DNA of 64,000 nucleotides from a virus: the IMG/VR virus record IMGVR_UViG_3300033153_013649, positions 62,001 to 126,000 of that record; one strand, 5' to 3'. Of the stretch, positions 1 to 64,000 are shown piece after piece (the stretch's first letter is position 1; each line of letters begins with the position of its first letter). The position numbers and the translations under genes were made by a program. A model generated the notes under the pieces. The model worked only from the letters and a program-made list of their open reading frames with translations, did no database searches and was not told where the DNA came from.

Positions 1-81
1 TTTCAATATAGAAATATAGGGAAAACAAAAGATGGTAGAATTGTAATGGTAGATTTTGCAGAAGTATATAAAGAGAATTAA
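1..81 (+). CDS. C-terminal end of an unidentified protein (5' cut by window)
   Basis: The frame is open from the window edge to TAA at 79-81 and gives 26 residues. The stretch NIGKTKDGRIVMVDFAE looks like the catalytic-loop-to-DFG end seen in kinase-like phage proteins, but this is too short to assign. The next gene starts after a promoter, so this one probably closes an operon. Confidence 0.6.
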   Translation, partial: FQYRNIGKTKDGRIVMVDFAEVYKEN

Positions 82-85
82 TTTG

Positions 86-115
86 TTGACAAACTATGAA
101 GGGATTTAGTATAAT
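86..115 (+). promoter_or_regulatory. Early promoter (TTGACA-18-TATAAT)
   Basis: TTGACA at 86-91 and TATAAT at 110-115, within the TTTAGTATA context shared by the other early promoters of the window. The expected start of transcription (about 122) lies at or just after the ATG at 118. Confidence 0.8.
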
Positions 116-117
116 AA

Positions 118-480
118 ATGATTAATAATTTTTTTGATGTACTTAAAAATATTACTTATTCCAAAAACCCTAATGATCTTGGAACAAGTGAATATAAGCC
201 TTATATGGTAAATAGATATTTATCTATGCATAAGAATTATTTTTTCTTTGCAGAATTAATGAATAATAATCTCTATCTTCTTTTAAAAGAATATCAAGAA
301 CTTTTATTGTTTTATATTATTCCGAAAAAATGGGTTTTTTTTAAATATATAAAATCCGATAAAAGAAAAAAAGTTAATGGATTTGAAGAGATTCAAAATA
401 AATTTAATTTATCTAATCAAAAAACAAACGAAGTTATAGCATTTCTTAATCGTTTAAATAATGCAAGAGATGGATTTTGA
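118..480 (+). CDS. 62: Sliding-clamp loader small subunit, T4 gp62-like
   Basis: 120 residues. The pattern of an N-terminal LKNITYSK, then YKPYMVNRYLS, and a later PKKW.F.K segment matches the small clamp-loader subunit (gp62) of distant T4-like phages, which works with gp44 to load the sliding clamp for the phage polymerase. It is followed directly by primase, as expected for a replication operon. ATG at 118 has no Shine-Dalgarno sequence and sits at the predicted transcript start, so the mRNA may be leaderless; no other in-frame ATG occurs before codon 29. Family call is from memory of the N-terminal pattern. Confidence 0.65.
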   Translation: MINNFFDVLKNITYSKNPNDLGTSEYKPYMVNRYLSMHKNYFFFAELMNNNLYLLLKEYQELLLFYIIPKKWVFFKYIKSDKRKKVNGFEEIQNKFNLSNQKTNEVIAFLNRLNNARDGF

Positions 481-1517
481 TTGAACATTATATTTTGAAT
501 TCTGGATTAATAGGAGTTACGAAAGTTAGTGAAAATATTTGGAAAGCTCGCTGTCCTGTTTGTGGGGATTCTAAAAAATCATTAACTAAAAAAAGATTTA
601 TTATAATGTTTAAAGAAAAAAGGGTGTTCTGCCATAACTGTAATTATTCTGCTACATTTGAATGGTTTTTGAAAAAAGAAAAACCCGAAATATATGATTC
701 GTATATTAAAGATATATTATCGAAGTCTAAAAAGAGGGAAAAAATTGAATTCAAATTAGATAAAGAACTTATTCAAAGAAGAAAAAAATCATTTAATGAA
801 ATTATAAAGGTTTTTATAAAGCACGGAGGACAGAAAAATATATCTCATATAAAATTTGTATCAGATTATCTGAATTCTAGAGGATTAAACCAATTTAAAC
901 ATAAGTTTTGGTATATTTCAAATTATACAGCATTTGTAAATGATTTAGAAAAAGCAGATAATAAATGTAATCCAAAATCAGATGAACGTCTTGTTATTCC
1001 TTTCGTTATTAATGAAACAAAAGAAATATATGCTATGCAAGGACGAGCTTTGAGAGGTCAAAATCCTAGGTATCTTACTTCAATTTTTACTGAATCAAAA
1101 GGAAAAATCTATAATTATTATAATTTGGATAAAGAATCCTCAGTTTTTATTACAGAGGGGCCAATTGATTCTTTATTTCTTCCTAATGCGTGTGCTCTCG
1201 CAGGGAGTGCGATAACCCGAGATATTCTCGAAAAGTTTAAAGAATTTCAGAAAGAAGTAATTTTTATATTTGATACTGATTTTGTGTATAACAAATCTAT
1301 TAGGAAATCTGTGAATATAATTTTAGATAATGGATTTAATATATTTTTTCCTCCTAAAAAATGGATGAAATATAAAGATATAAATGATATTGTAATAGGT
1401 GAAAGGATAACTACTAAAGATGATCTTAGAATGATTATTTTAGAAAATTCTCATAAAGGGATATTAGGAAAAACTTTATTATCAAAATATCCAATAAAGA
1501 AGGATATATTAAGATGA
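477..1517 (+). CDS. 61: DNA primase, T4 gp61/DnaG-like
   Basis: 346 residues, starting with TTG at 477 that overlaps the TGA of the clamp-loader gene (TTGA). An N-terminal zinc finger is visible (CPVC near residue 25 and CHNC near 54). The middle carries a TOPRIM domain: ITEGPIDSL (acidic EGxxD motif near 226) and IFDTDF (DxD near 264). It would lay RNA primers at the fork together with the gp41-type helicase encoded at 28-30 kb. Length matches T4 gp61 (about 340). Confidence 0.88.
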   Translation: MIEHYILNSGLIGVTKVSENIWKARCPVCGDSKKSLTKKRFIIMFKEKRVFCHNCNYSATFEWFLKKEKPEIYDSYIKDILSKSKKREKIEFKLDKELIQRRKKSFNEIIKVFIKHGGQKNISHIKFVSDYLNSRGLNQFKHKFWYISNYTAFVNDLEKADNKCNPKSDERLVIPFVINETKEIYAMQGRALRGQNPRYLTSIFTESKGKIYNYYNLDKESSVFITEGPIDSLFLPNACALAGSAITRDILEKFKEFQKEVIFIFDTDFVYNKSIRKSVNIILDNGFNIFFPPKKWMKYKDINDIVIGERITTKDDLRMIILENSHKGILGKTLLSKYPIKKDILR

Positions 1518-2410
1518 AAAAACTCGTGAAACTTTTTTCATATCCTGGTGCAAAATATCATATAGTTCCAATTGTTAATAAATTAATAAGTAGATTGGAT
1601 CTAGATATTTATATAGAACCTTTTTTAGGGAGTGGGGATATTTTCTTGAATCTTAATAAGGATTTTAAATTTTATACGTTGAATGATATTAGTTTTGATT
1701 TGATGAATATATGGAATACTTTTAAAGAGATAGATTACGAATTATATAAAAAAGAAATAATGTTTATAAGAAATAAATTTGGAGATATTGGAAAAGATAA
1801 AGAGGCTTATTATACTTTTAGAGATTTTTTTAATGAAAAATTTTATAAGATTTGTGGTAAAGAATATAATAGAAGAGGAATATATCTTCATATTTTAATT
1901 TCCTCTTGTATTAATCATTTAGTGAGATTTGGACCGAAAGGCTTTTCTCAATCGTATGGCAAGAGATGGAATATTCTTTCTGAATTAGATTTTAAGAATT
2001 TCAAAAGAGTTTTAGAAGACGAAACTTTTACTAAACAATTCTTTTTTTGTAATTATAATTGGATTCATATTCCTAATCTTTATAATTATTTAAATCAGGG
2101 GAACGTTCTATTTTTTATGGATCCTCCTTATTATAATTCTCAGATACAAACGTATGGTAAAAATAATTTTAATAGAAACGATTTAATTAAATTTCTTAAA
2201 TTGATTAGTAATGCTAAAAGTAGAATTATATACACAGATATTCTAAATGAATATAATAAAGAATATTTAAAAAATTGGAATAGAATTTCTATTCAAAAAA
2301 ATATGAAAAATGTAGGTCCAAATAAAATTAAAAGAAGTGGGAAGGAAGAATATTTATTTTATAATTTTAATTCTAATAAATTCAGGGAATTAATAAATGA
2401 AAGAATGTAA
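1514..2410 (+). CDS. Dam-type DNA adenine-N6 methyltransferase (D12 class)
   Basis: 298 residues; ATG at 1514 overlaps the primase stop. Motifs in order: FSYPGAK near residue 10 (AdoMet-binding start of D12 enzymes), EPFLGSG near 36 (motif I) and DPPYYNSQ near 203 (catalytic motif IV). These define a Dam/T4 Dam-like enzyme, which methylates adenine N6, usually in GATC-like sites, often to protect phage DNA. Target specificity cannot be read. It sits in the replication operon. Confidence 0.9.
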   Translation: MKKLVKLFSYPGAKYHIVPIVNKLISRLDLDIYIEPFLGSGDIFLNLNKDFKFYTLNDISFDLMNIWNTFKEIDYELYKKEIMFIRNKFGDIGKDKEAYYTFRDFFNEKFYKICGKEYNRRGIYLHILISSCINHLVRFGPKGFSQSYGKRWNILSELDFKNFKRVLEDETFTKQFFFCNYNWIHIPNLYNYLNQGNVLFFMDPPYYNSQIQTYGKNNFNRNDLIKFLKLISNAKSRIIYTDILNEYNKEYLKNWNRISIQKNMKNVGPNKIKRSGKEEYLFYNFNSNKFRELINERM

Positions 2411-2576
2411 ACATTTATCTATAAGATTTGAAGAATGGGCTACTGTAAAAACATGGGTTCATAAACCTGGTTCTAAAACGGATTTAAAATCAAATAAAAA
2501 CGGTTTTTATAGGATTAGAACATATCCTTTGCATCGATGTGAAACATGTGGGCAATTATTACTTATCAAACGTTGA
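2397..2576 (+). CDS. Small CxxC protein of unknown function
   Basis: ATG at 2397 lies within the last codons of the methyltransferase and the frame stops at 2574-2576, giving 59 residues. A C-terminal HRCETCG motif and an early C..H pair suggest a small zinc-binding protein. It bridges the methyltransferase to the nuclease gene. Not recognised. Confidence 0.55.
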   Translation: MKECKHLSIRFEEWATVKTWVHKPGSKTDLKSNKNGFYRIRTYPLHRCETCGQLLLIKR

Positions 2577-2601
2577 GGAATTTCTAAAAAATAATTTAAA
2601 T

Positions 2602-3684
2602 ATGAGAATAGTAATTGGAGATGTACATTGGGGCGTTAGAAATGCGTCTGAATATTATTTAAATAAGCAATTAGAATTCTTTAAGAAGCTTTTTAAAGAT
2701 ATAGATAATAAGTATATTGATGAACTTGAAATGATTATTTTTCTTGGCGATTGGTTAGAAAACCGTCGTTCCTTGAATATTTTAATTCAAAATCATGTTA
2801 TTAAAATTCTAGATAAGTTCGAATCTTATGGAGTTCCTGTTATTCATATATTAGGAAATCACGATGTTTATTTTAAAAATACTAATAAGATAAACGGTCT
2901 AAGACCATTATTAAAGAAATATAAAAATCATATCTTAGTTGATAATGATTTATATATTCATAAATTTGATAACGAATATTATTTATTTGTTCCCTGGATT
3001 AATAAATCGAATGTTCAAGATTTTGCAAGAAAAATAAGAGGATTAAAAAATAAAAGAAGAACAATCGTTTTTGGGCATTTTAACTTTTCAGAATTTACTA
3101 AATTTTCAAGACAAGAAGAAGAAAATATAATTTGCTTTTCTAGTTTTAATCAATTTGCTCATGTATATTCCGGTCATTTTCATTTATACATTAATAAAGG
3201 AAAGGTAACTTATATTGGCTCGATTCTTGATTATAGATGGGGGGAGGAATTAACCCCTCATGGATATATGATAATTGAACCTAATTCAATATCTGACAGG
3301 GGGAATATTATAGATGAAAAAGTAAAAATGGTTTTAAATGAAGAAAATATCCATAGAAAATATATTATTGGATCAAAAGAAGATCGAAAGGAAGTTTTAA
3401 AAACCTGTAAAGATAAAGAAGTAAAAATAGTTCTCCTTAAAAATTTTGAAATGACAAATAATGAATATGATAATTTTATATTTGAAGTTGATAAAAAAGC
3501 TCATTATATACAAGTTCTTTTAGCAAATGACATATACGAAGATGGTAAAGGGGAATTAGTTAATATGGAGTCCTTTGAAGATTTTATTGTTGAGTATTTT
3601 AAAGACAAAAAATACGAAGGAAATATTAATACTAAATTATTAATTAAGATCTTTTTAAATCTATATAAATCAGTGAAGGAATAA
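2602..3684 (+). CDS. 47: SbcD/Mre11-type nuclease, T4 gp47-like
   Basis: About 360 residues from ATG 2602 (MRIVIGDVHWG), which fits the family start better than the upstream GTG at 2539. Metallophosphoesterase motifs are all present: GDVHWG, GDWLEN, GNHD, FGHFN and SGHFH, which bind the two catalytic metals. The family processes DNA ends with an SbcC/gp46 ATPase; no gp46 gene is seen in this window. It belongs to the replication operon, between small genes. Confidence 0.8.
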   Translation: MRIVIGDVHWGVRNASEYYLNKQLEFFKKLFKDIDNKYIDELEMIIFLGDWLENRRSLNILIQNHVIKILDKFESYGVPVIHILGNHDVYFKNTNKINGLRPLLKKYKNHILVDNDLYIHKFDNEYYLFVPWINKSNVQDFARKIRGLKNKRRTIVFGHFNFSEFTKFSRQEEENIICFSSFNQFAHVYSGHFHLYINKGKVTYIGSILDYRWGEELTPHGYMIIEPNSISDRGNIIDEKVKMVLNEENIHRKYIIGSKEDRKEVLKTCKDKEVKIVLLKNFEMTNNEYDNFIFEVDKKAHYIQVLLANDIYEDGKGELVNMESFEDFIVEYFKDKKYEGNINTKLLIKIFLNLYKSVKE

Positions 3685-3938
3685 TGAAAAATAAATTATC
3701 AAATCAAAGCGTCAAAGAAATTCCTGGAATTAATAAAGCAAATTATAATTCTAGAGAAAAGAAATTCAAGACCCCTATTTCAACCGAAAACGGATTAAAT
3801 TATAATCAAACTTGGCAGACTAGAAAATTAGTTGCTATTGGTCTTTCAGAATTGCCAGAAGATCGATGGCCATTTAAACACAAGGGAGAAACAGACGAAG
3901 AATTCAAAAAGAGAATAGAAAAATTAAAAAGAGGTTGA
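3684..3938 (+). CDS. Hypothetical protein, 84 residues
   Basis: Starts at TAATG overlap with the nuclease stop. Charged C-terminal half (GETDEEFKKRIEKLKRG) and a central WQTRKLVAIGLSELPEDRWP segment. The stop codon lies inside the -35 box of the following promoter. Not recognised. Confidence 0.6.
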   Translation: MKNKLSNQSVKEIPGINKANYNSREKKFKTPISTENGLNYNQTWQTRKLVAIGLSELPEDRWPFKHKGETDEEFKKRIEKLKRG

Positions 3939-3963
3939 CAAATTCGGTTTTATTTAGTATATT
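3935..3963 (+). promoter_or_regulatory. Early promoter (TTGACA-17-TATATT)
   Basis: TTGACA 3935-3940 and TATATT 3958-3963 with the shared TTTAGTATATTATAATA context. It precedes the phosphoesterase gene, whose ATG at 3983 has an AGAGG ribosome site. Confidence 0.88.
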
Positions 3964-3982
3964 ATAATAAAAAGAGGTAAAG

Positions 3983-4723
3983 ATGTTTTTATTAAATAAA
4001 GAAATAGTAATTTTAGGAGACGTCCATGGGAATTTTAAAGAACTTAAATATATTCTTGAAGACTGGATTCAACCGAAACCTAAATTAGCAATACTTTGTG
4101 GAGATATTGGATTATTTTGGCCGAGAAGTCTTCCGGAGCATAATAAAATATTTTCTGATATTGATATGAAAATATTATTTATTGATGGAAATCATGACCG
4201 ACATGATATTTGGCAGACAGAAAACAGTCCAATTATAGATTCGCTTAAAGCTTCCGGGAAATATTATATGCCAAGAGGTTCTATAGAAAGAATAATGAAT
4301 CAAAATTTTTTATTCCTCGGTGGAGCTCTTTCGATAGATAAATTATTTCGTCTTCCTTATATTTCTTGGTGGCCCGAAGAAGAATTATCTCAAAAGGATT
4401 ATGAAAAAATTGATAAGAATGTTCCAATTGATGTTGTAATTTCTCATGATATTCCAAATTCGTTTAAATTTAAACAATTAGATAGATTTGAAAAACAAGA
4501 TGAACAAACAAGACGGATTCTTGATATTATTCTTCATGAAAAGAAACCGAAAGAGTGGTTTTTTGGCCATCATCATATACAAACTTCAGGAAGATTTGAG
4601 CATGATAATGGTTTGATTACTGATTGGGTTGGATTAACAGATATTCCTAGTTTTCGTCCTGGAGAAGATTATCTTAAAAATTTTAAAAGAGAATATTCTG
4701 AAAAACAAATGTGGCAAGAATGA
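3983..4723 (+). CDS. Calcineurin-like metallophosphoesterase
   Basis: 246 residues. Motifs GDVHGN (residue 12), CGDIG, DGNHDRHD, SHDIP and GHHH in the standard order show a metal-dependent phosphoesterase. It is smaller than and different from the SbcD-like nuclease 300 bases upstream. Substrate is unknown; phage relatives act on nucleotides, phosphoproteins or RNA ends. First gene of an operon that continues into the polymerase C-terminal half. Confidence 0.8.
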   Translation: MFLLNKEIVILGDVHGNFKELKYILEDWIQPKPKLAILCGDIGLFWPRSLPEHNKIFSDIDMKILFIDGNHDRHDIWQTENSPIIDSLKASGKYYMPRGSIERIMNQNFLFLGGALSIDKLFRLPYISWWPEEELSQKDYEKIDKNVPIDVVISHDIPNSFKFKQLDRFEKQDEQTRRILDIILHEKKPKEWFFGHHHIQTSGRFEHDNGLITDWVGLTDIPSFRPGEDYLKNFKREYSEKQMWQE

Positions 4724-4724
4724 A

Positions 4725-5834
4725 ATGGAAAAAAATTCCGATATATCTTTAAAAATAGATAAATTAAAACGAGAAATTTCAATTTTAAATCAAAAACAGC
4801 ATGCTTTTAAAATCTTGCTCAATGCAGGATACGGTGCTTTAGGAAGTGTATATTTTTCTCATTTTGATATTAGATTAGCAGAAGCTGTTACTTATACTTC
4901 TCAACTAGTAATTAGATATATGATTCAATATCTAGAAAAAAATCTTGGAATAGAAATTATATATTCTGACACTGACTCCCTTTACCTTTCTGTAGAACCT
5001 CAAGTTAGAAAATATTGTAAAAAGACAGGTAAGAATTATGAAGATCTGACTTATGAACAAAAGCGAGAAATATATGATTTATTAGATAAGAAGATTTCTA
5101 AAGTTATTAAAAGAGGATATGAATTATTAAGTAAAAGATTAAATGTTCGAGAAAATGATTTTAAAATGGTACGGGAAATTTATGGAAATAAAGCAATTTG
5201 GCTAGGTAAGAAAAATTATTTAATAAAGATGATAGATAAAGATGGAAATTTAAAATCCCCTGAAACTCCTCCTTATGTAAAAGGATTTGATATTGTAAAA
5301 TCAGGAGCTACTACAAAATGGATAATAGAAGCTTTAAAGGAATATGCTGAACTTATATTTACAGAAGATAAAGAAGGGGTAGTTAAGTTCGAAAAAGAAA
5401 AATTCCAAGAATATAAAAAGCAAAATCCATTTTCTCTTTTTAAACCAAAATCTTTATCTTCTATGAATAAATATACTTTCAATTCGAAAGGATGTCCGAT
5501 TCATATTAAAGCGGCTTTAGTTTATAATATGGTAGTAAAAGAACATAATCTTCAAGCGGATTTTCCTGAAGTTTCAGAAGGAAATAAAATTTTATTTGCA
5601 TATATTCAAAAACCTAATAGATTTAATTCTCATGTTATTGGATATTCAGATCAGATAAATGAAGAAAAATTTTGGGAATTCGTGATTAAACATTATACTA
5701 TAAAACTTGATTATCAAAAAATGTGGGACACTGATTTTATTTCTCCAGCAAGAAGATTAACGGATGCTTTAAAATGGGATATATCTAATTTTAATAAATC
5801 AAATTTTGCTAATTTACTAAAGGAAAAGAAATGA
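4725..5834 (+). CDS. 43: DNA polymerase B, C-terminal half (split gene 43)
   Basis: 369 residues that hold only the second half of a family B polymerase. The start (MEKNSDISLKIDKLKREI) is a helix like the second fingers helix; motif B follows (QKQHAFKILLNAGYGALG, residues 23-40), then motif C (YSDTDSLYL, 80-88) with the catalytic aspartates, a KKNYLIKM segment and the thumb. Exonuclease domain and motif A are missing here and are encoded at 51903-53363. Together the halves give 855 residues, close to T4 gp43. The break falls in the loop joining the two fingers helices. No intein pieces are seen, so the halves presumably assemble as two chains. Confidence 0.9.
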   Translation: MEKNSDISLKIDKLKREISILNQKQHAFKILLNAGYGALGSVYFSHFDIRLAEAVTYTSQLVIRYMIQYLEKNLGIEIIYSDTDSLYLSVEPQVRKYCKKTGKNYEDLTYEQKREIYDLLDKKISKVIKRGYELLSKRLNVRENDFKMVREIYGNKAIWLGKKNYLIKMIDKDGNLKSPETPPYVKGFDIVKSGATTKWIIEALKEYAELIFTEDKEGVVKFEKEKFQEYKKQNPFSLFKPKSLSSMNKYTFNSKGCPIHIKAALVYNMVVKEHNLQADFPEVSEGNKILFAYIQKPNRFNSHVIGYSDQINEEKFWEFVIKHYTIKLDYQKMWDTDFISPARRLTDALKWDISNFNKSNFANLLKEKK

Positions 5835-5835
5835 A

Positions 5836-6039
5836 ATGAATTTGAAATATAATTATATTGATTTGAATGAATTTAGTATTTTTTTGACTAAAACTATAGA
5901 TGAATCAGAAAAACTTAAAGAAATAGTTGAACAGATTAATTGGAGATATGCAGATGAAAATAAGCTGCAATTAATAATAAAAATCTCTTGCCTTGAACAA
6001 AGACTTGCAGAATTGAGAAATAAAATCCAAAGGAGTTAA
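5836..6039 (+). CDS. Hypothetical helical protein, 67 residues
   Basis: Follows the polymerase half by one base. Predicted mostly helical with a C-terminal leucine-rich helix (ISCLEQRLAELRNKIQ). Not recognised. Confidence 0.55.
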   Translation: MNLKYNYIDLNEFSIFLTKTIDESEKLKEIVEQINWRYADENKLQLIIKISCLEQRLAELRNKIQRS

Positions 6040-6040
6040 T

Positions 6041-6304
6041 ATGTGGATGGAAATTATAGGAATATCTACCCCTCTGATAGTTATACCTCAAATAATACGA
6101 ATATTAAGAAGAAAATCGGCTGAAGATATAAGTAAATGGTTTTATGTTTTGCTTTTATTTTTTCAAGCAAATTGGTTTAGATATGGAATAATAATAAAGG
6201 ATGTACCTTTAATTCTCAGTGGAGGTATTTCTTGTATTTCTTGTTTAATTGTATTATTCTTTTGTTTTAAATATACTCTCTATAAAAAACGGACATATTT
6301 TTGA
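6041..6304 (+). CDS. SemiSWEET-like PQ-loop sugar transporter
   Basis: 87 residues, three hydrophobic segments (about 3-22, 29-48 and 54-78). The first contains the PQ-loop signature: PQIIRILRRKSAEDIS, closely matching the PQ...K...DIS pattern of bacterial SemiSWEETs, and the second has WFRYGII followed by DVPLIL as in that family. SemiSWEETs are inner-membrane three-helix proteins that dimerise and pass sugars down their gradient. Length is typical for the family. A sugar carrier is unusual in a phage; membrane location and function are inferred from family. Confidence 0.75.
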   Translation: MWMEIIGISTPLIVIPQIIRILRRKSAEDISKWFYVLLLFFQANWFRYGIIIKDVPLILSGGISCISCLIVLFFCFKYTLYKKRTYF

Positions 6305-6332
6305 TTTTAAATTATTATAAAGGGGATAAATT

Positions 6333-6668
6333 ATGTACGAAGAAATGATATCAAATCCTTCCTGGGAATGTAAACGATTACTTATTGAAATATTTGAGAA
6401 GGGACTTAGAAATTTAGTTGCAAAGGGAGATACTAATTGGGATACTTTAAGTGCTAGAAGTCATGTTATTAATGCAGTAATACGTTTTAGAGATTTTGAA
6501 AATCTCATTTATTGGGAAGAGAATATGTGTAAAGATATAGAAGGAAATTCCTCTTTAGTTAATTTTTCAGATGAAGAATTGGATCTATTAGTAGACGGTA
6601 TAACATCAGCAGTGTTTGCATATTATCAATTAATAAAACAAAAAGGGAAAATAGATGAACAATGCTAA
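6333..6668 (+). CDS. Hypothetical protein, 111 residues
   Basis: Good ribosome site (AAAGGGG) before ATG 6333. Predicted helical, soluble, acidic. Overlaps the next gene by 14 bases. Not recognised. Confidence 0.6.
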   Translation: MYEEMISNPSWECKRLLIEIFEKGLRNLVAKGDTNWDTLSARSHVINAVIRFRDFENLIYWEENMCKDIEGNSSLVNFSDEELDLLVDGITSAVFAYYQLIKQKGKIDEQC

Positions 6669-7143
6669 TTTCGAAACTTTCTTTTTAGGAGAAAAAGAGA
6701 AAAAATATCAAATTATGGGGGCTAGTGTTGTAGATACTTTAATTGATGAAATTCCAAACGACGGAAAATTTTATGCTCTTTCGTATGAAGATAGAGCTTG
6801 GAGATTGTCGAAAAGAGTTCATGGAAGTATTGAAAAAAAAGAAGAAATTAAACTCACAACAGGTTTTACTTTTCGCCATTTTTCAATGTCAAAAAACGAT
6901 AAGAAATTTAAAATTTATTTTCCAGGAACTTTAATACTATGCCCTTCTGGATTTAATTTAGAAGGGGGAACAAATTATTCAGATGGTTCTTCGAAAGTAT
7001 TATGGTTGGGCCAGAATTCTGAAATTCAAACTGTATCTTATTCTGGAGATATTAATCAGGGGGTTTATCATCCGCTTGGTTGTATAATTCAATCGGGGAT
7101 TATGTTATTTCGTCCTTCTCTTCCGACCTTTGAATTTATATAA
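6655..7143 (+). CDS. Hypothetical protein, 162 residues
   Basis: ATG lies inside the end of the preceding gene. Beta-rich composition with glycine turns (GGTNYSDGSSKVLWLGQ) in the second half. Last gene of the operon begun at 3983, followed by a promoter. Not recognised. Confidence 0.6.
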   Translation: MNNANFETFFLGEKEKKYQIMGASVVDTLIDEIPNDGKFYALSYEDRAWRLSKRVHGSIEKKEEIKLTTGFTFRHFSMSKNDKKFKIYFPGTLILCPSGFNLEGGTNYSDGSSKVLWLGQNSEIQTVSYSGDINQGVYHPLGCIIQSGIMLFRPSLPTFEFI

Positions 7144-7151
7144 AAATAATG

Positions 7152-7181
7152 TTGACAAACTATTATAAGATTTAGTATATT
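7152..7181 (+). promoter_or_regulatory. Early promoter (TTGACA-18-TATATT)
   Basis: TTGACA 7152-7157, TATATT 7176-7181, shared TTTAGTATATTATAT context. Drives the nucleotide-metabolism operon beginning at 7202. Confidence 0.88.
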
Positions 7182-7201
7182 ATATTTTAAAGGAGAAAAG
7201 A

Positions 7202-7789
7202 ATGTCTAATATATATGCGTTTACAGATTTTGAAACAACAGGGGTTAACCCTCTTGTTGATCTTCCGATTGAGATAGGAATAATTTTTACAGATTATAAT
7301 TTTAATATTCTTACTTCGTACGAAGCGCTTATTCGTCAAAAAAAGGTTTTAGTTAGAATTAACGGAATTCCGAAATGGAAACCAGAATTCAGAGAAGCTT
7401 TCGAAGTTCATAATATTTCCCCAGAAGAATATATCAAAAAAGCAAAACCTCCTCAAGCTGTTTGTACTGAAATAAGAATGTTTTGTCAATCTTTATCGAA
7501 AAATCCTTCTAAAGAAATATATATAGTTTCAGATAATCCGTATTTTGAACAAACTTTTATACGTAAACTTTTTGGTCAATCTCAAACTCCTTTTCCTTTT
7601 CATTATAATGCAAGAGGAACTTTGATGATTACTGATCTCGCGGGCGTACGCTCGCACGCGCATACACATAGAGGATTAGAAGACATCAAGGGAACTTATA
7701 TGGATTTTATTGAAGCGTGTAAAAAATTAAATCTGCTTAAAGAAGAAAAAGAAATTTTCAAATTAACGAAAGGAGAAATACTTGGCTAA
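7202..7789 (+). CDS. DEDDh 3'-5' exonuclease (DnaQ-like)
   Basis: 195 residues with AAAGGAG ribosome site. Exo I is TDFETTG (residues 8-14), a middle aspartate motif is YIVSDNPYFEQ, and Exo III is HRGLED near residue 157, the H...D pair of DEDDh enzymes. Such enzymes trim DNA or RNA 3' ends. The gene opens an operon of nucleotide-pool genes, so a role in DNA degradation for nucleotide salvage or in repair is possible but inferred. Confidence 0.78.
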   Translation: MSNIYAFTDFETTGVNPLVDLPIEIGIIFTDYNFNILTSYEALIRQKKVLVRINGIPKWKPEFREAFEVHNISPEEYIKKAKPPQAVCTEIRMFCQSLSKNPSKEIYIVSDNPYFEQTFIRKLFGQSQTPFPFHYNARGTLMITDLAGVRSHAHTHRGLEDIKGTYMDFIEACKKLNLLKEEKEIFKLTKGEILG

Positions 7790-8315
7790 GAAAAACAAAT
7801 GTAAAGATTTAGAGATAAAAGACGTATATAAGGATATCCATCTTAATAATTTACTGCATGCGGGAGATTTAGATGATATAAAAGATCCTCTTCAAGAAAT
7901 GCTTAATCTTCAAAAGAAACTTCAGAAACATATAGCAAAGTCAAAACCAGAATATCAAAAATTATTCGGGAAAGATCTTGGTCCGAAAATGACAGTTACT
8001 AATATGGCTTTATTTTTTATGTTTCAGAATCAATCTATGCTAGATGAGCAACAAGAAGAATTAGAAGCTATCGGTGGGGAAAGATTTGGAAATGCTTCTT
8101 GGAAATATTGGAAGAAAGATCATAAAAATGCTCAGTCTCTAAGATTCATTGACCTTTCTCCGGAAGAGATTCTTGAAGCTAAATATGAATGGATTGATTC
8201 TTGGCATTTTATGATGAATAAAGCAATAGCTCTTGGTTTAACTTCTCAAGAAATAACTAATTTATATTTCGCAAAAAACGCTGAAAATATAAGAAGACAG
8301 AACGAAAATTATTAA
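7782..8315 (+). CDS. 56: dCTP pyrophosphatase/dUTPase, T4 gp56-like
   Basis: 177 residues starting with TTG at 7782 behind AAAGGAG, overlapping the exonuclease end. The whole length matches the T4 gp56 pattern: DPLQEML (35-41), an acidic helix DEQQEEL (88-94), SWKYWK (106-111), SPEEILEAKYEWID (126-139) and the C-terminal LYFAKNAENIRRQ (161-173). These all-alpha NTP pyrophosphatases bind magnesium through the acidic helices and split dCTP and dUTP to the monophosphates. In T4 this keeps cytosine out of DNA and feeds hydroxymethylation; see the gene at 18725. Confidence 0.8.
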   Translation: MAKKNKCKDLEIKDVYKDIHLNNLLHAGDLDDIKDPLQEMLNLQKKLQKHIAKSKPEYQKLFGKDLGPKMTVTNMALFFMFQNQSMLDEQQEELEAIGGERFGNASWKYWKKDHKNAQSLRFIDLSPEEILEAKYEWIDSWHFMMNKAIALGLTSQEITNLYFAKNAENIRRQNENY

Positions 8316-8328
8316 TTAAGGAAAAAAT

Positions 8329-8520
8329 ATGAGTTCTATTAGAATATATTCTCCAATAGGAGAGGAACTTTTTTCTTCTGAAAAAGTAATAGAGATTGAA
8401 TATAAAGTTGATGCTGAATTATTCACGATTCAATTTGTTGATATAACAGAGGAGAAACGTCAGGAATATATTTTTAAAGGAAGAAATCTTATAATTCAGG
8501 AAAAGAGAAATGTCAAATAA
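8329..8520 (+). CDS. Hypothetical protein, 63 residues
   Basis: ATG 8329 behind TAAGGAAA. Small beta-rich protein; overlaps the next gene by 11 bases. Not recognised. Confidence 0.55.
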   Translation: MSSIRIYSPIGEELFSSEKVIEIEYKVDAELFTIQFVDITEEKRQEYIFKGRNLIIQEKRNVK

Positions 8521-9037
8521 TAAATATAAAACCCGAATATTAGCAGGGGAAACGTTTCTTAATAATTGTTATTCCCAGTTTTATATGAGAGAAACAGAAG
8601 AAGAGAGTCGTAGAAAAGCAAGGGGTTTTAAAGAATTAAAAGAGCATATTGAAAAAAACGGAATGATTCATCCACTTATTTGTTATTATGGTGATACAAA
8701 ACATCCATTTCTCGTTCATATAGGAATGAGGCGATTAGTAATATTAAGAGATTTAAAATATGAAAAAGCAAAAATAATTTTAATGGACTCCCCTAAAATT
8801 ATAGCAGAAGGAAAAAAGATTCCTGACTATGATTGTAAAAATTTAATTTATCATTCTATATTTGAAGGATTATTTCCAATTAGAACAGAAAAAGAACTTT
8901 TTAAATTTCATGGAATGGAATCTGATTTATATTTTCCAGCAAAAGATTGGAAGAAATTACCGGATGGACTTGTATTTATTAGAAATCATATTATATCTTA
9001 TGGATTAGAAAGTAATCTTAATTTTAAAAAGAAATAA
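8510..9037 (+). CDS. ParB-like domain protein (paralogue 1)
   Basis: 175 residues. GFKELKEHIEKNGMIHPL followed by HIGMRRLVILRDL matches the ParB/sulfiredoxin-fold pattern of an 'ask for the next residue' helix then a GxRR box. Four further paralogues lie at 37458, 37849, 38331 and 42142. ParB-like domains bind or hydrolyse CTP or act as nucleases; which applies here is unknown. Confidence 0.6.
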   Translation: MSNNKYKTRILAGETFLNNCYSQFYMRETEEESRRKARGFKELKEHIEKNGMIHPLICYYGDTKHPFLVHIGMRRLVILRDLKYEKAKIILMDSPKIIAEGKKIPDYDCKNLIYHSIFEGLFPIRTEKELFKFHGMESDLYFPAKDWKKLPDGLVFIRNHIISYGLESNLNFKKK

Positions 9038-9072
9038 TAATAAGTATGGACTTAAATTAGGATTAATGTTTA

Positions 9073-9600
9073 TTGGAAACGAAAAAAAGTAATATAATTG
9101 GAATTACTGGTACTCATGGGGTAGGAAAATCTTATTTTGCTTTTGAAGAAGCTTTAAGACAGAAAGATTTAAATCCTATAGCAAAGATTACTTTAATAGA
9201 AGAACAGGGGATACTTGATAATCCATTTCCAATTAATAAAAGAGCACAAAATGAATCTCAGATGTGGGTAATGTGCGCAGAGATGATGCAACATTTTTTG
9301 AATTATGCAAACAAAAAAATCGATTTAATAATTACAGATAGAACTATATTCGATTGTATTCCTTATTCAATGGTAAACGGTTTACCATTTGCAAAAGCTT
9401 TATATGATATTACTAAGCATTTTGGATATATGTATAAAAAGATTTATATTTTAGATCCACGAAAAAGAAAATATGTTTTTGATAACGGAATAAGGTCAGT
9501 TGATAAAAATTACCGATCTGAAGTACATGAAAAATTTATAGAATTATTCAAAAGATTAAAAAATAACAATTATATAAAACATTATGAGGTAGTAGGATGA
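9073..9600 (+). CDS. P-loop kinase-like ATPase (AAA_28/NadR type)
   Basis: 175 residues from TTG 9073. Walker A is GTHGVGKS (13-20); TLIEEQG and a DRTIFDCIPYS motif near residue 90 resemble nucleoside or NadR-like kinases. It sits directly before ThyX (overlap of four bases), suggesting a nucleotide or cofactor kinase. Substrate not determinable. Confidence 0.65.
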   Translation: METKKSNIIGITGTHGVGKSYFAFEEALRQKDLNPIAKITLIEEQGILDNPFPINKRAQNESQMWVMCAEMMQHFLNYANKKIDLIITDRTIFDCIPYSMVNGLPFAKALYDITKHFGYMYKKIYILDPRKRKYVFDNGIRSVDKNYRSEVHEKFIELFKRLKNNNYIKHYEVVG

Positions 9601-10277
9601 GATTTATAAATCCGAGTTTTTCAATCGAAGATGAGAAATATCTTGATCCTATTAGAATAATGAAACTTATTGAACGAGCAGGAAGAAATTGTTATAAATC
9701 AGAGAAAAAGATAACAAAGGATTCTTATATCAATTTTATTAAAATGCTCGTTCAGAATTATAAGCATCTTTCTGTAATTGAGCATGGGAATATAACAGTA
9801 AGATTTATATGTAATCGAGGATTTACTCATGAACTAGTTCGTCATAGATTAGCAGCTTATTCTCAAGAATCAACAAGATATTGTAATTATTCTAAAGGAA
9901 AATCCCCTCATATTACTTTTATAATTCCTTCAATATATCAGGATATTCTAAAACCTGGAGAATATGATTTTGATTGTTGGTTTAGTAATGAATTTTCTGA
10001 AACCCCTGGGTTAATTGATTGGATATTAGCGATGGCGTCAGCAGAAGAAAGTTATTTTACTTTAATTAATAACGGTTTAAAACCTCAAATTGCTCGAGGG
10101 GTATTACCAATTGATTTGAAAACTGAAATTGTAATGACTTGTAATCTTCGTGAATGGAGGCATATTTTTAGTTTAAGAACTTCAGAAGCAGCTCATCCTT
10201 CAATGCATCAACTTATGAGGCCGCTTCTTAAAAAGTTTAAAGAAATGTTTCCTCCAATTTATGAAGATATAATATAG
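9597..10277 (+). CDS. thyX: Flavin-dependent thymidylate synthase ThyX
   Basis: 226 residues. The ThyX signature RHRxxxxSxxSxRY is present as RHRLAAYSQESTRY (82-95), and the C-terminal TCNLREWRHIF with SEAAHPSMHQLMRP closes the FAD/dUMP site. The enzyme makes dTMP from dUMP with FAD, NADPH and methylene-tetrahydrofolate. With dTMP made here, the ThyA-family gene at 18725 is free for another role. Confidence 0.95.
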   Translation: MRFINPSFSIEDEKYLDPIRIMKLIERAGRNCYKSEKKITKDSYINFIKMLVQNYKHLSVIEHGNITVRFICNRGFTHELVRHRLAAYSQESTRYCNYSKGKSPHITFIIPSIYQDILKPGEYDFDCWFSNEFSETPGLIDWILAMASAEESYFTLINNGLKPQIARGVLPIDLKTEIVMTCNLREWRHIFSLRTSEAAHPSMHQLMRPLLKKFKEMFPPIYEDII

Positions 10278-10396
10278 GAAAGTAAAAAAATTTTTAAATT
10301 TAAAATTATATATAATTATGAATAACAACTATTCGACTGTAAATAAAAATTACACAGGGATTAGTCGGTTCCTGGTTAAAAAATAGGAGGTTAAAA

Positions 10397-11320
10397 ATGA
10401 CATTTGCAAACAACTTCGTAGTAGTCATCAAATTTGATGGCAAATTCCATAGACCTGATGAAAACGGAAATGTTAAAATTCCTTTCGGAAAACCTTATTC
10501 AATTTACCTCAAAAATTTCGATTCAAGAGATGCTTGTGTTGATATTCTTATCGACGGAATTCCAATTGTAAAAGACACCGATATTTTTATTAAAGGAAAT
10601 TCTTCTGCTGATATAAAAGGATTTATTAATAAAAATGGAAAGGTTGAACATGAATTTGTTTTTGTTAAAAAAACAAAAGATAATATAAAAGTTGTAGGAG
10701 ACAGAGTAGAAGATGGAATTATTTCAGTTAATATTAGACACATGAAAAGGATTTCTGAAAAAATCGAAAAGATTCATAAAGTAATTGATTATGATTGGGA
10801 TGATATATTTGTCTGGCCGAGAAGATATTATCGAATATATTATCCTCATCCCTGGTGGCCTTCTTGGTGGAAATCACCTTATTTTACAACATATAGCGCT
10901 ACCTCTGAAATTGATTCTTCGTTTGTTTTAAATGATTCAGGTTCCCAAAAAGAGGATCCTTCTATTTTATATTCTTCTTCTTATTCTTCTTATAAAGATT
11001 CTAATGGGAATACTTTAAAAACTAAAGACGGAGAAATCACAGAGATGAAAGATGGAAATCCAACAAAGGGAGAAGGAATTACAGTTCGTGGAGACAAAAT
11101 AAACGAACAATTAGATAAAATTCGAATTGATGAAAACGATTTTGAGAATATTAGTACTACTATTAATATCAAATTGGTTGGGTTCGAACCTAAAGAACAG
11201 GAAAAGAAACCTAAAACAGTAAGACCGGAAAAAACACATAAAAAGATGTTTTGTCCTAATTGTGGTTTAAAAATTCGAACATATTATAAATTCTGTCCTG
11301 AATGTGGTTTAGATTTATAA
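10397..11320 (+). CDS. Unknown protein with C-terminal zinc ribbon
   Basis: 307 residues behind an AGGAGG site. N-terminal beta domain (about 1-80), an aromatic middle (YPHPWWPSWW near 150), a serine-rich linker, and a C-terminal double CxxC zinc ribbon (FCPNCGLK and FCPECGLD, about 284-307). The preceding 120 bases hold an AT-rich leader with no clear promoter. Function unknown. Confidence 0.65.
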   Translation: MTFANNFVVVIKFDGKFHRPDENGNVKIPFGKPYSIYLKNFDSRDACVDILIDGIPIVKDTDIFIKGNSSADIKGFINKNGKVEHEFVFVKKTKDNIKVVGDRVEDGIISVNIRHMKRISEKIEKIHKVIDYDWDDIFVWPRRYYRIYYPHPWWPSWWKSPYFTTYSATSEIDSSFVLNDSGSQKEDPSILYSSSYSSYKDSNGNTLKTKDGEITEMKDGNPTKGEGITVRGDKINEQLDKIRIDENDFENISTTINIKLVGFEPKEQEKKPKTVRPEKTHKKMFCPNCGLKIRTYYKFCPECGLDL

Positions 11321-11323
11321 ATA
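11316..11323 (+). promoter_or_regulatory. Candidate T4-type late promoter box
   Basis: TATAAATA at the end of the preceding gene; transcription would start near 11329, just before the ATG at 11356. All-A/T octamers are expected by chance in this genome, so support is weak. Confidence 0.3.
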
Positions 11324-11355
11324 CTTATGAAATGGAAAGCTTCGAAAGAAAAGAT

Positions 11356-11769
11356 ATGGGTGATTTAAATAATAATCAGTTTCAAAATCATAATCATCCA
11401 AAACATAAAAAAGAAGAATGTTTAATTTGTTCCTTAAAATGGGGTTTTCCCGAAGGAAAGGATCCTCTTAAACAATGTGATATTCTTTTTAATCTTCAAA
11501 AATTTGATAGAAGCTTTCCATTTAATATTCTTCGATGGACTGAATTAACCCCTATTAGAGTATTATGTATAGATATTATTTGGTATCCTAATTCTTTTAA
11601 AGCTGTGGGAATTTTTCCGATGTATTTTATTTTGAATTCGAAATTACCTGGTTATATTTCAGGGGAAGGAGATAGATTTCTTGGATTTCCTATGGGGGGT
11701 AGAAAAAAAGGATCAAATAATCTTGATAGATTTGATCCTTCTGATGATGGTGAAGATTGGAAAAAATAA
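11356..11769 (+). CDS. Hypothetical protein
   Basis: About 137 residues if it starts at ATG 11356; in-frame ATGs at 11302 and 11332 are alternatives. ECLICSL near the N-terminus and FDPSDDGEDW at the C-terminus are the main marks. No clear ribosome site at any start. Not recognised. Confidence 0.5.
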   Translation: MGDLNNNQFQNHNHPKHKKEECLICSLKWGFPEGKDPLKQCDILFNLQKFDRSFPFNILRWTELTPIRVLCIDIIWYPNSFKAVGIFPMYFILNSKLPGYISGEGDRFLGFPMGGRKKGSNNLDRFDPSDDGEDWKK

Positions 11770-11774
11770 AGATG

Positions 11775-11803
11775 TTGACAAATACGAAATAATTTAGTAT
11801 ATT
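11775..11803 (+). promoter_or_regulatory. Early promoter (TTGACA-17-TATATT)
   Basis: TTGACA 11775-11780, TATATT 11798-11803, in the shared context. Upstream of the small basic gene at 11839. Confidence 0.88.
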
Positions 11804-11838
11804 AAAATAAGAAAAATTAATTAAAGGGGATATTTTTT

Positions 11839-12054
11839 GTGAAAAAAGAAATAATCCGAATTCCTCGTAGACTTTACAAACCTCGTACTAAATTTAGACC
11901 TACTTTAGTACATCAAAGTGCAAAACAAAAAAAGTATAGAGAAATTGAACATATTCATTTAAAAGAAATAAGAAATGCTGAAGAGGAAAGATTAAGAGAA
12001 ACAGCTGAACTTGCAAGTCTATTAGATGATTATGATAGAGATTATAACGTTTAA
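11839..12054 (+). CDS. Small basic protein, 71 residues
   Basis: GTG start at 11839 with an AAAGGGG site. Basic first half (IPRRLYKPRTKFRP) and acidic helical second half. First gene after a promoter. Not recognised. Confidence 0.5.
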   Translation: MKKEIIRIPRRLYKPRTKFRPTLVHQSAKQKKYREIEHIHLKEIRNAEEERLRETAELASLLDDYDRDYNV

Positions 12055-12073
12055 TATATAAGAAAAATAGATA

Positions 12074-12622
12074 ATGAAAATTCTTGTAAATAGCCTATTA
12101 TTTTATGGTATAATATTTGATGAAAATGTTATTTTTGAAGATGCTTTTGTATCTGAAGAGTCTTATCTTGATTATGAAGATTTCGTAGAGAAATGCCGAA
12201 AAAATGATGAATTTATTTATGAAAATTCTGATTTTCTAAAGATATATTGGTATCATAAATTAGGTTATAAATTCGAACGTTATTCGGAAATTTCTATTCC
12301 AGAGGATAAAGGAAAAATTACTTATGAATGTAAAAGAAAAATTGCAGAGAAATTTCTTAAAGAAACAGGGATTGCTTTTGATGTGTTTCGTATGAGTTTT
12401 GGCCCTGAAGGTTTAATTATTGGAATAAAAGATACCTTTCTTAGAGTAGATTCTGGTGATTCACCTATTGATATATTTAAAGAATTCAAAAAGAAAGAAA
12501 TTAATTTTCCGGGGGATCAAAAGAAAAAAACCTTTTGGAACAGTCAAATTAGGGACTTTTGTAATGTTATTGGTCTGAAATTTGTTCAACCGAAATGGTT
12601 ACTTACTTTATATTGTTATTAA
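12074..12622 (+). CDS. Hypothetical protein, 182 residues
   Basis: Soluble mixed alpha/beta composition, acidic. Precedes dCMP deaminase in the same operon. Not recognised. Confidence 0.55.
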   Translation: MKILVNSLLFYGIIFDENVIFEDAFVSEESYLDYEDFVEKCRKNDEFIYENSDFLKIYWYHKLGYKFERYSEISIPEDKGKITYECKRKIAEKFLKETGIAFDVFRMSFGPEGLIIGIKDTFLRVDSGDSPIDIFKEFKKKEINFPGDQKKKTFWNSQIRDFCNVIGLKFVQPKWLLTLYCY

Positions 12623-12641
12623 AAGGAGAAAAATAGAAATT

Positions 12642-13103
12642 ATGTTAAAGGAGAAAGATTTAAACACTTATAGAGAAATTCTTAAAGTGTTTCAGAAAAG
12701 AAGTACTTGTAAATCTCTAAAAGTATCAGCAATAATTATTAAAGACGGTCGTATTATTTCAACTGGATGGAACGGAGTACCTTCTGGATTTAAACATTGT
12801 GAAGATAGAGATTGGTCTGATTGTAAAAATCATGATGAATGGAGAAGGAAGCATTTAGAATTCCAAAAGAAATATGAAACCCATGCCGAAATGAACGCGA
12901 TTGCGTTTGCTGCAAAAAATGGAATTAAAACCGAAGGATCTGTAATTTTTTCATCAATTTCTCCCTGTAATGATTGTGCAAAATTAATTCTTCAATCGGG
13001 TATTAAAGAGGTTTATTATATAAAAAAATATGATCGACCTGATTTTGATGGATTATCTTTGCTTAAAAAAGCGAAGATAAGATGTTATAAAATAGAAGAA
13101 TAA
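12642..13103 (+). CDS. cd: dCMP deaminase (T4 cd-like)
   Basis: About 153 residues from ATG 12642 behind AAAAGGAG, preferred to an upstream start that would overlap the previous gene. Zinc-site motifs are THAEMNAI and SPCNDCAK, the HAE/PCxxC pair of cytidine/deoxycytidylate deaminases; GWNGVPSGF matches the dCMP deaminase substrate region. It converts dCMP to dUMP, the substrate of the ThyX encoded at 9597. Confidence 0.9.
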   Translation: MLKEKDLNTYREILKVFQKRSTCKSLKVSAIIIKDGRIISTGWNGVPSGFKHCEDRDWSDCKNHDEWRRKHLEFQKKYETHAEMNAIAFAAKNGIKTEGSVIFSSISPCNDCAKLILQSGIKEVYYIKKYDRPDFDGLSLLKKAKIRCYKIEE

Positions 13104-13119
13104 TATTATTAAATTTATG

Positions 13120-13149
13120 TTGACAAACTATTTTTAAATTTAGTATATT
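13120..13149 (+). promoter_or_regulatory. Early promoter (TTGACA-18-TATATT)
   Basis: TTGACA 13120-13125, TATATT 13144-13149, shared context. Start of the operon 13180-18413. Confidence 0.88.
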
Positions 13150-13179
13150 TTATTGAAGAGAAAAAATGGGAAATTCAGA

Positions 13180-13425
13180 ATGAAACAATATCTTAAAAAT
13201 CTCATAAAAGAACAACAACAAAATTTTCTTTTTATTATAGGTCTTTGGATCGGTATAATTGTAGCAAGTATTATATTTAGAACTAGTTGGGAATATGTAG
13301 TAGTTTGCTTGATTGGATTTGTTTGTAATATTATGGCTATATTTGTTATTGCGTTTATTATAAAGGTTGTTGTATGGTTTTTGCAATGTATCTTTTTAAG
13401 GAAAAGAGGAAAAAATGAGTATTAG
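13180..13425 (+). CDS. Small membrane protein, two TM segments
   Basis: 81 residues from ATG 13180; an upstream TTG at 13153 would lie at the transcript start. Two hydrophobic segments (about 17-33 and 40-70) with basic ends. Not recognised. Confidence 0.6.
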   Translation: MKQYLKNLIKEQQQNFLFIIGLWIGIIVASIIFRTSWEYVVVCLIGFVCNIMAIFVIAFIIKVVVWFLQCIFLRKRGKNEY

Positions 13426-14041
13426 TTGCTTTCTTTCTAATAATGTAATTATTTCTGTAATGGGGCCAAGAAATACAGGAAAATCAACTTTAGTAGAAGC
13501 TTTACGATTAAATACAGGTATTAAAGTTAGAAAATTTCCCTTTAAAGATTATGTTACAAAAATTTTAGACAGAAAATCAGCAGAAACCGGAGGATTTTCA
13601 CTAGGAAAAGATTTACAGCTTTATTCTTTAATTAGTGATGGTTTGATTAAAACCCCTCTTATTCTTGATCGAGGAGATTTTTTTACTTCTTCTGTATATG
13701 GACTTTTAGATCAACGAATTTCTAGAAAAGTAGCCATAGAACATATTGAATATATGACAGAAAAATTTTTTCTTAGAGGGGATCCGATACCCGTTTATTT
13801 TATTTATTGTGAAATAGATGAATGTGTACCAGGAAACGAAATTCCAGAGAGGATGAGGAAAGATTCTTGGGATGATATGAAAAATTGGAAAGAAGAATCA
13901 GATTTATATAAAGAGATGGTTGAGATTTTTGAAAATAAAGTTCAAGATAGAATAATTAGATATAAAAACAATTTCGAATTTGATGCTCTTCTAAATATAG
14001 TAGAAACTCTTAAAATGATCTTACCAAAAAATGAATACTAA
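13415..14041 (+). CDS. Deoxynucleoside monophosphate kinase-like (thymidylate kinase type)
   Basis: 208 residues. Walker A is GPRNTGKS (17-24), then LDRGDFFTSSVYG near residue 90 resembles the DRY/S lid region of thymidylate kinases, and the length fits. A phage making dTMP by ThyX and hydroxymethyl-dCMP needs such a kinase, so a dNMP kinase role is inferred. Overlaps both neighbours, so translation is coupled. Confidence 0.6.
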   Translation: MSISCFLSNNVIISVMGPRNTGKSTLVEALRLNTGIKVRKFPFKDYVTKILDRKSAETGGFSLGKDLQLYSLISDGLIKTPLILDRGDFFTSSVYGLLDQRISRKVAIEHIEYMTEKFFLRGDPIPVYFIYCEIDECVPGNEIPERMRKDSWDDMKNWKEESDLYKEMVEIFENKVQDRIIRYKNNFEFDALLNIVETLKMILPKNEY

Positions 14042-14708
14042 TGATTTTATTCCATACAAATATTTTGGATTAAAAGAAGCTTTTGAAGAAATATTTGAAA
14101 AACAGGGGAAATTGTTTTGGAAATATATAGCTTCAGAAACTTCTTATGAAATAAACTCTCCGAAAGATTTGGATTTTGATATTAATATTTATCAAGATCA
14201 ACAATTATTTAAAGATATGCTTCAAATTAGATTCACAGAAGAATTAACTGAAGCTACAGAAGATTTAAAACATTATGATCATTTTGAAGAAGAAATAATA
14301 GATGCTTTTAATTTTTTAGTTTCGACCTATATTCTTTATGGCTGGGGAATCAAAGATCTTAAAAAATGGAATTCTAATAAGAAAATATTATATACTAATC
14401 TTCGATATATTTCTTCTTATTCAGAAATTAAGTCTAAAGAATTTTTAATCAAATTAGAAAATGAATTAAAAATCAAGATGTATGAAATAATAAAAGCAGT
14501 AGGGGAAACGTGTAATCTTCTTAAAAATAGGCCTTGGCGGGGAACTCAATATCTTGTAGATTTATATAAATTCGAACCCAGATTTAGAAAAATATGGATA
14601 GAATTTAATGATTTATGTAATGAATTATTAATAAGTCCTAAACGATTATTTGAATTATGGTCTTTGAAATTTCAATGTAACTTGTATAGGATAGATACAA
14701 ACTATTAG
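14031..14708 (+). CDS. All-alpha NTP pyrophosphatase-like protein
   Basis: 225 residues. RFTEELTEATEDLK (around 63) and EEEIIDAFNFL (around 83) are the acidic metal-binding helices of the dUTPase/MazG superfamily, and the C-terminal KFQCNLYRIDTNY resembles the KN..RQ..Y ending of dimeric dUTPases. Differs from the gp56-like gene at 7782 and may act on another nucleotide. Confidence 0.6.
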   Translation: MNTNDFIPYKYFGLKEAFEEIFEKQGKLFWKYIASETSYEINSPKDLDFDINIYQDQQLFKDMLQIRFTEELTEATEDLKHYDHFEEEIIDAFNFLVSTYILYGWGIKDLKKWNSNKKILYTNLRYISSYSEIKSKEFLIKLENELKIKMYEIIKAVGETCNLLKNRPWRGTQYLVDLYKFEPRFRKIWIEFNDLCNELLISPKRLFELWSLKFQCNLYRIDTNY

Positions 14709-14774
14709 TTTTACTTGTTTTTTAATCTATATTTAAAGTAAGATATTAATCCGAATTTACAAAGGAGAAATAAA

Positions 14775-16208
14775 ATGTGTGGTTTTGCTTTAATAAAAGC
14801 AAATATAGAAAAAGGAAATCTTATTCGTCATAGAGGCATAGAAAAATCTTCGGTTCCAATGAATTCAATTTGTGATAGCGATAAATTCATAGGATTAAGA
14901 GATTATTATATTGCTGTTCATCATCGTCTTCCTATTCAAACTATTGAAGGGGATGAATGGAAACAACCAATTGAAGTAGATGATAATGTTTGGATGATGT
15001 ATAATGGAGAAATATTTAATTATGATACTAATTATTATGAAAACGACGTACATTATTTAGTCGAATTTTTTAAAAATATTAATTGGCTAAAATTTTTTCT
15101 TGATAGTTATTACAGGAGAAGATTTCTTTTAGAGATAAATTCATGGGATGGATTTTGGTCTATTTTCTTAATTGATAGTAAAAATGGAATAACTGTAACT
15201 TTTACTGATCCTCTTGGAAAGAAACAACTTTATTATAATGATGATTTTGAATTTGCTTCTGAATTGAAACCTCTTATTATAGAAGACAGATGTAATTATG
15301 ATTTAATATTTAAATCTCAAATTGCAAAATGGGGTTATAATACAAACGAGAGAACCCCTTATAAAAATATTAAAAGGATATTACCAAATACGATTTATTT
15401 ATTTTTTTCAGGAAGAACAGATTTAATTACTACGATTCCGAATTATTATTCTTTTGAATCTAATAATATTACACCTTTTAGATTGAAAGCTCTTCTTGAA
15501 AAATCAGTAGAAAGAAGATTACTTTCTAAAAAATATAAAATAGGGGTTTTACTTTCTGGAGGATTAGATTCTTCTATAATAGCTACTATTCTAGAAAAAC
15601 GATTTGAAAAAACTGATGTTATATATTATTCTGTTGATAACGAAGAAAGAAAATATGTTGAAATTCTTCAAAAAGAATTAGGAATAAAGGTTAATTTCTT
15701 TGAATATAAAATAGAAGATTATGATCTTTATAATGTATATGTTAATGATTACGAATTTCCTATTGATCTTGGGTCTTGTATTCCTCAATTAAAATTATTT
15801 GAAAATATTAAAGAAAAAATTGTACTTTCTGGTGATGGAGCAGATGAATTATTTGGAGGTTATAGAAGAATTGATGAATATGATTCTCAAAGATCAGATA
15901 TATTTGATGAATTATCTTATTTTCATCTTCCTAGATTAGATCGAGCTTCAATGAAATATACTATTGAACTTAGGAATCCTTATCTTGGACATGATATAAT
16001 TCGCAAAGCTTTGAAATTACCGATAGAAGAAAGAAAAAATAAAGCAATTCTTAAAAAGGAATTTTCTAATGACCTTCCACCTGAAATAATTTTTAGAAAA
16101 AAACATCCTCTTAAAAATCCTGAAATTGTTAAGGATAAAATAGCTTATAGATTCAAAGTTTTAGAAGCCTTTTATGGAGAAAATAACGGAAGATATTTCA
16201 ATGTCTAA
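14775..16208 (+). CDS. asnB: Asparagine synthase, glutamine-hydrolysing (AsnB-like)
   Basis: 477 residues behind AAAGGAG. Class II glutaminase domain begins with the catalytic Cys2 (MCGFAL) and has YNGEIFN near 79; the synthetase domain has the ATP-pyrophosphatase motif LLSGGLDSS (about 259-267) and SGDGADELFGGY near 358. It would form asparagine from aspartate, ATP and glutamine, or amidate another carboxyl group. Its place between nucleotide genes and DNA methylases hints at a DNA-modification role, which is only inference. Confidence 0.85.
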   Translation: MCGFALIKANIEKGNLIRHRGIEKSSVPMNSICDSDKFIGLRDYYIAVHHRLPIQTIEGDEWKQPIEVDDNVWMMYNGEIFNYDTNYYENDVHYLVEFFKNINWLKFFLDSYYRRRFLLEINSWDGFWSIFLIDSKNGITVTFTDPLGKKQLYYNDDFEFASELKPLIIEDRCNYDLIFKSQIAKWGYNTNERTPYKNIKRILPNTIYLFFSGRTDLITTIPNYYSFESNNITPFRLKALLEKSVERRLLSKKYKIGVLLSGGLDSSIIATILEKRFEKTDVIYYSVDNEERKYVEILQKELGIKVNFFEYKIEDYDLYNVYVNDYEFPIDLGSCIPQLKLFENIKEKIVLSGDGADELFGGYRRIDEYDSQRSDIFDELSYFHLPRLDRASMKYTIELRNPYLGHDIIRKALKLPIEERKNKAILKKEFSNDLPPEIIFRKKHPLKNPEIVKDKIAYRFKVLEAFYGENNGRYFNV

Positions 16209-17205
16209 ATTTCGAAATGAAATAGGTATTACTGAAAAATTGAGAATGATTTCAGACGAAATTCCAAAGGATTATCATTGTACTTGTAAATATTGTTCTT
16301 CTGATAATTTTATTGGTGAAATATATGATTGGTCTATTAATAAGTATTATTCTCAATTAGCTAGAAATAAATATTACTTTCCTCTTTCAAAGGATATAAA
16401 AAAACATCTTTGTCCTGGACAGTGGCAAGGTTATCGTTGGGCAGTTCAAAATTTTACTGATTCCGGAGACTGGACTTTCGATCCAACTGTAGGAACAGGA
16501 ACCTCTATGATTGAATCGTTGATTCATAGAAGAAACGCAGTTGGAATAGAATTAGAATATTCTTCTATTACTAGAATGAATTTAAATCATATTTATAATA
16601 CAATTGGAAAATCTGTATCTTATAAAACAAATCCTCTTGGGGTTAGTCATCTTATTAATGGAAATGCTCGAGATTTGAAAAAGTTATTAATCGATCTTGA
16701 AAAAAGAATATTCGGAACTTTTAATTTTCGATTAATTATGAATGGACCTCCTTATCCAATATTATCAGGGAAAAATGTTTCTTCGGATGCGCCAGAGCGT
16801 AAGATTTTTAAAGATAAAAATGGCAAGAAAGTAACTAAAATATCAAATGCAAAATTAGAAAAAGATCAATCCTTTGATTATCAAAATCCAGATAATTTTG
16901 GATCTAAAAGGGGAGAAGAATATTGGAATTTTATTACTAAAATGTATCTTGATTGTATTCCATTTATGGTCAAAAAGGGGAAGATGGTAATAATTATTAA
17001 AGATCTAGTTAATAAGAAAAAACCTTATCTTCTTCATAAAAAGGTTATAGATAATATTTTAAATCAGACAGATTTACTTAAATATTATGGATGGTATATT
17101 CATAAGCATATTCCAAGAACTATGTTTATGAATACTTATCCAAAAAGATTCCCTGAAGTAAAAATTCCTTTATATCAAACGGCAATAGTATTGGAAAAAA
17201 TATGA
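16201..17205 (+). CDS. DNA methyltransferase (adenine-N6 or cytosine-N4)
   Basis: About 334 residues from ATG 16201, overlapping the asparagine synthase end. Early cysteines (HCTCKYCSS) may bind zinc. Motif I is FDPTVGTGTS, and motif IV is NGPPYP, a variant of the NPPY catalytic motif of amino methyltransferases. The order I before IV differs from the beta-class enzyme at 59725. Target is unknown. Confidence 0.75.
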   Translation: MSKFRNEIGITEKLRMISDEIPKDYHCTCKYCSSDNFIGEIYDWSINKYYSQLARNKYYFPLSKDIKKHLCPGQWQGYRWAVQNFTDSGDWTFDPTVGTGTSMIESLIHRRNAVGIELEYSSITRMNLNHIYNTIGKSVSYKTNPLGVSHLINGNARDLKKLLIDLEKRIFGTFNFRLIMNGPPYPILSGKNVSSDAPERKIFKDKNGKKVTKISNAKLEKDQSFDYQNPDNFGSKRGEEYWNFITKMYLDCIPFMVKKGKMVIIIKDLVNKKKPYLLHKKVIDNILNQTDLLKYYGWYIHKHIPRTMFMNTYPKRFPEVKIPLYQTAIVLEKI

Positions 17206-18413
17206 AGATATTAGGAATTCATGCTGGTGTAGGATCGATGATAATTCCAGCTAAAGAATTAAGATTGAATATAGTAGGAAATATTGAACCTCGCCGAATA
17301 TTTCATTATGGAGAACCCTTTCAAAGGTATTTTAATGCCCCAATGTATAAGAACTTTGATGATGTTTTTGCATTTCAAAATCAAGATATTCATATTGTAA
17401 TTGGTCATCCGGAATGCGGAGACTTTTCTAATTTAAAAATTAAGAAAAGTAATACGTATACCGTAAATGATATACGTCAATGGATGAAGATGACGCAAAT
17501 TATTAACCCTTTATATTTTGTTATGGATAATCTTCCTGGGGCAATGGATAAAATTACAGCAAAAGAATGGAACAAAATGTTTCCCGATTATGATATTTTC
17601 TTTGAATATATTTCAAATTATGATTATGGAAACGTTCAAAGGAACAGAAATCGATTATTTGTTATTGGAGCAAAAAGATTTTTAAAATTCACTTTTATCC
17701 CAGGAGGAAATCTTAATAATCTTACAACTAAAGAGGTAATATCGGGTCTTACAGAAAAAGACAAAAATCACGTTTTTCTGAAACCTGACGATGATATTCG
17801 TGGTTGGTCAACTTATAATATTCCATTACCGAAATTTCGTAATATAATTTCTAGGAGGATTAAATTTAAGGAATTCCAAAAATATTTGAATAGTATTCCA
17901 AGTAGTGAATACAATAAGAAATTATGGTACATAAACAAAAAAAATGAAAAGAAGAAAAGACCTATTTTATTAGTTACTTTAGATAAACCTTCTTATCTTT
18001 TAACTGGATCTAGTGGATTTGATAATATTTGGATTGCTGTAGAAAATAGACCGTTTACGATTAGAGAAAAATTGAGGATTCAAGGAGCTCCGGATGATTT
18101 TGTTCTTTATCCAACTGAATATGATTCAGGGGGAATTGTTCGGATGAAACATAATATACAAGTTGGTAAATTTATGCCAGTTCAAGCTTGTAGATATATT
18201 TTAAATCAGATTATGATTAATTGGTATAAAGATTCTCCGATAGAAGAAAAAAAGCAAACTGAATTAGAAAAAAATTATTTCAGGAGAACTATTTTTTCTT
18301 CTTCAATTAACAAGGCGAAAAGAGAATATTGTAATATAACTAATTATACTGATCAAGATAAAGCTTGTAAGTTTTGTTGGCTTAAAAAAGGATGTGTAAT
18401 TAAATTACATTAA
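17202..18413 (+). CDS. Cytosine-C5 methyltransferase-like protein with altered motif VI
   Basis: 403 residues; overlaps the previous stop. C5-methylase motifs in order: IHAGVGSM (I), GHPECGDFS (IV, keeping the catalytic Cys but PEC instead of PPC), VMDNLPG (VI, where ENV is expected), QRNRNRLFVIG (VIII), FTIREKLRIQG (IX) and VGKFMPVQACRYI (X). A C-terminal cysteine cluster (C..CKFC....C, about 380-399) may bind zinc. Glu-to-Asp in motif VI is unusual and could alter activity or substrate. Confidence 0.78.
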   Translation: MKILGIHAGVGSMIIPAKELRLNIVGNIEPRRIFHYGEPFQRYFNAPMYKNFDDVFAFQNQDIHIVIGHPECGDFSNLKIKKSNTYTVNDIRQWMKMTQIINPLYFVMDNLPGAMDKITAKEWNKMFPDYDIFFEYISNYDYGNVQRNRNRLFVIGAKRFLKFTFIPGGNLNNLTTKEVISGLTEKDKNHVFLKPDDDIRGWSTYNIPLPKFRNIISRRIKFKEFQKYLNSIPSSEYNKKLWYINKKNEKKKRPILLVTLDKPSYLLTGSSGFDNIWIAVENRPFTIREKLRIQGAPDDFVLYPTEYDSGGIVRMKHNIQVGKFMPVQACRYILNQIMINWYKDSPIEEKKQTELEKNYFRRTIFSSSINKAKREYCNITNYTDQDKACKFCWLKKGCVIKLH

Positions 18414-18427
18414 AAGATATTTTTATA

Positions 18428-18456
18428 TTGACAAAATACATTTAATTTTGTATATT
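18428..18456 (+). promoter_or_regulatory. Early promoter (TTGACA-17-TATATT)
   Basis: TTGACA 18428-18433, TATATT 18451-18456; the element before -10 is TTTTG rather than TTTAG. Drives 18512-20055. Confidence 0.85.
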
Positions 18457-18511
18457 ATAATTGATGAATAATAAACAAAAGAAGATGAAAAATTAATTTA
18501 GGGGAAAGATT

Positions 18512-18700
18512 ATGAATGAAAATATTATGAGAAAAGTTGGCTTTGGTGATGAAATGGATCTTATTAAAAAAGGTCAATGTCCGCTTTGTCATGAAAAAGT
18601 TGATGTGAAAAATTTCCGGGATGAACTTTCAGTACGAGAGTTTAAAATTTCGGGTCTATGCCAGAAATGTCAAGATGATATATTCGAAATAGGTGAATAA
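18512..18700 (+). CDS. Small zinc-finger protein, 62 residues
   Basis: AGGGGAAAG site before ATG 18512. Two CxxC pairs (QCPLCHE and LCQKCQD) about 27 residues apart form a zinc ribbon. Directly precedes the hydroxymethylase-like gene. Function unknown. Confidence 0.6.
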   Translation: MNENIMRKVGFGDEMDLIKKGQCPLCHEKVDVKNFRDELSVREFKISGLCQKCQDDIFEIGE

Positions 18701-18724
18701 TAAATAATTGGAGAATTTAAATAT

Positions 18725-19456
18725 ATGAGAATATTTCGTGATTGTGAAGAAATGATAAAAGAAATAGATCGAGAATTACTTGTTTGTGGTATATCTTGTC
18801 CCGTGAAACATTATCAGAATAAAAAACTTCATGGCGAAGATCAAATTACTAAAGAATTAATTGGTTTAGGGTTTGTGATTGGGAAGCCTTTAAAAAAACG
18901 AGATGAAATGATTAAATTCGTTTTTGGGGACGAATGGGAAAAAATTAAAGCTTATTGTGAACAAGAACATTTAGATCGAGTTTGTGGTAAGCCATTAAAT
19001 CCAGGGCATTCATATAAAATCCGTCAGGATATGTGGCAAAAGTTTATGATTAATGACGAAACAGCTTTTGATTATACTTATTCCGAGCGTATATATTGGC
19101 AGATAGAAAATGTTTTGGAAGCTTTAAAAGAAGATAAACATACCCGTCAAGCTGTTATTCAAGTTTTTCAAGCTCAGATTGATAATAAGAAATTCGGTGG
19201 AGACACTCGAATTCCTTGTTCAGTAGATTGGCAATTTTTAATTAGAAATAATCGTTTAAATGTTATTTATCACATGAGATCGAATGATTATTATGGTCAC
19301 TTTCCTATTGATATATATTTATCAGCTTCTTTGATGCAATATTTTCGATCAAGATTGTTGGATTTTTATCCAGATCTTAAAACAGGGGCTCTAACTTATT
19401 TTGCTGGCAGCTTACACGCATATAGTTGGGATTTAAAAGAACACGTTGTGTTTTAA
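18725..19456 (+). CDS. 42: dCMP hydroxymethylase-like enzyme (ThyA family, T4 gp42 type)
   Basis: 243 residues, about the length of T4 gp42 (246). ThyA-family marks: RQAVIQV, catalytic Cys165 in RIPCSVDWQF, MRSND (184-188) and GSLHAYS (228-234). Ungapped alignment from MRSND to the PFNI motif of thymidylate synthase puts Asp196 (PIDI) where ThyA has Asn; the same Asn-to-Asp change gives T4 gp42 its dCMP specificity. Since ThyX already makes dTMP, this enzyme likely makes 5-hydroxymethyl-dCMP (or methylates dCMP). The match of MRSND and GSLHxYS to gp42 supports hydroxymethylation. Confidence 0.72.
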   Translation: MRIFRDCEEMIKEIDRELLVCGISCPVKHYQNKKLHGEDQITKELIGLGFVIGKPLKKRDEMIKFVFGDEWEKIKAYCEQEHLDRVCGKPLNPGHSYKIRQDMWQKFMINDETAFDYTYSERIYWQIENVLEALKEDKHTRQAVIQVFQAQIDNKKFGGDTRIPCSVDWQFLIRNNRLNVIYHMRSNDYYGHFPIDIYLSASLMQYFRSRLLDFYPDLKTGALTYFAGSLHAYSWDLKEHVVF

Positions 19457-19472
19457 GAGGAGGAAATTTATA

Positions 19473-19850
19473 GTGAGAGTAATAATTGCTGGGAGTGAGT
19501 ATTATTTAGATGGAAGAGAATTTGACGATTATTTTTTCGTATCTAAAACTATAACTAAATCTCCATTTCGTCCTTATATTAAGGAAATAATAGTAGGAGG
19601 AGCAAAAGGAGTTGATTCTCTTGGTGAAAGATATGCTAGAGAACATTCTTTTAAACTTCGAATTATTGCAGCTGATTGGAATAAATATGGGAATAGTGCT
19701 GGGATGATAAGAAACAGAGAAATGGCTGAAAATGCTGATGCTTTAATTGCTATAAAATTACCCGATTCTAAAGAGATAGTTAATATGATTAAGGTTGCAG
19801 TAGATCATAATTTGCATATACTATCAATAACTTATAGGCTAGAAAAATAA
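19473..19850 (+). CDS. SLOG/DUF2493-type nucleotide-binding protein
   Basis: About 125 residues from GTG 19473, chosen because GAGGAGG lies nine bases upstream. IIAGSE at the N-terminus, IVGGAKGVDSLGERYA, ADWNKYGNSAGMIRN and NADALIAIK match the YspA/SLOG family, whose Rossmann-like fold binds nucleotides or their derivatives. Often near DNA-modification and defence genes. Ligand unknown. Confidence 0.75.
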   Translation: MRVIIAGSEYYLDGREFDDYFFVSKTITKSPFRPYIKEIIVGGAKGVDSLGERYAREHSFKLRIIAADWNKYGNSAGMIRNREMAENADALIAIKLPDSKEIVNMIKVAVDHNLHILSITYRLEK

Positions 19851-19851
19851 T

Positions 19852-20055
19852 ATGCCAACCTATGATTTTAAATGTACAAAATGTAAAAACGAATGGGAAG
19901 AATTTTTTAAATCAATGAATTTTAAAGTGCCAAAATGTCCAATATGCGGAGCTTTAGCAAAAGAAATAATTTCTGCACCCGTTGGATTTAAATTTATTGG
20001 TCCCGGGTTTTATGAAACAGATTATAAAGAAAAAAAGAAAAAGGATGACCTATAG
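19852..20055 (+). CDS. FmdB-type zinc ribbon protein
   Basis: 67 residues. MPTYDFKCTKC followed by KCPICG about 20 residues later is the FmdB-family double CxxC ribbon. These small proteins are putative regulators or DNA-associated factors. Last gene of the operon. Confidence 0.7.
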   Translation: MPTYDFKCTKCKNEWEEFFKSMNFKVPKCPICGALAKEIISAPVGFKFIGPGFYETDYKEKKKKDDL

Positions 20056-20087
20056 AGATGGGGTAAAAATTAAATTTGAATATCTTT

Positions 20088-20143
20088 GAGCGAATGGCGC
20101 AAATGGTATACGCAGTGGATTACGCAGACAGTTCTAGACCTCT
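20088..20143 (+). other. tRNA-like 5' half (remnant)
   Basis: GAGCGAA is followed by TGGCGCAAATGGTATACGC, a typical tRNA D-arm. A CAGA/TCTG stem around TTCTAGA follows, but no matching T-arm or 3' acceptor (TTCGCTC) is seen nearby. Either a decayed tRNA gene or one with an interruption. Confidence 0.3.
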
Positions 20144-20237
20144 GGCGTGTTGATTATTAAACGAAAAACAAGTAATAATTAATAGATAATATGAGAAGCT
20201 TGATAAATTATTAAAAACAAAAGAAAGGAAATAACTA

Positions 20238-20498
20238 ATGTTAGAAAAAGAAAGTGTAGAAGAGTTAAATCTTTTTAAGCTTGTTGAAAGGGGTGATGCG
20301 GTATGCAGCAAAGCCAAAGAGCTTACAAACCGCGTAGATCATGTGGTTTCTAGACTAATAGGTAGTAGTCAAAAAACAAATAAAAAAGAGGAGGCAAAAC
20401 CAACGTGTCCTAATAATTTGTTTGATTTATTAGATGACCATTTTAATAGAATCATGGAAAGTTTAGTTAAAGCTATAAATGGGCTTGATAAATTATAA
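20238..20498 (+). CDS. Small helical protein, copy 1 of a tandem pair
   Basis: 86 residues, AAAGGAAAT site. Shares layout with the gene at 20607: an L..LVE start, a KV.TLIG/RLIG segment, a charged linker and a C-terminal DNLYD/NNLFD helix ending in LDKL/LDRL. Function unknown. Confidence 0.6.
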   Translation: MLEKESVEELNLFKLVERGDAVCSKAKELTNRVDHVVSRLIGSSQKTNKKEEAKPTCPNNLFDLLDDHFNRIMESLVKAINGLDKL

Positions 20499-20606
20499 TA
20501 TTAGTTGAGAGAGTAGCGAAAGATTATAGGGGATGCTTGGTGGATGTGTTAAGTTACGTTAAATAGTTAAGGAAATGTTCTTACAAACAAAGAAAGGAAT
20601 TAAACA

Positions 20607-20870
20607 ATGTTATCATCAGATGAAAAAACAAAGGATACTATGAAGATTATAGAACTTGTTGAGCAGGCTAGGATTGTATTGAATTGTTCGTGTTCTCTTA
20701 GTGAAATCGCAAGAACTAAAGTATCTACATTGATAGGTCGTGGACCAGAAGCTCCAGAGGAGAATAAAAAAGAAGAGAATCCTGATAATCTATATGATAA
20801 TGTCATGCATTTACTTAAAAGAACCCTTGAGAGTTTACACGAGATCGAATATGAGCTTGATAGATTGTAA
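20607..20870 (+). CDS. Small helical protein, copy 2 of a tandem pair
   Basis: 87 residues; same AAGAAAGGAA leader and same organisation as the gene at 20238, so a diverged duplicate. It ends just before an interrupted tRNA-like element. Function unknown. Confidence 0.6.
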   Translation: MLSSDEKTKDTMKIIELVEQARIVLNCSCSLSEIARTKVSTLIGRGPEAPEENKKEENPDNLYDNVMHLLKRTLESLHEIEYELDRL

Positions 20871-20878
20871 ACTTTATT

Positions 20879-21016
20879 GAACGAGTGGCGGAATAGGTAG
20901 ACGTTACCATCTGGACTTGGTTAGAGCTTTGGCTTGGGGTGACCGTGGTAAGAGGGGTTCGACTCCCCTTTTAAACAGATAGTTTAACCATGCAGGCTCG
21001 AGTCCTGCCTCGTTCT
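20879..21016 (+). tRNA. Interrupted tRNA-Leu-like gene with insertion in the anticodon arm
   Basis: Acceptor strands GAACGAG (20879-20885) and CTCGTTC (21009-21015) pair perfectly. A Leu-type D-arm (TGGCGGAATAGGTAGACG) follows, and a perfect T-arm (GCAGG-CTCGAGT-CCTGC) abuts the 3' acceptor. Between them ATCTG and CAGAT can pair as an anticodon stem but enclose about 62 bases, including a second T-arm-like hairpin (AGGGG-TTCGACT-CCCCT). A tRNA with an intron-like or nested insertion fits best; the anticodon cannot be read. Confidence 0.5.
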
Positions 21017-21224
21017 TTAAGGTAATAATTGGTAGTGAGAAGGAAGTCAATTAAACAATTAAAATTATTGAATAACAAATGTATCATCTGGGAGTAAGTT
21101 GATTTTTGGTCAGGTTGTATTTATTGTAACGGTCAGATCTATGAATATGTTCAGATTGATATTTTATAGGATGAAAATTGGAAAGAAGAGTTTAGATTCA
21201 AATATATTATAGGAATAAAAAAAG
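21017..21224 (+). other. Non-coding stretch before RNA ligase
   Basis: No gene of convincing size, no early promoter and no clear terminator. AT-rich with short G-rich tracts; it may be leader for the ligase gene or remnants of the tRNA-like region upstream. Confidence 0.4.
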
Positions 21225-22346
21225 ATGAGCACATTAATTTCTGAAGTAACAACTATTAATTCTATTCGTTCTCATCCAAACGCGGACAGACTTGAAATTG
21301 CTACAGTAAAGGGCTGGGATTGTATTGTTCCAAAAAACAAATATGAGACCGGGGATAAAATCATTTATATTCCTATTGATGCAGTATTAACTCAAGAATT
21401 TGCGGAGTTAATAGGGGTAGATAATTATCTTTCTAAAGGAAGAGTTCGAACCATAAAACTTCGAGGTGAATATTCCCAGGGATTAATAATCGATGTTGTT
21501 CATTATTGTAATAAATTTATGGAAAAAAATCCGAACGCTACTCCAGTATTTCCAGATCAGATTGCGCTTGGAACAAATGTAACAGAAATGCTCGATATTA
21601 CAAAATATGAACCTCCGCTCCCTCCAGTTGAATTCCGTGGAAAAATGAGAAATAGAAATCCATTTTTCAGTAAATATATAAGCATTGAAAATATTAAGAA
21701 TTTTCCAGATATATTTAAAGAGGGAGAAGAAGTATTAATTAGTGAAAAGTTACATGGAACAAATAGTAGATTCGGGATTGTTAGAAATGAAAATGATCCA
21801 GAAGTTTTAGAATTTCGTGTTGGTTCTCATAATATAGATTTATGTGAAACAGAATCTAATATATATTGGAAGATCGCTAGAAAATTTGATATAAAGAAAA
21901 GATTAATTTCTTGGGTTGATTCTTATAATAAACGGTTAGATATATTTCCTCTTCCCGGAGTTGAAAAGATAAAACAATTTATTTTTTATGGTGAAATCTA
22001 TGGTCCTGGAATTCAGAAAGGAATGCATTATGGTCTTTCTGAACCCGGTATAAGATTTTTTGACATTGAATTTAATGGTAAATATCTCGAAACAGATCAA
22101 ACTAGATTAATTCTTGATTCTCTTAATTTAGATTATGTACCAGTACTTTATGAAGGACCTTGGAAAAAGGAATTAATGGATCTTGCAAATGGCTTATCTA
22201 CTATTTGTAAAGATCATATTCGAGAAGGAATTGTTATTCGTCCTAAGATTCAGAATAAAAGCTGGGAACATATAAAATTAAAGAAGAAGATTTTAAAACA
22301 TATTTCTGAAAAATACCTACTTAAAGATTATGGAGATAATCATTAA
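21225..22346 (+). CDS. RNA ligase of the Rnl5/DRB0094-like type
   Basis: 373 residues. The N-terminal OB-like domain has HPNADRLEIATVKGWDCIV, as in tRNA-binding domains. The nucleotidyltransferase domain has motif I KLHGTN (lysine takes AMP), FYGEIYGPGIQKG (motif III region), EGIVIRP (motif IV) and IKLKKK (motif V). This OB-plus-ligase order is that of Deinococcus-type Rnl5 ligases, which seal nicked RNA. A second, different ligase (Rnl1) is at 54916. Likely part of tRNA repair. Confidence 0.78.
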   Translation: MSTLISEVTTINSIRSHPNADRLEIATVKGWDCIVPKNKYETGDKIIYIPIDAVLTQEFAELIGVDNYLSKGRVRTIKLRGEYSQGLIIDVVHYCNKFMEKNPNATPVFPDQIALGTNVTEMLDITKYEPPLPPVEFRGKMRNRNPFFSKYISIENIKNFPDIFKEGEEVLISEKLHGTNSRFGIVRNENDPEVLEFRVGSHNIDLCETESNIYWKIARKFDIKKRLISWVDSYNKRLDIFPLPGVEKIKQFIFYGEIYGPGIQKGMHYGLSEPGIRFFDIEFNGKYLETDQTRLILDSLNLDYVPVLYEGPWKKELMDLANGLSTICKDHIREGIVIRPKIQNKSWEHIKLKKKILKHISEKYLLKDYGDNH

Positions 22347-22386
22347 ATACTTTTTCTATAGAAAATCTTAATTAATAAATATTAAT

Positions 22387-23235
22387 ATGAAAAAGTTTAG
22401 TAAAATTCTTTTAGAAAAAGAAACTACCGATCGAAAAATTCGCAAAGAAGCCGAAACTATTTACAACAAAATTATTCGGATTATAAACTCCAAAAAGGAA
22501 AAAATTCAACAATATCAAGAAGGATTTAGTTTAGAATTAGGAAAAATTGATCCTAAATATAAAAAAACGGGGTTAATATTTCAAGTTGGTAGAATTTCAG
22601 ATAAGCCAGGGGAGCTTGCTGTTTTTGCTAGTCCTGGTGCACTAGCTGGACCAGTAAATAATATTCCTTCTATTAATATGTTTATTCTTCCGGACAAATG
22701 GGATTATCTTATAGCATTAAAAGAAATAAAATCTGATCGATCTAAAGTAGCTTTTATTCATGAGTATATTCATTATTATGATTGGTCAAATCATCCAGAT
22801 GCTTTTGAAAAGGAATCTAGAATATCTGCAATGTCGTACATGAAAAGCTCTGAAAAACTCAATTATTATAATTCAAATCCAGAATTTAATGCTTATTATC
22901 AAACAGGTATCAAATGTATAGAATTACAACTAAAAGAACTTCTTAAATCAAAATATAAAGAGTATGGTATTGAACTTGCTTATAAAGTGTTTCCTATAGA
23001 TATTAATGATTTCCTTCATAATAATATTGATAAATATTTTCATGTTCCATGGCTTAAAGCTTTGAATTTTAAGAATCAAAAGAAGTTTTTAAAGAGATTA
23101 GCAGATTATTATATTGATCTTCACGAAAGACTTTCTAGAACTTATAATGAAGGTCAGAAAAAACTTCCTAAGATTAAAAAATTTGCTAAAAACGCAGATC
23201 CAAAAAAATTCAAAAATAATCAAAAAAAGTGTTGA
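22387..23235 (+). CDS. HExxH metalloprotease-like protein with tag-like N-terminus
   Basis: 282 residues. AFIHEYIHYYD near residue 123 contains HExxH, the zinc-peptidase motif; the rest is unfamiliar and the C-terminus is very basic. The first residues, MKKFSKILLE, resemble the N-terminal tag of the small proteins at 33-36 kb, so packaging in the head and injection is possible. No ribosome site is obvious before the ATG. Confidence 0.5.
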   Translation: MKKFSKILLEKETTDRKIRKEAETIYNKIIRIINSKKEKIQQYQEGFSLELGKIDPKYKKTGLIFQVGRISDKPGELAVFASPGALAGPVNNIPSINMFILPDKWDYLIALKEIKSDRSKVAFIHEYIHYYDWSNHPDAFEKESRISAMSYMKSSEKLNYYNSNPEFNAYYQTGIKCIELQLKELLKSKYKEYGIELAYKVFPIDINDFLHNNIDKYFHVPWLKALNFKNQKKFLKRLADYYIDLHERLSRTYNEGQKKLPKIKKFAKNADPKKFKNNQKKC

Positions 23236-23260
23236 CAAGTACAGGATTTTTTAGTATATT
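23232..23260 (+). promoter_or_regulatory. Early promoter (TTGACA-17-TATATT)
   Basis: TTGACA 23232-23237 (overlapping the preceding stop) and TATATT 23255-23260 in the shared context. Drives 23311-23975 and perhaps the structured RNA beyond. Confidence 0.88.
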
Positions 23261-23310
23261 ATATACGATTGATTAAGAGAGAAGAAAAATCCAACAAGAG
23301 GAGAAGAAAA

Positions 23311-23769
23311 ATGGCTGGTAAAATAACCAAACTTACTCGTAATAATGTTGACAAGATTTATGATGAACTTCAGGCCGAATTGGATAAAGTTGGCAATAGG
23401 ATGGGTGTTAGTTTAAAACTTGGAAATTGTACTATTGATCTCGATGAAGGTTCAATAGTTTTTAAGAAATTCCGGCTTCAGGTTGATGATCAGATCGATG
23501 AATCAGTTCCTGAAAATTGGCGCGATAATCCAAAAATGGTCAGTCATTGGAACGAGTATAGAGATACAGCTTCTCGTAAAGGTCTCCCGGCGACAGCTCA
23601 GGGAAAAACTTTCGAGCATAGAGGTGACGTAGTTATGGTAGCTGGTTATAATAGAAAAGCTTATAAAAGACCGGTTATGCTTCTGATCGTTGGTGATAGA
23701 AATGGCGCATATTACTCATTACCGCTGGAATACGCAAAGAAAATTTTTAAAGAAAAAGGTCTTTGTTAA
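23311..23769 (+). CDS. Hypothetical protein, about 152 residues
   Basis: ATG 23311 behind GAGGAG, preferred over an earlier ATT/ATG-like extension. N-terminal helix (TRNNVDKIYDELQAELDKV) then beta-rich body; base composition is more G+C than neighbours. Not recognised. Confidence 0.6.
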   Translation: MAGKITKLTRNNVDKIYDELQAELDKVGNRMGVSLKLGNCTIDLDEGSIVFKKFRLQVDDQIDESVPENWRDNPKMVSHWNEYRDTASRKGLPATAQGKTFEHRGDVVMVAGYNRKAYKRPVMLLIVGDRNGAYYSLPLEYAKKIFKEKGLC

Positions 23770-23975
23770 TGACTCGTTATAATAAAAAGTTTGAAAAGAA
23801 TTCATCGGTCGTCGCAGTTAACGAAATTGATTGCGGCGGCTACACTGTTCCGAAAGGATCAGTAGGTCGTTTTATCTGGGAAAGAGATTTCGATCCCGGA
23901 AAGGGTGGACAAGACGTAGCTATATTTTTTCCTTGTATTGAAAAAAAGGTTATAGTTGATAAATTGACAAATTGA
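23769..23975 (+). CDS. Small SH3/KOW-like protein, 68 residues
   Basis: ATG overlaps the previous stop (TAATG). SSVVAVNEIDCGGYTVPKGSVGRF looks like a small beta-barrel of KOW/SH3 type, by pattern only. Followed by the structured RNA. Confidence 0.5.
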   Translation: MTRYNKKFEKNSSVVAVNEIDCGGYTVPKGSVGRFIWERDFDPGKGGQDVAIFFPCIEKKVIVDKLTN

Positions 23976-23988
23976 TAATCATATTTAG

Positions 23989-24231
23989 GAGAATATTCTC
24001 CGCGCGACTTCTCAGTATGGAATCCTGAAGTTGACAATTAAGAGATCACGCCTGGGAGTAGTGTTAGTAGGAATTGGGAAGTTCCGAAATCATCGCGAGA
24101 TGAGCGTACTGATTTCCACCATAGGCCTGGTGTTTGACCAGCGTCCTATGCGGTTAGAATCATCTTTATCTGGAGAGAGCATGGTACCTACTCGAATCCA
24201 GGGTCTGCGCGGAGAATATTCTCATTTTTTT
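23989..24231 (+). ncRNA. Structured RNA of unknown class closed by a 17-bp helix
   Basis: GAGAATATTCTCCGCGC (23989-24005) pairs perfectly with GCGCGGAGAATATTCTC (24207-24223), and a run of seven T follows, so the 3' side is a terminator. The roughly 200 bases inside are much richer in G+C than the surroundings and fold into clear hairpins: GAAATCA/TGATTTC enclosing CATC-GCGA-GATG with a GNRA loop, CACCA/TGGTG, GGAA/TTCC and GGAGTAG/CTACTC. No known RNA family is recognised. No promoter of its own is evident; it probably comes from the 23232 transcript. Confidence 0.65.
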
Positions 24232-24242
24232 GCAAAAAAGTA

Positions 24243-24271
24243 TTGACAAATACGAAATAATTTAGTATATT
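24243..24271 (+). promoter_or_regulatory. Early promoter (TTGACA-17-TATATT)
   Basis: TTGACA 24243-24248, TATATT 24266-24271; nearly identical to the promoter at 11775. Drives 24300 onward. Confidence 0.88.
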
Positions 24272-24299
24272 ATATAGAAGATAATAAAACGAGAAGAAA

Positions 24300-24476
24300 A
24301 TGGAAATCAAATATTTCAAAAATGATCGGAAAACATCGATCATTAAAGATATTGGATTAAAAGATGCACGATCTTTAATAGAAAAGCGCTCCCTTAATTC
24401 CAGAAACTTTACTTCCTATTTTCGTTCGAAAGTAAAATCAATAGTTTATAAAGAATATATTGGTAATATTAACTAA
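24300..24476 (+). CDS. Small basic protein, 58 residues
   Basis: ATG 24300 with a GAGAAG site, stop TAA 24474-24476. Basic, with SLNSRNFTSYFRSKVKSIV. First gene after a promoter. Not recognised. Confidence 0.5.
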   Translation: MEIKYFKNDRKTSIIKDIGLKDARSLIEKRSLNSRNFTSYFRSKVKSIVYKEYIGNIN

Positions 24477-24545
24477 TTAAAGAGAAAAAAAGTTCCGAAT
24501 TCTCTTCGAACCGGGAAAGAAAAAGAATATTAAATAATTAATTAT

Positions 24546-25940
24546 ATGAAGAAATCAACTACAGAAAAAGAAACTAAACTTCTTGATCTTATTAGAAGAG
24601 AAATTAAAGGAACTAAATTTGAAGATAAAGTATTCCTCGTAGGGGGAGCTGTAAGAGACGAAATTATGGGAAGTAAAAATTTTAAAGATCTTGATTTTAT
24701 AGTAAATCTTGAAAACGGAGGAATTCTTTTTGCTGAATGGATTACTAAAAGATTCAATTCTTTTAAAGATAGATCAAATCCAATAATTTTTCCGAAATTC
24801 GGAACAGCTAAATTTAATCTTTATATCTGCGGATATGAAGATATTGAAATTGAAGCTGTTATGCCTCGTCAAGAGAATTATGCAAATTCAAGAAAACCAG
24901 AAGTTCAATTTGCTAGTCTTCGCGTGGACGCGCTTAGACGGGATTTTAGTATGAATACTCTTATGAAAAACATTTCTACTAGAAAAATTATTGATCCTCT
25001 TGGAAAAGGATTTAATGATATACATGATCAAATAATCGATACTTCTTCCGATCCAGATATTATTTTTAAAGATGATCCTCTTAGAATGCTTAGAGCTATT
25101 AGATTTTATGCTAAACTCGGTTTTAGAATTTCTGATAGACTTCTTAATGGAATCAAAAGAAATTCTCATTTTCTTGAAAGTATTTCTCAAGAAAGAATTC
25201 AAGAGGAATTTAATCAAATTCTTCTTACTAATAGAACTTCTGAAGCATTAAGAATCATGCTTTCAACTGGACTTATGAATTATATAATTCCTGAATTACT
25301 CGAATTAGATGGTCTAGAGCAAACTTATCACCATCAATGGGATGCTTTAGAACATACTCTTAGAACTGTTGAAAATACTTCTCCCAAATTGATGAGAAGA
25401 ATGGGAGCTCTTCTTCATGATATTGCTAAGGCAAGAGTTAGATCTATTACTGAAGACGGTAAATTTCATTTTTTTGATCATCAAACAGAAGGAGAAAAAC
25501 TTGCTGAAGAAATTCTTATTAGATTGAAATATTCTAGTAATTTTATTAAAGGAATAAAAACGATTGTTAAGAATCACATGAGATTTAAAATGAGTAAGAC
25601 TCATTCTGATAAATTACTTAGAAAATTTAGAACGGATGTTGGAGAATATTTTGAAGCAGTTCTTGATGTTATTCATGCAGATAATATTTCTCATGGAAAC
25701 GGGTTTAATTTGCCAAATCAAATTCCTGAAATCAGGAAAAGATTTATTAATCTTGATGATCAAAAATCTGAACCTAATCTTCCGATCAATGGTAATGATA
25801 TAATGGAGATTCTTAGAATTTCTCCTGGTCCTGAAGTTGGGAAAGTTCTTAATCTTGTAAAAGAAGCTTGGTTTGAAAATCCTGATATAACGAAAAAAGA
25901 GGCAATTGAAATAATTAAAAGAGTCGTAAAGAAGACATAA
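24546..25940 (+). CDS. cca: CCA-adding enzyme / tRNA nucleotidyltransferase with HD domain
   Basis: 464 residues. FLVGGAVRDEIMG with DLDFIV (about 30-55) is the class II nucleotidyltransferase head; DALRRDFSMNTL and DPLRMLRAIRF are the neck motifs; an HD domain follows (LLHDIAKA and FFDHQTEG, about 285-320). It adds or repairs the CCA end of tRNAs. None of the clear tRNA genes in this window encodes CCA, so the phage needs this activity. Start lacks a good ribosome site. Confidence 0.9.
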   Translation: MKKSTTEKETKLLDLIRREIKGTKFEDKVFLVGGAVRDEIMGSKNFKDLDFIVNLENGGILFAEWITKRFNSFKDRSNPIIFPKFGTAKFNLYICGYEDIEIEAVMPRQENYANSRKPEVQFASLRVDALRRDFSMNTLMKNISTRKIIDPLGKGFNDIHDQIIDTSSDPDIIFKDDPLRMLRAIRFYAKLGFRISDRLLNGIKRNSHFLESISQERIQEEFNQILLTNRTSEALRIMLSTGLMNYIIPELLELDGLEQTYHHQWDALEHTLRTVENTSPKLMRRMGALLHDIAKARVRSITEDGKFHFFDHQTEGEKLAEEILIRLKYSSNFIKGIKTIVKNHMRFKMSKTHSDKLLRKFRTDVGEYFEAVLDVIHADNISHGNGFNLPNQIPEIRKRFINLDDQKSEPNLPINGNDIMEILRISPGPEVGKVLNLVKEAWFENPDITKKEAIEIIKRVVKKT

Positions 25941-25962
25941 TATTCTTTTTATAGTAATAAGA

Positions 25963-26496
25963 ATGGCTAAAATATTTTTTTCAAAAGATGGTAAATATCG
26001 ATATTTTATTATTAAAACTTGGGATAAAAGTAAGCCTAGAATTATGTTTATTATGCTTAATCCCTCAACAAAGCACGATTTAGATTCGCCTAATGCTCTT
26101 TCAAAGTGTATTGAATATGCTAAAATTTGGGATTATGGGTCGATTTGTATTGTTAATATATTTGCCTTTCGATCAAATACCCCTACTGGATTATATTCTG
26201 AAAGGGATCCAATCGGTCCGGAAAATGATAAATTTATAAAAATATTTGCAAAACATGTTGATATGATTTTACTTGGTTGGGGAAATCATGGAATCTATAA
26301 GAATAGAGGAAAAGAAATATTAAAATTATTAAAACCTTTTGAAAATAAATTATATTGTCTAGATTTGAATAAAAGCGGGGAACCTCGTCATCCTTTATAT
26401 CTTTCCGAAAGTTTAATTCCTAGAAAATATGAATTAGAAAATAAACTTCATGTTAAATCAAAATTTTCAAAATTATTAAAAAAGGAGAAATTATGA
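25963..26496 (+). CDS. DUF1643-family protein
   Basis: 177 residues. RIMFIMLNPSTKHDLDSP, CIVNIFAFRSNTP and MILLGWGNHG are the signature blocks of DUF1643, a family of unknown function common in phages and mobile elements. Confidence 0.75.
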   Translation: MAKIFFSKDGKYRYFIIKTWDKSKPRIMFIMLNPSTKHDLDSPNALSKCIEYAKIWDYGSICIVNIFAFRSNTPTGLYSERDPIGPENDKFIKIFAKHVDMILLGWGNHGIYKNRGKEILKLLKPFENKLYCLDLNKSGEPRHPLYLSESLIPRKYELENKLHVKSKFSKLLKKEKL

Positions 26497-26750
26497 AAGT
26501 GATTGGTAAAACCTTGATTCTAGAAGACACTGATATTTGTAAAGCTTCTAAAGATAAGAGTTTAGGGGAACTTTTGTTGGAAGATTTTAAAGTTTCAGTA
26601 AATTCTATTTATGATTATGATACGATTCTTCTTCAATATGGAAGGATGATTGTATTTTTCAAATTCCGGAACGATAAAAATATTATGAAAATGGGAGAGG
26701 TTTTCGCTAATATTTCAGATCTTAAATTAATCGATCGCGAATATGTCTAA
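26493..26750 (+). CDS. Hypothetical protein, 85 residues
   Basis: ATG 26493 overlaps the previous stop, with an AAAGGAG site. Not recognised; last gene before the UvsX promoter. Confidence 0.55.
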   Translation: MKVIGKTLILEDTDICKASKDKSLGELLLEDFKVSVNSIYDYDTILLQYGRMIVFFKFRNDKNIMKMGEVFANISDLKLIDREYV

Positions 26751-26757
26751 AAAAAGG

Positions 26758-26787
26758 TTGACAAACTAGACTAAATTAAAGTATATT
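26758..26787 (+). promoter_or_regulatory. Early promoter (TTGACA-18-TATATT)
   Basis: TTGACA 26758-26763, TATATT 26782-26787; the conserved TTTAG is TTAAAG here. Drives uvsX and helicase. Confidence 0.85.
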
Positions 26788-26813
26788 ATTATATTATAAT
26801 ATAGAGGATAATT

Positions 26814-28016
26814 ATGCTTGAAAGTAAATTTTTAAAAGATTTAAAAAAATCTCAAGGGGAAAGAACAATAATAGGATTCAATATGGCGCCAGAAGTAGCT
26901 GACGATAATTGGTTTTCTACTGGTTCTAAGATGCTTGATATGCAAATGAACGGGGGGAAATTAAATTTAGGAGGAGTTCCCGGAGGAAAGATTTCAGTTT
27001 TTGCTGGTCCAAAAACTTGTGGAAAGACTTATTTTGCTTCTCAAGTAATAAAGGATTTTTTGGAAAAAGAACCCCTCGGAATAGCTTTGTATTATGATAC
27101 AGAGGAAGCAATGACTCCAGCGAGACTTTTTAATTCTGGAATTTCGAAAGAAAACATCGAAAGATGTATTATTGTTCCGATTGTTACTCAAGAAGAATTA
27201 TGGTTAAAAGTTGCAGAAGCTTATAGAAATATTGAAACAGAAAACGTAAGGATCATGATTGTTGTAGATTCAGTTGGTGGGTTATCTTCTCAAGCTGCTT
27301 TTAATGATATTGAAATAGGGAATATTCCAAAAGCTTCTATGGGTAGAGAACAAAAAATGAACAAAGAAATCGCAAAATATATTATGCATAAAGCAAATTC
27401 TGGAAATCATGGTCCTTGTATTCTTATTTCTCATGTTTATAAAGATCTTAATGCTCCAAATCCAAAATATGCTACGAATGTTATTTCAGGGGGAGAAGGG
27501 ATTGGATATTTTAATTCGAACACTGTAATTTTTACTAGATCAAAATATAAAGAAGAAAAAGATTCATCAATACATGAAGTAAATGGAATTTTAGTAAGAT
27601 CAATTATTACTAAATCTAGACTTGCTCGAGAAGAAACGATTACTCAATCTCTTATTCATTTTAACAGAGGTGTTATTCCATATTTCGGATTCGTTTCAAT
27701 GTTAGAACAAGCCGGATTTTTATGGAAAGCCGGAAATAAATATCAGCTCGATGGTCCGAATCCAGATTATGTAAAAAATTCTAAGAAACCAAATGAAAGA
27801 TACCCGGGTCTTGGACCAACATATTGGGCAAAAGAATTAAACGCGAATGCTTCTCTTATCCAAGAGCCTCTCAAAAAACTTGAACCTTGGACAATTAAAC
27901 AATTTGCAATTGGAAAATTAAGTATGTCTACAAATGACGAATCTCTCGAAGTTCCTGAAAGTACTTTGGATTTTAGTAGAGTTGATGAAGATGAAATTTC
28001 AAGTACAGGGAAATAA
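26814..28016 (+). CDS. uvsX: UvsX/RecA-like recombinase
   Basis: 400 residues, like T4 UvsX (393). STGSKMLDMQMNGG leads to Walker A GPKTCGKT (65-72), YYDTEEA, and Walker B IMIVVDSVGG. It forms filaments on single-stranded DNA and drives strand exchange for recombination-dependent replication. The acidic C-terminus (DEDEISS) fits the family. The helicase gene overlaps its stop codon. Confidence 0.9.
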   Translation: MLESKFLKDLKKSQGERTIIGFNMAPEVADDNWFSTGSKMLDMQMNGGKLNLGGVPGGKISVFAGPKTCGKTYFASQVIKDFLEKEPLGIALYYDTEEAMTPARLFNSGISKENIERCIIVPIVTQEELWLKVAEAYRNIETENVRIMIVVDSVGGLSSQAAFNDIEIGNIPKASMGREQKMNKEIAKYIMHKANSGNHGPCILISHVYKDLNAPNPKYATNVISGGEGIGYFNSNTVIFTRSKYKEEKDSSIHEVNGILVRSIITKSRLAREETITQSLIHFNRGVIPYFGFVSMLEQAGFLWKAGNKYQLDGPNPDYVKNSKKPNERYPGLGPTYWAKELNANASLIQEPLKKLEPWTIKQFAIGKLSMSTNDESLEVPESTLDFSRVDEDEISSTGK

Positions 28017-29398
28017 TGATAGAATTAAACGGTATTATAATAAGTAAGTTGCTTTCTGATAAGGAATATGCTAAAGATGTAATTCCTTATCTTAAAGAGG
28101 AATATTTTGATGAACCAAATGATAAAAGAATAGTTAAACTTATTCTCGAACATTATCATCAATTTAAAACTTCTCCTTCTTCTGATGATATTGAACTTGA
28201 TCTTAGAAAATTACCAGAAAATTTAGTTGAAGATGCAATAAGTAGACTATTAGAAATTAAAGAAATTCATAATACTGAATTAAATAAAGAAAAACTTCTT
28301 AAAAATACAGAAAGATGGATTCAAGAAACTTCTGTTCAGAATGCTATTATAAAATGTGCAAGAGAAATTCAAGAAGGAAATGTTAAATCTTTTGATCATT
28401 TTCCAAAAGTTCTAAAAGAAGCTTTATCAGTAGCTTTTGATAAATCGATCGGTCTAGATTTCAAAGATCCGAATTGTATAAGGGAAAGATATAAAAAATA
28501 TGTAATAAAACCAGAAAAAATAAAATTAGGAATTGATAGATTCAATTTTATAACTGATGGTGGATATGAATATTCGACTCTTAATCTTTATATAGCTCCA
28601 ACAAATGTTGGGAAAACCTGGAAATTAATTGATGATTCAGCTTCTTTAATTAAACTTGGATATAATGTATTATACGTAACCCTTGAGATGTCAGAAGATA
28701 ATATAATGCAAAGAATAGAAGCTAATCTATTCGAATTACCAACTTCTGAATTTAAGAATTTAACACTTAAGGAATATGCTAACTATTTAAGATCAATTAA
28801 AGCAAAAGCAGGGAAAAAGTTGGGAAGATTATTTGTAAAAGAATATCCTACTGGATATGCTACAGTAGCAAATTTAAGTCTTCTTTTAGATGAACTTGAG
28901 CTGAAGAAAAATTTTATTCCTCATGTTTTAATAGTTGATTATATGGGAATTATGAAACCCTTAGAACCTCGATGGGCGAATTCGTATGAAAAACAAAAAA
29001 TTATATCAGAAGAACTTAGAGGATTAATGGTAGAAAGAAAAATTTGTTGTATTTCTGCTATTCAAACAAATAGAGAGGGATATAATGTTTCTGATTTTAA
29101 TCTTACAGCTACTTCTGAATGCCTTGACTTTTCGACATTAGTAAAAAAGAAAGTTAATAATAAATATGAAAATATTAAAATAATTGATTTAAAAGAAGGA
29201 GATATAATAAAGGGAAATAATAAAGATGTTAAGGTTAAAAGAATTTTCCCTATAAAAATTAAGAAAGCTTATAGGATTAAATTAAAATCAGGAAAAGAAA
29301 TTATTTGTTCAGCAGATCATAAATTTCCAACATCTGAAGGTATTGGAACAATTAATAATGGGAAAATAAAAATAGGAACAAAACTTAATTCCCAATAA
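28016..29398 (+). CDS. 41: Replicative DNA helicase (gp41), N-terminal extein plus split-intein N half
   Basis: 460 residues. 1-368 are a DnaB/gp41 helicase with Walker A APTNVGKT (194-201), VLYVTLEMSEDN, HVLIVDYMG (Walker B) and ISAIQTNREG. At residue 369 (nt 29120) the helicase stops at LTATSE and an intein begins with Cys (CLDFST); its block B-like SADHKFP is at 434-440. The 92-residue piece ends in a stop codon. Its sequence and insertion point match the known gp41-1/gp41-8 split inteins. The rest is at 29459. Confidence 0.9.
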   Translation: MIELNGIIISKLLSDKEYAKDVIPYLKEEYFDEPNDKRIVKLILEHYHQFKTSPSSDDIELDLRKLPENLVEDAISRLLEIKEIHNTELNKEKLLKNTERWIQETSVQNAIIKCAREIQEGNVKSFDHFPKVLKEALSVAFDKSIGLDFKDPNCIRERYKKYVIKPEKIKLGIDRFNFITDGGYEYSTLNLYIAPTNVGKTWKLIDDSASLIKLGYNVLYVTLEMSEDNIMQRIEANLFELPTSEFKNLTLKEYANYLRSIKAKAGKKLGRLFVKEYPTGYATVANLSLLLDELELKKNFIPHVLIVDYMGIMKPLEPRWANSYEKQKIISEELRGLMVERKICCISAIQTNREGYNVSDFNLTATSECLDFSTLVKKKVNNKYENIKIIDLKEGDIIKGNNKDVKVKRIFPIKIKKAYRIKLKSGKEIICSADHKFPTSEGIGTINNGKIKIGTKLNSQ

Positions 29399-29458
29399 TT
29401 GCTCGTTTAAAAATCTTAATATTGATTATTATTAATAAAGGTAAGGGGTTTATTTTAA

Positions 29459-29854
29459 ATGCAATGGAATGATGAAATAGTTTCGATTGAAGAATTAGAT
29501 GAAAGAGAATTAATTGACATTGAAGTATCAGGTGATCATTTATTTTATGCAAATGGAATCTTAACAAAAAATAGTATCGGAACTCCCATGATCGCTGATT
29601 TTATTGCAGCAATGATTAGAAGTGAAGAACTTGACGAAGTAAATGAAATATTTATAAAAGTTTTAAAAAATCGTTATTCCCCTTTTGTAAATAGAAAATT
29701 TATTCTTGGAACAAATCTAGTACTTCAAAAATTTTTCGATATAGATCAAGATCCAAGTTCAGATTTATCAGAAGAAGCTATAAAGAAATTTAAAAATAAT
29801 ATAAAAGAAAAGGTTTCAAAAAAGAAATTTGAAATTGAAAAACCAGGAAGATAA
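29459..29854 (+). CDS. 41: Split-intein C half plus C-terminal helicase extein
   Basis: 131 residues. The first 38 are an intein C half: EELDERELIDIEVSGDHLF then YANGILTKN, ending in Asn before Ser+1 of SIGTPMIADF. The EELDERELIDIEVSG block is nearly the same as in gp41-1 IntC (from memory). Residues 39-131 complete the helicase; splicing would give a 461-residue gp41. It is only 60 bases after the N half, has its own site (AAGGGG), and no endonuclege gene lies between. Confidence 0.9.
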   Translation: MQWNDEIVSIEELDERELIDIEVSGDHLFYANGILTKNSIGTPMIADFIAAMIRSEELDEVNEIFIKVLKNRYSPFVNRKFILGTNLVLQKFFDIDQDPSSDLSEEAIKKFKNNIKEKVSKKKFEIEKPGR

Positions 29855-29923
29855 CGTATAGAGAAATTTTAAATAGAATTTTAATAAGTCGATAAATTAA
29901 ATAGTTAAATAAGAGGGGATATT

Positions 29924-30382
29924 ATGAATATTGGATTTTGTTTCTATCGTTTTGGTATCGATTTTGGTATCGGTATAGGGACTAGTAAAGACGACTACTT
30001 TTTTAGATTATCGATTGGTCGTTGGGATTTCTATAAATGGTCTTTGTTTAAAAGAAGTTTCGTACATTTTTGGCAAAGAATAAGATGGGGATTCGATGAT
30101 TCAGATCTCTGGAGTTTATGTGATACCTTTACTAAATTTATTCTTCCTCGTTTAAAAAGATTTGTAGATTCTGGACCGGGTGGATATCCAGGAGGGCCTG
30201 GATTCGAAGATCCAGGAGGATATGAAAAATGGGTAGTTATTCTTAATAAAATGGTTAGAGCTTTTGAATTAATGGAAGCAGATGAATTTCTTGATACTCG
30301 GGAGGAAAGAAATAAAAGAAATGAAGAAATTCAACTAGGCTTAAAATATTTTGCAAAATATTATCAACAACTTTGGGATTAA
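29924..30382 (+). CDS. Conserved phage protein of unknown function, 152 residues
   Basis: AGAGGGG site. Glycine- and aromatic-rich N-terminus, then RWGFDDSDLWSL and TKFILPRLKRF, a pattern recalled from other phage proteins of unknown role, and a PGGYPGGPG linker. Confidence 0.65.
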   Translation: MNIGFCFYRFGIDFGIGIGTSKDDYFFRLSIGRWDFYKWSLFKRSFVHFWQRIRWGFDDSDLWSLCDTFTKFILPRLKRFVDSGPGGYPGGPGFEDPGGYEKWVVILNKMVRAFELMEADEFLDTREERNKRNEEIQLGLKYFAKYYQQLWD

Positions 30383-30395
30383 TGAAATCAAAATT

Positions 30396-30403
30396 TATAA
30401 ATA
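30396..30403 (+). promoter_or_regulatory. Candidate T4-type late promoter box
   Basis: TATAAATA about 24 bases before ATG 30427. Weak evidence alone because the genome is AT-rich. Confidence 0.3.
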
Positions 30404-30426
30404 AATAATATAAAAGAAGAAAAGTA

Positions 30427-30804
30427 ATGATGTATAATATTCTGGAATATTCTCATAAGAAAATTGTTCCGAAATCGCTTAATAATTTTAAAGATTCTGA
30501 TTTTAGAAAACAAGTAGTTTTAAATTTTAGAGGAGAAGTTTTTTCAGAATATAATATGAATATGTTTTACAAGCATATTCGTAATATAAATTTATGTTTG
30601 AATAAGTTAGCAAAACAATTTAAAGCTTCAACGTTTGAGAGTTTAAAAAATTCTGTAACGTTTCTTTATTTAAATTATCTAGAGAGTTTCATAGATTCTA
30701 TTTTAGGACATTATTTTCATACTACTTCTAAAGATCCGGAAAAACAGAAAATATTAGATAAAATAATAAAAGACATTTTTAATGAAGGTTGTTTAGATGG
30801 ATGA
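30427..30804 (+). CDS. Hypothetical protein, 125 residues
   Basis: Helical, basic. Overlaps the next gene by eight bases. Not recognised. Confidence 0.55.
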   Translation: MMYNILEYSHKKIVPKSLNNFKDSDFRKQVVLNFRGEVFSEYNMNMFYKHIRNINLCLNKLAKQFKASTFESLKNSVTFLYLNYLESFIDSILGHYFHTTSKDPEKQKILDKIIKDIFNEGCLDG

Positions 30805-31210
30805 AGGGGAAAAAATAAGAATAACTAGTAATTTAACTTTTAAACAAGTTTATGATCTATCTAGGTTAATGTATGCTGATTTTAAAGATTGGAATGCGTA
30901 TGCTCAAGGGATAATCGACGAGGAAGGTAAACTTTTAATAAAAGGTCGACTTAATTGGGCAGAAATCTGGGTTAGAAATTTAAAATTACTTCTTCTGAAG
31001 TCGACCATCGTTAAGGGACGTTGGGGCCAGCGTATTTTCGATGCTAATACTTGGAGATTTATCAGATTCCTGAAGGAATCTAAGAAGATTGATCCATTTT
31101 TAGCAACTACTTCTTTAACTGAAGCTGAAGCGCAGAAATTTATTTTTACTGAAAAAGGAAAGAAATTGAATCAGTTATTAGAAGATATAAAATACGATAG
31201 ATATAGGTAG
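30797..31210 (+). CDS. Hypothetical protein, 137 residues
   Basis: Starts inside the previous gene's end. Contains LNWAEIWVRNLKLLLL and a charged C-terminus. Not recognised. Confidence 0.55.
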   Translation: MDEGEKIRITSNLTFKQVYDLSRLMYADFKDWNAYAQGIIDEEGKLLIKGRLNWAEIWVRNLKLLLLKSTIVKGRWGQRIFDANTWRFIRFLKESKKIDPFLATTSLTEAEAQKFIFTEKGKKLNQLLEDIKYDRYR

Positions 31211-31256
31211 CTAAAAATACAGATTTCATAAATAGTTGTATAGAAAGAAATTTTAT

Positions 31257-32669
31257 ATGATTATTTATGAGGCTTTTAATAAAGTTACTTGTATGTCTTA
31301 TGTGGGCAAAACCGTTCAAGTAATAGAGGATCGAATTGTACAACACCTTCGATCTGCTAATAAGGGTAAGAAAGGTTATTTTTATAATGCGATAAGAAAG
31401 TATAATAAAGAATGTTGGATCTGGAGTATTGTTGAAGTAATCAACCCTTTGGATAAAAAGAAAATATTAGAAAATAAAGAATATTGGAAACAAAAATTAA
31501 ATGATCGAGAGATATACTGGATCGCCACAAAAAATTCCATGGTTCCAAACGGATATAACTTAACTAAGGGGGGAGATGGTGGTCATACTGGTCCATTATC
31601 AGAAGAAAAGATTGAGTATTTGAGAAAAATAAATATCGGCAAGAAGCTTTCCGAGAGGCATAAAAGAAAAATAAGTGAAAGTAATAAAGGAAAATATCCA
31701 TCTAAAGAAATAAAAGATAAAATATCCAAATCCCTTAAAGAATTTTATAATACTGAAGAAGGAATTAAAAATAGAAAAAAATTATCGAATATTAAAACTG
31801 GTAAAAAATTTACTGAAGAACATAAAGAGAAAATAAGTAAAGGTAGTAAGGGGAGAGTAGTATCCCAGGAAACCAGAAGAAAAATTAGTCTTGCTCAAAA
31901 AGGAAAAAAACTTACTGAAGAACATAAAGCTAAACTTAGAAAACCAAAAAGGAAAAAAATTAAACGAATTATTGGAGAATATATAATGGCCTATGATATT
32001 ATTGAAGATTTATTACAAAGTCAAATAAATGAAGAGGAATTTCCGGATGAAGTATTACTTTCTTGTCCGTTTTGTTTAGCAGATTCTTCTTATATCGATA
32101 CGTATGAAATTGAAGAAGATGACGAGGGAGAACTAGATCCAATCGAACAACCGTTTGTTGCTGCTGATCCTATACATTATTCTCATGATGATTCTTCCTT
32201 TCTTCCTGCTGATCAAGGGATAGGATTATATCCGAATACTGAATTTTATTGTAATAAATGCAAAAGAACTTTCATTTTTTCAAAAGACGGGGAAGCGCTT
32301 GAATTAGCAGATGAAATTGATGACGGAGATCTAGTAAGAACAGGAGATCTTACTTATTTGCTTCCAAATTGGCTTCAACATGAAATCAAGACAAAGAAAT
32401 CTAATATTGCTAGAGAAGAAGTAGAAGTTACTGAAGTAGTTGGTAAGCGCATGCGTAGACGCGCGCGAAAGAAATCTAATCCTAAACAACGAAGAGCTAA
32501 TCTTAAAATGGCTCGAATAAAACGCAAAAAAGAAAGTCAAGGAGAGAGATTACGAGCTAAAGTTTCAGGATCTAAGAATAAGAAAGTCGTGTTTAGAGAA
32601 GGAAAATATAAGATTGTTAAAAAGGATTTCCGAGGTCGTGTAAAGAAAACAGGGGCTAAGAAAAAATAA
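31257..32669 (+). CDS. GIY-YIG homing endonuclease fused in frame to a zinc-finger protein
   Basis: 470 residues from ATG 31257. Residues 1-100 form a GIY-YIG nuclease (IIYEAFNK, MSYVGKT as the YIG element, EDRIVQHL). Residues 105-240 hold repeated NUMOD3-type DNA-binding helices (KISESNKGKYPS, KISKGSKGRVVS, KISLAQKGKKLT). There is no stop: the frame runs straight into a second protein whose own ATG and GGAG site are at 31986. This suggests the endonuclease gene inserted just upstream of an existing gene. Confidence 0.75.
   Translation: MIIYEAFNKVTCMSYVGKTVQVIEDRIVQHLRSANKGKKGYFYNAIRKYNKECWIWSIVEVINPLDKKKILENKEYWKQKLNDREIYWIATKNSMVPNGYNLTKGGDGGHTGPLSEEKIEYLRKINIGKKLSERHKRKISESNKGKYPSKEIKDKISKSLKEFYNTEEGIKNRKKLSNIKTGKKFTEEHKEKISKGSKGRVVSQETRRKISLAQKGKKLTEEHKAKLRKPKRKKIKRIIGEYIMAYDIIEDLLQSQINEEEFPDEVLLSCPFCLADSSYIDTYEIEEDDEGELDPIEQPFVAADPIHYSHDDSSFLPADQGIGLYPNTEFYCNKCKRTFIFSKDGEALELADEIDDGDLVRTGDLTYLLPNWLQHEIKTKKSNIAREEVEVTEVVGKRMRRRARKKSNPKQRRANLKMARIKRKKESQGERLRAKVSGSKNKKVVFREGKYKIVKKDFRGRVKKTGAKKK
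31986..32669 (+). CDS. Zinc-finger protein with basic tail (internal start of the fusion frame)
   Basis: 227 residues from ATG 31986 behind TTGGAGAATATA. CPFC near residue 26 and CNKC near 89 form a split zinc ribbon within an acidic half; the last 80 residues are lysine/arginine rich (GKRMRRRARKKSNPKQRRA). Probably the original gene before the endonuclease arrived. Nucleic-acid or virion role is likely but unproven. Confidence 0.6.
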   Translation: MAYDIIEDLLQSQINEEEFPDEVLLSCPFCLADSSYIDTYEIEEDDEGELDPIEQPFVAADPIHYSHDDSSFLPADQGIGLYPNTEFYCNKCKRTFIFSKDGEALELADEIDDGDLVRTGDLTYLLPNWLQHEIKTKKSNIAREEVEVTEVVGKRMRRRARKKSNPKQRRANLKMARIKRKKESQGERLRAKVSGSKNKKVVFREGKYKIVKKDFRGRVKKTGAKKK

Positions 32670-32695
32670 GAAAGAATTTAATAAAAGGTTTTTCT

Positions 32696-32965
32696 ATGGT
32701 TAAATTCAAATATGTTTTCAATAGAGAAAAAGCAAAAGAAAATATAACAGAGGTTAGACGTATTCTTAAAGAATCAAAATTTGATTATTATAAGATTACT
32801 TCTAATAAATTTACTGGAAATATTATTGTAGCTTCTAATGAAAAATATCGATCTGAAGAATTTTTATTAGAAAGATCTAAATTCAATTCTCTGAAATTTA
32901 ATCAACCATTAAAAGAAATTCTTTTTTTTATATCTCAAGAGGAATTAAACGAGGCTTTAGAATAA
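32696..32965 (+). CDS. Hypothetical protein, 89 residues
   Basis: ATG 32696; small alpha/beta protein, basic. Not recognised. Confidence 0.5.
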   Translation: MVKFKYVFNREKAKENITEVRRILKESKFDYYKITSNKFTGNIIVASNEKYRSEEFLLERSKFNSLKFNQPLKEILFFISQEELNEALE

Positions 32966-32967
32966 AA

Positions 32968-33099
32968 ATGGAATTATGGATTATAATATTAATAATCTTT
33001 TTAGCTGTTATTGGAATTAGTGGATTTGCCACATTTCGTGATAGAAAAAAAGAAAAAGAAAGAAAAATAAGAAGAGAAAATTCTCTTCTAAGAAAATGA
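32968..33099 (+). CDS. Small membrane protein, 43 residues
   Basis: ATG 32968, stop TGA 33097-33099. One N-terminal transmembrane segment (LWIIILIIFLAVIGISGF) and a strongly basic cytoplasmic tail. Overlaps the next start. Confidence 0.5.
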   Translation: MELWIIILIIFLAVIGISGFATFRDRKKEKERKIRRENSLLRK

Positions 33100-33413
33100 A
33101 ATTTAAAGAAATATATGAACAGATAAATTACAAAGAAATCCACGGTCATGACCGAGTTGAATCAAATACTGTTGAATGGTACTTTCATAATTATGAACAT
33201 GGATATAAACACTGCATTGGTAGTGAAAAGAATCCTTATAAAATAAAACATATTAACGGAAAGCATGGTATTAATAAAAAATATGCTCGGGGGCACGGAA
33301 TTAATAGTAATCCTCAATGGTTTAAATTTACTAAAAAATTAGATGATCGTTGGTGGGATTTATCAACAGGTAAAAGAATTGAGATTTCAGAAGTACCCAA
33401 GGAATTAAAATGA
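33096..33413 (+). CDS. Unknown protein with tag-like N-terminus, 105 residues
   Basis: Begins MKFKEIYEQINY, similar to the tag described at 34570-36429. The rest is histidine-, tyrosine- and glycine-rich (NGKHGINKKYARGHGIN). Not recognised. Confidence 0.55.
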   Translation: MKFKEIYEQINYKEIHGHDRVESNTVEWYFHNYEHGYKHCIGSEKNPYKIKHINGKHGINKKYARGHGINSNPQWFKFTKKLDDRWWDLSTGKRIEISEVPKELK

Positions 33414-34120
33414 TAATTTTCCCTAGACGATGGAATATAGATTATTTTTCATTTACATTATTAGAATCTCTTTTTATTGAAGAAGGGGTAATTCAGAAAT
33501 TTATTGATATTCTTCGAAATATTTTAGAAGAATTAAAAATTAAAAATCTTGCGTATAGTGGAGGTATAGATTCTACAATAATACTTGCTTTATTAACTGA
33601 ATTATTTGGGAAGGGACATATAACAACTTATGTAATAGCTTCAAGGAAAAATCATCCTGACGTTTTATATTCTAAAATCGGTAGTAATTATTATGGTTCT
33701 AATCATGTAAAATTTATAGGGGAACAAATATATAATTCTATATATAAGCAATTTTTTAATATATTGTCTATTGATGAAATTATTTGTTGTGACGGCATTG
33801 ATGAATTTATGTGTGGTTATTATTCTCATCAGAAAGATCATAGGAAAACGTATGAGTTATCTATTAGAGATCTTGTTATAAATCATTTAATATCTCTTAA
33901 TTTGAATTCTGGTGTAGCTAAAGTTTTTTTACCTTATTTAGATGAAAAACTCATTAGATTAATGGCTAAGATTCCATTAAAATGTAAAGTGGATACTAAG
34001 ATTAGAAAAAAAGTTGTAGTAGAAATTGCTAGAAAACTTAATATACCTCAAGAGATTATAGAACGAAATAAATATGGTTTTTGTGATGCTTTTTTAATGA
34101 AAGATAAAGGAAGAAAATGA
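33410..34120 (+). CDS. Stand-alone asparagine synthase-type ATP-pyrophosphatase domain
   Basis: 236 residues with only the synthetase half of asparagine synthase: NLAYSGGIDSTI (P-loop-like ATP site, about 42-53) and CCDGIDEFMCGYY near 127, then VFLPYLDEKLIRLM and a C-terminal ERNKYGF. The glutaminase domain is absent, unlike the gene at 14775. It may amidate a substrate using ammonia, or activate a carboxylate by adenylation. Function inferred from family only. Confidence 0.75.
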   Translation: MIIFPRRWNIDYFSFTLLESLFIEEGVIQKFIDILRNILEELKIKNLAYSGGIDSTIILALLTELFGKGHITTYVIASRKNHPDVLYSKIGSNYYGSNHVKFIGEQIYNSIYKQFFNILSIDEIICCDGIDEFMCGYYSHQKDHRKTYELSIRDLVINHLISLNLNSGVAKVFLPYLDEKLIRLMAKIPLKCKVDTKIRKKVVVEIARKLNIPQEIIERNKYGFCDAFLMKDKGRK

Positions 34121-34323
34121 AATCCTTGAAATTAAATAAAGAGAAAGACGAGATTAGAAAGCCTCAAGATAAAGATAAACCGGAAAAAATTGATAAAAAA
34201 GACAAGGATTTTGAAGTTGAAAAAAAGAAGATCAAAAAAGAAATAAAAGAAAAGATTCAAAAGGTTGAACTTTCGTTTGGAGATTTGATTGAAGAAGAAA
34301 TAGAAAAGAGAGAAAAGGGGTAA
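34117..34323 (+). CDS. Highly charged protein ending in a tag-like motif
   Basis: 68 residues, almost entirely K/E/D, probably coiled coil. Its C-terminus, LSFGDLIEEEIEKREKG, repeats the tag that other genes here carry at the N-terminus. Overlaps the previous gene. Confidence 0.55.
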   Translation: MKSLKLNKEKDEIRKPQDKDKPEKIDKKDKDFEVEKKKIKKEIKEKIQKVELSFGDLIEEEIEKREKG

Positions 34324-34327
34324 AATT

Positions 34328-34555
34328 ATGCCTTATACAAAAACTGATTATCCGGATGCAATAAAAAATCTCAAAGAAGGAGCAAGAAATAAATGGATTG
34401 AGGTTTTTAATGCCGTTTTTGACGAAAAGGGAGACGAAGATACAGCAAGAATGGCTGCTTGGAAAGTAGTTAAAGACAAATACGGAAAAGATTATATGAA
34501 AGAATCAATAACCTTTGAAGAAGTTATTAGAGAACAACTAAGAAAAATTAAATAA
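34328..34555 (+). CDS. ChaB-like domain protein with C-terminal tag-like motif
   Basis: 75 residues. MPYTKTDYPDAIKNL, then WIEVFNAVFDEKGDED and AAWKVVKDKYGK match the ChaB family pattern. After that domain comes ITFEEVIREQLRK, the same kind of tag at the C-terminus. Confidence 0.65.
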   Translation: MPYTKTDYPDAIKNLKEGARNKWIEVFNAVFDEKGDEDTARMAAWKVVKDKYGKDYMKESITFEEVIREQLRKIK

Positions 34556-34569
34556 AGGAAAAATATATT

Positions 34570-34761
34570 ATGAGATATTCGGAATTAATTAGAGAAGCAA
34601 TACACGAAGAAAAAGGCGATAAGAAGGAATATCAAGCATTTTTCAGAAAAGCTCTCAAAAAATTTGGTGTAACTGAACCAGATCAATTAGAAGGAGATAA
34701 GAAGAAAGAATTTTTTGATTATATCGATAAGAACTGGAGCGCGAAATCAGAAACTGATTAG
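34570..34761 (+). CDS. Small protein with T4 IP-like N-terminal tag
   Basis: 63 residues. N-terminus MRYSELIRE followed by Ala fits the T4 capsid-targeting pattern (MKTYQEFIAE, then A). The rest (FFRKALKKFGV, DKKKEFFDYIDKNW) resembles a short domain recalled from prohead/core-associated proteins of T4-like marine phages. Likely head-associated, by inference. Confidence 0.6.
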   Translation: MRYSELIREAIHEEKGDKKEYQAFFRKALKKFGVTEPDQLEGDKKKEFFDYIDKNWSAKSETD

Positions 34762-34780
34762 AAAATTTATAAGGAAAAAT

Positions 34781-35008
34781 ATGAAATATAGAGAAATATT
34801 AAATGAAGGATTCTTTTCAGAATTTCAAATTGTAGCTGGGGATTATTTCGGGGATAAATTCGTAAAAGATATGATGAAGATCAGCCGGAAAGAATCAGAT
34901 TTAGTAAAAATCATATTAGCTACGGCTAAAAAACATAAAATTGAAAAAGATAATCAGAAACTTAAAGCTTTATTAAAGATGGCTGGTATGGTAAAAGGAA
35001 ATATATAA
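34781..35008 (+). CDS. Small protein with IP-like N-terminal tag
   Basis: 75 residues from ATG 34781 behind AAGGAAAA; an upstream frame extension lacks a ribosome site. N-terminus MKYREILNE then Gly, a good match to a prohead-protease site. Basic helical remainder. Confidence 0.6.
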   Translation: MKYREILNEGFFSEFQIVAGDYFGDKFVKDMMKISRKESDLVKIILATAKKHKIEKDNQKLKALLKMAGMVKGNI

Positions 35009-35130
35009 TGAATCATTCAGAAATATTAGAAGCAGAATTAAAAGATGAAAAATTTTTTATTTATTTGATCAAAAACCGAATTATTAGAAAAAAATCAAAA
35101 GATCTTTTTAAAAAGAATAACAGAACTTAA
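35008..35130 (+). CDS. 40-residue protein with IP-like N-terminal tag
   Basis: ATG 35008 overlaps the previous stop; TAA ends at 35130. MNHSEILEAELKDE start, basic tail. Very short; supported by its place in the tagged series. Confidence 0.5.
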   Translation: MNHSEILEAELKDEKFFIYLIKNRIIRKKSKDLFKKNNRT

Positions 35131-35133
35131 AAA

Positions 35134-35376
35134 ATGAAATATCAAGAAGCTTTAGAGAGTAGATTTGATATGAGTAGTCGTAAAAGGATTAAAAGAGATC
35201 CCAAAAAGATTATGGTTACTTTAAAAAAGAATTATCCAAATATTAAATTTGAATTGAAAGATAATGTTTTATATGGAAATAAAAATCAATTAGGATCTTA
35301 TCATTATGGATCTGGAAACGAATCGATTCAAGCTATTATAGCTAAAATGAAAATGTTAGGACTTATTAAAAAGTAA
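35134..35376 (+). CDS. Small protein with IP-like N-terminal tag
   Basis: 80 residues, MKYQEALE then Ser. Basic remainder with KKNYPNIKFELKDNVLYG. Not recognised otherwise. Confidence 0.55.
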   Translation: MKYQEALESRFDMSSRKRIKRDPKKIMVTLKKNYPNIKFELKDNVLYGNKNQLGSYHYGSGNESIQAIIAKMKMLGLIKK

Positions 35377-35392
35377 AGGACCGAAAAATATT

Positions 35393-35815
35393 ATGAAATA
35401 TAGAGAAATACTTGAAGGATTGAATCTTTCAGCTGCAATTAAATCTCTTAAAATGGAAGAAGATCTTAAAACTCTTGCTAAAAAAAATCCGGGTAAAACA
35501 GGGAAACAATTAAAAAGAGAAATCATAACAATTGCTTCTAAATATATTGGAAAGTCTGAAATTAAAGATGTACATATTAAAGATCTAACACAGGAAGCTA
35601 TAAAAGAATTTGATCGGATAATTAAAAAAGAAAAAATAAGTGAAAAACTCGAACCTAATTGGATTATAGTTTTTAAGAATGGAAAAACTTTAGATATTAA
35701 TAATGAACCAACAAACGTACCTTCTGAAACAGAGTATTTTCAAACAGAGAAGGAAGCAATTAAGAGATTTAACAAGTTGAAGCTAAAAGGAAAAGCGGAA
35801 ATAATAGAGGTATAA
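35393..35815 (+). CDS. Protein with IP-like N-terminal tag, 140 residues
   Basis: MKYREILEG start. Central basic helices and a C-terminal small alpha/beta unit (NWIIVFKNGKTLDI, YFQTEKEAIKRFNKLK). Function unknown. Confidence 0.58.
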   Translation: MKYREILEGLNLSAAIKSLKMEEDLKTLAKKNPGKTGKQLKREIITIASKYIGKSEIKDVHIKDLTQEAIKEFDRIIKKEKISEKLEPNWIIVFKNGKTLDINNEPTNVPSETEYFQTEKEAIKRFNKLKLKGKAEIIEV

Positions 35816-35821
35816 AATAAA

Positions 35822-35971
35822 ATGAAATTCGGGGAGATTGTGAATGAAGTAAATATTGATGCTATTAGATTAAATCAACTTACTAAATATGCTAGAACTA
35901 ATAAAAAAGCTAAATATCAGATTTTAAAAAAGTTAAAAGAATTAATATTAAATATTGAAAAGGAAATCTAA
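35822..35971 (+). CDS. 49-residue protein with IP-like N-terminal tag
   Basis: ATG 35822, TAA ends at 35971 and overlaps the next ATG. MKFGEIVNEV start then a basic helix. Confidence 0.5.
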   Translation: MKFGEIVNEVNIDAIRLNQLTKYARTNKKAKYQILKKLKELILNIEKEI

Positions 35972-36156
35972 TGAATTTTGGTGATATTATAAACGAAGCT
36001 GCTTATCCAGGAAATATTGGATTTCAAGAATTAATAAATTTTTATCGTGTAGCAAATAAAACTCAGATGAAAAAAATGCAAAACCTTATCGAAAAAGAAG
36101 ATTGGTTAGGATTTAAAAAATTAATTCGAAAAACCTTAGGGATTAATTTACAATAA
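35971..36156 (+). CDS. Small protein with IP-like N-terminal tag
   Basis: 61 residues, MNFGDIINE then Ala-Ala, a good prohead-protease-type site. Helical remainder. Not recognised. Confidence 0.55.
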   Translation: MNFGDIINEAAYPGNIGFQELINFYRVANKTQMKKMQNLIEKEDWLGFKKLIRKTLGINLQ

Positions 36157-36177
36157 AATACAAAGAAGTTTTTTATT

Positions 36178-36429
36178 ATGAGATATTCGGAGATAATCGA
36201 AGAAGAAATTTTAAATGAAGGTAAACTCCTTACAGGAATTATGATAGCTTTGGTATTATTTAAAGCTGCTGGAATGATTAATCGTACTGAATCAGATCCT
36301 ATTACTCGTAAAGTTGCAGCAAAAATAACTAAATTATCAGATGAAGAATTAGAAAAATTAAAATATAAATTTAATTTTAAAATTGATAAAAAAGAAGCAA
36401 TTAAAACCTTAAAAAAATTGGGGTTCTAA
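36178..36429 (+). CDS. Small protein with IP-like N-terminal tag and hydrophobic helix
   Basis: 83 residues. MRYSEIIEEEILNE then Gly; a hydrophobic helix (LLTGIMIALVLFKAAGMI, about 17-34) follows the tag, so the mature product could interact with membrane. Last of the tagged series. Confidence 0.55.
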   Translation: MRYSEIIEEEILNEGKLLTGIMIALVLFKAAGMINRTESDPITRKVAAKITKLSDEELEKLKYKFNFKIDKKEAIKTLKKLGF

Positions 36430-36431
36430 AA

Positions 36432-36518
36432 ATGAAATTAAATAATTATCAACCGAATTTATGGGATACCCCCGAATTGTATAGAAATTCAAAGAAATCC
36501 TCGAGAGAGGAATACTGA
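36432..36518 (+). CDS. Possible 28-residue peptide
   Basis: ATG 36432 to TGA 36516-36518, two bases after the preceding stop and before a terminator. Too short to judge beyond its position in the operon. Confidence 0.3.
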   Translation: MKLNNYQPNLWDTPELYRNSKKSSREEY

Positions 36519-36543
36519 AGATAATTTAAATTGTAATGATCTT

Positions 36544-36576
36544 AATGGAATCTTCAGTTAGAGAATTCCATTTTTT
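36544..36576 (+). terminator. Intrinsic terminator
   Basis: AATGGAAT (36544-36551) pairs with ATTCCATT (36565-36572), 13-base loop, then T run. Ends the tagged-protein operon. Confidence 0.8.
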
Positions 36577-36609
36577 ATTTGAATAAAATTAAAATATAAA
36601 GGAAATAAT

Positions 36610-36714
36610 ATGAGTTCAGGACGTACAGCTAAAATAAAGAAACGGGAAAAGAAAAGGGTTCATCTTGAAAATATTAAACGAAAAAAAGAAATCAAAAAAG
36701 CAAAAAAAGATTGA
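36610..36714 (+). CDS. Very basic 34-residue protein
   Basis: ATG 36610 behind AAGGAAAT; TGA lies inside the next promoter's -35 box. Nearly half lysine/arginine. Function unknown. Confidence 0.45.
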   Translation: MSSGRTAKIKKREKKRVHLENIKRKKEIKKAKKD

Positions 36715-36739
36715 CAAATAAAGAATTATTTAGTATATT
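36711..36739 (+). promoter_or_regulatory. Early promoter of the tRNA cluster
   Basis: TTGACA 36711-36716, TATATT 36734-36739 with the shared TTTAGTATATTTAG context. Transcript would begin near 36746 with a structured leader and run into the tRNA genes. Confidence 0.88.
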
Positions 36740-36745
36740 TAGTAC

Positions 36746-36928
36746 ATGGGTTCTTTGAAATTTTAAGCTATAGTTTAATATAGATTCAAGAGACATACTG
36801 GTATAACTATAGCTAGGCCAAACTATAGTTTGGCTTCCGGGATGAAGGAAGATTTGGCGGTACTAAATAATTAATCTAACTTGAATCGGATTTAAAAACC
36901 GACCTTCTAAAAAAAGGTAACCGCCATT
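36746..36928 (+). ncRNA. Structured leader/ncRNA before the tRNA cluster
   Basis: Several stems can be read: AGCTATAGTT with AACTATAGCT, the perfect hairpin GCCAAAC-TATA-GTTTGGC, CTTCC/GGAAG, TGGCGGT/ACCGCCA closing a region with TCGG/CCGA and ACCTT/AAGGT hairpins. It starts at the promoter and ends two bases before tRNA-Asp, so processing of tRNA-Asp would release it. Class unknown. Confidence 0.5.
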
Positions 36929-36929
36929 T

Positions 36930-37001
36930 GGAATCGTGGATCATTGGTAGATCACCTGTCTGTCGAACAGGTTTAAATGGGTTCGATTCCCATCGATTCC
37001 G
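36930..37001 (+). tRNA. tRNA-Asp (GTC)
   Basis: Acceptor GGAATCG/CGATTCC, anticodon arm CCTGT-CTGTCGA-ACAGG, T-arm ATGGG-TTCGATT-CCCAT, discriminator G. No encoded CCA. Confidence 0.93.
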
Positions 37002-37037
37002 CTTCCGCAAACATATAAGTTTTTTATCAAATTTTTT

Positions 37038-37110
37038 GCTGCCGTAGCTCAAGAGGGTAGAGCGTCTCACTTGTAATGAGAAAGTTGGGGGATCGTGGCC
37101 TCCCGGTAGC
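37038..37110 (+). tRNA. tRNA-Thr (TGT)
   Basis: Acceptor GCTGCCG/CGGTAGC (one G-T), anticodon arm TCTCA-CTTGTAA-TGAGA. T-arm GGGGG-ATCGTGG-CCTCC has A at the first loop position instead of T, a mild oddity. No CCA. Confidence 0.85.
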
Positions 37111-37122
37111 TCGAGAATTATT

Positions 37123-37200
37123 CTAGAAGTGAAGGAGTCTGGCTTTCCTTGTCCGCTTTGGAAGCGGGATATCTCGTCGGTTCGAATCCGGCCTTCTAGA
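37123..37200 (+). tRNA. tRNA-Pro (TGG)
   Basis: Acceptor CTAGAAG/CTTCTAG, D stem AAGGA/TCCTT, anticodon arm TCCGC-TTTGGAA-GCGGG, T-arm GTCGG-TTCGAAT-CCGGC, discriminator A. No CCA. The following 90 bases hold a T-arm-like hairpin (TTTCGAGG/CCTTGAAA) but no full tRNA. Confidence 0.9.
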
Positions 37201-37290
37201 CAAAGGTTTCGAGGGTTAAATCCTTGAAATTATTAATTTCTAAAATAAAACCCCTTAAGATTAATAGATCCGTAGACAACTACATAATTC

Positions 37291-37371
37291 GGAACGGCGT
37301 TCAACGGTGAGATAAGCTGACTGTAAATCAGTGGCCTACGTGCTTTGATGGTTCGAATCCATCCCGTTCCA
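37291..37371 (+). tRNA. tRNA-Tyr (GTA)
   Basis: Acceptor GGAACGG/CCGTTCC, anticodon loop CTGTAAA, long variable arm as expected for bacterial Tyr, T-arm GATGG-TTCGAAT-CCATC, discriminator A. No CCA. Confidence 0.92.
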
Positions 37372-37376
37372 CAATT

Positions 37377-37449
37377 TCCTGGGTAGTTTAATTGGAAGAA
37401 CGCTGCACTGTTAATGCAGATGATGAAAGTTCGATTCTTTCCCCGGGAG
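37377..37449 (+). tRNA. tRNA-Asn (GTT)
   Basis: Acceptor TCCTGGG/CCCGGGA, anticodon arm CTGCA-CTGTTAA-TGCAG, T-arm GAAAG-TTCGATT-CTTTC, discriminator G. No CCA. Confidence 0.92.
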
Positions 37450-37457
37450 CTTTTATT

Positions 37458-37865
37458 ATGATAAAATATTTTAAAAAAAATCCTCATATTCTTAAAGCGA
37501 TAAATATTTTAGAAATAAATTATAGAGCTGGATCTGATATTTTATTTGGTATAAATAAATTCAAAGAATTATTTATTAATATTCAAAAGGAAGGAATAAA
37601 ATATCCTATAATTTGTGTTCTAGATATTAATAAAGATTTTAAAATAAGATTTGGTAATAGAAGAGTAATTATAGCAAGACTTCTAAGAATTAAAGAAGTT
37701 CCAGTTCTTTTATATTATAATAAAAAAGAAAAGGGAATTCTGCCTATTGATAATATAAAAGGGAGGACTGTTACTAAAGAAGAATTATGTATGTTCTTTG
37801 AAAACGATAAAAATATTCCTGGACTAAAATATCTTTTGGAGATTTTTAATGATAGTATATGCTGA
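37458..37865 (+). CDS. ParB-like domain protein (paralogue 2)
   Basis: 135 residues from ATG 37458, nine bases after tRNA-Asn; a longer frame into the tRNA is not credible. KFKELFINIQKEGIKYPI then RFGNRRVIIARLLRIKEVPVLLY is the shared core of this family (GxRR box). Function unknown; see 8510, 37849, 38331 and 42142. Confidence 0.6.
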   Translation: MIKYFKKNPHILKAINILEINYRAGSDILFGINKFKELFINIQKEGIKYPIICVLDINKDFKIRFGNRRVIIARLLRIKEVPVLLYYNKKEKGILPIDNIKGRTVTKEELCMFFENDKNIPGLKYLLEIFNDSIC

Positions 37866-38334
37866 ACCGGAAGTTAAAGAAGTGATATTAAGATTTTCTT
37901 TTAAAAAAGAGAATTATAATAAAACTCAAACTCTTGATATAGAAATAAAGAATTATAAAAAGTTAAAAAGTAATATTATAAAATACGGAATAGTTCATCC
38001 TTTAATTGGTAATAGTTTATATAAAAATAATAGAAATTATCCTTATGTTATAAAATATGGAATTAGAAGATTTCATATTGCAAAAGAACTCGGTATACAA
38101 AGAATTCCAATATTGATATATGATTTACCTATATTAGAAGAATCCAAGAAGATAAATTGTAAATATAAATATAAAATCAATAATATGGAAGATTTATCAA
38201 AGTTATTTAAAGCTCATATTTCTAATTATCAAGTTCCAGATAATCTTATTACTCCAGGGTATGAAAATATTCCAGCAGGATTAAAAATTTTTATTAATTT
38301 ATATAATACTTATCAAGAGGATTTATTCAAATGA
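37849..38334 (+). CDS. ParB-like domain protein (paralogue 3)
   Basis: 161 residues starting MIVYAEP, a start shared with the genes at 38331 and 42142. Core NIIKYGIVHPLIGN and KYGIRRFHIAKELGIQRIP. C-terminus NLITPGYENIPAGLK resembles the others. Overlaps both neighbours. Confidence 0.62.
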   Translation: MIVYAEPEVKEVILRFSFKKENYNKTQTLDIEIKNYKKLKSNIIKYGIVHPLIGNSLYKNNRNYPYVIKYGIRRFHIAKELGIQRIPILIYDLPILEESKKINCKYKYKINNMEDLSKLFKAHISNYQVPDNLITPGYENIPAGLKIFINLYNTYQEDLFK

Positions 38335-38789
38335 TAGTATACGCTGAACCAGATCCTTGGAAAGCTCAACCTAAAGATATATTTCGAAAAGATTTTAATA
38401 TCGGTGGTCCGACAATGACTTCGAAAGAAGGATTTCAGAAATTAGAAAATAATATCAGAGAAAATAGAATGTTTCATCCTTTGATAGGAATAGCTTTACA
38501 AAATTGTCCATGGATTATTCAAATGGGAAATAGAAGACTACTGATCGCTCGAAGATTAAAAATGGAAAAAGTTCCGATGATTATATATAGCCTTCCCCCT
38601 CTTGTACATCCTCGAGTGCATCCAAAACCAGGAACTTATATAAAAAGAATTAAAGATTTTGAAGAAATTACAGCTTTGTTTTGTAAGGAAGGATTAGATT
38701 TTCCCGAAGAGAGTCGACGCAGAGACGGAGTCCCGCATGGATTACAATTAATGAAAGATTTATTTAGAAAATGTGTTGACTTTGATTAA
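38331..38789 (+). CDS. ParB-like domain protein (paralogue 4)
   Basis: 152 residues, MIVYAEPDPW start; core NIRENRMFHPLIG and QMGNRRLLIARRLKMEKVP. Its stop codon touches the following tRNA-Cys gene. Confidence 0.62.
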   Translation: MIVYAEPDPWKAQPKDIFRKDFNIGGPTMTSKEGFQKLENNIRENRMFHPLIGIALQNCPWIIQMGNRRLLIARRLKMEKVPMIIYSLPPLVHPRVHPKPGTYIKRIKDFEEITALFCKEGLDFPEESRRRDGVPHGLQLMKDLFRKCVDFD

Positions 38790-38867
38790 GTACTCGTAGC
38801 CAAGTGGTTTCACGGCAGCGGTCTGCAAAACCGTTATATATCGCGGGTTCGAATCCCGCCGAGTACT
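38790..38867 (+). tRNA. tRNA-Cys (GCA)
   Basis: Acceptor GTACTCG/CGAGTAC with discriminator T as usual for Cys, anticodon loop CTGCAAA, T-arm GCGGG-TTCGAAT-CCCGC. No CCA. Confidence 0.9.
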
Positions 38868-38884
38868 CTATTATATTTCTAAAC

Positions 38885-38953
38885 GTGCCTGAGCTAAAAC
38901 AGCTAATAATATTTCAAATCTCGTGAAGGTGGGTTCGATTCCTCCCAGGCGCG
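38885..38953 (+). tRNA. Atypical tRNA, possibly Arg (TCT)
   Basis: Acceptor GTGCCTG/CAGGCGC pairs and a TTCGATT T-loop is present, but the T stem has a mismatch. The best anticodon arm is TTTCA-AATCTCG-TGAAG, giving TCT with A instead of the universal U at position 33. May be degenerate. Confidence 0.45.
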
Positions 38954-38974
38954 CAAAATTAATTAAAAAAGAGG

Positions 38975-39004
38975 TTGACAAACTATTATAGGATTTAGTA
39001 CATT
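38975..39004 (+). promoter_or_regulatory. Early promoter (TTGACA-18-TACATT)
   Basis: TTGACA 38975-38980; -10 is TACATT 38999-39004, one base off consensus. Otherwise identical to the promoter at 7152 over most of its length. Drives the 639-residue gene. Confidence 0.85.
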
Positions 39005-39010
39005 ATTATA

Positions 39011-39173
39011 AAAATTATAAGGCATAGAGAGTTCCTTTTAATTATCACTCCCATAGAATAATACTCTCCGCCTTTAAATTTTTAGAGTAAAAACAAAAGG
39101 GGTTCCTATTTGAATCGATTGAGAGTCAACAATTACCCCTCGTTTGAAACTCTAATAAAGGGGAAATAAAAAA
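39011..39173 (+). promoter_or_regulatory. Long structured 5' leader
   Basis: About 160 bases of leader. A coaxial stem series can form: TTAGAGT with ACTCTAA, AAAC with GTTT, and AGGGGT with ACCCCT, enclosing a purine-rich loop and ending just before the AAAGGGG ribosome site. Such length and structure is rare in this genome, so mRNA stability or translational control is likely. Confidence 0.5.
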
Positions 39174-41093
39174 ATGAAAGCAACAATAAAATTATTTAGA
39201 GCTGTTGAAATCAAAGATAAATATAAGACACGCTTAAATAAAAGATTATTGCCAAAAACTGTAAGATCTGGATTTATATTTGCCCCTGAAGTAATCGGAA
39301 ATTATTCTGAAGAGGAACTCGATGATTTATTTGAAATAGTAGATAAAGAAATCGGATTATCTGCTGAACAAATGAATACATCCTTTCATAAATCTTGGAA
39401 TAAAGTAAAAGAAGCAAGTATCGAACAATTAGTTTTAGAACAATTAGTTCACTATATTACGACTTATGGTTTCGAACACGCGGGACTTTATGATAAAGAT
39501 TCTGTATATATTCCTAATGAAATTCTTGAAGTTCCAGAACTTGAAGATGGTATACGCTTAAGAGTTATCAAAGGATATACAAAAGAAGAATTAAAAGATA
39601 AATTGTTATCTTTGATCGGTTCAGGAATAGCTCTTAAAGAAGATACAGTAAATGATATACTTGAAGTTGCTGTTCAAATTGGAATAAATGAAGAAGATAT
39701 AGATCAGATAAAGAATAAAGAAATTAAAGTTGCTCTTTATGACCGTTTAGGATTATTTCCAGAAAATCCAATTGAATTTTTAAGATATGTTGTTTATAAA
39801 ACCATCGGAAAAACTCTTTTAATTAAAGATAATGATACTATAACAGCAATTAAAGAAGCAGATATAGGAAAAAACTCAGACTTATTTTTTGAATATATAA
39901 ATAAGTACGGTTTAGAAAAATTAGCTCAAGTATTCTTTAGATTTAAACCAATTTTTCTTGCTTTCAAAACAGATAATAAAATAAGAGAAAGCGGAATCAT
40001 TAATAGAATAAGAAAACTTGCTAATATATATCATAAACCAATGCCAGAAGATTTTTTGAATGAAATTACTTCTAAGATTGCAAAAAAAGAAGAAATTGAT
40101 ATTAATAAATTAAATAAAGAACTTGATAGAGTAAATATATTTAGAAAAATCCGATTAGCTTATGCTTTAAAATACAGAACTTTAGAAACTGAATCAATTC
40201 TTTATAGACTTAGAAACGGGAAAGGATATGCTAAACCTTTTTCATATACAGGTAGCAAAACAGTTGTAAATAATATATTAAATCTTATACTTAATTCAAT
40301 TTCTAATGATATTGCAAAAAACGTAAAAGGAAAGAAAATATATATTCCTGACAATATGATTTATGCTCTTCCAGCAACAGAAAAACAGTTTACAGGGGAA
40401 TTTCCTTCTGGTAGTTACATTTCAATTCCAAAAGATATGGTAATGGGGATATTTTGGAAGAATGTTAAAAAAGATGGAATTAGACATAGAATCGATTTAG
40501 ATCTTTCAATAATAAATGCAACAGATAAATTTGGATGGGATGCTGATTACAGATCACCTACTAGAGAGATTCTTTTTTCTGGAGATATAACAGATCCTCC
40601 AAAAAAAGGAGCTACCGAATTATTTTTTATTGCAAAACAAAGTTTAGATTTTTATATTGTTTTTGTAAATTATTATAATTTTCTAGAAAATTCAGGAATA
40701 GAAGTTCCAATGCAAATATTAATTGCTCAAGAAGAAATAAAAGATAAAAAAGCAGCTCGTAATTATACTGTTAATCCTAATAATGTAATAGCTACAGCAA
40801 ATACTTCGATTAATAAAAGTCAGAAACTGTTAGGCTTTCTTGTTACAACTACTGGAGGATCGAAATTCTATTTTGCGGAAACATATTTAGGAAAAACAAT
40901 AACTGCTGATTCTACATGTGAACTTGTTAAACACGGAAGACAGTTTCTTTTTGATTTTTATAGAAATACTATTAATTTAAATGATATGTTGTGCGATGCA
41001 GAGGCTGAAATTGTAGAAGATAGGGAAGAAGCTGATATTGATTTATCTCCAGAAAATCTTGAAAAAGATACAATAATCAATTTGATTAGTTAA
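39174..41093 (+). CDS. Large protein with TerD-like C-terminal domain
   Basis: 639 residues, the largest uninterrupted gene here besides the secreted one. Helical N-terminal 400 residues without known motifs. From about 415 on: PSGSYISIPKDMVMGIFW, RIDLDLSIINATDKFGW, ILFSGDITDPPKKGATELFF and FYIVFVNYYN, a pattern like the TerD-related domain of a bacterial family also found as stand-alone cytoplasmic proteins. Acidic tail. Own promoter and structured leader imply strong or regulated expression. Role unknown. Confidence 0.55.
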   Translation: MKATIKLFRAVEIKDKYKTRLNKRLLPKTVRSGFIFAPEVIGNYSEEELDDLFEIVDKEIGLSAEQMNTSFHKSWNKVKEASIEQLVLEQLVHYITTYGFEHAGLYDKDSVYIPNEILEVPELEDGIRLRVIKGYTKEELKDKLLSLIGSGIALKEDTVNDILEVAVQIGINEEDIDQIKNKEIKVALYDRLGLFPENPIEFLRYVVYKTIGKTLLIKDNDTITAIKEADIGKNSDLFFEYINKYGLEKLAQVFFRFKPIFLAFKTDNKIRESGIINRIRKLANIYHKPMPEDFLNEITSKIAKKEEIDINKLNKELDRVNIFRKIRLAYALKYRTLETESILYRLRNGKGYAKPFSYTGSKTVVNNILNLILNSISNDIAKNVKGKKIYIPDNMIYALPATEKQFTGEFPSGSYISIPKDMVMGIFWKNVKKDGIRHRIDLDLSIINATDKFGWDADYRSPTREILFSGDITDPPKKGATELFFIAKQSLDFYIVFVNYYNFLENSGIEVPMQILIAQEEIKDKKAARNYTVNPNNVIATANTSINKSQKLLGFLVTTTGGSKFYFAETYLGKTITADSTCELVKHGRQFLFDFYRNTINLNDMLCDAEAEIVEDREEADIDLSPENLEKDTIINLIS

Positions 41094-41132
41094 TATAATA
41101 AATAATATCGTCTATTGGATTTAAAATTATAT

Positions 41133-41207
41133 GGTATTCGTAGACAAACAGGTAAAGTCGTTCGGCTGTGACCCGAATCAATATGGGTTCGAATCCCATC
41201 GAATACC
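41133..41207 (+). tRNA. tRNA-His (GTG)
   Basis: Extra 5' G (position -1) opposite discriminator C, acceptor GTATTCG/CGAATAC, anticodon arm TTCGG-CTGTGAC-CCGAA, T-arm ATGGG-TTCGAAT-CCCAT. CCA is not encoded directly after C73. Confidence 0.92.
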
Positions 41208-41240
41208 CACCAAGAAGGTTAAAATTACAAAGAGAAAATT

Positions 41241-41537
41241 ATGGATATTATAGAAAATGGAACGAGAGTATTTGTAGTAAATTTTGAAGATAATGAATTA
41301 GAAATTTTTGATGGAACTATCGAAGGACCGACTTTTTTAAAAGATGAATTAACTCATTATGGAATAAGATTACCTCAAGTATATCAACAACCGGCGGAGA
41401 TTGTACAGAGTCTTAAAGAAAACGTATTTGTTACTAAAAAATTAGCTTATGAAAGGGCAATATATCTTTTAGAAGAAAGAATTAAAGATTTTTCAAAAAA
41501 AATCGAAGTTCTTAGTTCACAATTAAGGTCAGAATAA
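41241..41537 (+). CDS. Hypothetical protein, 98 residues
   Basis: N-terminal beta unit (GTRVFVVNFEDNELEIFDG) and C-terminal coiled coil (LEERIKDFSKKIEVLSSQL). Not recognised. Confidence 0.55.
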   Translation: MDIIENGTRVFVVNFEDNELEIFDGTIEGPTFLKDELTHYGIRLPQVYQQPAEIVQSLKENVFVTKKLAYERAIYLLEERIKDFSKKIEVLSSQLRSE

Positions 41538-41556
41538 AATATATAGGAGTTTTATA

Positions 41557-42018
41557 ATGTTTTTATTTTCATATATGTTATTACTTAGCTTGTTTTCTAT
41601 TATTATTGGATTATTTTTTGGAATAACGGATGCTTATATATCAAGAAGAAAAGAAGATTCAGATAATATAGGATGGGATTATCCTTTTTGGGTTAAAAAA
41701 TATATTCATATTTGGTGGCTAGGGGGTTTGATATTAAACTTTTCTTTTATTTATTGGTTAGCTATTTTATCTCCGTTTAATATAATAAAAACTTTTTTGA
41801 TAATGATGACGATTTTTTTTGCATTATCTGGATTATGTTGGGATATAACTTTTGCATATATCAAAACTGGAAAATTAATAACGGAGAAAACGATGCAATG
41901 GTGGTTAAGTATTCCGGGGATTATTAGAATAAGTTTTAAGACAAGAAAAGATGTAATAAGATTTCATATTATGAGAATAATTATTTTATTAGGTATGTGG
42001 GTATATGCATATATTTAA
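41557..42018 (+). CDS. Membrane protein with four to five TM segments
   Basis: 153 residues. Hydrophobic segments near 3-25, 50-72, 78-100 and 135-152; tryptophan-rich loops. TAGGAG site. Not recognised. Confidence 0.6.
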   Translation: MFLFSYMLLLSLFSIIIGLFFGITDAYISRRKEDSDNIGWDYPFWVKKYIHIWWLGGLILNFSFIYWLAILSPFNIIKTFLIMMTIFFALSGLCWDITFAYIKTGKLITEKTMQWWLSIPGIIRISFKTRKDVIRFHIMRIIILLGMWVYAYI

Positions 42019-42071
42019 ATAAAACCAAAGTTTCTATTTATTGTTCAAAGAATTATATTGTAATAATACGT

Positions 42072-42114
42072 GTTGGGTCTTCTCATTCGATTTCGATGAA
42101 GGGGAAGATCCAAC
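42072..42114 (+). other. RNA hairpin, 11 bp
   Basis: GTTGGGTCTTC (42072-42082) pairs with GAAGATCCAAC (42104-42114), one G-T pair, with an inner TCAT/ATGA stem. Lies in the leader of the ParB-like gene at 42142. No T run, so more likely regulatory or a processing site than a terminator. Confidence 0.55.
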
Positions 42115-42141
42115 TCGTTGAATTAATATGGTTTAAAGAAT

Positions 42142-42597
42142 ATGATAGTATATGCAGAACCAAAAACAAATCAAGTTCAGCCAAAATTTTCTTTAATTGA
42201 TAAACAACGAGAATTTTATAATAAAAGAATCTTAACTAATAAAGGATATCCAGCATTAAAAGAAGATATTAAAAAAAATGGAATAGTTCATCCTTTAATT
42301 GGTAATAGTTGGAAGGGTTTTCCTTATACTGTTAAAATTGGTTTAAGACGATTTTGGGCAGCAAGAGAACTAGGTATAGAAAGAATTCCGATATTAATAT
42401 ATGATTTACCGATATATACTTGGATTCCCGAATTTAAAGTTAATTGTGAATATAAATATAGATTAAAAAATATGGAAGATATATATGAATTATTCAAAGC
42501 TGTTGGAAAAAATTATCCAAAAGAAGATTTAATACCGGCCGGACAAAAATATTTTGTAAATTTATACGGTCAACATGGAATGAATATATTTAGATGA
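42142..42597 (+). CDS. ParB-like domain protein (paralogue 5)
   Basis: 151 residues, MIVYAEPKT start, core DIKKNGIVHPLIGNSW and KIGLRRFWAARELGIERIPI, very close to the gene at 37849. Sits between a hairpin and a tRNA-like element. Confidence 0.62.
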   Translation: MIVYAEPKTNQVQPKFSLIDKQREFYNKRILTNKGYPALKEDIKKNGIVHPLIGNSWKGFPYTVKIGLRRFWAARELGIERIPILIYDLPIYTWIPEFKVNCEYKYRLKNMEDIYELFKAVGKNYPKEDLIPAGQKYFVNLYGQHGMNIFR

Positions 42598-42609
42598 AAA
42601 TAAAAAAAA

Positions 42610-42672
42610 CCTTGGTCCAATTGGAAAAGACAGCAGATTAAAACTCTGTAAGTTATAGAGGTTCAAATCTCT
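42610..42672 (+). other. Degenerate tRNA-like element
   Basis: An anticodon-like arm GCAGA-TTAAAAC-TCTGT and a GTTCAAAT T-loop with short stem are visible, but no 5' acceptor pairs with the sequence after the T-arm. A similar 3' part (GGTACAAATCTCTT) recurs at 43724. Confidence 0.35.
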
Positions 42673-42696
42673 TCAAAGATACTAAACTAATAAAAT

Positions 42697-42770
42697 ACTC
42701 CTGTACCAGAATTGGGATATGGGCTGGATTTAGATTCCAGAGTTTATGGGTTCGATTCCCATCAGGAGTA
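42697..42770 (+). tRNA. tRNA-Leu (TAG) with short variable loop
   Basis: Acceptor ACTCCTG/CAGGAGT, discriminator A, anticodon arm CTGGA-TTTAGAT-TCCAG, T-arm ATGGG-TTCGATT-CCCAT. Anticodon TAG reads CTA (Leu); it is not an amber suppressor. Bacterial Leu tRNAs normally have a long variable arm, absent here. Confidence 0.8.
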
Positions 42771-42799
42771 CTCCTATAAAAAGAAAGGAAAAGGATATC

Positions 42800-43402
42800 A
42801 TAAAAGATTATTTTTTAATCGGTCATCCGAGGTCTGGAAACGGTTTAATTAGAAATACTTTACAAGAAAATTTTCCAGAATTAAACTTTGTTCATTTTTC
42901 TCATTTAATTTTTACGCCAAGAAAAGATTTGAAATATGTTTTTATTCAAAGACAGTTTGAATCTGTTTTGAATTCAATGTATAATATGTGGATTAATGAT
43001 TTTCCTAAGAAATATATGAGCTTAGATGATTTTAGAAATATTAAATATTCTAAACTTCCTTTTGATCCAAAAGTGCAAAGAAAAGCTAAATATAATGATA
43101 AAGGAAACAAAGTAGAAATAAGAAATTCTCAATTTGGCTGGCAATGGCTAATAAGAATAAACAGAACCCCTCGAGAATGGTATGATTATTATAATAATTA
43201 TTGGCATCAACAAATCAATATGAATACTTCATTTATTCATCCAGTATTATATGAACAATTAATAGATCCAAAACTATTCCGTGAAATCATGGATAAGCTT
43301 TCAATATTTTTAATACATAAAACAAAAAGTACGTATGCTTGGTCGCAAATTACAGATAAAAGAATTGGAATATATCCGATAAATTATTCAGATAAAATTT
43401 AA
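42800..43402 (+). CDS. Sulfotransferase-like protein, start uncertain
   Basis: About 200 residues. FLIGHPRSGNGLIRNTL is a 5'-phosphosulfate loop (PRSGxxxL) and YVFIQRQFESVLNSMYNMW the 3'-phosphate-binding R....S helix of PAPS-dependent sulfotransferases; a W..H-type tail follows. The frame has no ATG/GTG/TTG before this motif except inside tRNA-Leu (42746). AGGAAAAGGA at 42786 suggests a rare ATA (42800) or ATC (42797) start. Sulfate acceptor unknown. Confidence 0.55.
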   Translation: MKDYFLIGHPRSGNGLIRNTLQENFPELNFVHFSHLIFTPRKDLKYVFIQRQFESVLNSMYNMWINDFPKKYMSLDDFRNIKYSKLPFDPKVQRKAKYNDKGNKVEIRNSQFGWQWLIRINRTPREWYDYYNNYWHQQINMNTSFIHPVLYEQLIDPKLFREIMDKLSIFLIHKTKSTYAWSQITDKRIGIYPINYSDKI

Positions 43403-43418
43403 ATTTTGTAAAAAGTTA

Positions 43419-43447
43419 TTGACAAATTCGATTTTATTTAGTATATT
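43419..43447 (+). promoter_or_regulatory. Early promoter of the RNase P-like RNA
   Basis: TTGACA 43419-43424, TATATT 43442-43447 in full shared context. The next coding start is more than 300 bases away, so this promoter serves an RNA. Confidence 0.9.
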
Positions 43448-43453
43448 ATAAAT

Positions 43454-43745
43454 GAAAGGAACTTTAAAACATCAAAGAATGGAGGGCTGAATTAAATCAG
43501 GCGAGGTAACTCGACGGAAGGTACAATAGAAACTATACCGCCACGTTTGCCCACGTGGTAAGGGTGAAAAGAGAAGGCCTAAGAATCTTCTCTATTATCG
43601 GTAACGATTAATAGACGTAAACCTTCCCCCTCCCTTCTTTTTGATGTAATTTCAAATAAGTTAAGAGAATTTGGACTAATGAATAAGAAGGCTAAAATAA
43701 ATGTTATTTTTAATAGAATTTCGGGTACAAATCTCTTTAAAGATT
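43454..43745 (+). ncRNA. RNase P RNA-like transcript (specificity domain conserved)
   Basis: Blocks occur in the order of a bacterial RNase P specificity domain: a GNRA-capped P8-like hairpin CGAG-GTAA-CTCG (43502-43513), ACAATAGAAACTATACCGCC (43523-43542; M1 RNA has a similar ACAGAGAGCAAACCGCC), a P12-like CCACG/CGTGG hairpin, GGTAAGGGTGAAA (43557-43569, identical to M1), a P13-like hairpin with TAAGAA loop, a P14-like ATCG-GTAA-CGAT, then CGTAAACC. GGAGGG/CCCTCC closes it. CTTTAAA (43462) and TTTAAAG (43736) could form a P1-like end helix. The P4 core of the catalytic domain is not recognisable. Comparison is from memory. Confidence 0.65.
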
Positions 43746-43764
43746 TATATAAAAGAGAGGTAAC

Positions 43765-44136
43765 ATGAAAACATCAAAAAGATTTGGCGATTTATTTAGA
43801 GAATTACGCCTTAAAAACAGATATACACTAAGGGCATATTGCAGAAAGTTCAACCGTGATCCTGCTTATATTAGCAGAATTGAAAGAGGAATAACTCCCC
43901 CACCGGAAAACAGTGAAGAAATCGAAAATTATGCTAGATCATTTAATTTAGAAGAAGGATCAAGACAGTGGATTGAATTTTATAATTTGGCTGTAGTTAG
44001 TAGAAAGAAAAAATCAGAACCCATATTATCCGAGAAAGAACTTGTTGGTAAATTACCATTATTTGTAACAACAACTAGCGGAAAGCCTCTTGATAATGAT
44101 AAGTTAGATAAATTGATTGATATAATAAGAGATTAA
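43765..44136 (+). CDS. XRE-family helix-turn-helix regulator
   Basis: 123 residues behind AGAGAGG. FGDLFRELRLKNRYTLRAYCRKFNRDPAYISRIERG would be quoted in parts: LRAYCRKFN and AYISRIERG are the two HTH helices of a Cro/C1-type fold (about 10-46). The C-terminal half (SEKELVGKLPLFVTTTSG) is of unknown role. Likely transcription regulator of phage genes. Confidence 0.8.
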   Translation: MKTSKRFGDLFRELRLKNRYTLRAYCRKFNRDPAYISRIERGITPPPENSEEIENYARSFNLEEGSRQWIEFYNLAVVSRKKKSEPILSEKELVGKLPLFVTTTSGKPLDNDKLDKLIDIIRD

Positions 44137-44144
44137 ATATTAAC

Positions 44145-44223
44145 GGGGCACAGGACTGCTAGGGGTGGTCGTCTCATTTGCGATGAGAAAAATTTCAGGT
44201 GGGTTCGAATCCCACGTGCTCCA
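44145..44223 (+). tRNA. tRNA-Ala (TGC)
   Basis: Acceptor GGGGCAC/GTGCTCC, anticodon arm TCTCA-TTTGCGA-TGAGA, T-arm GTGGG-TTCGAAT-CCCAC, discriminator A. Variable loop is a little long. No CCA. Confidence 0.88.
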
Positions 44224-44273
44224 CAGATGGAAATTATAGATCAGAAAAAAGAAAGAATAAAAAGGAAAAACTT

Positions 44274-44618
44274 ATGATTGAATTCAAAAATGAAATTGGG
44301 CTTTTAAAATCTATAAAAAAATCTCTGCAAGAATTTCAGGAGGAAAATAAAAGTCATGAATATTCTCATGAAAAAAAAGAAGAGAAAACGGAAAATTATT
44401 TGGATGAAATGATACTTTATGCATTTCGATATTGTCTCGGAAGGTCAAGTTATGCAGTTGGAATTTGTATCGAGTATCTTATTGATAATTGGGATAAGAT
44501 CTCAAAGAAAAATAAGGCATTGATTCATAAAGAAATTAATCAAGCAATTGCTGATAATGATGCTGGTTGGGGATGTGATATTGAAGCATGGAAAAAGATC
44601 TTAAAACTTGAAAAGTAG
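44274..44618 (+). CDS. Conserved small phage/plasmid-type protein, 114 residues
   Basis: ATG 44274 (frame upstream runs into tRNA-Ala and is ignored). LYAFRYCLGRSSYAVGIC followed by NWDKISKKNKALIHKEI is a pattern common to small phage and plasmid proteins of unknown function. Confidence 0.6.
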   Translation: MIEFKNEIGLLKSIKKSLQEFQEENKSHEYSHEKKEEKTENYLDEMILYAFRYCLGRSSYAVGICIEYLIDNWDKISKKNKALIHKEINQAIADNDAGWGCDIEAWKKILKLEK

Positions 44619-44708
44619 GAATCATATTTTAGATTCTAGATTGAAATTCTGGGAATTAGAGATAAGATTCAATTCGGTGGTATTACTAAAGAGAAAAAGG
44701 ATTATATT

Positions 44709-45026
44709 ATGCTACCAAAATTAAAAAAAATCGATTTATCGAAAAGATACCATGGCCCAAAAGATGTTAAGATTGGATGTGGAAAGCGACATGATGATAT
44801 AAAGCCGAGTATTTTTACTCAATATTTAGCTAAAATTAATGGGTTTTGGCACGTTGTAAACTTTTCTGAACAATGGCATGGATTGATAGCTAAGGAGAAT
44901 AATGATCGGCGGTTTGATTTAGATTCGGGGCGGCGGTTTGATTTAGATTCGGGGCAGAAAAACGATGGATCTGATTGGGAAGAATTATATGAAATTATAG
45001 ATCAGAAAGGAGAAGAAAATGACTAG
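44709..45026 (+). CDS. Hypothetical protein with duplicated octapeptide
   Basis: 105 residues. Contains RRFDLDSG twice in tandem, from a perfect 24-base duplication. Acidic C-terminus. Not recognised. Confidence 0.6.
   Translation: MLPKLKKIDLSKRYHGPKDVKIGCGKRHDDIKPSIFTQYLAKINGFWHVVNFSEQWHGLIAKENNDRRFDLDSGRRFDLDSGQKNDGSDWEELYEIIDQKGEEND
44907..44954 (+). repeat. Tandem 24-bp duplication
   Basis: Two adjacent identical 24-base units (44907-44930 and 44931-44954) beginning CGGCGGTTTGATT. In frame, so the protein gains eight residues. Confidence 0.95.
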
Positions 45027-45123
45027 TCCTTATGCAAAGAAACATTATCCGAAAAAGAAAAAACTTGGAAGAAAAAGTTTTAGGTATCTTCAATTACACG
45101 GAGAAAAAGCAAAGAAAAAATAA
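45019..45123 (+). CDS. Basic 34-residue protein
   Basis: ATG 45019 behind AAAGGAGAAG, TAA 45121-45123, overlapping the preceding stop. Very lysine rich. Good ribosome site is the main support. Confidence 0.5.
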   Translation: MTSPYAKKHYPKKKKLGRKSFRYLQLHGEKAKKK

Positions 45124-45134
45124 TAAAAGAAATA

Positions 45135-45383
45135 TTGAAGAAGTTATCATTTTTTGAAATATTTATAACTTTTATTTTAGTATTTATATTTATTAAATTG
45201 GATACTTATAATTTCTATAAGGAATATTATGAAAAATATAAGAAAAGAAAAGATGTTGAACAAATTGAAGAAAAGCTGGAATTAAAGGTTTATGAATTTT
45301 ATGATATATCTGTTGATATGGATTTAAGAGTTACCTTTTTAGGTGATTCTTTACTTGCAATTGATACTTTGAAAATTTATTAG
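45135..45383 (+). CDS. Single-TM protein, 82 residues
   Basis: TTG start at 45135. N-terminal membrane anchor (FFEIFITFILVFIFIKL) then a charged helix and a beta end. Start is uncertain; no ATG fits. Not recognised. Confidence 0.5.
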   Translation: MKKLSFFEIFITFILVFIFIKLDTYNFYKEYYEKYKKRKDVEQIEEKLELKVYEFYDISVDMDLRVTFLGDSLLAIDTLKIY

Positions 45384-45396
45384 AATAAGAAATTTT

Positions 45397-45472
45397 GCGG
45401 GATAGGCTGAAAAGGATTAGGCGCCTGGCTTCCAACCAGGAATATTAATCGGTTCGATTCCGATATCCCGCT
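45397..45472 (+). tRNA. tRNA-Gly (TCC)
   Basis: Acceptor GCGGGAT/ATCCCGC, anticodon arm CCTGG-CTTCCAA-CCAGG, T-arm ATCGG-TTCGATT-CCGAT, discriminator T. No CCA. Confidence 0.92.
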
Positions 45473-45491
45473 CTAAAATAATTATATAAAA

Positions 45492-46103
45492 ATGGAGATA
45501 ATAAATAAAAGAGTACTTTTGATAAATATTTCTTATGAACCAATTACTGTAATTAATGTAGCAAGATCGATTCTTCTTATTTATAAAGGAAAAGCTCAAA
45601 TAATTGAACATGAAGAAGAAATCAAACTTAGATCTAGTGGAAGATTTAATCCAAAAACAAATAAAAGAGAAAATTGGGAAATCAACTGTCCTACAGTTTT
45701 AAGATTAAAGAAATATGTTAAAGTTCCGAGAAGAAATTTATTACCAGTTAAAAGTAATATTTGCCAAAGAGACAGATATATCTGTCAATATTGTGGGATT
45801 GAACTCAATTTTATAGATCTTACTTTAGATCATGTTATTCCTTATAGTAAAGGAGGGAAAAGTACTTGGGAAAATTTAGTTGCTTCTTGTAGTAGATGTA
45901 ATAATAAAAAAGGGGATAGAACTCCAAAACAAGCGGGAATGAAATTACTTTCTAAACCGAAAAAACCCCATGCGTTTCAAACTTTGAGATTTTATATCAA
46001 GACAATTAGAAGTCCCTGGAAACCATATTTATTTATGGAATCCTTTCCTGTTGAAAACACAGTATCTCAAGAAGATATTGCTATTGTAGAACGTTCTTTA
46101 TAA
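45492..46103 (+). CDS. HNH endonuclease
   Basis: 203 residues. LLINISYEPITVINVARS with KGKAQIIE forms the N-terminal unit of a widespread HNH family; the nuclease core is CQYCG, LDHVIPYSKGG, WENLVASCSRCNNKKGDRTP. Zinc cysteines are in place. It is flanked by tRNA-Gly and tRNA-Ser, a usual site for mobile endonucleases. Could be a homing enzyme or a restriction-like nuclease. Confidence 0.85.
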   Translation: MEIINKRVLLINISYEPITVINVARSILLIYKGKAQIIEHEEEIKLRSSGRFNPKTNKRENWEINCPTVLRLKKYVKVPRRNLLPVKSNICQRDRYICQYCGIELNFIDLTLDHVIPYSKGGKSTWENLVASCSRCNNKKGDRTPKQAGMKLLSKPKKPHAFQTLRFYIKTIRSPWKPYLFMESFPVENTVSQEDIAIVERSL

Positions 46104-46199
46104 GAGGGGTGGTGGAGTCTGGATTAATCACACTGGTCTTGAAAACCAGTAAATGTTGTAAAAGCATCATTTCGTGGGTTCAAATCCCACCCCCCTCTG
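46103..46199 (+). tRNA. tRNA-Ser (TGA)
   Basis: Acceptor AGAGGGG/CCCCTCT, anticodon arm CTGGT-CTTGAAA-ACCAG, long variable arm, T-arm GTGGG-TTCAAAT-CCCAC, discriminator G. One extra C lies between T-arm and acceptor. First base overlaps the HNH stop. No CCA. Confidence 0.85.
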
Positions 46200-46211
46200 C
46201 AAAATTAATCT

Positions 46212-46219
46212 TATAAATA
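46212..46219 (+). promoter_or_regulatory. Candidate T4-type late promoter box
   Basis: TATAAATA exactly 13 bases before ATG 46225, so a late transcript would begin at the start codon. Weak without further support. Confidence 0.3.
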
Positions 46220-46224
46220 GTTTT

Positions 46225-46842
46225 ATGAATGTTGAAATAGTTGAAAAGAAAATAGACAAAAACAATTTAAGAAAAAATTGGGCAATTTGTTCATTCTATA
46301 CCCCTGAATATTCAAAAGTAATATTAAATCTTATTGATTCTATTCAAAATTTAAATTTAAATTACATAATTCATCAAGTTAGATTATCCAATAATTGGAC
46401 AGCTAATACTCATTATAAACCCTTCTTTCTATTAGATGTATTAAACGAACATCCAGAGTTGAAAGCAGTTGTTTGGGTAGATGCAGATGCAGTAATTATT
46501 CGGTATCCAAAACTTTTTGATAATTTAGAATGTGATTTTGCAGCTCATATTCATAAAACAAAGAATCAATTACTTTCTGGAACTCTATTTTTCAAAAACA
46601 ACAATTCTGCTAAAACTCTTTTACGAATGTGGATAAAAGAATCGAGTAACAGACGAGGCCAATGGGATCAAAAAATATTACAAGAGACTAAAAATCAATG
46701 GAAAGGAAATTTCTATAATCTTCCCCCTCAATATTGTTTAGTTTTTGATAATATGAAACAATGGGGACCTCCGGTTATAGAACATTATCAATTTTCTAGA
46801 AAAATACGAAGAAAAGAAGTTACGATAAGGTCAGGAATTTGA
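46225..46842 (+). CDS. Glycosyltransferase with DxD motif (GT-A type)
   Basis: 205 residues from ATG 46225; the upstream frame is tRNA sequence. WAICSFYTPEY at the start, AVVWVDADAVI (DxD metal/nucleotide-sugar motif, about 84-94) and LSGTLFFKNN match nucleotide-diphospho-sugar transferases. First of four sugar-related genes around the transglycosylase. Target could be DNA bases or surface glycans. Confidence 0.7.
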   Translation: MNVEIVEKKIDKNNLRKNWAICSFYTPEYSKVILNLIDSIQNLNLNYIIHQVRLSNNWTANTHYKPFFLLDVLNEHPELKAVVWVDADAVIIRYPKLFDNLECDFAAHIHKTKNQLLSGTLFFKNNNSAKTLLRMWIKESSNRRGQWDQKILQETKNQWKGNFYNLPPQYCLVFDNMKQWGPPVIEHYQFSRKIRRKEVTIRSGI

Positions 46843-47540
46843 TACTTGAAAATTTAAAAGACGGAGCTTGGAAAGGACATCGAGCATTTATTATTGGAGG
46901 GGGTCCTTCTTTAAAAGGATTCGATTGGAAATTACTTCGAAGGGAAAAGACAATTGGCGTTAATAAAGCAATATTGAAAATCTTTCCTGATATTATGATA
47001 GGAATGGATTATCGGTTTTGGAATAAGCTTTTATCCGGTGATTTAGGTGATGTTATTCTTAGAAGAGTTAAAAGAATGAAAGGCTTAAAAATATATTTTC
47101 GAACCGGTAAATCTTTAGCTAATAAATTTTCATGGGCAAATTTAATCGAAATTGTTCCTAATCAAAACAATAAAAATGCTTTTACTACTTCTTTTAGTAA
47201 AGGATTAGGACATGGAAAAAATTCAGGATTTACTGCTTTAAATGTTGCAGTTAATCTTCGAGCAAATCCAATTTATTTACTTGGTTTTGATATGAAAGGA
47301 CATCCATCTACTAAAAAACAAGTTTGGTGGCACGAAGGATATCCATTTTCAGTAAATGATGAAAGTATATACAGACAATATATAAGAAATTTTGAAGTTC
47401 ATGCTTTACCTGTAATAAATAAATTGGATTTGAAAGTTATAAATCTAAATCCAGCAAGTGAATTAAAATGTTTTGAATTTGCTAAACCGGAGGATATATT
47501 TGAAAATAATGAGATTCTTGAAGATGAATCCCTCTTATAA
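46839..47540 (+). CDS. DUF115/MptE-like protein, copy 1
   Basis: 233 residues, TTG start overlapping the previous TGA. GHRAFIIGGGPSLKGFDW is the GGGPSL signature of the DUF115/6-hydroxymethylpterin-pyrophosphokinase-like fold used by several glycan-related proteins; IYLLGFDMKG near 150. A paralogue is at 48472 with a 74-base identical segment. Exact activity unknown. Confidence 0.65.
   Translation: MILENLKDGAWKGHRAFIIGGGPSLKGFDWKLLRREKTIGVNKAILKIFPDIMIGMDYRFWNKLLSGDLGDVILRRVKRMKGLKIYFRTGKSLANKFSWANLIEIVPNQNNKNAFTTSFSKGLGHGKNSGFTALNVAVNLRANPIYLLGFDMKGHPSTKKQVWWHEGYPFSVNDESIYRQYIRNFEVHALPVINKLDLKVINLNPASELKCFEFAKPEDIFENNEILEDESLL
46868..46941 (+). repeat. 74-bp perfect repeat, copy 1
   Basis: Identical to 48498-48571 over 74 bases, within the GGGPSL coding region. 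The rest of the two genes has diverged, so this is recent gene conversion or strong constraint. Confidence 0.95.
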
Positions 47541-48411
47541 GAAATTTATCTATTGTATAGTTAGTTGGCTGATACTTATATTAATAATGGCTACTGTTAA
47601 ATTTAAAATCGATGAGATTTCCCTTAGATATAAAATAGAAACGCTTCAGGCTGAATATGAAGTAAAAAGCCAAGGATATGATGTTTTGAAAGCGCAGTAT
47701 ACTGCTGCGGCGAATGACTATCTCGCCGATCGGAAAATAGGGAGAGTCGTTCGCTCTGTTAATCCATGGCTAGACGATGAGCACGTTCAACTTTGGATCA
47801 AGATGCTTAAAGAAAGTGGAGACGGTATTCTTGCTGGTTTAAACAATTTTTCATTGAAGAAATTAGGCACCGGAGATTCGCTGTATTCTCTAAGACCAGG
47901 AATAGCTTTGCTCATTTCTGTTGGCGCATTCGAAAGTGATTTTAGGTTGTTTTCTGATAGTGGTAAGGGAGCATACGGTCCTATGCAGTTGAAAAAAATA
48001 ACAGCTGTTCAGGTTGGCATCAAGGACCGTCAAGATCCAGAGGAAAATATAAGAGGTGGAGCATTACATCTTGTTTCATTATTACAAAAATACTACCAGT
48101 ATCCAGATCAGCTCGAATTGGCGCTTGCCACTTACAATGCGGGCGCCTCGCGTGTAAAAGGAAGATGGATTCCGGAATGGGGCGCCGAATGGCATGCAAT
48201 ATATTCCGGACTTTCTGCGGACATGACATTCAAGGAGACGCGCACTTATGTTACGGCGGTGATGGAGCTAACCCGGCTCTTTGCCTCCGGTAGATGGAAC
48301 TCCCTGGATCAGAACTTCTGGAGCAACTACCGGCAGTTTATTTTCCGCGCCGATTATGTCACTGTTTTCGACGAAGAAAAGATGCAGATTACGGAACAGG
48401 ATGATTCATAA
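47524..48411 (+). CDS. Membrane-anchored lytic transglycosylase (SLT)
   Basis: About 295 residues from ATG 47524. One N-terminal signal anchor (YCIVSWLILILIMATV), a coiled stretch, then an SLT domain: AFESDF with the catalytic Glu, SGKGAYGPMQL, and ALATYNAGASRV. It cleaves peptidoglycan glycan strands with anhydro-ring formation. From about 47680 the G+C content is clearly above its neighbours, suggesting separate origin; it lies between two paralogous DUF115 genes. Confidence 0.85.
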   Translation: MNPSYKKFIYCIVSWLILILIMATVKFKIDEISLRYKIETLQAEYEVKSQGYDVLKAQYTAAANDYLADRKIGRVVRSVNPWLDDEHVQLWIKMLKESGDGILAGLNNFSLKKLGTGDSLYSLRPGIALLISVGAFESDFRLFSDSGKGAYGPMQLKKITAVQVGIKDRQDPEENIRGGALHLVSLLQKYYQYPDQLELALATYNAGASRVKGRWIPEWGAEWHAIYSGLSADMTFKETRTYVTAVMELTRLFASGRWNSLDQNFWSNYRQFIFRADYVTVFDEEKMQITEQDDS

Positions 48412-48471
48412 TATTGTAGTAGATAGTCTGAATAATTCGAACGATAAAACATTTTAAATTTGAGGATATAT

Positions 48472-49128
48472 TTGGGAATAAAAATAAAAGATAATATTTG
48501 GAAAGGACATCGAGCATTTATTATTGGAGGGGGTCCTTCTTTAAAAGGATTCGATTGGAAATTACTTCGAAATGAGAAAACAATCGGAATCAATAAAGCA
48601 ATTATAGCTTTTGAACCAGATGTTCTTTTTTCAATGGATAAATTATTTTGGAGTGTTGTATATCCAAACTTAGGAATTATTCCTAGATGTACTAAAATTT
48701 ATTTAGATGGGAATATAATACCAAAATGTTCTCCTAAAATTACAAAATTAGGGATCATAAAATATCTAAGATATAAGGAAAGTCCTAAATTTTCGAAATC
48801 ACTGAAAGATGGATTATCTAGTGAAGTTGATTCAGGATATGCGGCTTTAAATTTAGCTCTTTTACTTGGTGCAGATCCGATTTATTTGCTCGGATATGAT
48901 ATGAAATTAAATAAAAATTCTGAACAAATATGGTGGCATGATGGATATAAAAAATATTTTTTAAAGAACGCTATAGAAAATTATAAAAAAAGAATCTTTG
49001 CTTATGAGAAATATGCTAAACCGATAATAGATGATTATTTTAAAGTTAAAGTTATTAATTTAAATATAAATAGTAATATAAAATGTTTTCCGTTTGCAAA
49101 AAGAGAGGAAATCTTTGAAAAGAGTTGA
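48472..49128 (+). CDS. DUF115/MptE-like protein, copy 2
   Basis: About 218 residues from TTG 48472 behind GAGGATA; an upstream TTG at 48460 is possible. Shares GHRAFIIGGGPSLKGFDW and IYLLGYDMK with copy 1. Its end overlaps the next glycosyltransferase. Confidence 0.65.
   Translation: MGIKIKDNIWKGHRAFIIGGGPSLKGFDWKLLRNEKTIGINKAIIAFEPDVLFSMDKLFWSVVYPNLGIIPRCTKIYLDGNIIPKCSPKITKLGIIKYLRYKESPKFSKSLKDGLSSEVDSGYAALNLALLLGADPIYLLGYDMKLNKNSEQIWWHDGYKKYFLKNAIENYKKRIFAYEKYAKPIIDDYFKVKVINLNINSNIKCFPFAKREEIFEKS
48498..48571 (+). repeat. 74-bp perfect repeat, copy 2
   Basis: Direct repeat of 46868-46941. The two copies flank the higher-G+C transglycosylase gene and could recombine to delete it. Confidence 0.95.
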
Positions 49129-49729
49129 TATAGTAATACCGAGTAAAAACAGGAGAGAAAAATTAGGAGTAGCAATTGAATCAATCGGAAAGGCTAAAGC
49201 CGACGATTACGATCTTCGAACAATTATTATTCAAAGAAAAGACATGAGATCTTTTGCTTGTTGGAATCTATATTGTCAAACTATGCAAGCAGATGCAGTT
49301 TTATTTTCTACAGACGATGTTGAATTTTTACCTAATGGAATAGAAATAGGATTTAAGAAATTTTTTGAAATATTTCCAGATACAGATGGAATATTAGGAT
49401 TTCATCAAGCAAATATTGGATTTTCGAATGAGGGGCATAAATATGCCTTTGGAATGATGGGAAAAAAGTTTTTAACTAGATTTCCAAATAAAAATCCTTT
49501 TTGTCCTGATTATATAGTATTTTGTGCAGAAACTGAATTATGTAGATATGCTAATTCTATCGGTAAATATTATTTTGAAGAAAAAGCTAAGTTAAATCAT
49601 TATCATCCTTCTCATGGAGGTACATGGGATGAGACAGGAAGAAAATACAGAGATCCAAAATTAACATCTATTGATCATAGAAATTCTGCTTTGAGAAAAC
49701 AGAAAGGATTCCTTTGGGGAAAGAATTAA
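49115..49729 (+). CDS. Family 2-like glycosyltransferase
   Basis: About 204 residues from TTG 49115 with AGAGGAAA upstream. VDIVIPSKNRREKL is the GT-A start, LFSTDDVEF the DxD-type motif near 78, and PDYIVFCAETELCR and a histidine-rich LNHYHPSHGG follow. Donor and acceptor are unknown. Confidence 0.7.
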   Translation: MKRVDIVIPSKNRREKLGVAIESIGKAKADDYDLRTIIIQRKDMRSFACWNLYCQTMQADAVLFSTDDVEFLPNGIEIGFKKFFEIFPDTDGILGFHQANIGFSNEGHKYAFGMMGKKFLTRFPNKNPFCPDYIVFCAETELCRYANSIGKYYFEEKAKLNHYHPSHGGTWDETGRKYRDPKLTSIDHRNSALRKQKGFLWGKN

Positions 49730-49808
49730 GCGCCTGTATACCCTCTCGCTACGAACGAGTAGAAAGGTTAACTAGGATTCCATATCGGTTCGATTCCGAT
49801 CAGGCGTT
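49730..49808 (+). tRNA. Atypical tRNA-Arg (ACG) without a normal D-arm
   Basis: Acceptor GCGCCTG/CAGGCGT and T-arm ATCGG-TTCGATT-CCGAT are good; CTCG-CTACGAA-CGAG gives anticodon ACG. Only about eight bases separate acceptor and anticodon stem, so the D-arm is missing there, while the variable region is 24 bases and contains an AGT...GGTTA...ACT D-arm-like piece. Confidence 0.6.
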
Positions 49809-49817
49809 CAAAATATT

Positions 49818-50012
49818 ATGGTAGAAAATCATTCTTGTGCAATGTGTTGTCATTTTGTTTTGCAAATGGCGTGGTCGTCTCGTTGCCAAATAATATCTAA
49901 GGAAGAAAAAGAAAGAGAAAAAATGATTTCTTATAGTATAAGATCTCGTGAGAAAAACAGTTGTAGAAATTTTTGCTATAATCCTGGATGGTATTTGACT
50001 GAAAATTATTAA
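49818..50012 (+). CDS. Cysteine-rich small protein, 64 residues
   Basis: ATG 49818 just after tRNA-Arg. CAMCCHF near the N-terminus plus C..FC near the end make a possible zinc site. Not recognised. Confidence 0.5.
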   Translation: MVENHSCAMCCHFVLQMAWSSRCQIISKEEKEREKMISYSIRSREKNSCRNFCYNPGWYLTENY

Positions 50013-50019
50013 AAAATTG

Positions 50020-50048
50020 TTGACAAACGTCTTTTAATTTAGTATATT
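50020..50048 (+). promoter_or_regulatory. Early promoter (TTGACA-17-TATATT)
   Basis: TTGACA 50020-50025, TATATT 50043-50048, full shared context. Drives three small genes and probably the tRNA genes after them. Confidence 0.88.
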
Positions 50049-50073
50049 ATAATAAAAAGGAGAGGAATTGATT

Positions 50074-50208
50074 ATGAATAATAATATGAAAATAGCTACT
50101 TATGTTAAACTCCGGGTTTCACTTTTTGGATTTTTTAGTGGAATATTAGTTATCATGTTTATTCTTTTGGTTTTTGCAAAATTAAAATCTTGTTTTAAAA
50201 TTAAATAA
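50074..50208 (+). CDS. Small membrane protein, 44 residues
   Basis: ATG 50074 behind AAGGAGAGG, stop 50206-50208. One TM segment (FGFFSGILVIMFILLVF). Unknown role. Confidence 0.55.
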   Translation: MNNNMKIATYVKLRVSLFGFFSGILVIMFILLVFAKLKSCFKIK

Positions 50209-50233
50209 AATTTTAAAAGGAAGGATTTAAACT

Positions 50234-50404
50234 ATGAAAGAACGTTCTGATATTTCAAATAAGATTTTAGATAATCATTATCGTCTACTTTCTCTCGAAA
50301 AGAGAATTGATATTCTTGAAAAGGAACTTAAGGTTTTAAAGGAATCTGCGCCTACTAAAACAAATTTAGTAAATCCTATTAATCCTAACGACGGAATCTT
50401 ATAA
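50234..50404 (+). CDS. Small coiled-coil protein, 56 residues
   Basis: AAGGAAGG site before ATG 50234; leucine-heptad helix (LLSLEKRIDILEKELKVLK). Stop 50402-50404. Confidence 0.55.
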   Translation: MKERSDISNKILDNHYRLLSLEKRIDILEKELKVLKESAPTKTNLVNPINPNDGIL

Positions 50405-50407
50405 ATA
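50400..50407 (+). promoter_or_regulatory. Candidate T4-type late promoter box
   Basis: TATAAATA 17 bases before ATG 50424. Weak alone. Confidence 0.3.
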
Positions 50408-50423
50408 TAACGCAAAATAAAAA

Positions 50424-50609
50424 ATGAAGATTAAACTTACTAAATTTTTAGTTAATAATAATTTTGCATGTGATTATAATCATGCTCGGGAGTTAATAAA
50501 AGACGGGAAAATTATATATAATTCTGTACCAGTTGATCTAGAATGGTTTGTTGTTAATTATCATTCAAAGATTGCTAAAATAGGAACGTTCATTGATATA
50601 AGAAGCTAA
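50424..50609 (+). CDS. S4-like RNA-binding protein
   Basis: 61 residues. LTKFLVNNNFACDYNHARE then LIKDGKIIYNSVPV follows the S4-domain pattern (LxxFL...A..LI..G.V.VN...V). S4 domains bind structured RNA such as rRNA and tRNA, which suits its place just before tRNA genes. Confidence 0.6.
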   Translation: MKIKLTKFLVNNNFACDYNHARELIKDGKIIYNSVPVDLEWFVVNYHSKIAKIGTFIDIRS

Positions 50610-50676
50610 TTAAGATCTTTATATCGATATAAAAGCTAATAAAAAAGATAATAAAGGAATTTTAAAAGACAATAAA

Positions 50677-50755
50677 GGCCCATTAGTTTAATGGAAAAAC
50701 AATCGTCACATCGGCTTTTTACAGATAATTACCGGTTCGATTCCGGTATGGGTCT
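50677..50755 (+). tRNA. Probable tRNA-Lys (TTT) with an 8-base insertion
   Basis: Acceptor GGCCCAT/ATGGGTC, D stem GTTT/AAAC, T-arm ACCGG-TTCGATT-CCGGT are normal. The best anticodon arm is ATCGG-CTTTTTA-CAGAT (one mismatch). Eight extra bases (ATCGTCAC) lie between D-arm and anticodon stem and partly duplicate it. May be defective or processed. Confidence 0.55.
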
Positions 50756-50765
50756 CTCGTACTTT

Positions 50766-50836
50766 TGGCCTATAGTGAAACAGAATCACATGAGACTTTG
50801 AATCTCATATTCTTGGTGCAATTCCAAGTGGGCCAG
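50766..50836 (+). tRNA. tRNA-Gln (TTG)
   Basis: Acceptor TGGCCTA/TGGGCCA, D stem GTGA/TCAC, anticodon arm TGAGA-CTTTGAA-TCTCA, T-arm CTTGG-TGCAATT-CCAAG, discriminator G. No CCA. Confidence 0.88.
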
Positions 50837-50843
50837 CAAAAAT

Positions 50844-50914
50844 TGAGATATAGTTAAAGGGAATAACTATTGTTTCTGAAACAATTATTCTAGGTTTGAT
50901 TTCTAGTGCTTCAA
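50844..50914 (+). tRNA. tRNA-Gln (CTG)
   Basis: Acceptor TGAGATA/TGCTTCA (one A-C mismatch), D stem GTTA/TAAC, anticodon arm ATTGT-TTCTGAA-ACAAT, T-arm CTAGG-TTTGATT-TCTAG, discriminator A. No CCA. Confidence 0.75.
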
Positions 50915-50929
50915 CTACAAATTATTTAG

Positions 50930-51036
50930 GGATCCACGGCCAAGCAAAATTAGATACGCACTTGGGTATTCATTAATAAAGCTTTATTTCGAATACGTAG
51001 GATGCTAACAGGTCGGTGAAAGACCGGCTGGATTCT
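50930..51036 (+). tRNA. Atypical long tRNA-like element
   Basis: Acceptor GGATCCA/TGGATTC and T-arm GTCGG-TGAAAGA-CCGGC are good. A GTATTC/GAATAC stem in the middle encloses 19 bases containing AATAA-AGCT-TTATT, so no normal anticodon loop is seen. 107 bases long; similar in kind to the interrupted element at 20879. Confidence 0.45.
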
Positions 51037-51067
51037 TAAATAATATTATATTGAAATAATTCAAAAA

Positions 51068-51120
51068 GAAGAACGTTCGGTTTATATTCGAAAGGTCACA
51101 AGTTCGATTCTAATTCTTCA
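51068..51120 (+). other. Truncated tRNA-like remnant
   Basis: GAAGAA pairs with TTCTTC at the ends and a GTTCGATT T-loop is present, but only 53 bases remain and the T stem does not pair. Confidence 0.3.
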
Positions 51121-51149
51121 CGATACAAACTCAAAAATTTAAAAAATTT

Positions 51150-51866
51150 ATGGATATTAAATTACTTAATCAAACCAGAAAATTTTGGAGAACTAGAAAT
51201 ATTGATTATGCTAAATTTTCTAGAATATTAGTTAGTCCAGAAACTCGCAAGAAATTGTTAATTGGAGACAAAAAAGGTCTTAATAAACTTTGGGAAAAAC
51301 AGACCAAAAAGGATTTTCAAAAAATATTTAAAGATATAGATTGTCTTTCAATCAATTCTGTTTTAGAAATTGGATGTGGAGTTGGAAGAATATTAAAGGT
51401 ATTAGAAGAACATAAATTATTTTCTAGAATTATAGGTGTTGATATATCTCCAAAAATGATTCAATATGCCGAAGAATATCTTAAACTTCAAGATAGTTCA
51501 ACTATTGAATTATATCTTACCGATGGAGAAAATTTACCAATAAAAGATAATTCAATTGATTTTGTTTTTTCAATAGTTACCTTTCAACACATGACTACTA
51601 AATCGATTGTAAAAGCTAATTTGAAAGAAATTTATAGGGTTCTTGTTCCAAAAGGTCTTGCGAGAATTCAAACAATAGAACATAAAAATCCAAATATAAA
51701 ATCAGAAAATACTATTGCTGGATACAATGGATATTTTTTAAACGTTCGCGATAAAAAAGAAATGTTTCAAGAATATGGATTAAAAGTAATTAACTGGAGA
51801 TATGATAAAGAGGTAAAACCGGCTAATCCCGAACTCCAATGGATTTGGTTAACTCTAGAGAAATAA
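51150..51866 (+). CDS. Class I SAM-dependent methyltransferase
   Basis: 238 residues. VLEIGCGVGRIL (motif I, about 72-83), IIGVDISPKMI (motif II), DGENLPIKDNSIDFVFS (motifs III-IV) and EIYRVLVPKG make a Methyltransf_11-type domain. Small-molecule, tRNA or protein substrate cannot be told. No early promoter directly upstream. Confidence 0.78.
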   Translation: MDIKLLNQTRKFWRTRNIDYAKFSRILVSPETRKKLLIGDKKGLNKLWEKQTKKDFQKIFKDIDCLSINSVLEIGCGVGRILKVLEEHKLFSRIIGVDISPKMIQYAEEYLKLQDSSTIELYLTDGENLPIKDNSIDFVFSIVTFQHMTTKSIVKANLKEIYRVLVPKGLARIQTIEHKNPNIKSENTIAGYNGYFLNVRDKKEMFQEYGLKVINWRYDKEVKPANPELQWIWLTLEK

Positions 51867-51902
51867 TAGCTATTATTAGGATTATATTTTAAAGGAGAGA
51901 CT

Positions 51903-53363
51903 TTGTATATAGCGGTTGATTCTACTAACGAGAACTTTTTAGTTCGAAAACTAGGTCAAGATGGCAAATCATCAATTACAAAGATGCCATTTCGAGCCTC
52001 TTTGTTTATAGCTTCAGAAAAAGCTTCGAAAGAATATATAGGATTTAAAACTGGAAAGCATCTCAAAAGATTTGATTTCTTTTCTAGACAAAATTACTGG
52101 GATTTTAAAAATAAAATGAAAGATGTTGGAATATATGGAGATATTTCTCCGATATTTCAATTTATACCAAAACTTAATATTAGATCCGAGAATATATCTT
52201 TTCTTCGTCCTTGGGGATTAGATATTGAGGTTTATTCAGAAAAAGAATTTCCTTATCCAGAAAGAGCTATAATTTATCCTATTGTATCTTTAACTTTAGG
52301 GGATTTAAGAAAAAAGAAATATTATACTTTCGTATATGATATGGACGGAAAATGTACCCTTAAATCTCAACCGAATTGGGAAATTTTCGTTTATAGAAGC
52401 GAAGAAGATATGATGAATTCTTTTTCAAAATTCTGGAGACAAAACATAGCTAATATTCATATTCTAACAGGCTGGAATATTAATAAATTTGATATTCCTT
52501 ATATAATTAGAAGAATGAATTATCTTTTTACTGGAGATCCAGAAAAAATTTGTAAAGAGGTTCGGCTTCTTTCTCCGTTTAGAAATATCAAAAATAAAAC
52601 AACAAAATATTCAGAAACAGAATATATTATTGCTGGAATTCCGATTCTTGATTATTTAGCAGTATTTAAAAAATTCAATTTTCAATCCCGTCGTTCTTTT
52701 AAACTCGAAAATATAGCTCAAGAAGAACTAGGTCATGGAAAACTTGAAAATCCTTATTCTTCACTTCATGAATTATACAGAAAAGATATAAATACTTTTA
52801 TAAATTATAATAGAAAAGATACAGAACTTCTTGAAGAAATCGATAATAAATTCAATTATTTGAATTTTATGATTACAATTGCTCTTATTACTAAAATCAA
52901 TTATGAAAACGTTTTTAGTCCTATCCGCTGCTGGGAATCTCTTATATATAATAAATTAATAGAGCAAAATATTGTTACTAATCCAGCTAGAAGATTTACT
53001 AAAACACGTGAATATCTCGGGGCCTATGTAAAACTTCCAGAGACTAAAATGTATAGAGATATTATTTCGTATGATCTTGTACAGCTCTATCCTTCAGTAA
53101 TTAGGGCAGCAAATATATCTCCTGAAACTCTTATTGAAGGAGATTATGAAGAGAATGTAACGATTGAAAAATTTATGCTTGATGAATTCGAATCTAAAAA
53201 AGCACATAAAAATAACCAGATTTTACTTCCAACCGGAAATTATTATAAAAAAGAACCTCAAGGGGTATACCCTATTTTAATGGAAGAATTGTTCTTCAAA
53301 AGAATAGCTATTAAAGAGCAAATCAAAGAAAAAGAAAGAGAATTAAAAAAATTATTACAATGA
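51903..53363 (+). CDS. 43: DNA polymerase B, N-terminal half (split gene 43)
   Basis: 486 residues from TTG 51903 with AAAGGAG. Proofreading motifs: Exo I GLDIEVYSE, Exo II GWNINKFDIPYI and Exo III YNRKDTELLEE. Polymerase motif A is SYDLVQLYPSVIRAANISPE near 382. The protein ends in the first fingers helix (KEQIKEKERELKKLLQ). Motifs B and C are at 4725-5834, 46 kb away and upstream in the window. Both halves are intact, so activity probably needs both chains. Confidence 0.9.
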   Translation: MYIAVDSTNENFLVRKLGQDGKSSITKMPFRASLFIASEKASKEYIGFKTGKHLKRFDFFSRQNYWDFKNKMKDVGIYGDISPIFQFIPKLNIRSENISFLRPWGLDIEVYSEKEFPYPERAIIYPIVSLTLGDLRKKKYYTFVYDMDGKCTLKSQPNWEIFVYRSEEDMMNSFSKFWRQNIANIHILTGWNINKFDIPYIIRRMNYLFTGDPEKICKEVRLLSPFRNIKNKTTKYSETEYIIAGIPILDYLAVFKKFNFQSRRSFKLENIAQEELGHGKLENPYSSLHELYRKDINTFINYNRKDTELLEEIDNKFNYLNFMITIALITKINYENVFSPIRCWESLIYNKLIEQNIVTNPARRFTKTREYLGAYVKLPETKMYRDIISYDLVQLYPSVIRAANISPETLIEGDYEENVTIEKFMLDEFESKKAHKNNQILLPTGNYYKKEPQGVYPILMEELFFKRIAIKEQIKEKERELKKLLQ

Positions 53364-53599
53364 AAAATTTTTCTGCAGAAAATAAAGCAATGATTCTTGA
53401 TTTTCTTGAAAAATCTGAAATAGGATCTATAGGAGATAAAGATGATTTTTCTCTTTATACTTGGATGGAATGGTATATTTCAGAAGAAAATTTAGATTCG
53501 AATCAAAAGAAGGTATTAGAAGAATTTATTGAATGGATATATTCTCAAAAAAGAATAAAGATAGAGGATCTCATAAGTAAATATTTTGATTTTAATTAA
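53360..53599 (+). CDS. Hypothetical acidic protein, 79 residues
   Basis: ATG overlaps the polymerase stop. Acidic helical protein, tryptophan-containing (YTWMEWYISEE). Could be a polymerase accessory by position only. Confidence 0.55.
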   Translation: MKNFSAENKAMILDFLEKSEIGSIGDKDDFSLYTWMEWYISEENLDSNQKKVLEEFIEWIYSQKRIKIEDLISKYFDFN

Positions 53600-53611
53600 A
53601 AAGGAGAAATA

Positions 53612-54370
53612 ATGTCAGAAATAGCGAAACGTAAAGATATGAAATTACCGATTCATACTTTCTCTTCTCGGACATTCGAATTACTTGATATGTTAGAAGA
53701 TGAAAGTTTGATTAATCGAGAAGATATTATACATAATCTTGCAATTTTTCCTAGATGGAACGGTGCATCAATATATCCATATACTATTGGCCAACATACT
53801 TTAGTAGCTCTTGAGATTCTCCAAAATTATTATGGATTTCTTAAACCAAAAAAGAATAAAAAAAGAATTTTTCTTAATACTAATTCTGAATCAGAATTTA
53901 ATCAGCTAAAATTAATGGCTCTTCATGATGCATCAGAAGCTTATATTGGAGATATTATTTCTCCTTTAAAAGAATTTTTGTATATTAAAATTCCAAAAAA
54001 CGGAAAGATGGAGAAACTCGTAGAGAAAGGAAAGAAAAATTTAATTTCAATGGAAGAATTTGAGCTTAGTATTTCTAGAGCTATATATAATCGGTTTCAT
54101 GTGATTTGTTATGATCCAAAGAAAACTAAATATGGAGAATTATTTGGAGATTCTCTTAGAATCCTTGATGTTGCTATGGCTTTTTATGAGGCAAAATATA
54201 TATTTAATCCTCCACTTGATACTACTAAATGGAATTGTAGAGAACTTGAGAAAGTTCAAGACCTTAATGATCATATAGAACAAAATAAAGATTATTATTT
54301 TAGAGAAATGCATAGAAACGAAGTAAAAGAAAGATTAATAAAAGAATTCGATAAACTTCAAATAATATGA
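53612..54370 (+). CDS. HD-domain phosphohydrolase (5'-nucleotidase-like)
   Basis: 252 residues with AAAGGAG. H of IGQHTLVALEI (about 57), HD of LMALHDASEAYIGDI (about 107) and D of RILDVAMAF form the HD metal site; the pattern fits YfbR-like deoxynucleotide 5'-phosphatases and related phage enzymes. Substrate inferred. Confidence 0.72.
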   Translation: MSEIAKRKDMKLPIHTFSSRTFELLDMLEDESLINREDIIHNLAIFPRWNGASIYPYTIGQHTLVALEILQNYYGFLKPKKNKKRIFLNTNSESEFNQLKLMALHDASEAYIGDIISPLKEFLYIKIPKNGKMEKLVEKGKKNLISMEEFELSISRAIYNRFHVICYDPKKTKYGELFGDSLRILDVAMAFYEAKYIFNPPLDTTKWNCRELEKVQDLNDHIEQNKDYYFREMHRNEVKERLIKEFDKLQII

Positions 54371-54846
54371 AAACACAATACGGAGATATTTTTTCTATTA
54401 GAACAGAAAATGATTTTTTAGTAGTTCCTACAAACGTTGGATGGAAAAGAAATAATCACAATGTTATGGGTGCAGGTATTGCTAGAAGAGCATCTATCAT
54501 ATATCCGGATTTACCGTTAAGTTATGGATGGCATTGTAAAAAGTATGGAAATAAAATATTTGTAAGTAAAAGAAATCATATTATTTGTCTTCCTTCTAAG
54601 CCTTTATTATATCCAAGAAAACCGCATTTAAGTTGGACAGGGAATTCGAATAAATCTACAATTTCTAATTCTTACAGACAATTAAAATATTTTGCTAAAA
54701 ATTATCCGGAAGAAAAGATTTATACCCCTTTATTTGGTACGGGAAATGGAAATATTCCTTTTAATATTGGAATGAAATTAATTAATTCAGCGAATTTACC
54801 CGATAATATAATTTTAATATTACCTCACGAATCCGCAGAGAAATGA
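54367..54846 (+). CDS. Macro-domain protein
   Basis: 159 residues. DFLVVPTNVGWKRN, VMGAGIARRA and TPLFGTGNGNIPF correspond to the ADP-ribose-binding loops of macro domains. Such proteins hydrolyse ADP-ribose derivatives; in phages they may remove ADP-ribosylation or block nucleotide-signal defences. Role here unproven. Confidence 0.75.
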   Translation: MKTQYGDIFSIRTENDFLVVPTNVGWKRNNHNVMGAGIARRASIIYPDLPLSYGWHCKKYGNKIFVSKRNHIICLPSKPLLYPRKPHLSWTGNSNKSTISNSYRQLKYFAKNYPEEKIYTPLFGTGNGNIPFNIGMKLINSANLPDNIILILPHESAEK

Positions 54847-54866
54847 TAAAATAGAATTAATTTATA

Positions 54867-54895
54867 TTAACAAATAAGAATTGAATTATTATATC
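54867..54895 (+). promoter_or_regulatory. Weak early-type promoter
   Basis: TTAACA 54867-54872, 17 bases, TATATC 54890-54895. A poor relative of the strong set, but well placed before RNA ligase 1. Confidence 0.4.
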
Positions 54896-54915
54896 ATAAT
54901 AATACGAAATAGAAG

Positions 54916-56049
54916 ATGGAAAAAATACATTATAAAAACTTTGATAGACTAGAAAAAGAATATGTACAAAAAGGATTAATTCGCAAAAGTTATCATCCAA
55001 TTTTTGATTTTGCAATTTATAATTATGGAATTAAAGTTCAATTTGAAGCTTTATGGGATGAAATAACTTTAGAAGTTCGGGGATTAATCCTAGATTCTAA
55101 AGGAAACATTATTGCTAGACCTTTTGATAAATTCTTTAATTATGAAGAACTAGTTTCTGGAGATGAAAATAAAAGACTTAAAATTAGGATTCCAAATGAA
55201 AGGGTAAAAAGGATCACAGAAAAAATAGACGGATCTCTTGGAATTCTTTATAAAGGATTAGACGGGAAACATTATATTGCAACTAGAGGATCATTTAATT
55301 CTGATCAAGCAATTAAAGCAAATGAAATTTTAAATAAGAAATATAATAATGAAGATTTTATGGATGGGTATACATATTTATTTGAAATTATTTATCCAGA
55401 AAATCGAATTATTATTAATTATGGAGAAACAGAAGATCTTATTCTTTTGGCTGTTCGAAATAATAAAACAGGAGAATATTTAGACTTATATGAAAATTTT
55501 GATTCATCTAATTTTAATTTAGTTGTTTCAATTGAAACAACAGATTATTGTAATCTCACAAAAGAAAATAAGATTAATAATGAAGGTTATGTAATTGAAT
55601 TCGAATCAGGATTTCGAATGAAAATGAAATTTGAAGAATATGTTAGATTACATAAATTTGTATCCGGATTTTCTAATATTAGTATTTGGGAAGTTTTGGC
55701 TTCTGGAGGAAATATATATGATCTTATTGAAAATATTCCGGACGAATTATATAATTGGATAAATAAACAAATCAAACATTTTAAATTCGAATTTGACAAA
55801 TTATGTAATTTCTATTTTGAAGTTTTTAAAAATACTAAAGAAAAAATAACAAATTTATATGGAAAAGAATTAAATACTATTTTTTCCGATAAAGATATAA
55901 GAAAAATCTATGCAGATTTCTTTATTCGATCAGTAAAAAATCCTAATATTCTTTTTATGATGCTTGATAAAAAAGATTGGAAAAAAGCTATTTGGAAACA
56001 ACTTAAACCTCAAGATAAAGAAATTTTTAGAAAGGAATTTATTAAATGA
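54916..56049 (+). CDS. rnlA: T4 Rnl1-like RNA ligase
   Basis: 377 residues, close to T4 RnlA (374). ARPFDKFFNYEE, nucleotidyl motif I TEKIDGS with the AMP-accepting lysine (about 102), YLFEIIYPENRI (motif IIIa region), NEGYVIEF (IV) and RMKMKFEEY (V). It joins RNA 5'-phosphate and 3'-OH ends, classically to repair tRNAs cut by host anticodon nucleases. No polynucleotide kinase gene is seen in the window. Confidence 0.88.
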   Translation: MEKIHYKNFDRLEKEYVQKGLIRKSYHPIFDFAIYNYGIKVQFEALWDEITLEVRGLILDSKGNIIARPFDKFFNYEELVSGDENKRLKIRIPNERVKRITEKIDGSLGILYKGLDGKHYIATRGSFNSDQAIKANEILNKKYNNEDFMDGYTYLFEIIYPENRIIINYGETEDLILLAVRNNKTGEYLDLYENFDSSNFNLVVSIETTDYCNLTKENKINNEGYVIEFESGFRMKMKFEEYVRLHKFVSGFSNISIWEVLASGGNIYDLIENIPDELYNWINKQIKHFKFEFDKLCNFYFEVFKNTKEKITNLYGKELNTIFSDKDIRKIYADFFIRSVKNPNILFMMLDKKDWKKAIWKQLKPQDKEIFRKEFIK

Positions 56050-56543
56050 GTAAAGAATTAACAATTATTGAAGAAGAAAAATCTGTTGAAGAACCATGGA
56101 AAATGACAAGAGAAGATGCATATTGGAAAGAAATTGATTTAAGGCAAGATCGCAGTTTAACAATCGGTGCAGCGGAGGTAAAGTTGCGAAGTGCTATCGG
56201 TCGGAAAAGAATTTTTGCATATAGCTCCGAGGTACAACTTGCATCTAATAGGAATAAAATTATTAAATTTGAAGGTAGATATGTATTTAAAGATAAACTT
56301 ACCCCCGAAATAAGAGAAGCAATGGAAAATCTTAAAAAAGTTAGAAAAGAAGCAGATGAGAAATACATAAGAGAAGCTACCCCTCTTAATGCTCATTATG
56401 AAACAGTTAAAAAAGCTGTATACGAAGGTAAGCCCGTTCCGCGAAAGGTACTTGAAGAATATAAGGATGAAAAGTGGGCGGATGAAGCTCTTGCTAAATT
56501 GTTAAAAGTTGAGAAAAAAACTTCTGAACTTGGTAAGGAATAA
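56046..56543 (+). CDS. Hypothetical helical protein, 165 residues
   Basis: Overlaps the ligase stop. Charged helices in the second half (LKKVRKEADEKYIREA). A short, more G+C-rich stretch lies near 56150-56220. Not recognised. Confidence 0.55.
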   Translation: MSKELTIIEEEKSVEEPWKMTREDAYWKEIDLRQDRSLTIGAAEVKLRSAIGRKRIFAYSSEVQLASNRNKIIKFEGRYVFKDKLTPEIREAMENLKKVRKEADEKYIREATPLNAHYETVKKAVYEGKPVPRKVLEEYKDEKWADEALAKLLKVEKKTSELGKE

Positions 56544-56599
56544 ATAGACTGAAGACTTTTAATAAAATAAAACTTATAAAAAATAAACGGAGGATTTAA

Positions 56600-57835
56600 T
56601 TGGACATATCTCAAGAAATCTTATCGGATATTATTGTTTATATGAAATACGCTCGTTACAATGATAAAAAACAAAGAAGAGAAACCTGGGAAGAAGTAGT
56701 AAGACGTAATAAAAGAATGCATCAAAAAAAATTTCCTGAATTAAAAGAAGAAATTGAAGAAATTTATAAATTAGTCTTAGATAAAAAAGTTTTGCCTTCA
56801 ATGCGTTCAATGCAATTTGCTGGGAAATCAATTGAGATTTCTCCAAATAGAATTTATAATTGTGCTTATTTACCAATTGATAGTATTGATGCTTTTCATG
56901 AAATTATGTTTTTGCTCCTTGGAGGTACAGGAATTGGAATTTCTGTTCAAAAACATCACGTAGAAAAACTCCCGAATATTATTAGACCTTATACTAAAAG
57001 AACTAAACGATTTCTTATCGGAGATTCTATAGAAGGATGGGCAGAATCTATTAGAGTATTAATTAAATCTTATTTTCATGGCGGATCTACAATTAGATTT
57101 GATTTTTCTGATATTCGTCCTAAAGGAGCAAGATTAATTACCTCGGGGGGAAAAGCTCCCGGGCCTCAACCTCTTAAAGAATGTCTTTTGAAAATTAGAG
57201 GATTATTAGATGAAAAAGAAAACGGGGATAAATTACAGCCAATAGAAGTTCATGATATAATATGCTATATTGCTGATACAGTACTTGCAGGTGGAATTAG
57301 ACGAGCAGCTTTAATTTCTCTTTTCTCTGCTAAAGATATGGATATGATGAATGCCAAAACAGAAGAATGGTTTACTCATTATCCTCATAGAGGCAGAGCT
57401 AATAATTCTGTTGTTTTAGTTCGTCATAAGATCAAGAAAGAATATTTTGATGAAATATTTGAAAGAATGAAATTATCTCGATCCGGAGAGCCTGGAATAT
57501 TTTTTACAAATGATCAAGATATTGGGACCAATCCGTGTTTAACTGGGGATATGTTAATATCTACTGAAAGTGGAAATATTTCTATAAAGGAATTAGTTGA
57601 ATCAGAATTTGATTTACCTAAAGTTTATACTTATAATGAAGCTTCAAAACAAGTTGAATTGAAAAAGATTAAAGATAAACTCCTTACAAAGAAAAATGCT
57701 AATATTATTAAACTTGAATTAGAAGATGGAAGTGAAATTAAATTAACCCCAGATCATAAAGTATATACAGAAAACCGTGGATGGATTGAAGCTGCTCAAT
57801 TAACAAATAAAGACATTCTTTTTCAAATCGATTAA
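56600..57835 (+). CDS. nrdJ: Class II ribonucleotide reductase NrdJ, N part plus split-intein N half
   Basis: 411 residues from TTG 56600 with GGAGG. 1-312 are reductase: LPSMRSMQFAG, NCAYLPIDSIDAFHEIM and LLGGTGIGISVQ fit B12-dependent (class II) enzymes. After GTNP the frame enters an intein at Cys313 (nt 57536, CLTGDMLIST) with TPDHKVYTENRG as block B, then stops after 99 intein residues. The insertion falls in the conserved NPCGE radical-site motif, as in the NrdJ-1 split intein. The rest is at 58662. Confidence 0.9.
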   Translation: MDISQEILSDIIVYMKYARYNDKKQRRETWEEVVRRNKRMHQKKFPELKEEIEEIYKLVLDKKVLPSMRSMQFAGKSIEISPNRIYNCAYLPIDSIDAFHEIMFLLLGGTGIGISVQKHHVEKLPNIIRPYTKRTKRFLIGDSIEGWAESIRVLIKSYFHGGSTIRFDFSDIRPKGARLITSGGKAPGPQPLKECLLKIRGLLDEKENGDKLQPIEVHDIICYIADTVLAGGIRRAALISLFSAKDMDMMNAKTEEWFTHYPHRGRANNSVVLVRHKIKKEYFDEIFERMKLSRSGEPGIFFTNDQDIGTNPCLTGDMLISTESGNISIKELVESEFDLPKVYTYNEASKQVELKKIKDKLLTKKNANIIKLELEDGSEIKLTPDHKVYTENRGWIEAAQLTNKDILFQID

Positions 57836-57839
57836 AATT

Positions 57840-57885
57840 AAAAACCCCTATATTATAAATATATAAAAAAGACATAGGGGTTTTT
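57840..57885 (+). promoter_or_regulatory. Hairpin with T4-late-promoter box hiding the endonuclease ribosome site
   Basis: AAAAACCCCTAT (57840-57851) pairs perfectly with ATAGGGGTTTTT (57874-57885), just before ATG 57886. The AGGGG ribosome site is in the 3' arm. The loop holds TATAAATA (57854-57861), the T4 late-promoter consensus; a late transcript would start near 57867, lack the 5' arm and free the site. The C-rich/T-run hairpin may also terminate transcription. Confidence 0.65.
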
Positions 57886-58710
57886 ATGAAAACTTTAATT
57901 CAAAAATTTTATTTAGATTTTTCGAAAGGAAATATATTTGAAATACCAGAAGAATTAAATATTGAATTTCAAATATATCTTTTAAAAGAAATAGATAAAC
58001 ATGGAAAATCAGCATATAGTTATTCTAAAAGAATATTTCTTAGAAATAAATATATTAAAGAAAATTATTCTGAATTTTTAATATTAAAAAAAGAATTAGA
58101 AGATCTTTATAATAGTGGATATGGATTTAAAAGAATCGCAAAACTAATAGATCTTTCTTATACAAAAACCAGATTTTTATTTTCTCTTTGTGAAATAAAA
58201 ACAAGAAAAGGTCAATCGATTGTAACAGATGAACTCAGGAAATTAAGATCTGAAAATAGTAAAAAACATTATAAAAATAGAACTGGATATTTTAAAACAT
58301 TTGAAAGACGAACAAATAAATCAATAAGAGGTGTTCAAGGATATTATTATAATAAATGGTTTAATAAATATGTTTGGTTGAGAAGTACTTATGAATATAT
58401 CTTTGCTAAATGGTTAGATTTTCAAAATATTAAATGGGATATTGAAGTTGAAATGTTTAAACTTAAAGATTCATGGTATAGACCAGATTTTTTTATATAT
58501 AAAAATAATAAAGTTGTAAAAATTGTAGAAATTAAAGGATATAAATATAGAGAAAATGAAAAATCTAATGAATTAAATAAACAATTAAATATTGATGTTA
58601 TTCAAATTGAAAATATTAATCCTTATATAATAAATTCAAGTTATGGGAAGGAATTAAAACTTTGGAAAAAAGTACGTTTAAACGAATTAGAATTAAAAGA
58701 ATTACAATAG
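57886..58710 (+). CDS. Homing endonuclease, PD-(D/E)XK type, inside the split nrdJ
   Basis: 274 residues. A helix-turn-helix is likely at 76-105 (GYGFKRIAKLIDLSYTKTRF). The nuclease core reads E170 (STYEYIFAKWL), D201 (YRPDFFIY), then E215-x-K217 (VEIKGY), as in Vsr-like PD-(D/E)XK enzymes. It lies between the two intein halves and its last 49 bases overlap the start of the next gene. Homing endonucleases of this type have been described in fractured genes with split inteins. Confidence 0.75.
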   Translation: MKTLIQKFYLDFSKGNIFEIPEELNIEFQIYLLKEIDKHGKSAYSYSKRIFLRNKYIKENYSEFLILKKELEDLYNSGYGFKRIAKLIDLSYTKTRFLFSLCEIKTRKGQSIVTDELRKLRSENSKKHYKNRTGYFKTFERRTNKSIRGVQGYYYNKWFNKYVWLRSTYEYIFAKWLDFQNIKWDIEVEMFKLKDSWYRPDFFIYKNNKVVKIVEIKGYKYRENEKSNELNKQLNIDVIQIENINPYIINSSYGKELKLWKKVRLNELELKELQ

Positions 58711-59711
58711 AAAAAAATGAAGATGTATATGATTTAAAGATAAAAGATAACCATAATTTTTTCGCTAATGGATTATTAGTACATAATTGCGGGGAAATTT
58801 CTCTTCGTCCCTTTCAATTCTGTAATGTAGTTGAAATAAATGCTTCTGATATTGAAACACAAGAAGAATTAGAAAATAGAATAAAAGCAGCAGCTTTTAT
58901 TGGAACTCTTCAAGCAACATATACGGATTTTCATTATCTTCGAGATATTTGGCAAACAACAACAGAAAAAGATGCATTGCTTGGAATAGGAATGACTGGA
59001 ATAGCTTCTGGAAGAGTTCAAAAGCTCGATATTGAATCTGCTGTACGAAAAGCATTGTATCAAAATACTAGACTAGCAAATAAAATTGGAATTAATAAAG
59101 CTGCAAGACTTACAACTATAAAACCAGCTGGTTCTTCTTCTATAGTTCTTGGTACTTCTTCTGGCATCCATCCATGGCATTCTCAATATTATATTAGAAG
59201 AATCAGAGTTGGAAAAAACGAAGCAATTTATAAATATCTTTCTAAAAATCATCCAGAATTATTAGAAGATGATAAATTTCGTTCTCATGATCGATCAATA
59301 ATTTCTATTCCTCAAAAAGCTCCAGAAGGAGCAATAACAAGAGAAGAAACTGCAATCGAATTATTGGAAAGAGCTAAAGATATTCATCTAAGATGGATTC
59401 GTCCTGGACATAGATCTGGATCTAATTATAATAATGTATCTATTACTGTTTCCGTTAAAGATGATGAATGGGAAGATATAAAGAAATGGATGTGGAAAAA
59501 TAGAGAATATTATAATGGAATAACAGTTCTTCCCTATGATGGAGGAACATATATTCAAGCTCCGTTTGAAGAATGTTCGAAAGAATATTATGAAGAATAT
59601 TATAATAAATTAAAAAAAATTAATACAAAAGAAATTATTGAATTTCAAGATAGTACAAATTTATCAGGGGAAGTGGCTTGTGGGGGAGGAATGAGTTGTG
59701 AAATAATTTAG
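58662..59711 (+). CDS. nrdJ: Split-intein C half plus C part of NrdJ
   Basis: 349 residues from TTG 58662 (AAGGA site). 1-42 form the intein C half: DVYDLKIKDNHNFFANGLLVHN, with terminal Asn42 before Cys+1 of CGEISLRPFQFCN (nt 58788). Splicing restores NPCGEI. Later reductase blocks: LLGIGMTGIAS, PAGSSSIVLGTSSGIHP, and a C-terminal ACGGGMSCEII cysteine pair that reduces the active site. Joined protein is about 619 residues. Confidence 0.9.
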   Translation: MEKSTFKRIRIKRITIEKNEDVYDLKIKDNHNFFANGLLVHNCGEISLRPFQFCNVVEINASDIETQEELENRIKAAAFIGTLQATYTDFHYLRDIWQTTTEKDALLGIGMTGIASGRVQKLDIESAVRKALYQNTRLANKIGINKAARLTTIKPAGSSSIVLGTSSGIHPWHSQYYIRRIRVGKNEAIYKYLSKNHPELLEDDKFRSHDRSIISIPQKAPEGAITREETAIELLERAKDIHLRWIRPGHRSGSNYNNVSITVSVKDDEWEDIKKWMWKNREYYNGITVLPYDGGTYIQAPFEECSKEYYEEYYNKLKKINTKEIIEFQDSTNLSGEVACGGGMSCEII

Positions 59712-59724
59712 GTTTAATTAAAAA

Positions 59725-60312
59725 ATGATAAATAAAATAATTTGTGGAGATTCTTTGAAAGTTCTTACGGGTTCAGAACATGTAGATTTGATAATTTCAG
59801 ATCCTCCGTATCCAGATTTTTATACATCTGAATTCAATTACAAAGACGAATTAATAGAAATATTCAATAGATATAATTGCCGGCAGTTTATTTTTTGGAG
59901 TGCTAAAGTTTCTTTTCCTTTATCTTATACTGCTCGACATGTATGGGATAAAATTACTGGAGCAGCTTGTCAATATGATTTCATTTATGAAAGAAATGGA
60001 TATAAAAAACAGAAAGTATTTAGAGGACATAGAATTAATTCAACAGTGTCTGCACAATTTGCAAAAGAAAAATTCTATGGTCAAAAAGCTCAAAAGCCAT
60101 TAAGTGTATTAATAAAATTAATAGAATATGCCTCGTCTAAAGAAGATTTAATACTCGATCCTTTTATGGGAACAGGTACTACTTGTATTGCATCAAAAAT
60201 ATTAGGACGAAAATATATCGGTATCGATATTAATCCAAAATGCTATAAAATAGTTCAAGAGCGTCTAACAAAGGTTCAACCAAAAGGAGATTGGAAAAGA
60301 TTATTAGATTAA
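59725..60312 (+). CDS. Beta-class DNA methyltransferase (N6-A or N4-C)
   Basis: 195 residues. ISDPPYPDF (catalytic motif IV, about 26-34) precedes DPFMGTGTTCIA (motif I, about 146-157), the order of beta-class enzymes, followed by GIDINP. Third amino-methylase gene of the window. A short protein with little room for a target domain. Confidence 0.85.
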   Translation: MINKIICGDSLKVLTGSEHVDLIISDPPYPDFYTSEFNYKDELIEIFNRYNCRQFIFWSAKVSFPLSYTARHVWDKITGAACQYDFIYERNGYKKQKVFRGHRINSTVSAQFAKEKFYGQKAQKPLSVLIKLIEYASSKEDLILDPFMGTGTTCIASKILGRKYIGIDINPKCYKIVQERLTKVQPKGDWKRLLD

Positions 60313-60342
60313 GATTTTTTATTTAAAATTCTTTCTTCCTAG

Positions 60343-60371
60343 AAATTTGCTACCTGATAGCAAATTTTTTT
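60343..60371 (+). terminator. Intrinsic terminator
   Basis: AAATTTGCTA (60343-60352) pairs with TAGCAAATTT (60358-60367), five-base loop, then T run. Separates the metabolic genes from the secreted/structural genes. Confidence 0.88.
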
Positions 60372-60394
60372 GTTTTAATAAAACTTCTTAATAT

Positions 60395-60402
60395 TATAAA
60401 TA
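60395..60402 (+). promoter_or_regulatory. Candidate T4-type late promoter box
   Basis: TATAAATA right after a terminator and 21 bases before ATG 60423, which has an AAAGGAGAAAGG site. Best placed of the late-promoter candidates. Confidence 0.45.
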
Positions 60403-60422
60403 ATAATAAAAGGAGAAAGGTA

Positions 60423-60767
60423 ATGTTAATGCTATATATTCATTCGTTTGTGAAATCGTTGCTGCCATATATAGCATTACTGCATCGTAAAAACTGGTTG
60501 TTTGACAGAAGAGAGTATCCGCAATTATGGCACACATGGAGTTGGATTGCACCCCGCGGAACAAGAAGAAGGGAATTGCTTTATAGAATTTGCGGAATTT
60601 TGACCGGGCACGAAATTAGTAAAACGGAATGGGGATATGGAGGGGGAAATTTTGTTGATCGACATTGTCGATGGTGTGATAAATTGATGCGAGTTCATAA
60701 ACTTGAAGACAAACCACCCGATTCCTTACAGGACTTGGTTGGACCATTGGGATTTTATGATAAATAA
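60423..60767 (+). CDS. Conserved phage protein with zinc-like motif, 114 residues
   Basis: EWGYGGGNFVDRHCRWCDK near residue 75-93 is a recurrent motif of small phage proteins; C..C plus H may bind metal. N-terminal part is aromatic and possibly membrane-associated. Function unknown. Confidence 0.6.
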   Translation: MLMLYIHSFVKSLLPYIALLHRKNWLFDRREYPQLWHTWSWIAPRGTRRRELLYRICGILTGHEISKTEWGYGGGNFVDRHCRWCDKLMRVHKLEDKPPDSLQDLVGPLGFYDK

Positions 60768-60789
60768 TATGAGGATAAAAGGTATATTG

Positions 60790-62952
60790 ATGCATAAATA
60801 TCTGATTATAATATTAATATTACTGCTGCCGTGCGGTGTTATCGGGCAGACGGCGGTGCATGATACGAGCACCGCATTCGATGCTGGATACATATACAGT
60901 AGGGATTCGCTTTACAGTGTAGCGCGAGGATCGACGACCGGTAATAGTTCTGGCACCACCCTTCTCTGGTTCGGGCAGAACGACAATCTCGGCGGAGATA
61001 ATTTTATTTCGCGTGCATTTTTCACTTTTGTTTTTAGTGACATTCCGGGAAGCGCAATCATTGATTCCGCAAAAATTGTATTAGATGGCAATAACGCTAA
61101 TTATGGTACTCATTTTTGGTATAATATTTATGTAGCGACATATTCCTCAATTGCTACGTCGGAGTTTGATGCGTTCATTGGCTGGCAAAGCGGAGTGCAA
61201 ACATATACTGGAGACTCGCTGGCATTTTCACTTTATACGGGGGATTATTCAGATGGCGACAATGTGATGTATATGAGGCAATCAGGATTAGATAGCATTA
61301 CGGCTCACATCGGAGACAGCCTAAAATTAGTGATACTGAGCCGCGAAGATGTGGTGGCATCGGAGCCGACCAATAACGAGCATGTCCGATTTGAGATTAA
61401 CCCAGAAATAATTGTTTCATATCATACGGCAGCTGGTGATTCGCCTCGCACTCTTACAAACTTTGATGTTTATGATGCCGGGCAGGATACAGCACTTTAT
61501 ACAGTTCATCCCGATACCGGCGATTTTTCCATGTGGGATAGCATTGTTGTGTACGATGCGACAGATACGGCTACAGTTTACGGCGCATTCACAAGCGGCT
61601 CTCTGGCGGACACGGCGGGCACATTAAGCAATCTGACAATCGGCGTCCTCGATACCCTGATTGCGGTGATGTACGCCCCGGTCGATACAATAGCTTATTC
61701 GCTGATTGATACCGTTACTACACTTTCAATATCTTCACCAACTGCTCATTATGTTTTTGCGGGAGCTACTGGTAACAATGATGGCTCTGACTGGACAAAC
61801 GCGTGGACTGAATTGCCTGCGACTTTAATACGAGGAGACATATATTATGTTGGCGCCGGCACGTATAGTTCATATACTTTTGACGATGCTGTTTCCGGGA
61901 CAGACAGTATTAAGATTTTATTTGCCGATTCTGCGAGTACTCCAGCTATTGCGTCAATAAATGGCTGGACTACGGCGATTGATGATAGCAATGCGGTATG
62001 GACTGCACCAACAACTTTTACGTCTAATTATTGGGTTATGGACGGGCAGGTTGGCGGCGGCCCTGGTAATTGGACGTCGGGACACGGTTTTAGAACTAAG
62101 GGTACGAGTGGGGGACAAAGATTGATATTTTTCGACAACGGTGCAAGTAATATTACAATAAGTCATTTTAATTTAGAGCATCGTGGATTAGATACTGAAA
62201 CTGGCGATGATGGCATTTATCAAGCAGATAGTACTGTACAAAATATTACTATTGACCATTGTTATTTACATGATTTCGGGAGAGTGCCTTTATTAACGAG
62301 ATTCACGGATAATTGGTTGTTTGAATATAATTATGTTGCAAGAAATTCATCATCTCCGGCACAACACGCTGAAGCGTGGTCTGACCAGGGTAGCGATGAT
62401 ATGATTGTGAGATATAACATGTGGGCTGATATAGAGGGAACTGCCTTTTTAGCATTTCTTGGACAAGATGTCACCGCAGAGAGATGGGAGATTTATGGAA
62501 ATGTATTTTTCTATACAACTGATAATTCTACTAATCGTGAAGGAATAGCATCAGGAACAATTATCACACGAGAATCTTGTTTTTCCAATAATATAAAAGT
62601 GTATAACAATACATTTATCAATATACCCGCACAAAGCGCTGGTATTTATTTATTCGGAACTGGAAATGAAATATATAATAATATTTGGTATAACTCTAAT
62701 ATGATTTTAACACTTCAAGGACAAGGAACATTTGATTATAATTGGTATTATGGAAATACAGATTATAGAGATAGTAGTAATACAGATGCTTCTTTGGCTG
62801 GAGACGAAACTAATGGCGTTGTCGGAACTGGCGATCCATTTGTAGACTGGCAGAATGGGAACTTCAGACTTAAAAAGGCGCCGATGGTTTTTGGGACAGG
62901 GGAGCTTATGAATATACCGCCGGAGGTTTTAATGTGTACAATGTTGCTGTAA
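60790..62952 (+). CDS. Secreted beta-helix protein, first part of a frameshifted gene
   Basis: 720 residues in this frame from ATG 60790 (AAAAGG site). Signal peptide KYLIIILILLLPCGVIGQ. Beta-sandwich domains to about 310, then a right-handed beta-helix (NITIDHCYLHDF, RYNMWADIEG, IKVYNNTFINIP) typical of polysaccharide-acting tailspikes. The frame ends early, but the -1 frame reads on from 62874 with GADGFWDRGAYEY, the normal end of such domains, into Fn3-like repeats. G+C and codon use are higher than in the rest of the window. Confidence 0.75.
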   Translation: MHKYLIIILILLLPCGVIGQTAVHDTSTAFDAGYIYSRDSLYSVARGSTTGNSSGTTLLWFGQNDNLGGDNFISRAFFTFVFSDIPGSAIIDSAKIVLDGNNANYGTHFWYNIYVATYSSIATSEFDAFIGWQSGVQTYTGDSLAFSLYTGDYSDGDNVMYMRQSGLDSITAHIGDSLKLVILSREDVVASEPTNNEHVRFEINPEIIVSYHTAAGDSPRTLTNFDVYDAGQDTALYTVHPDTGDFSMWDSIVVYDATDTATVYGAFTSGSLADTAGTLSNLTIGVLDTLIAVMYAPVDTIAYSLIDTVTTLSISSPTAHYVFAGATGNNDGSDWTNAWTELPATLIRGDIYYVGAGTYSSYTFDDAVSGTDSIKILFADSASTPAIASINGWTTAIDDSNAVWTAPTTFTSNYWVMDGQVGGGPGNWTSGHGFRTKGTSGGQRLIFFDNGASNITISHFNLEHRGLDTETGDDGIYQADSTVQNITIDHCYLHDFGRVPLLTRFTDNWLFEYNYVARNSSSPAQHAEAWSDQGSDDMIVRYNMWADIEGTAFLAFLGQDVTAERWEIYGNVFFYTTDNSTNREGIASGTIITRESCFSNNIKVYNNTFINIPAQSAGIYLFGTGNEIYNNIWYNSNMILTLQGQGTFDYNWYYGNTDYRDSSNTDASLAGDETNGVVGTGDPFVDWQNGNFRLKKAPMVFGTGELMNIPPEVLMCTMLL

Positions 62953-63563
62953 GTGACACAACGTACCGGTCGGCAATTATTTCTTTCGATACGGCAGCAA
63001 CGACGGGGCTGGATTCGTTTGTTGTGATTTCGGCGTCGGACAGCAGCGAGCTTGAGAATTTCTGGCATTCGACCAGCGGGATGCTGGACTCGGCAAAAAC
63101 GCTGACGAAAGATTCTCTTTACAACTATCGGATTGTGGCGTACTATGACGGCGTTGACACTTTTTATACTGGTCCGCTCAGCTTTACAACACTGGACGAC
63201 CGGTACATTAATAATCTAAGATTGACAAATATCACAGATACTACGGTGACGGCTGAATGGGACACGTCTTACGGCGCGGTTAAATCAGCGTTTGACAGTA
63301 TGAGAGCAATCAACGATGCGGATTCAACTTTGCTTGCATCTTTTGGCACCGATACGACCGGCGTTATAGATAATCTTACTGCAGGTACGACATATTATAT
63401 CAGAATCGTGGGATATGCCAGTGATACCTTATATTATACTGAAAAGAGTACCTTTAAAACTAAATCATCAATTATTACTAAATGGGGATTTAATGCTGCT
63501 CCATGGAAAAAAGTCAAACAACTTATAATTTCATGGGGTAAATCGATATGGAGAAAATATTAA
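62934..63563 (+). CDS. Fn3-like C-terminal part of the secreted protein (second frame)
   Basis: The frame is open from 62874 and holds two fibronectin III-like repeats (about 1-90 and 95-175: YNYRIVAYYDGVDTFYTG, TTYYIRIVGYASDTLYYT). A GTG at 62934 has a GGAGG seven bases upstream, so independent start is possible, but continuity of the GAYEY ending across 62877 argues for one protein. The end is basic (KKVKQLIISWGKSIWRK). Confidence 0.6.
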   Translation: MYNVAVSDTTYRSAIISFDTAATTGLDSFVVISASDSSELENFWHSTSGMLDSAKTLTKDSLYNYRIVAYYDGVDTFYTGPLSFTTLDDRYINNLRLTNITDTTVTAEWDTSYGAVKSAFDSMRAINDADSTLLASFGTDTTGVIDNLTAGTTYYIRIVGYASDTLYYTEKSTFKTKSSIITKWGFNAAPWKKVKQLIISWGKSIWRKY

Positions 63564-63578
63564 AAAAAGGAATAAAAA

Positions 63579-64000
63579 ATGAAAATTTTATTAACTATAA
63601 TAACAGCATTACTTTTTGCCGTTAATTCTTTTGGACAAACTATTCCCGTCGAGGGAAAGATTAACAATAATATATTAGAATTAAACCGACCGCTCGTTGC
63701 TAGATCAAGTACTATTGTTGCTAATTGGGGAAATAGTATTCTTGTTGATACGTTAAGATTATCTACATCTAGTTCTGTTGATTCATCTATAGCATACGTC
63801 TCTTTTGAACAATCGGGGGCTATTTTTCATGCAACTCAAGCTAACGATTCAACAGATTTTATGATATATCTATATGCAGGGGTATGCGAAGATGCTTCAA
63901 ATAGAACAGTAATTTTAATAGATTCACTCGATACTTCTGGAGATATTGATGAAGATGACGGATTTTGGAAAAATAATTCAGGAGATTATGTTTGGCATCA
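63579..64000 (+). CDS. Secreted protein, N-terminal part (cut by window end)
   Basis: ATG 63579 behind AAAAAGGA; open to the end (140 residues). Signal peptide KILLTIITALLFAVNSFGQ followed by TIP, ending in GQT like the preceding gene. The mature part is serine- and aspartate-rich and beta-like. Probably a structural or surface protein of the same group. Confidence 0.7.
   Translation, partial: MKILLTIITALLFAVNSFGQTIPVEGKINNNILELNRPLVARSSTIVANWGNSILVDTLRLSTSSSVDSSIAYVSFEQSGAIFHATQANDSTDFMIYLYAGVCEDASNRTVILIDSLDTSGDIDEDDGFWKNNSGDYVWH

Follow-up and report, generated by a model that had tools for sequence, protein, structure and literature searches.

A perfect 17-bp helix around a GC-rich noncoding segment between two transcription units of a T4-superfamily phage: a possible 3'-end structure

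Introduction

In an intrinsic terminator of transcription the loop is short, and the hairpin forms in the exit channel of the polymerase. Promoter-terminator cassettes of T4-type phages, known as PeSLs, were reportedly the subject of work by Arbiol et al. 2010 and Comeau et al. 2014. Such cassettes have been described in T4-type phages (PMC4503421). A different kind of phage element is represented by GOLLD and ROOL, large phage RNAs with known structures; these classes are defined by covariation and are often found near tRNA islands, and members of GOLLD are often longer than 800 nt (PMC12286853).

Here we analyse a 243-nt element on the + strand (23989-24231) of a window of 64,000 nucleotides, which comprises positions 62001-126000 of a 159,837-base IMG/VR record (~160 kb). 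Families of the gp23-type capsid, the portal and the tail sheath place this phage in the T4 superfamily. It is isolated, its capsid protein being ~30% identical to those of named phages. An earlier note on this DNA had proposed that the element is an unknown structured RNA closed by a perfect helix. Placed between two promoter-led units, it shares traits with both kinds of system described above.

Results

Layout of the locus

The element and its neighbours are arranged as follows (window coordinates).

23232..23260, + strand: promoter of the upstream unit, phage-type sigma-70, TTGACA-N17-TATATT; 11/12 matches, one of ~25 copies of the motif
23311..23769, + strand: ORF1, 152 aa from ATG (open from TTG 23269), from the ORF list; G+C above most genes
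23769..23975, + strand: ORF2, 68 aa, from the ORF list; stop codon 13 nt before the element
23989..24008, + strand: closing helix, 5' strand, GAGAATATTCTCCGCGC (17 pairs) and GAC (3 pairs), from pair probabilities
24009..24202, + strand: enclosed GC-rich domain; possible hairpins at 24070-24085, 24120-24150 and 24170-24201, folding z -0.18, no better than shuffled
24203..24223, + strand: closing helix, 3' strand, GTC, bulged T24206 and GCGCGGAGAATATTCTC
24224..24231, + strand: A and seven T, a terminator-like U-run directly 3' of the helix
24243..24271, + strand: next promoter, TTGACA-N17-TATATT, of the phage motif; begins 19 nt past the helix
24300..24476, + strand: first ORF of the next unit, 58 aa, from the ORF list
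24546-25940, + strand: gene for a CCA-adding enzyme, after the 58-aa ORF

The strict form of the phage promoter is TTGACAAA...TTTAGTATATTATA, and there are about 25 copies of TTGACAA...TTTAGTATATTATA, nearly all of them on the + strand. Of the two upstream genes, ORF1 had no match in Pfam or PHROG, gave weak matches only in tblastn (best E 0.03) and had no relatives in the species genomes, and AlphaFold models made without an alignment were unusable for both ORF1 (pLDDT 40) and ORF2 (pLDDT 49). What ORF1, ORF2 and the element have in common is a G+C content of 37-46%, against an ORF mean of 29% in the phage, and this shared elevation suggests that the block at 23.2-24.2 kb may have been acquired as a whole. 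The element itself reaches 46%. The earlier description of a segment much richer in G+C than the genome therefore holds, although this value is equalled or exceeded by several genes and by the tRNA cluster. Atypical codon use and a G+C of 40-44% also mark genes at 47473-48411 and 60423-63563 of the window and at L013:19095-19865; these are possibly recent acquisitions. Elsewhere in the window, a replicative helicase-like ORF (28016-29854) enters an intein-like stretch (CLDFSTLVKKKVN...) and stops, the rest being found in a second ORF, so that it may hold an intein split over two frames.

The promoter that follows the element has a near-copy elsewhere in the genome, 24243-24287 being identical to L009:19178-19222 at 43/45 nt (95.6%). 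This copy belongs to a twin cassette (L009:19101-19222; genome 19101-19222) that consists of an 8-bp GC-rich hairpin, AAGCCGTC...GACGGCTT, with a folding z of -3.2, a T-run and the near-copy promoter, and in which an ordinary terminator thus holds the position that the element holds here. The interval between the helix and the 24243 promoter is made up of A-T7 and GCAAAAAAGTA, and the spacers of the two cassettes are alike (ATTTTTGTGCAAAAAA in the twin, ATTTTTTTGCAAAAAA at the element). The promoter part is therefore repeated and the spacer similar, while the stem-loop sequences are unrelated. Most other promoters of the phage have no preceding terminator, which indicates that insulation of this kind is not a general habit of the phage. 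A sign of cassette duplication is also seen at L013:3131 and L013:17170, where promoter regions 14 kb apart are identical over ~60 nt. Two related homing-endonuclease-like genes (phrog_3339) are located just after the capsid gene (L009:3804-5294) and just before the twin cassette (L009:17477-19114).

The closing helix

The element is bounded by a perfect 17-bp inverted repeat, GAGAATATTCTCCGCGC (23989-24005) and GCGCGGAGAATATTCTC (24207-24223), with 201 nt enclosed, and the helix can be lengthened to 20 pairs by GAC 24006-24008 and GTC 24203-24205 if T24206 (U in the RNA) is bulged. Pair probabilities are 0.99-1.0 for the 17 pairs and 0.78-0.80 for the additional three; the outer end of the stem is AU-rich. 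To establish the chance level of such repeats, the genome was shuffled in 1-kb blocks, which gave for the whole genome an expectation of 0.2 perfect repeats of at least 17 bp within 600 nt, and of 0.4 perfect repeats of at least 12 bp with at least 7 G+C. Repeats of at least 13 bp with at least 8 G+C did not occur in any of 40 shuffled genomes. The real genome contains two 17-mers, one of them AT-rich (3 G+C) and the other that of the element (9 G+C). The helix that the earlier note had drawn around some 200 bases is thus real, far beyond what shuffled genomes lead one to expect and unusual for this phage genome. The T-run that it had seen after the helix is equally present, as A24224 followed by T24225-24231.

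Folding energies agree with this. The minimum free energy (MFE) of the whole element is -88.2 kcal/mol (z -4.9 on the + strand), compared with -56.5 for the interior alone, and the z of -5.3 on the - strand is similar, as expected, because the helix drives both values. Among 2,641 + strand windows of 243 nt the element has the lowest MFE, the tRNA cluster being less stable, and in the same scan its energy lies 4.6 standard deviations below that expected for its own G+C.

Each arm contains one copy of a 12-bp palindrome, GAGAATATTCTC, which is found nowhere else in the 160 kb, in agreement with the earlier observation of a palindrome in the closing strands. The chance of such a palindrome inside a 17-mer is ~0.1-0.5%. 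It is this palindrome alone that would point to dimer, circular or self-cleaving forms of an RNA.

The enclosed interior

In contrast to the helix, the interior folds much as its shuffled versions do. The MFE of the 201-nt interior, -56.5, is close to the average of -55.0 for the shuffles (z -0.35), the z of local folding is -0.58, and the ensemble is ill-defined, with a diversity slightly above that of the shuffles. Individual hairpins can nevertheless be picked out: those at 24070-24085 and 24120-24150 are supported by pair probabilities of 0.84-0.95, and the former, which has a GGGA tetraloop and a stem of 6 bp, lies at 0.88-0.95. The hairpin with a GCGA tetraloop to which the earlier note had drawn attention, CATC-GCGA-GATG (24091-24102), is possible on paper, but none of its pairs reaches a probability of 0.6, it competes with pairing between 24086-24091 and 24111-24116, and the GGGA loop is the better supported of the two. 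Of 300 shuffles, 4 contained two GNRA hairpins as well, but this tally was post hoc, taken after the hairpins had been seen. Since the interior does no better than shuffles, the several hairpins noted earlier are what any such sequence yields, and the proposal of an unknown structured RNA goes beyond the evidence: an RNA-level element of the + strand with a long helix is well supported, a discrete structured RNA is not.

One of the reading frames stays open throughout the element, for 86 codons, with no start nearby upstream. Its codon score is -0.44 per codon, compared with -0.30 for the lowest-scoring gene of at least 200 aa and a gene mean of +0.32. We rejected a protein-coding element on the grounds that this score falls below that of every gene of at least 200 aa and that a start is absent nearby upstream; the element is noncoding in character.

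Family and homologue searches

A search against Rfam gave the element no match at the gathering score, the families left unmatched including tRNA, tmRNA, GOLLD, ROOL and group I intron, and at E<=10 a single chance match (E 3). A tRNA or tmRNA was rejected, as ARAGORN returned none at its default settings and, when its thresholds were lowered, nothing but poor candidates that overlapped one another. The earlier statement that no known RNA class could be recognised thus holds for both programs.

The window does contain a tRNA-like gene (20879-21016) that plain ARAGORN and Rfam missed. It has a 7/7 acceptor stem, GAACGAG/CTCGTTC, and a T-arm, GCAGG-CTCGAGT-CCTGC, and its anticodon loop is interrupted by 61 nt that hold another perfect T-arm, AGGGG-TTCGACT-CCCCT. 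Upstream of it, a stretch resembling the 5' half of a tRNA (20085-20150, GAGCGAATGGCGCAAATGGTATACGCAG) precedes a small ORF (20238-20498), and a further small ORF (20607-20870) precedes the interrupted tRNA-like gene.

BLASTN of the element against phages and plasmids found zero homologues. The exact arm had two chance matches in IMG/VR, each to a single arm and in coding-like DNA, and two palindromes at the spacing of the element were found neither in IMG/VR nor in the species genomes. A 16-nt string from the interior gave two chance matches beyond which the similarity did not extend, and large records of distant relatives gave short matches only, the best one inside an ORF. Close relatives of the phage were sought in IMG/VR through the CCA enzyme, the RecA-like protein, the terminase and ORF1, and none were found, in collections that by their own notice may omit near-identical records; by capsid alignment, relatives were reached only at 26-43% identity, mostly on short contigs.

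Discussion

A 3'-end structure between two units

The element can be read as a structure that lies between two transcription units, forming the 3' end or the terminator of the first, and whose GC-rich loop is oversized; we give this reading about an even chance of being right. The element lies exactly between the stop codon of ORF2 and the next promoter, the promoters to its left and right both conform to the phage motif, and the T-run is confined to the 3' side when the element is read along the + strand, which is the sense of the neighbouring genes. The promoter-delimited unit, the T-run and a twin with a plain terminator together lead us to put a 3'-end structure first, rather than an RNA gene. 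RNA polymerase would start at the 23232 promoter and proceed through ORF1 and ORF2 into the element, where the 5' arm would already have been made while the GC-rich middle emerged and folded loosely. On emerging, the 3' arm could pair with the 5' arm into a helix of 17-20 bp (~-32 kcal/mol) right before A-U7. This helix might terminate transcription or, if termination comes about otherwise, cap the 3' end against exonucleases; either way, the unit would be insulated from the 24243 promoter, which precedes the small ORF and the gene of the CCA-adding enzyme. Both transcription of the element and its part in termination or protection are what we infer from the sequence, and the 200-nt middle would probably be not the active part but a passenger or a secondary domain that came in with the GC-rich cassette. 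Against a 3'-end structure stand the loop, since 201 nt far exceeds the usual length in an intrinsic terminator, and the rarity of terminators before the other promoters of the phage. A scan with the consensus of ordinary terminators did not call the element. Moreover, a simple terminator needs neither a GC-rich loop of 200 nt nor a palindrome in its arms.

Alternative explanations

A free-standing or processed trans-acting noncoding RNA of ~240 nt, ended by the helix and the U-run and with a functional GC-rich interior that binds, for example, a host protein or RNA, is a possibility we hold only tentatively and consider clearly the less probable. It would be in keeping with a GC-rich noncoding segment in an AT-rich genome, as with the tRNAs of this phage, with the lowest folding energy of the + strand scan, with the noncoding codon score and with the pair of GNRA hairpins, if the post hoc nature of that count is borne in mind. 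However, the interior on which its function would depend is poorly defined as an ensemble and folds no better than shuffles, and the family and homologue searches were empty. A weak promoter-like sequence, TTGATA-N18-CATATT, does end at 23985, 4 nt before the helix, but it matches at only 9/12 positions, and sites of this class are about equally frequent in shuffles. The bolder form of the idea, in which the element is the single example of a new class of ~240-nt phage RNA that is released from the 3' end of the two-gene unit, is closed by a self-complementary helix, might also pair as a dimer through GAGAAUAUUCUC and acts in trans during infection, seems to us improbable.

The arm palindrome keeps two rivals alive, the RNA dimer and a pair of DNA sites. 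As a DNA-level element, the identical 12-bp palindromes would be sites of a dimeric DNA-binding protein or a recombinase, and the segment would be looped or inverted. That the 160 kb hold just two copies of the palindrome, one in each arm, that it would be so rarely expected in a 17-nt arm, and that its second copy lies upstream of the 24243 promoter all speak in favour of such sites. The identity of the arms, however, runs inward as complement (5 more pairs, 3 after the bulge), which is stem-like, and the interior carries no copy of the phage promoter. Inversion driven by a recombinase becomes less likely since neither serine (PF00239) nor tyrosine (PF00589) recombinases were found in the phage record, and we regard a DNA-level element overall as quite unlikely. 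Size, terminal inverted repeats and a G+C unlike the rest of the phage would likewise suit a MITE, a non-autonomous transposon with 17-bp terminal inverted repeats. Such an origin is very improbable indeed, because no target duplication directly adjoins the repeats and a second copy is lacking: the element occurs once in the 160 kb, a two-ended match was absent from phages, plasmids, viral contigs and species genomes, and the sole flanking direct repeat, ATTGACAAAT, lies 16-18 nt off and is the promoter motif.

Comparison with known systems

If the element is a 3'-end structure, it would represent a terminator-promoter cassette whose stem has grown around a large GC-rich segment, and thereby a possible route from phage terminators to RNA genes; a trans-acting RNA, if true, would constitute a new phage RNA class. 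The single known copy limits such claims at present.

Like invertons, the element has perfect inverted repeats on either side of a few hundred bases, but here the record contains no PF00239 or PF00589 and the interior no promoter copy. GOLLD and ROOL resemble it in being helix-closed, in the multibranched drawing and in the setting, a noncoding RNA candidate of a tRNA-bearing phage, whereas the element has a length of 243 nt, is located 13 kb from the tRNA cluster and has no Rfam match. Closer is the intrinsic (Rho-independent) terminator, with which it shares a perfect, GC-containing stem and a U-run that ends a gene group; the differences are a loop of 201 nt instead of a few and a stem of 17-20 bp with an AU-rich outer end. 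As in a PeSL, a stem-loop is followed by a promoter between genes (helix end 24223, promoter 24243) in a T4-superfamily phage, and the promoter part is duplicated (at L009:19178), although the two copies have stem-loops of unrelated sequence and the stem here encloses 201 nt. We do not claim membership of either group, because the loop length fails the definition of a terminator and the stem-loop is not shared by the two cassettes; by analogy, the element nevertheless appears most similar to an intrinsic terminator within a PeSL-type promoter-terminator cassette.
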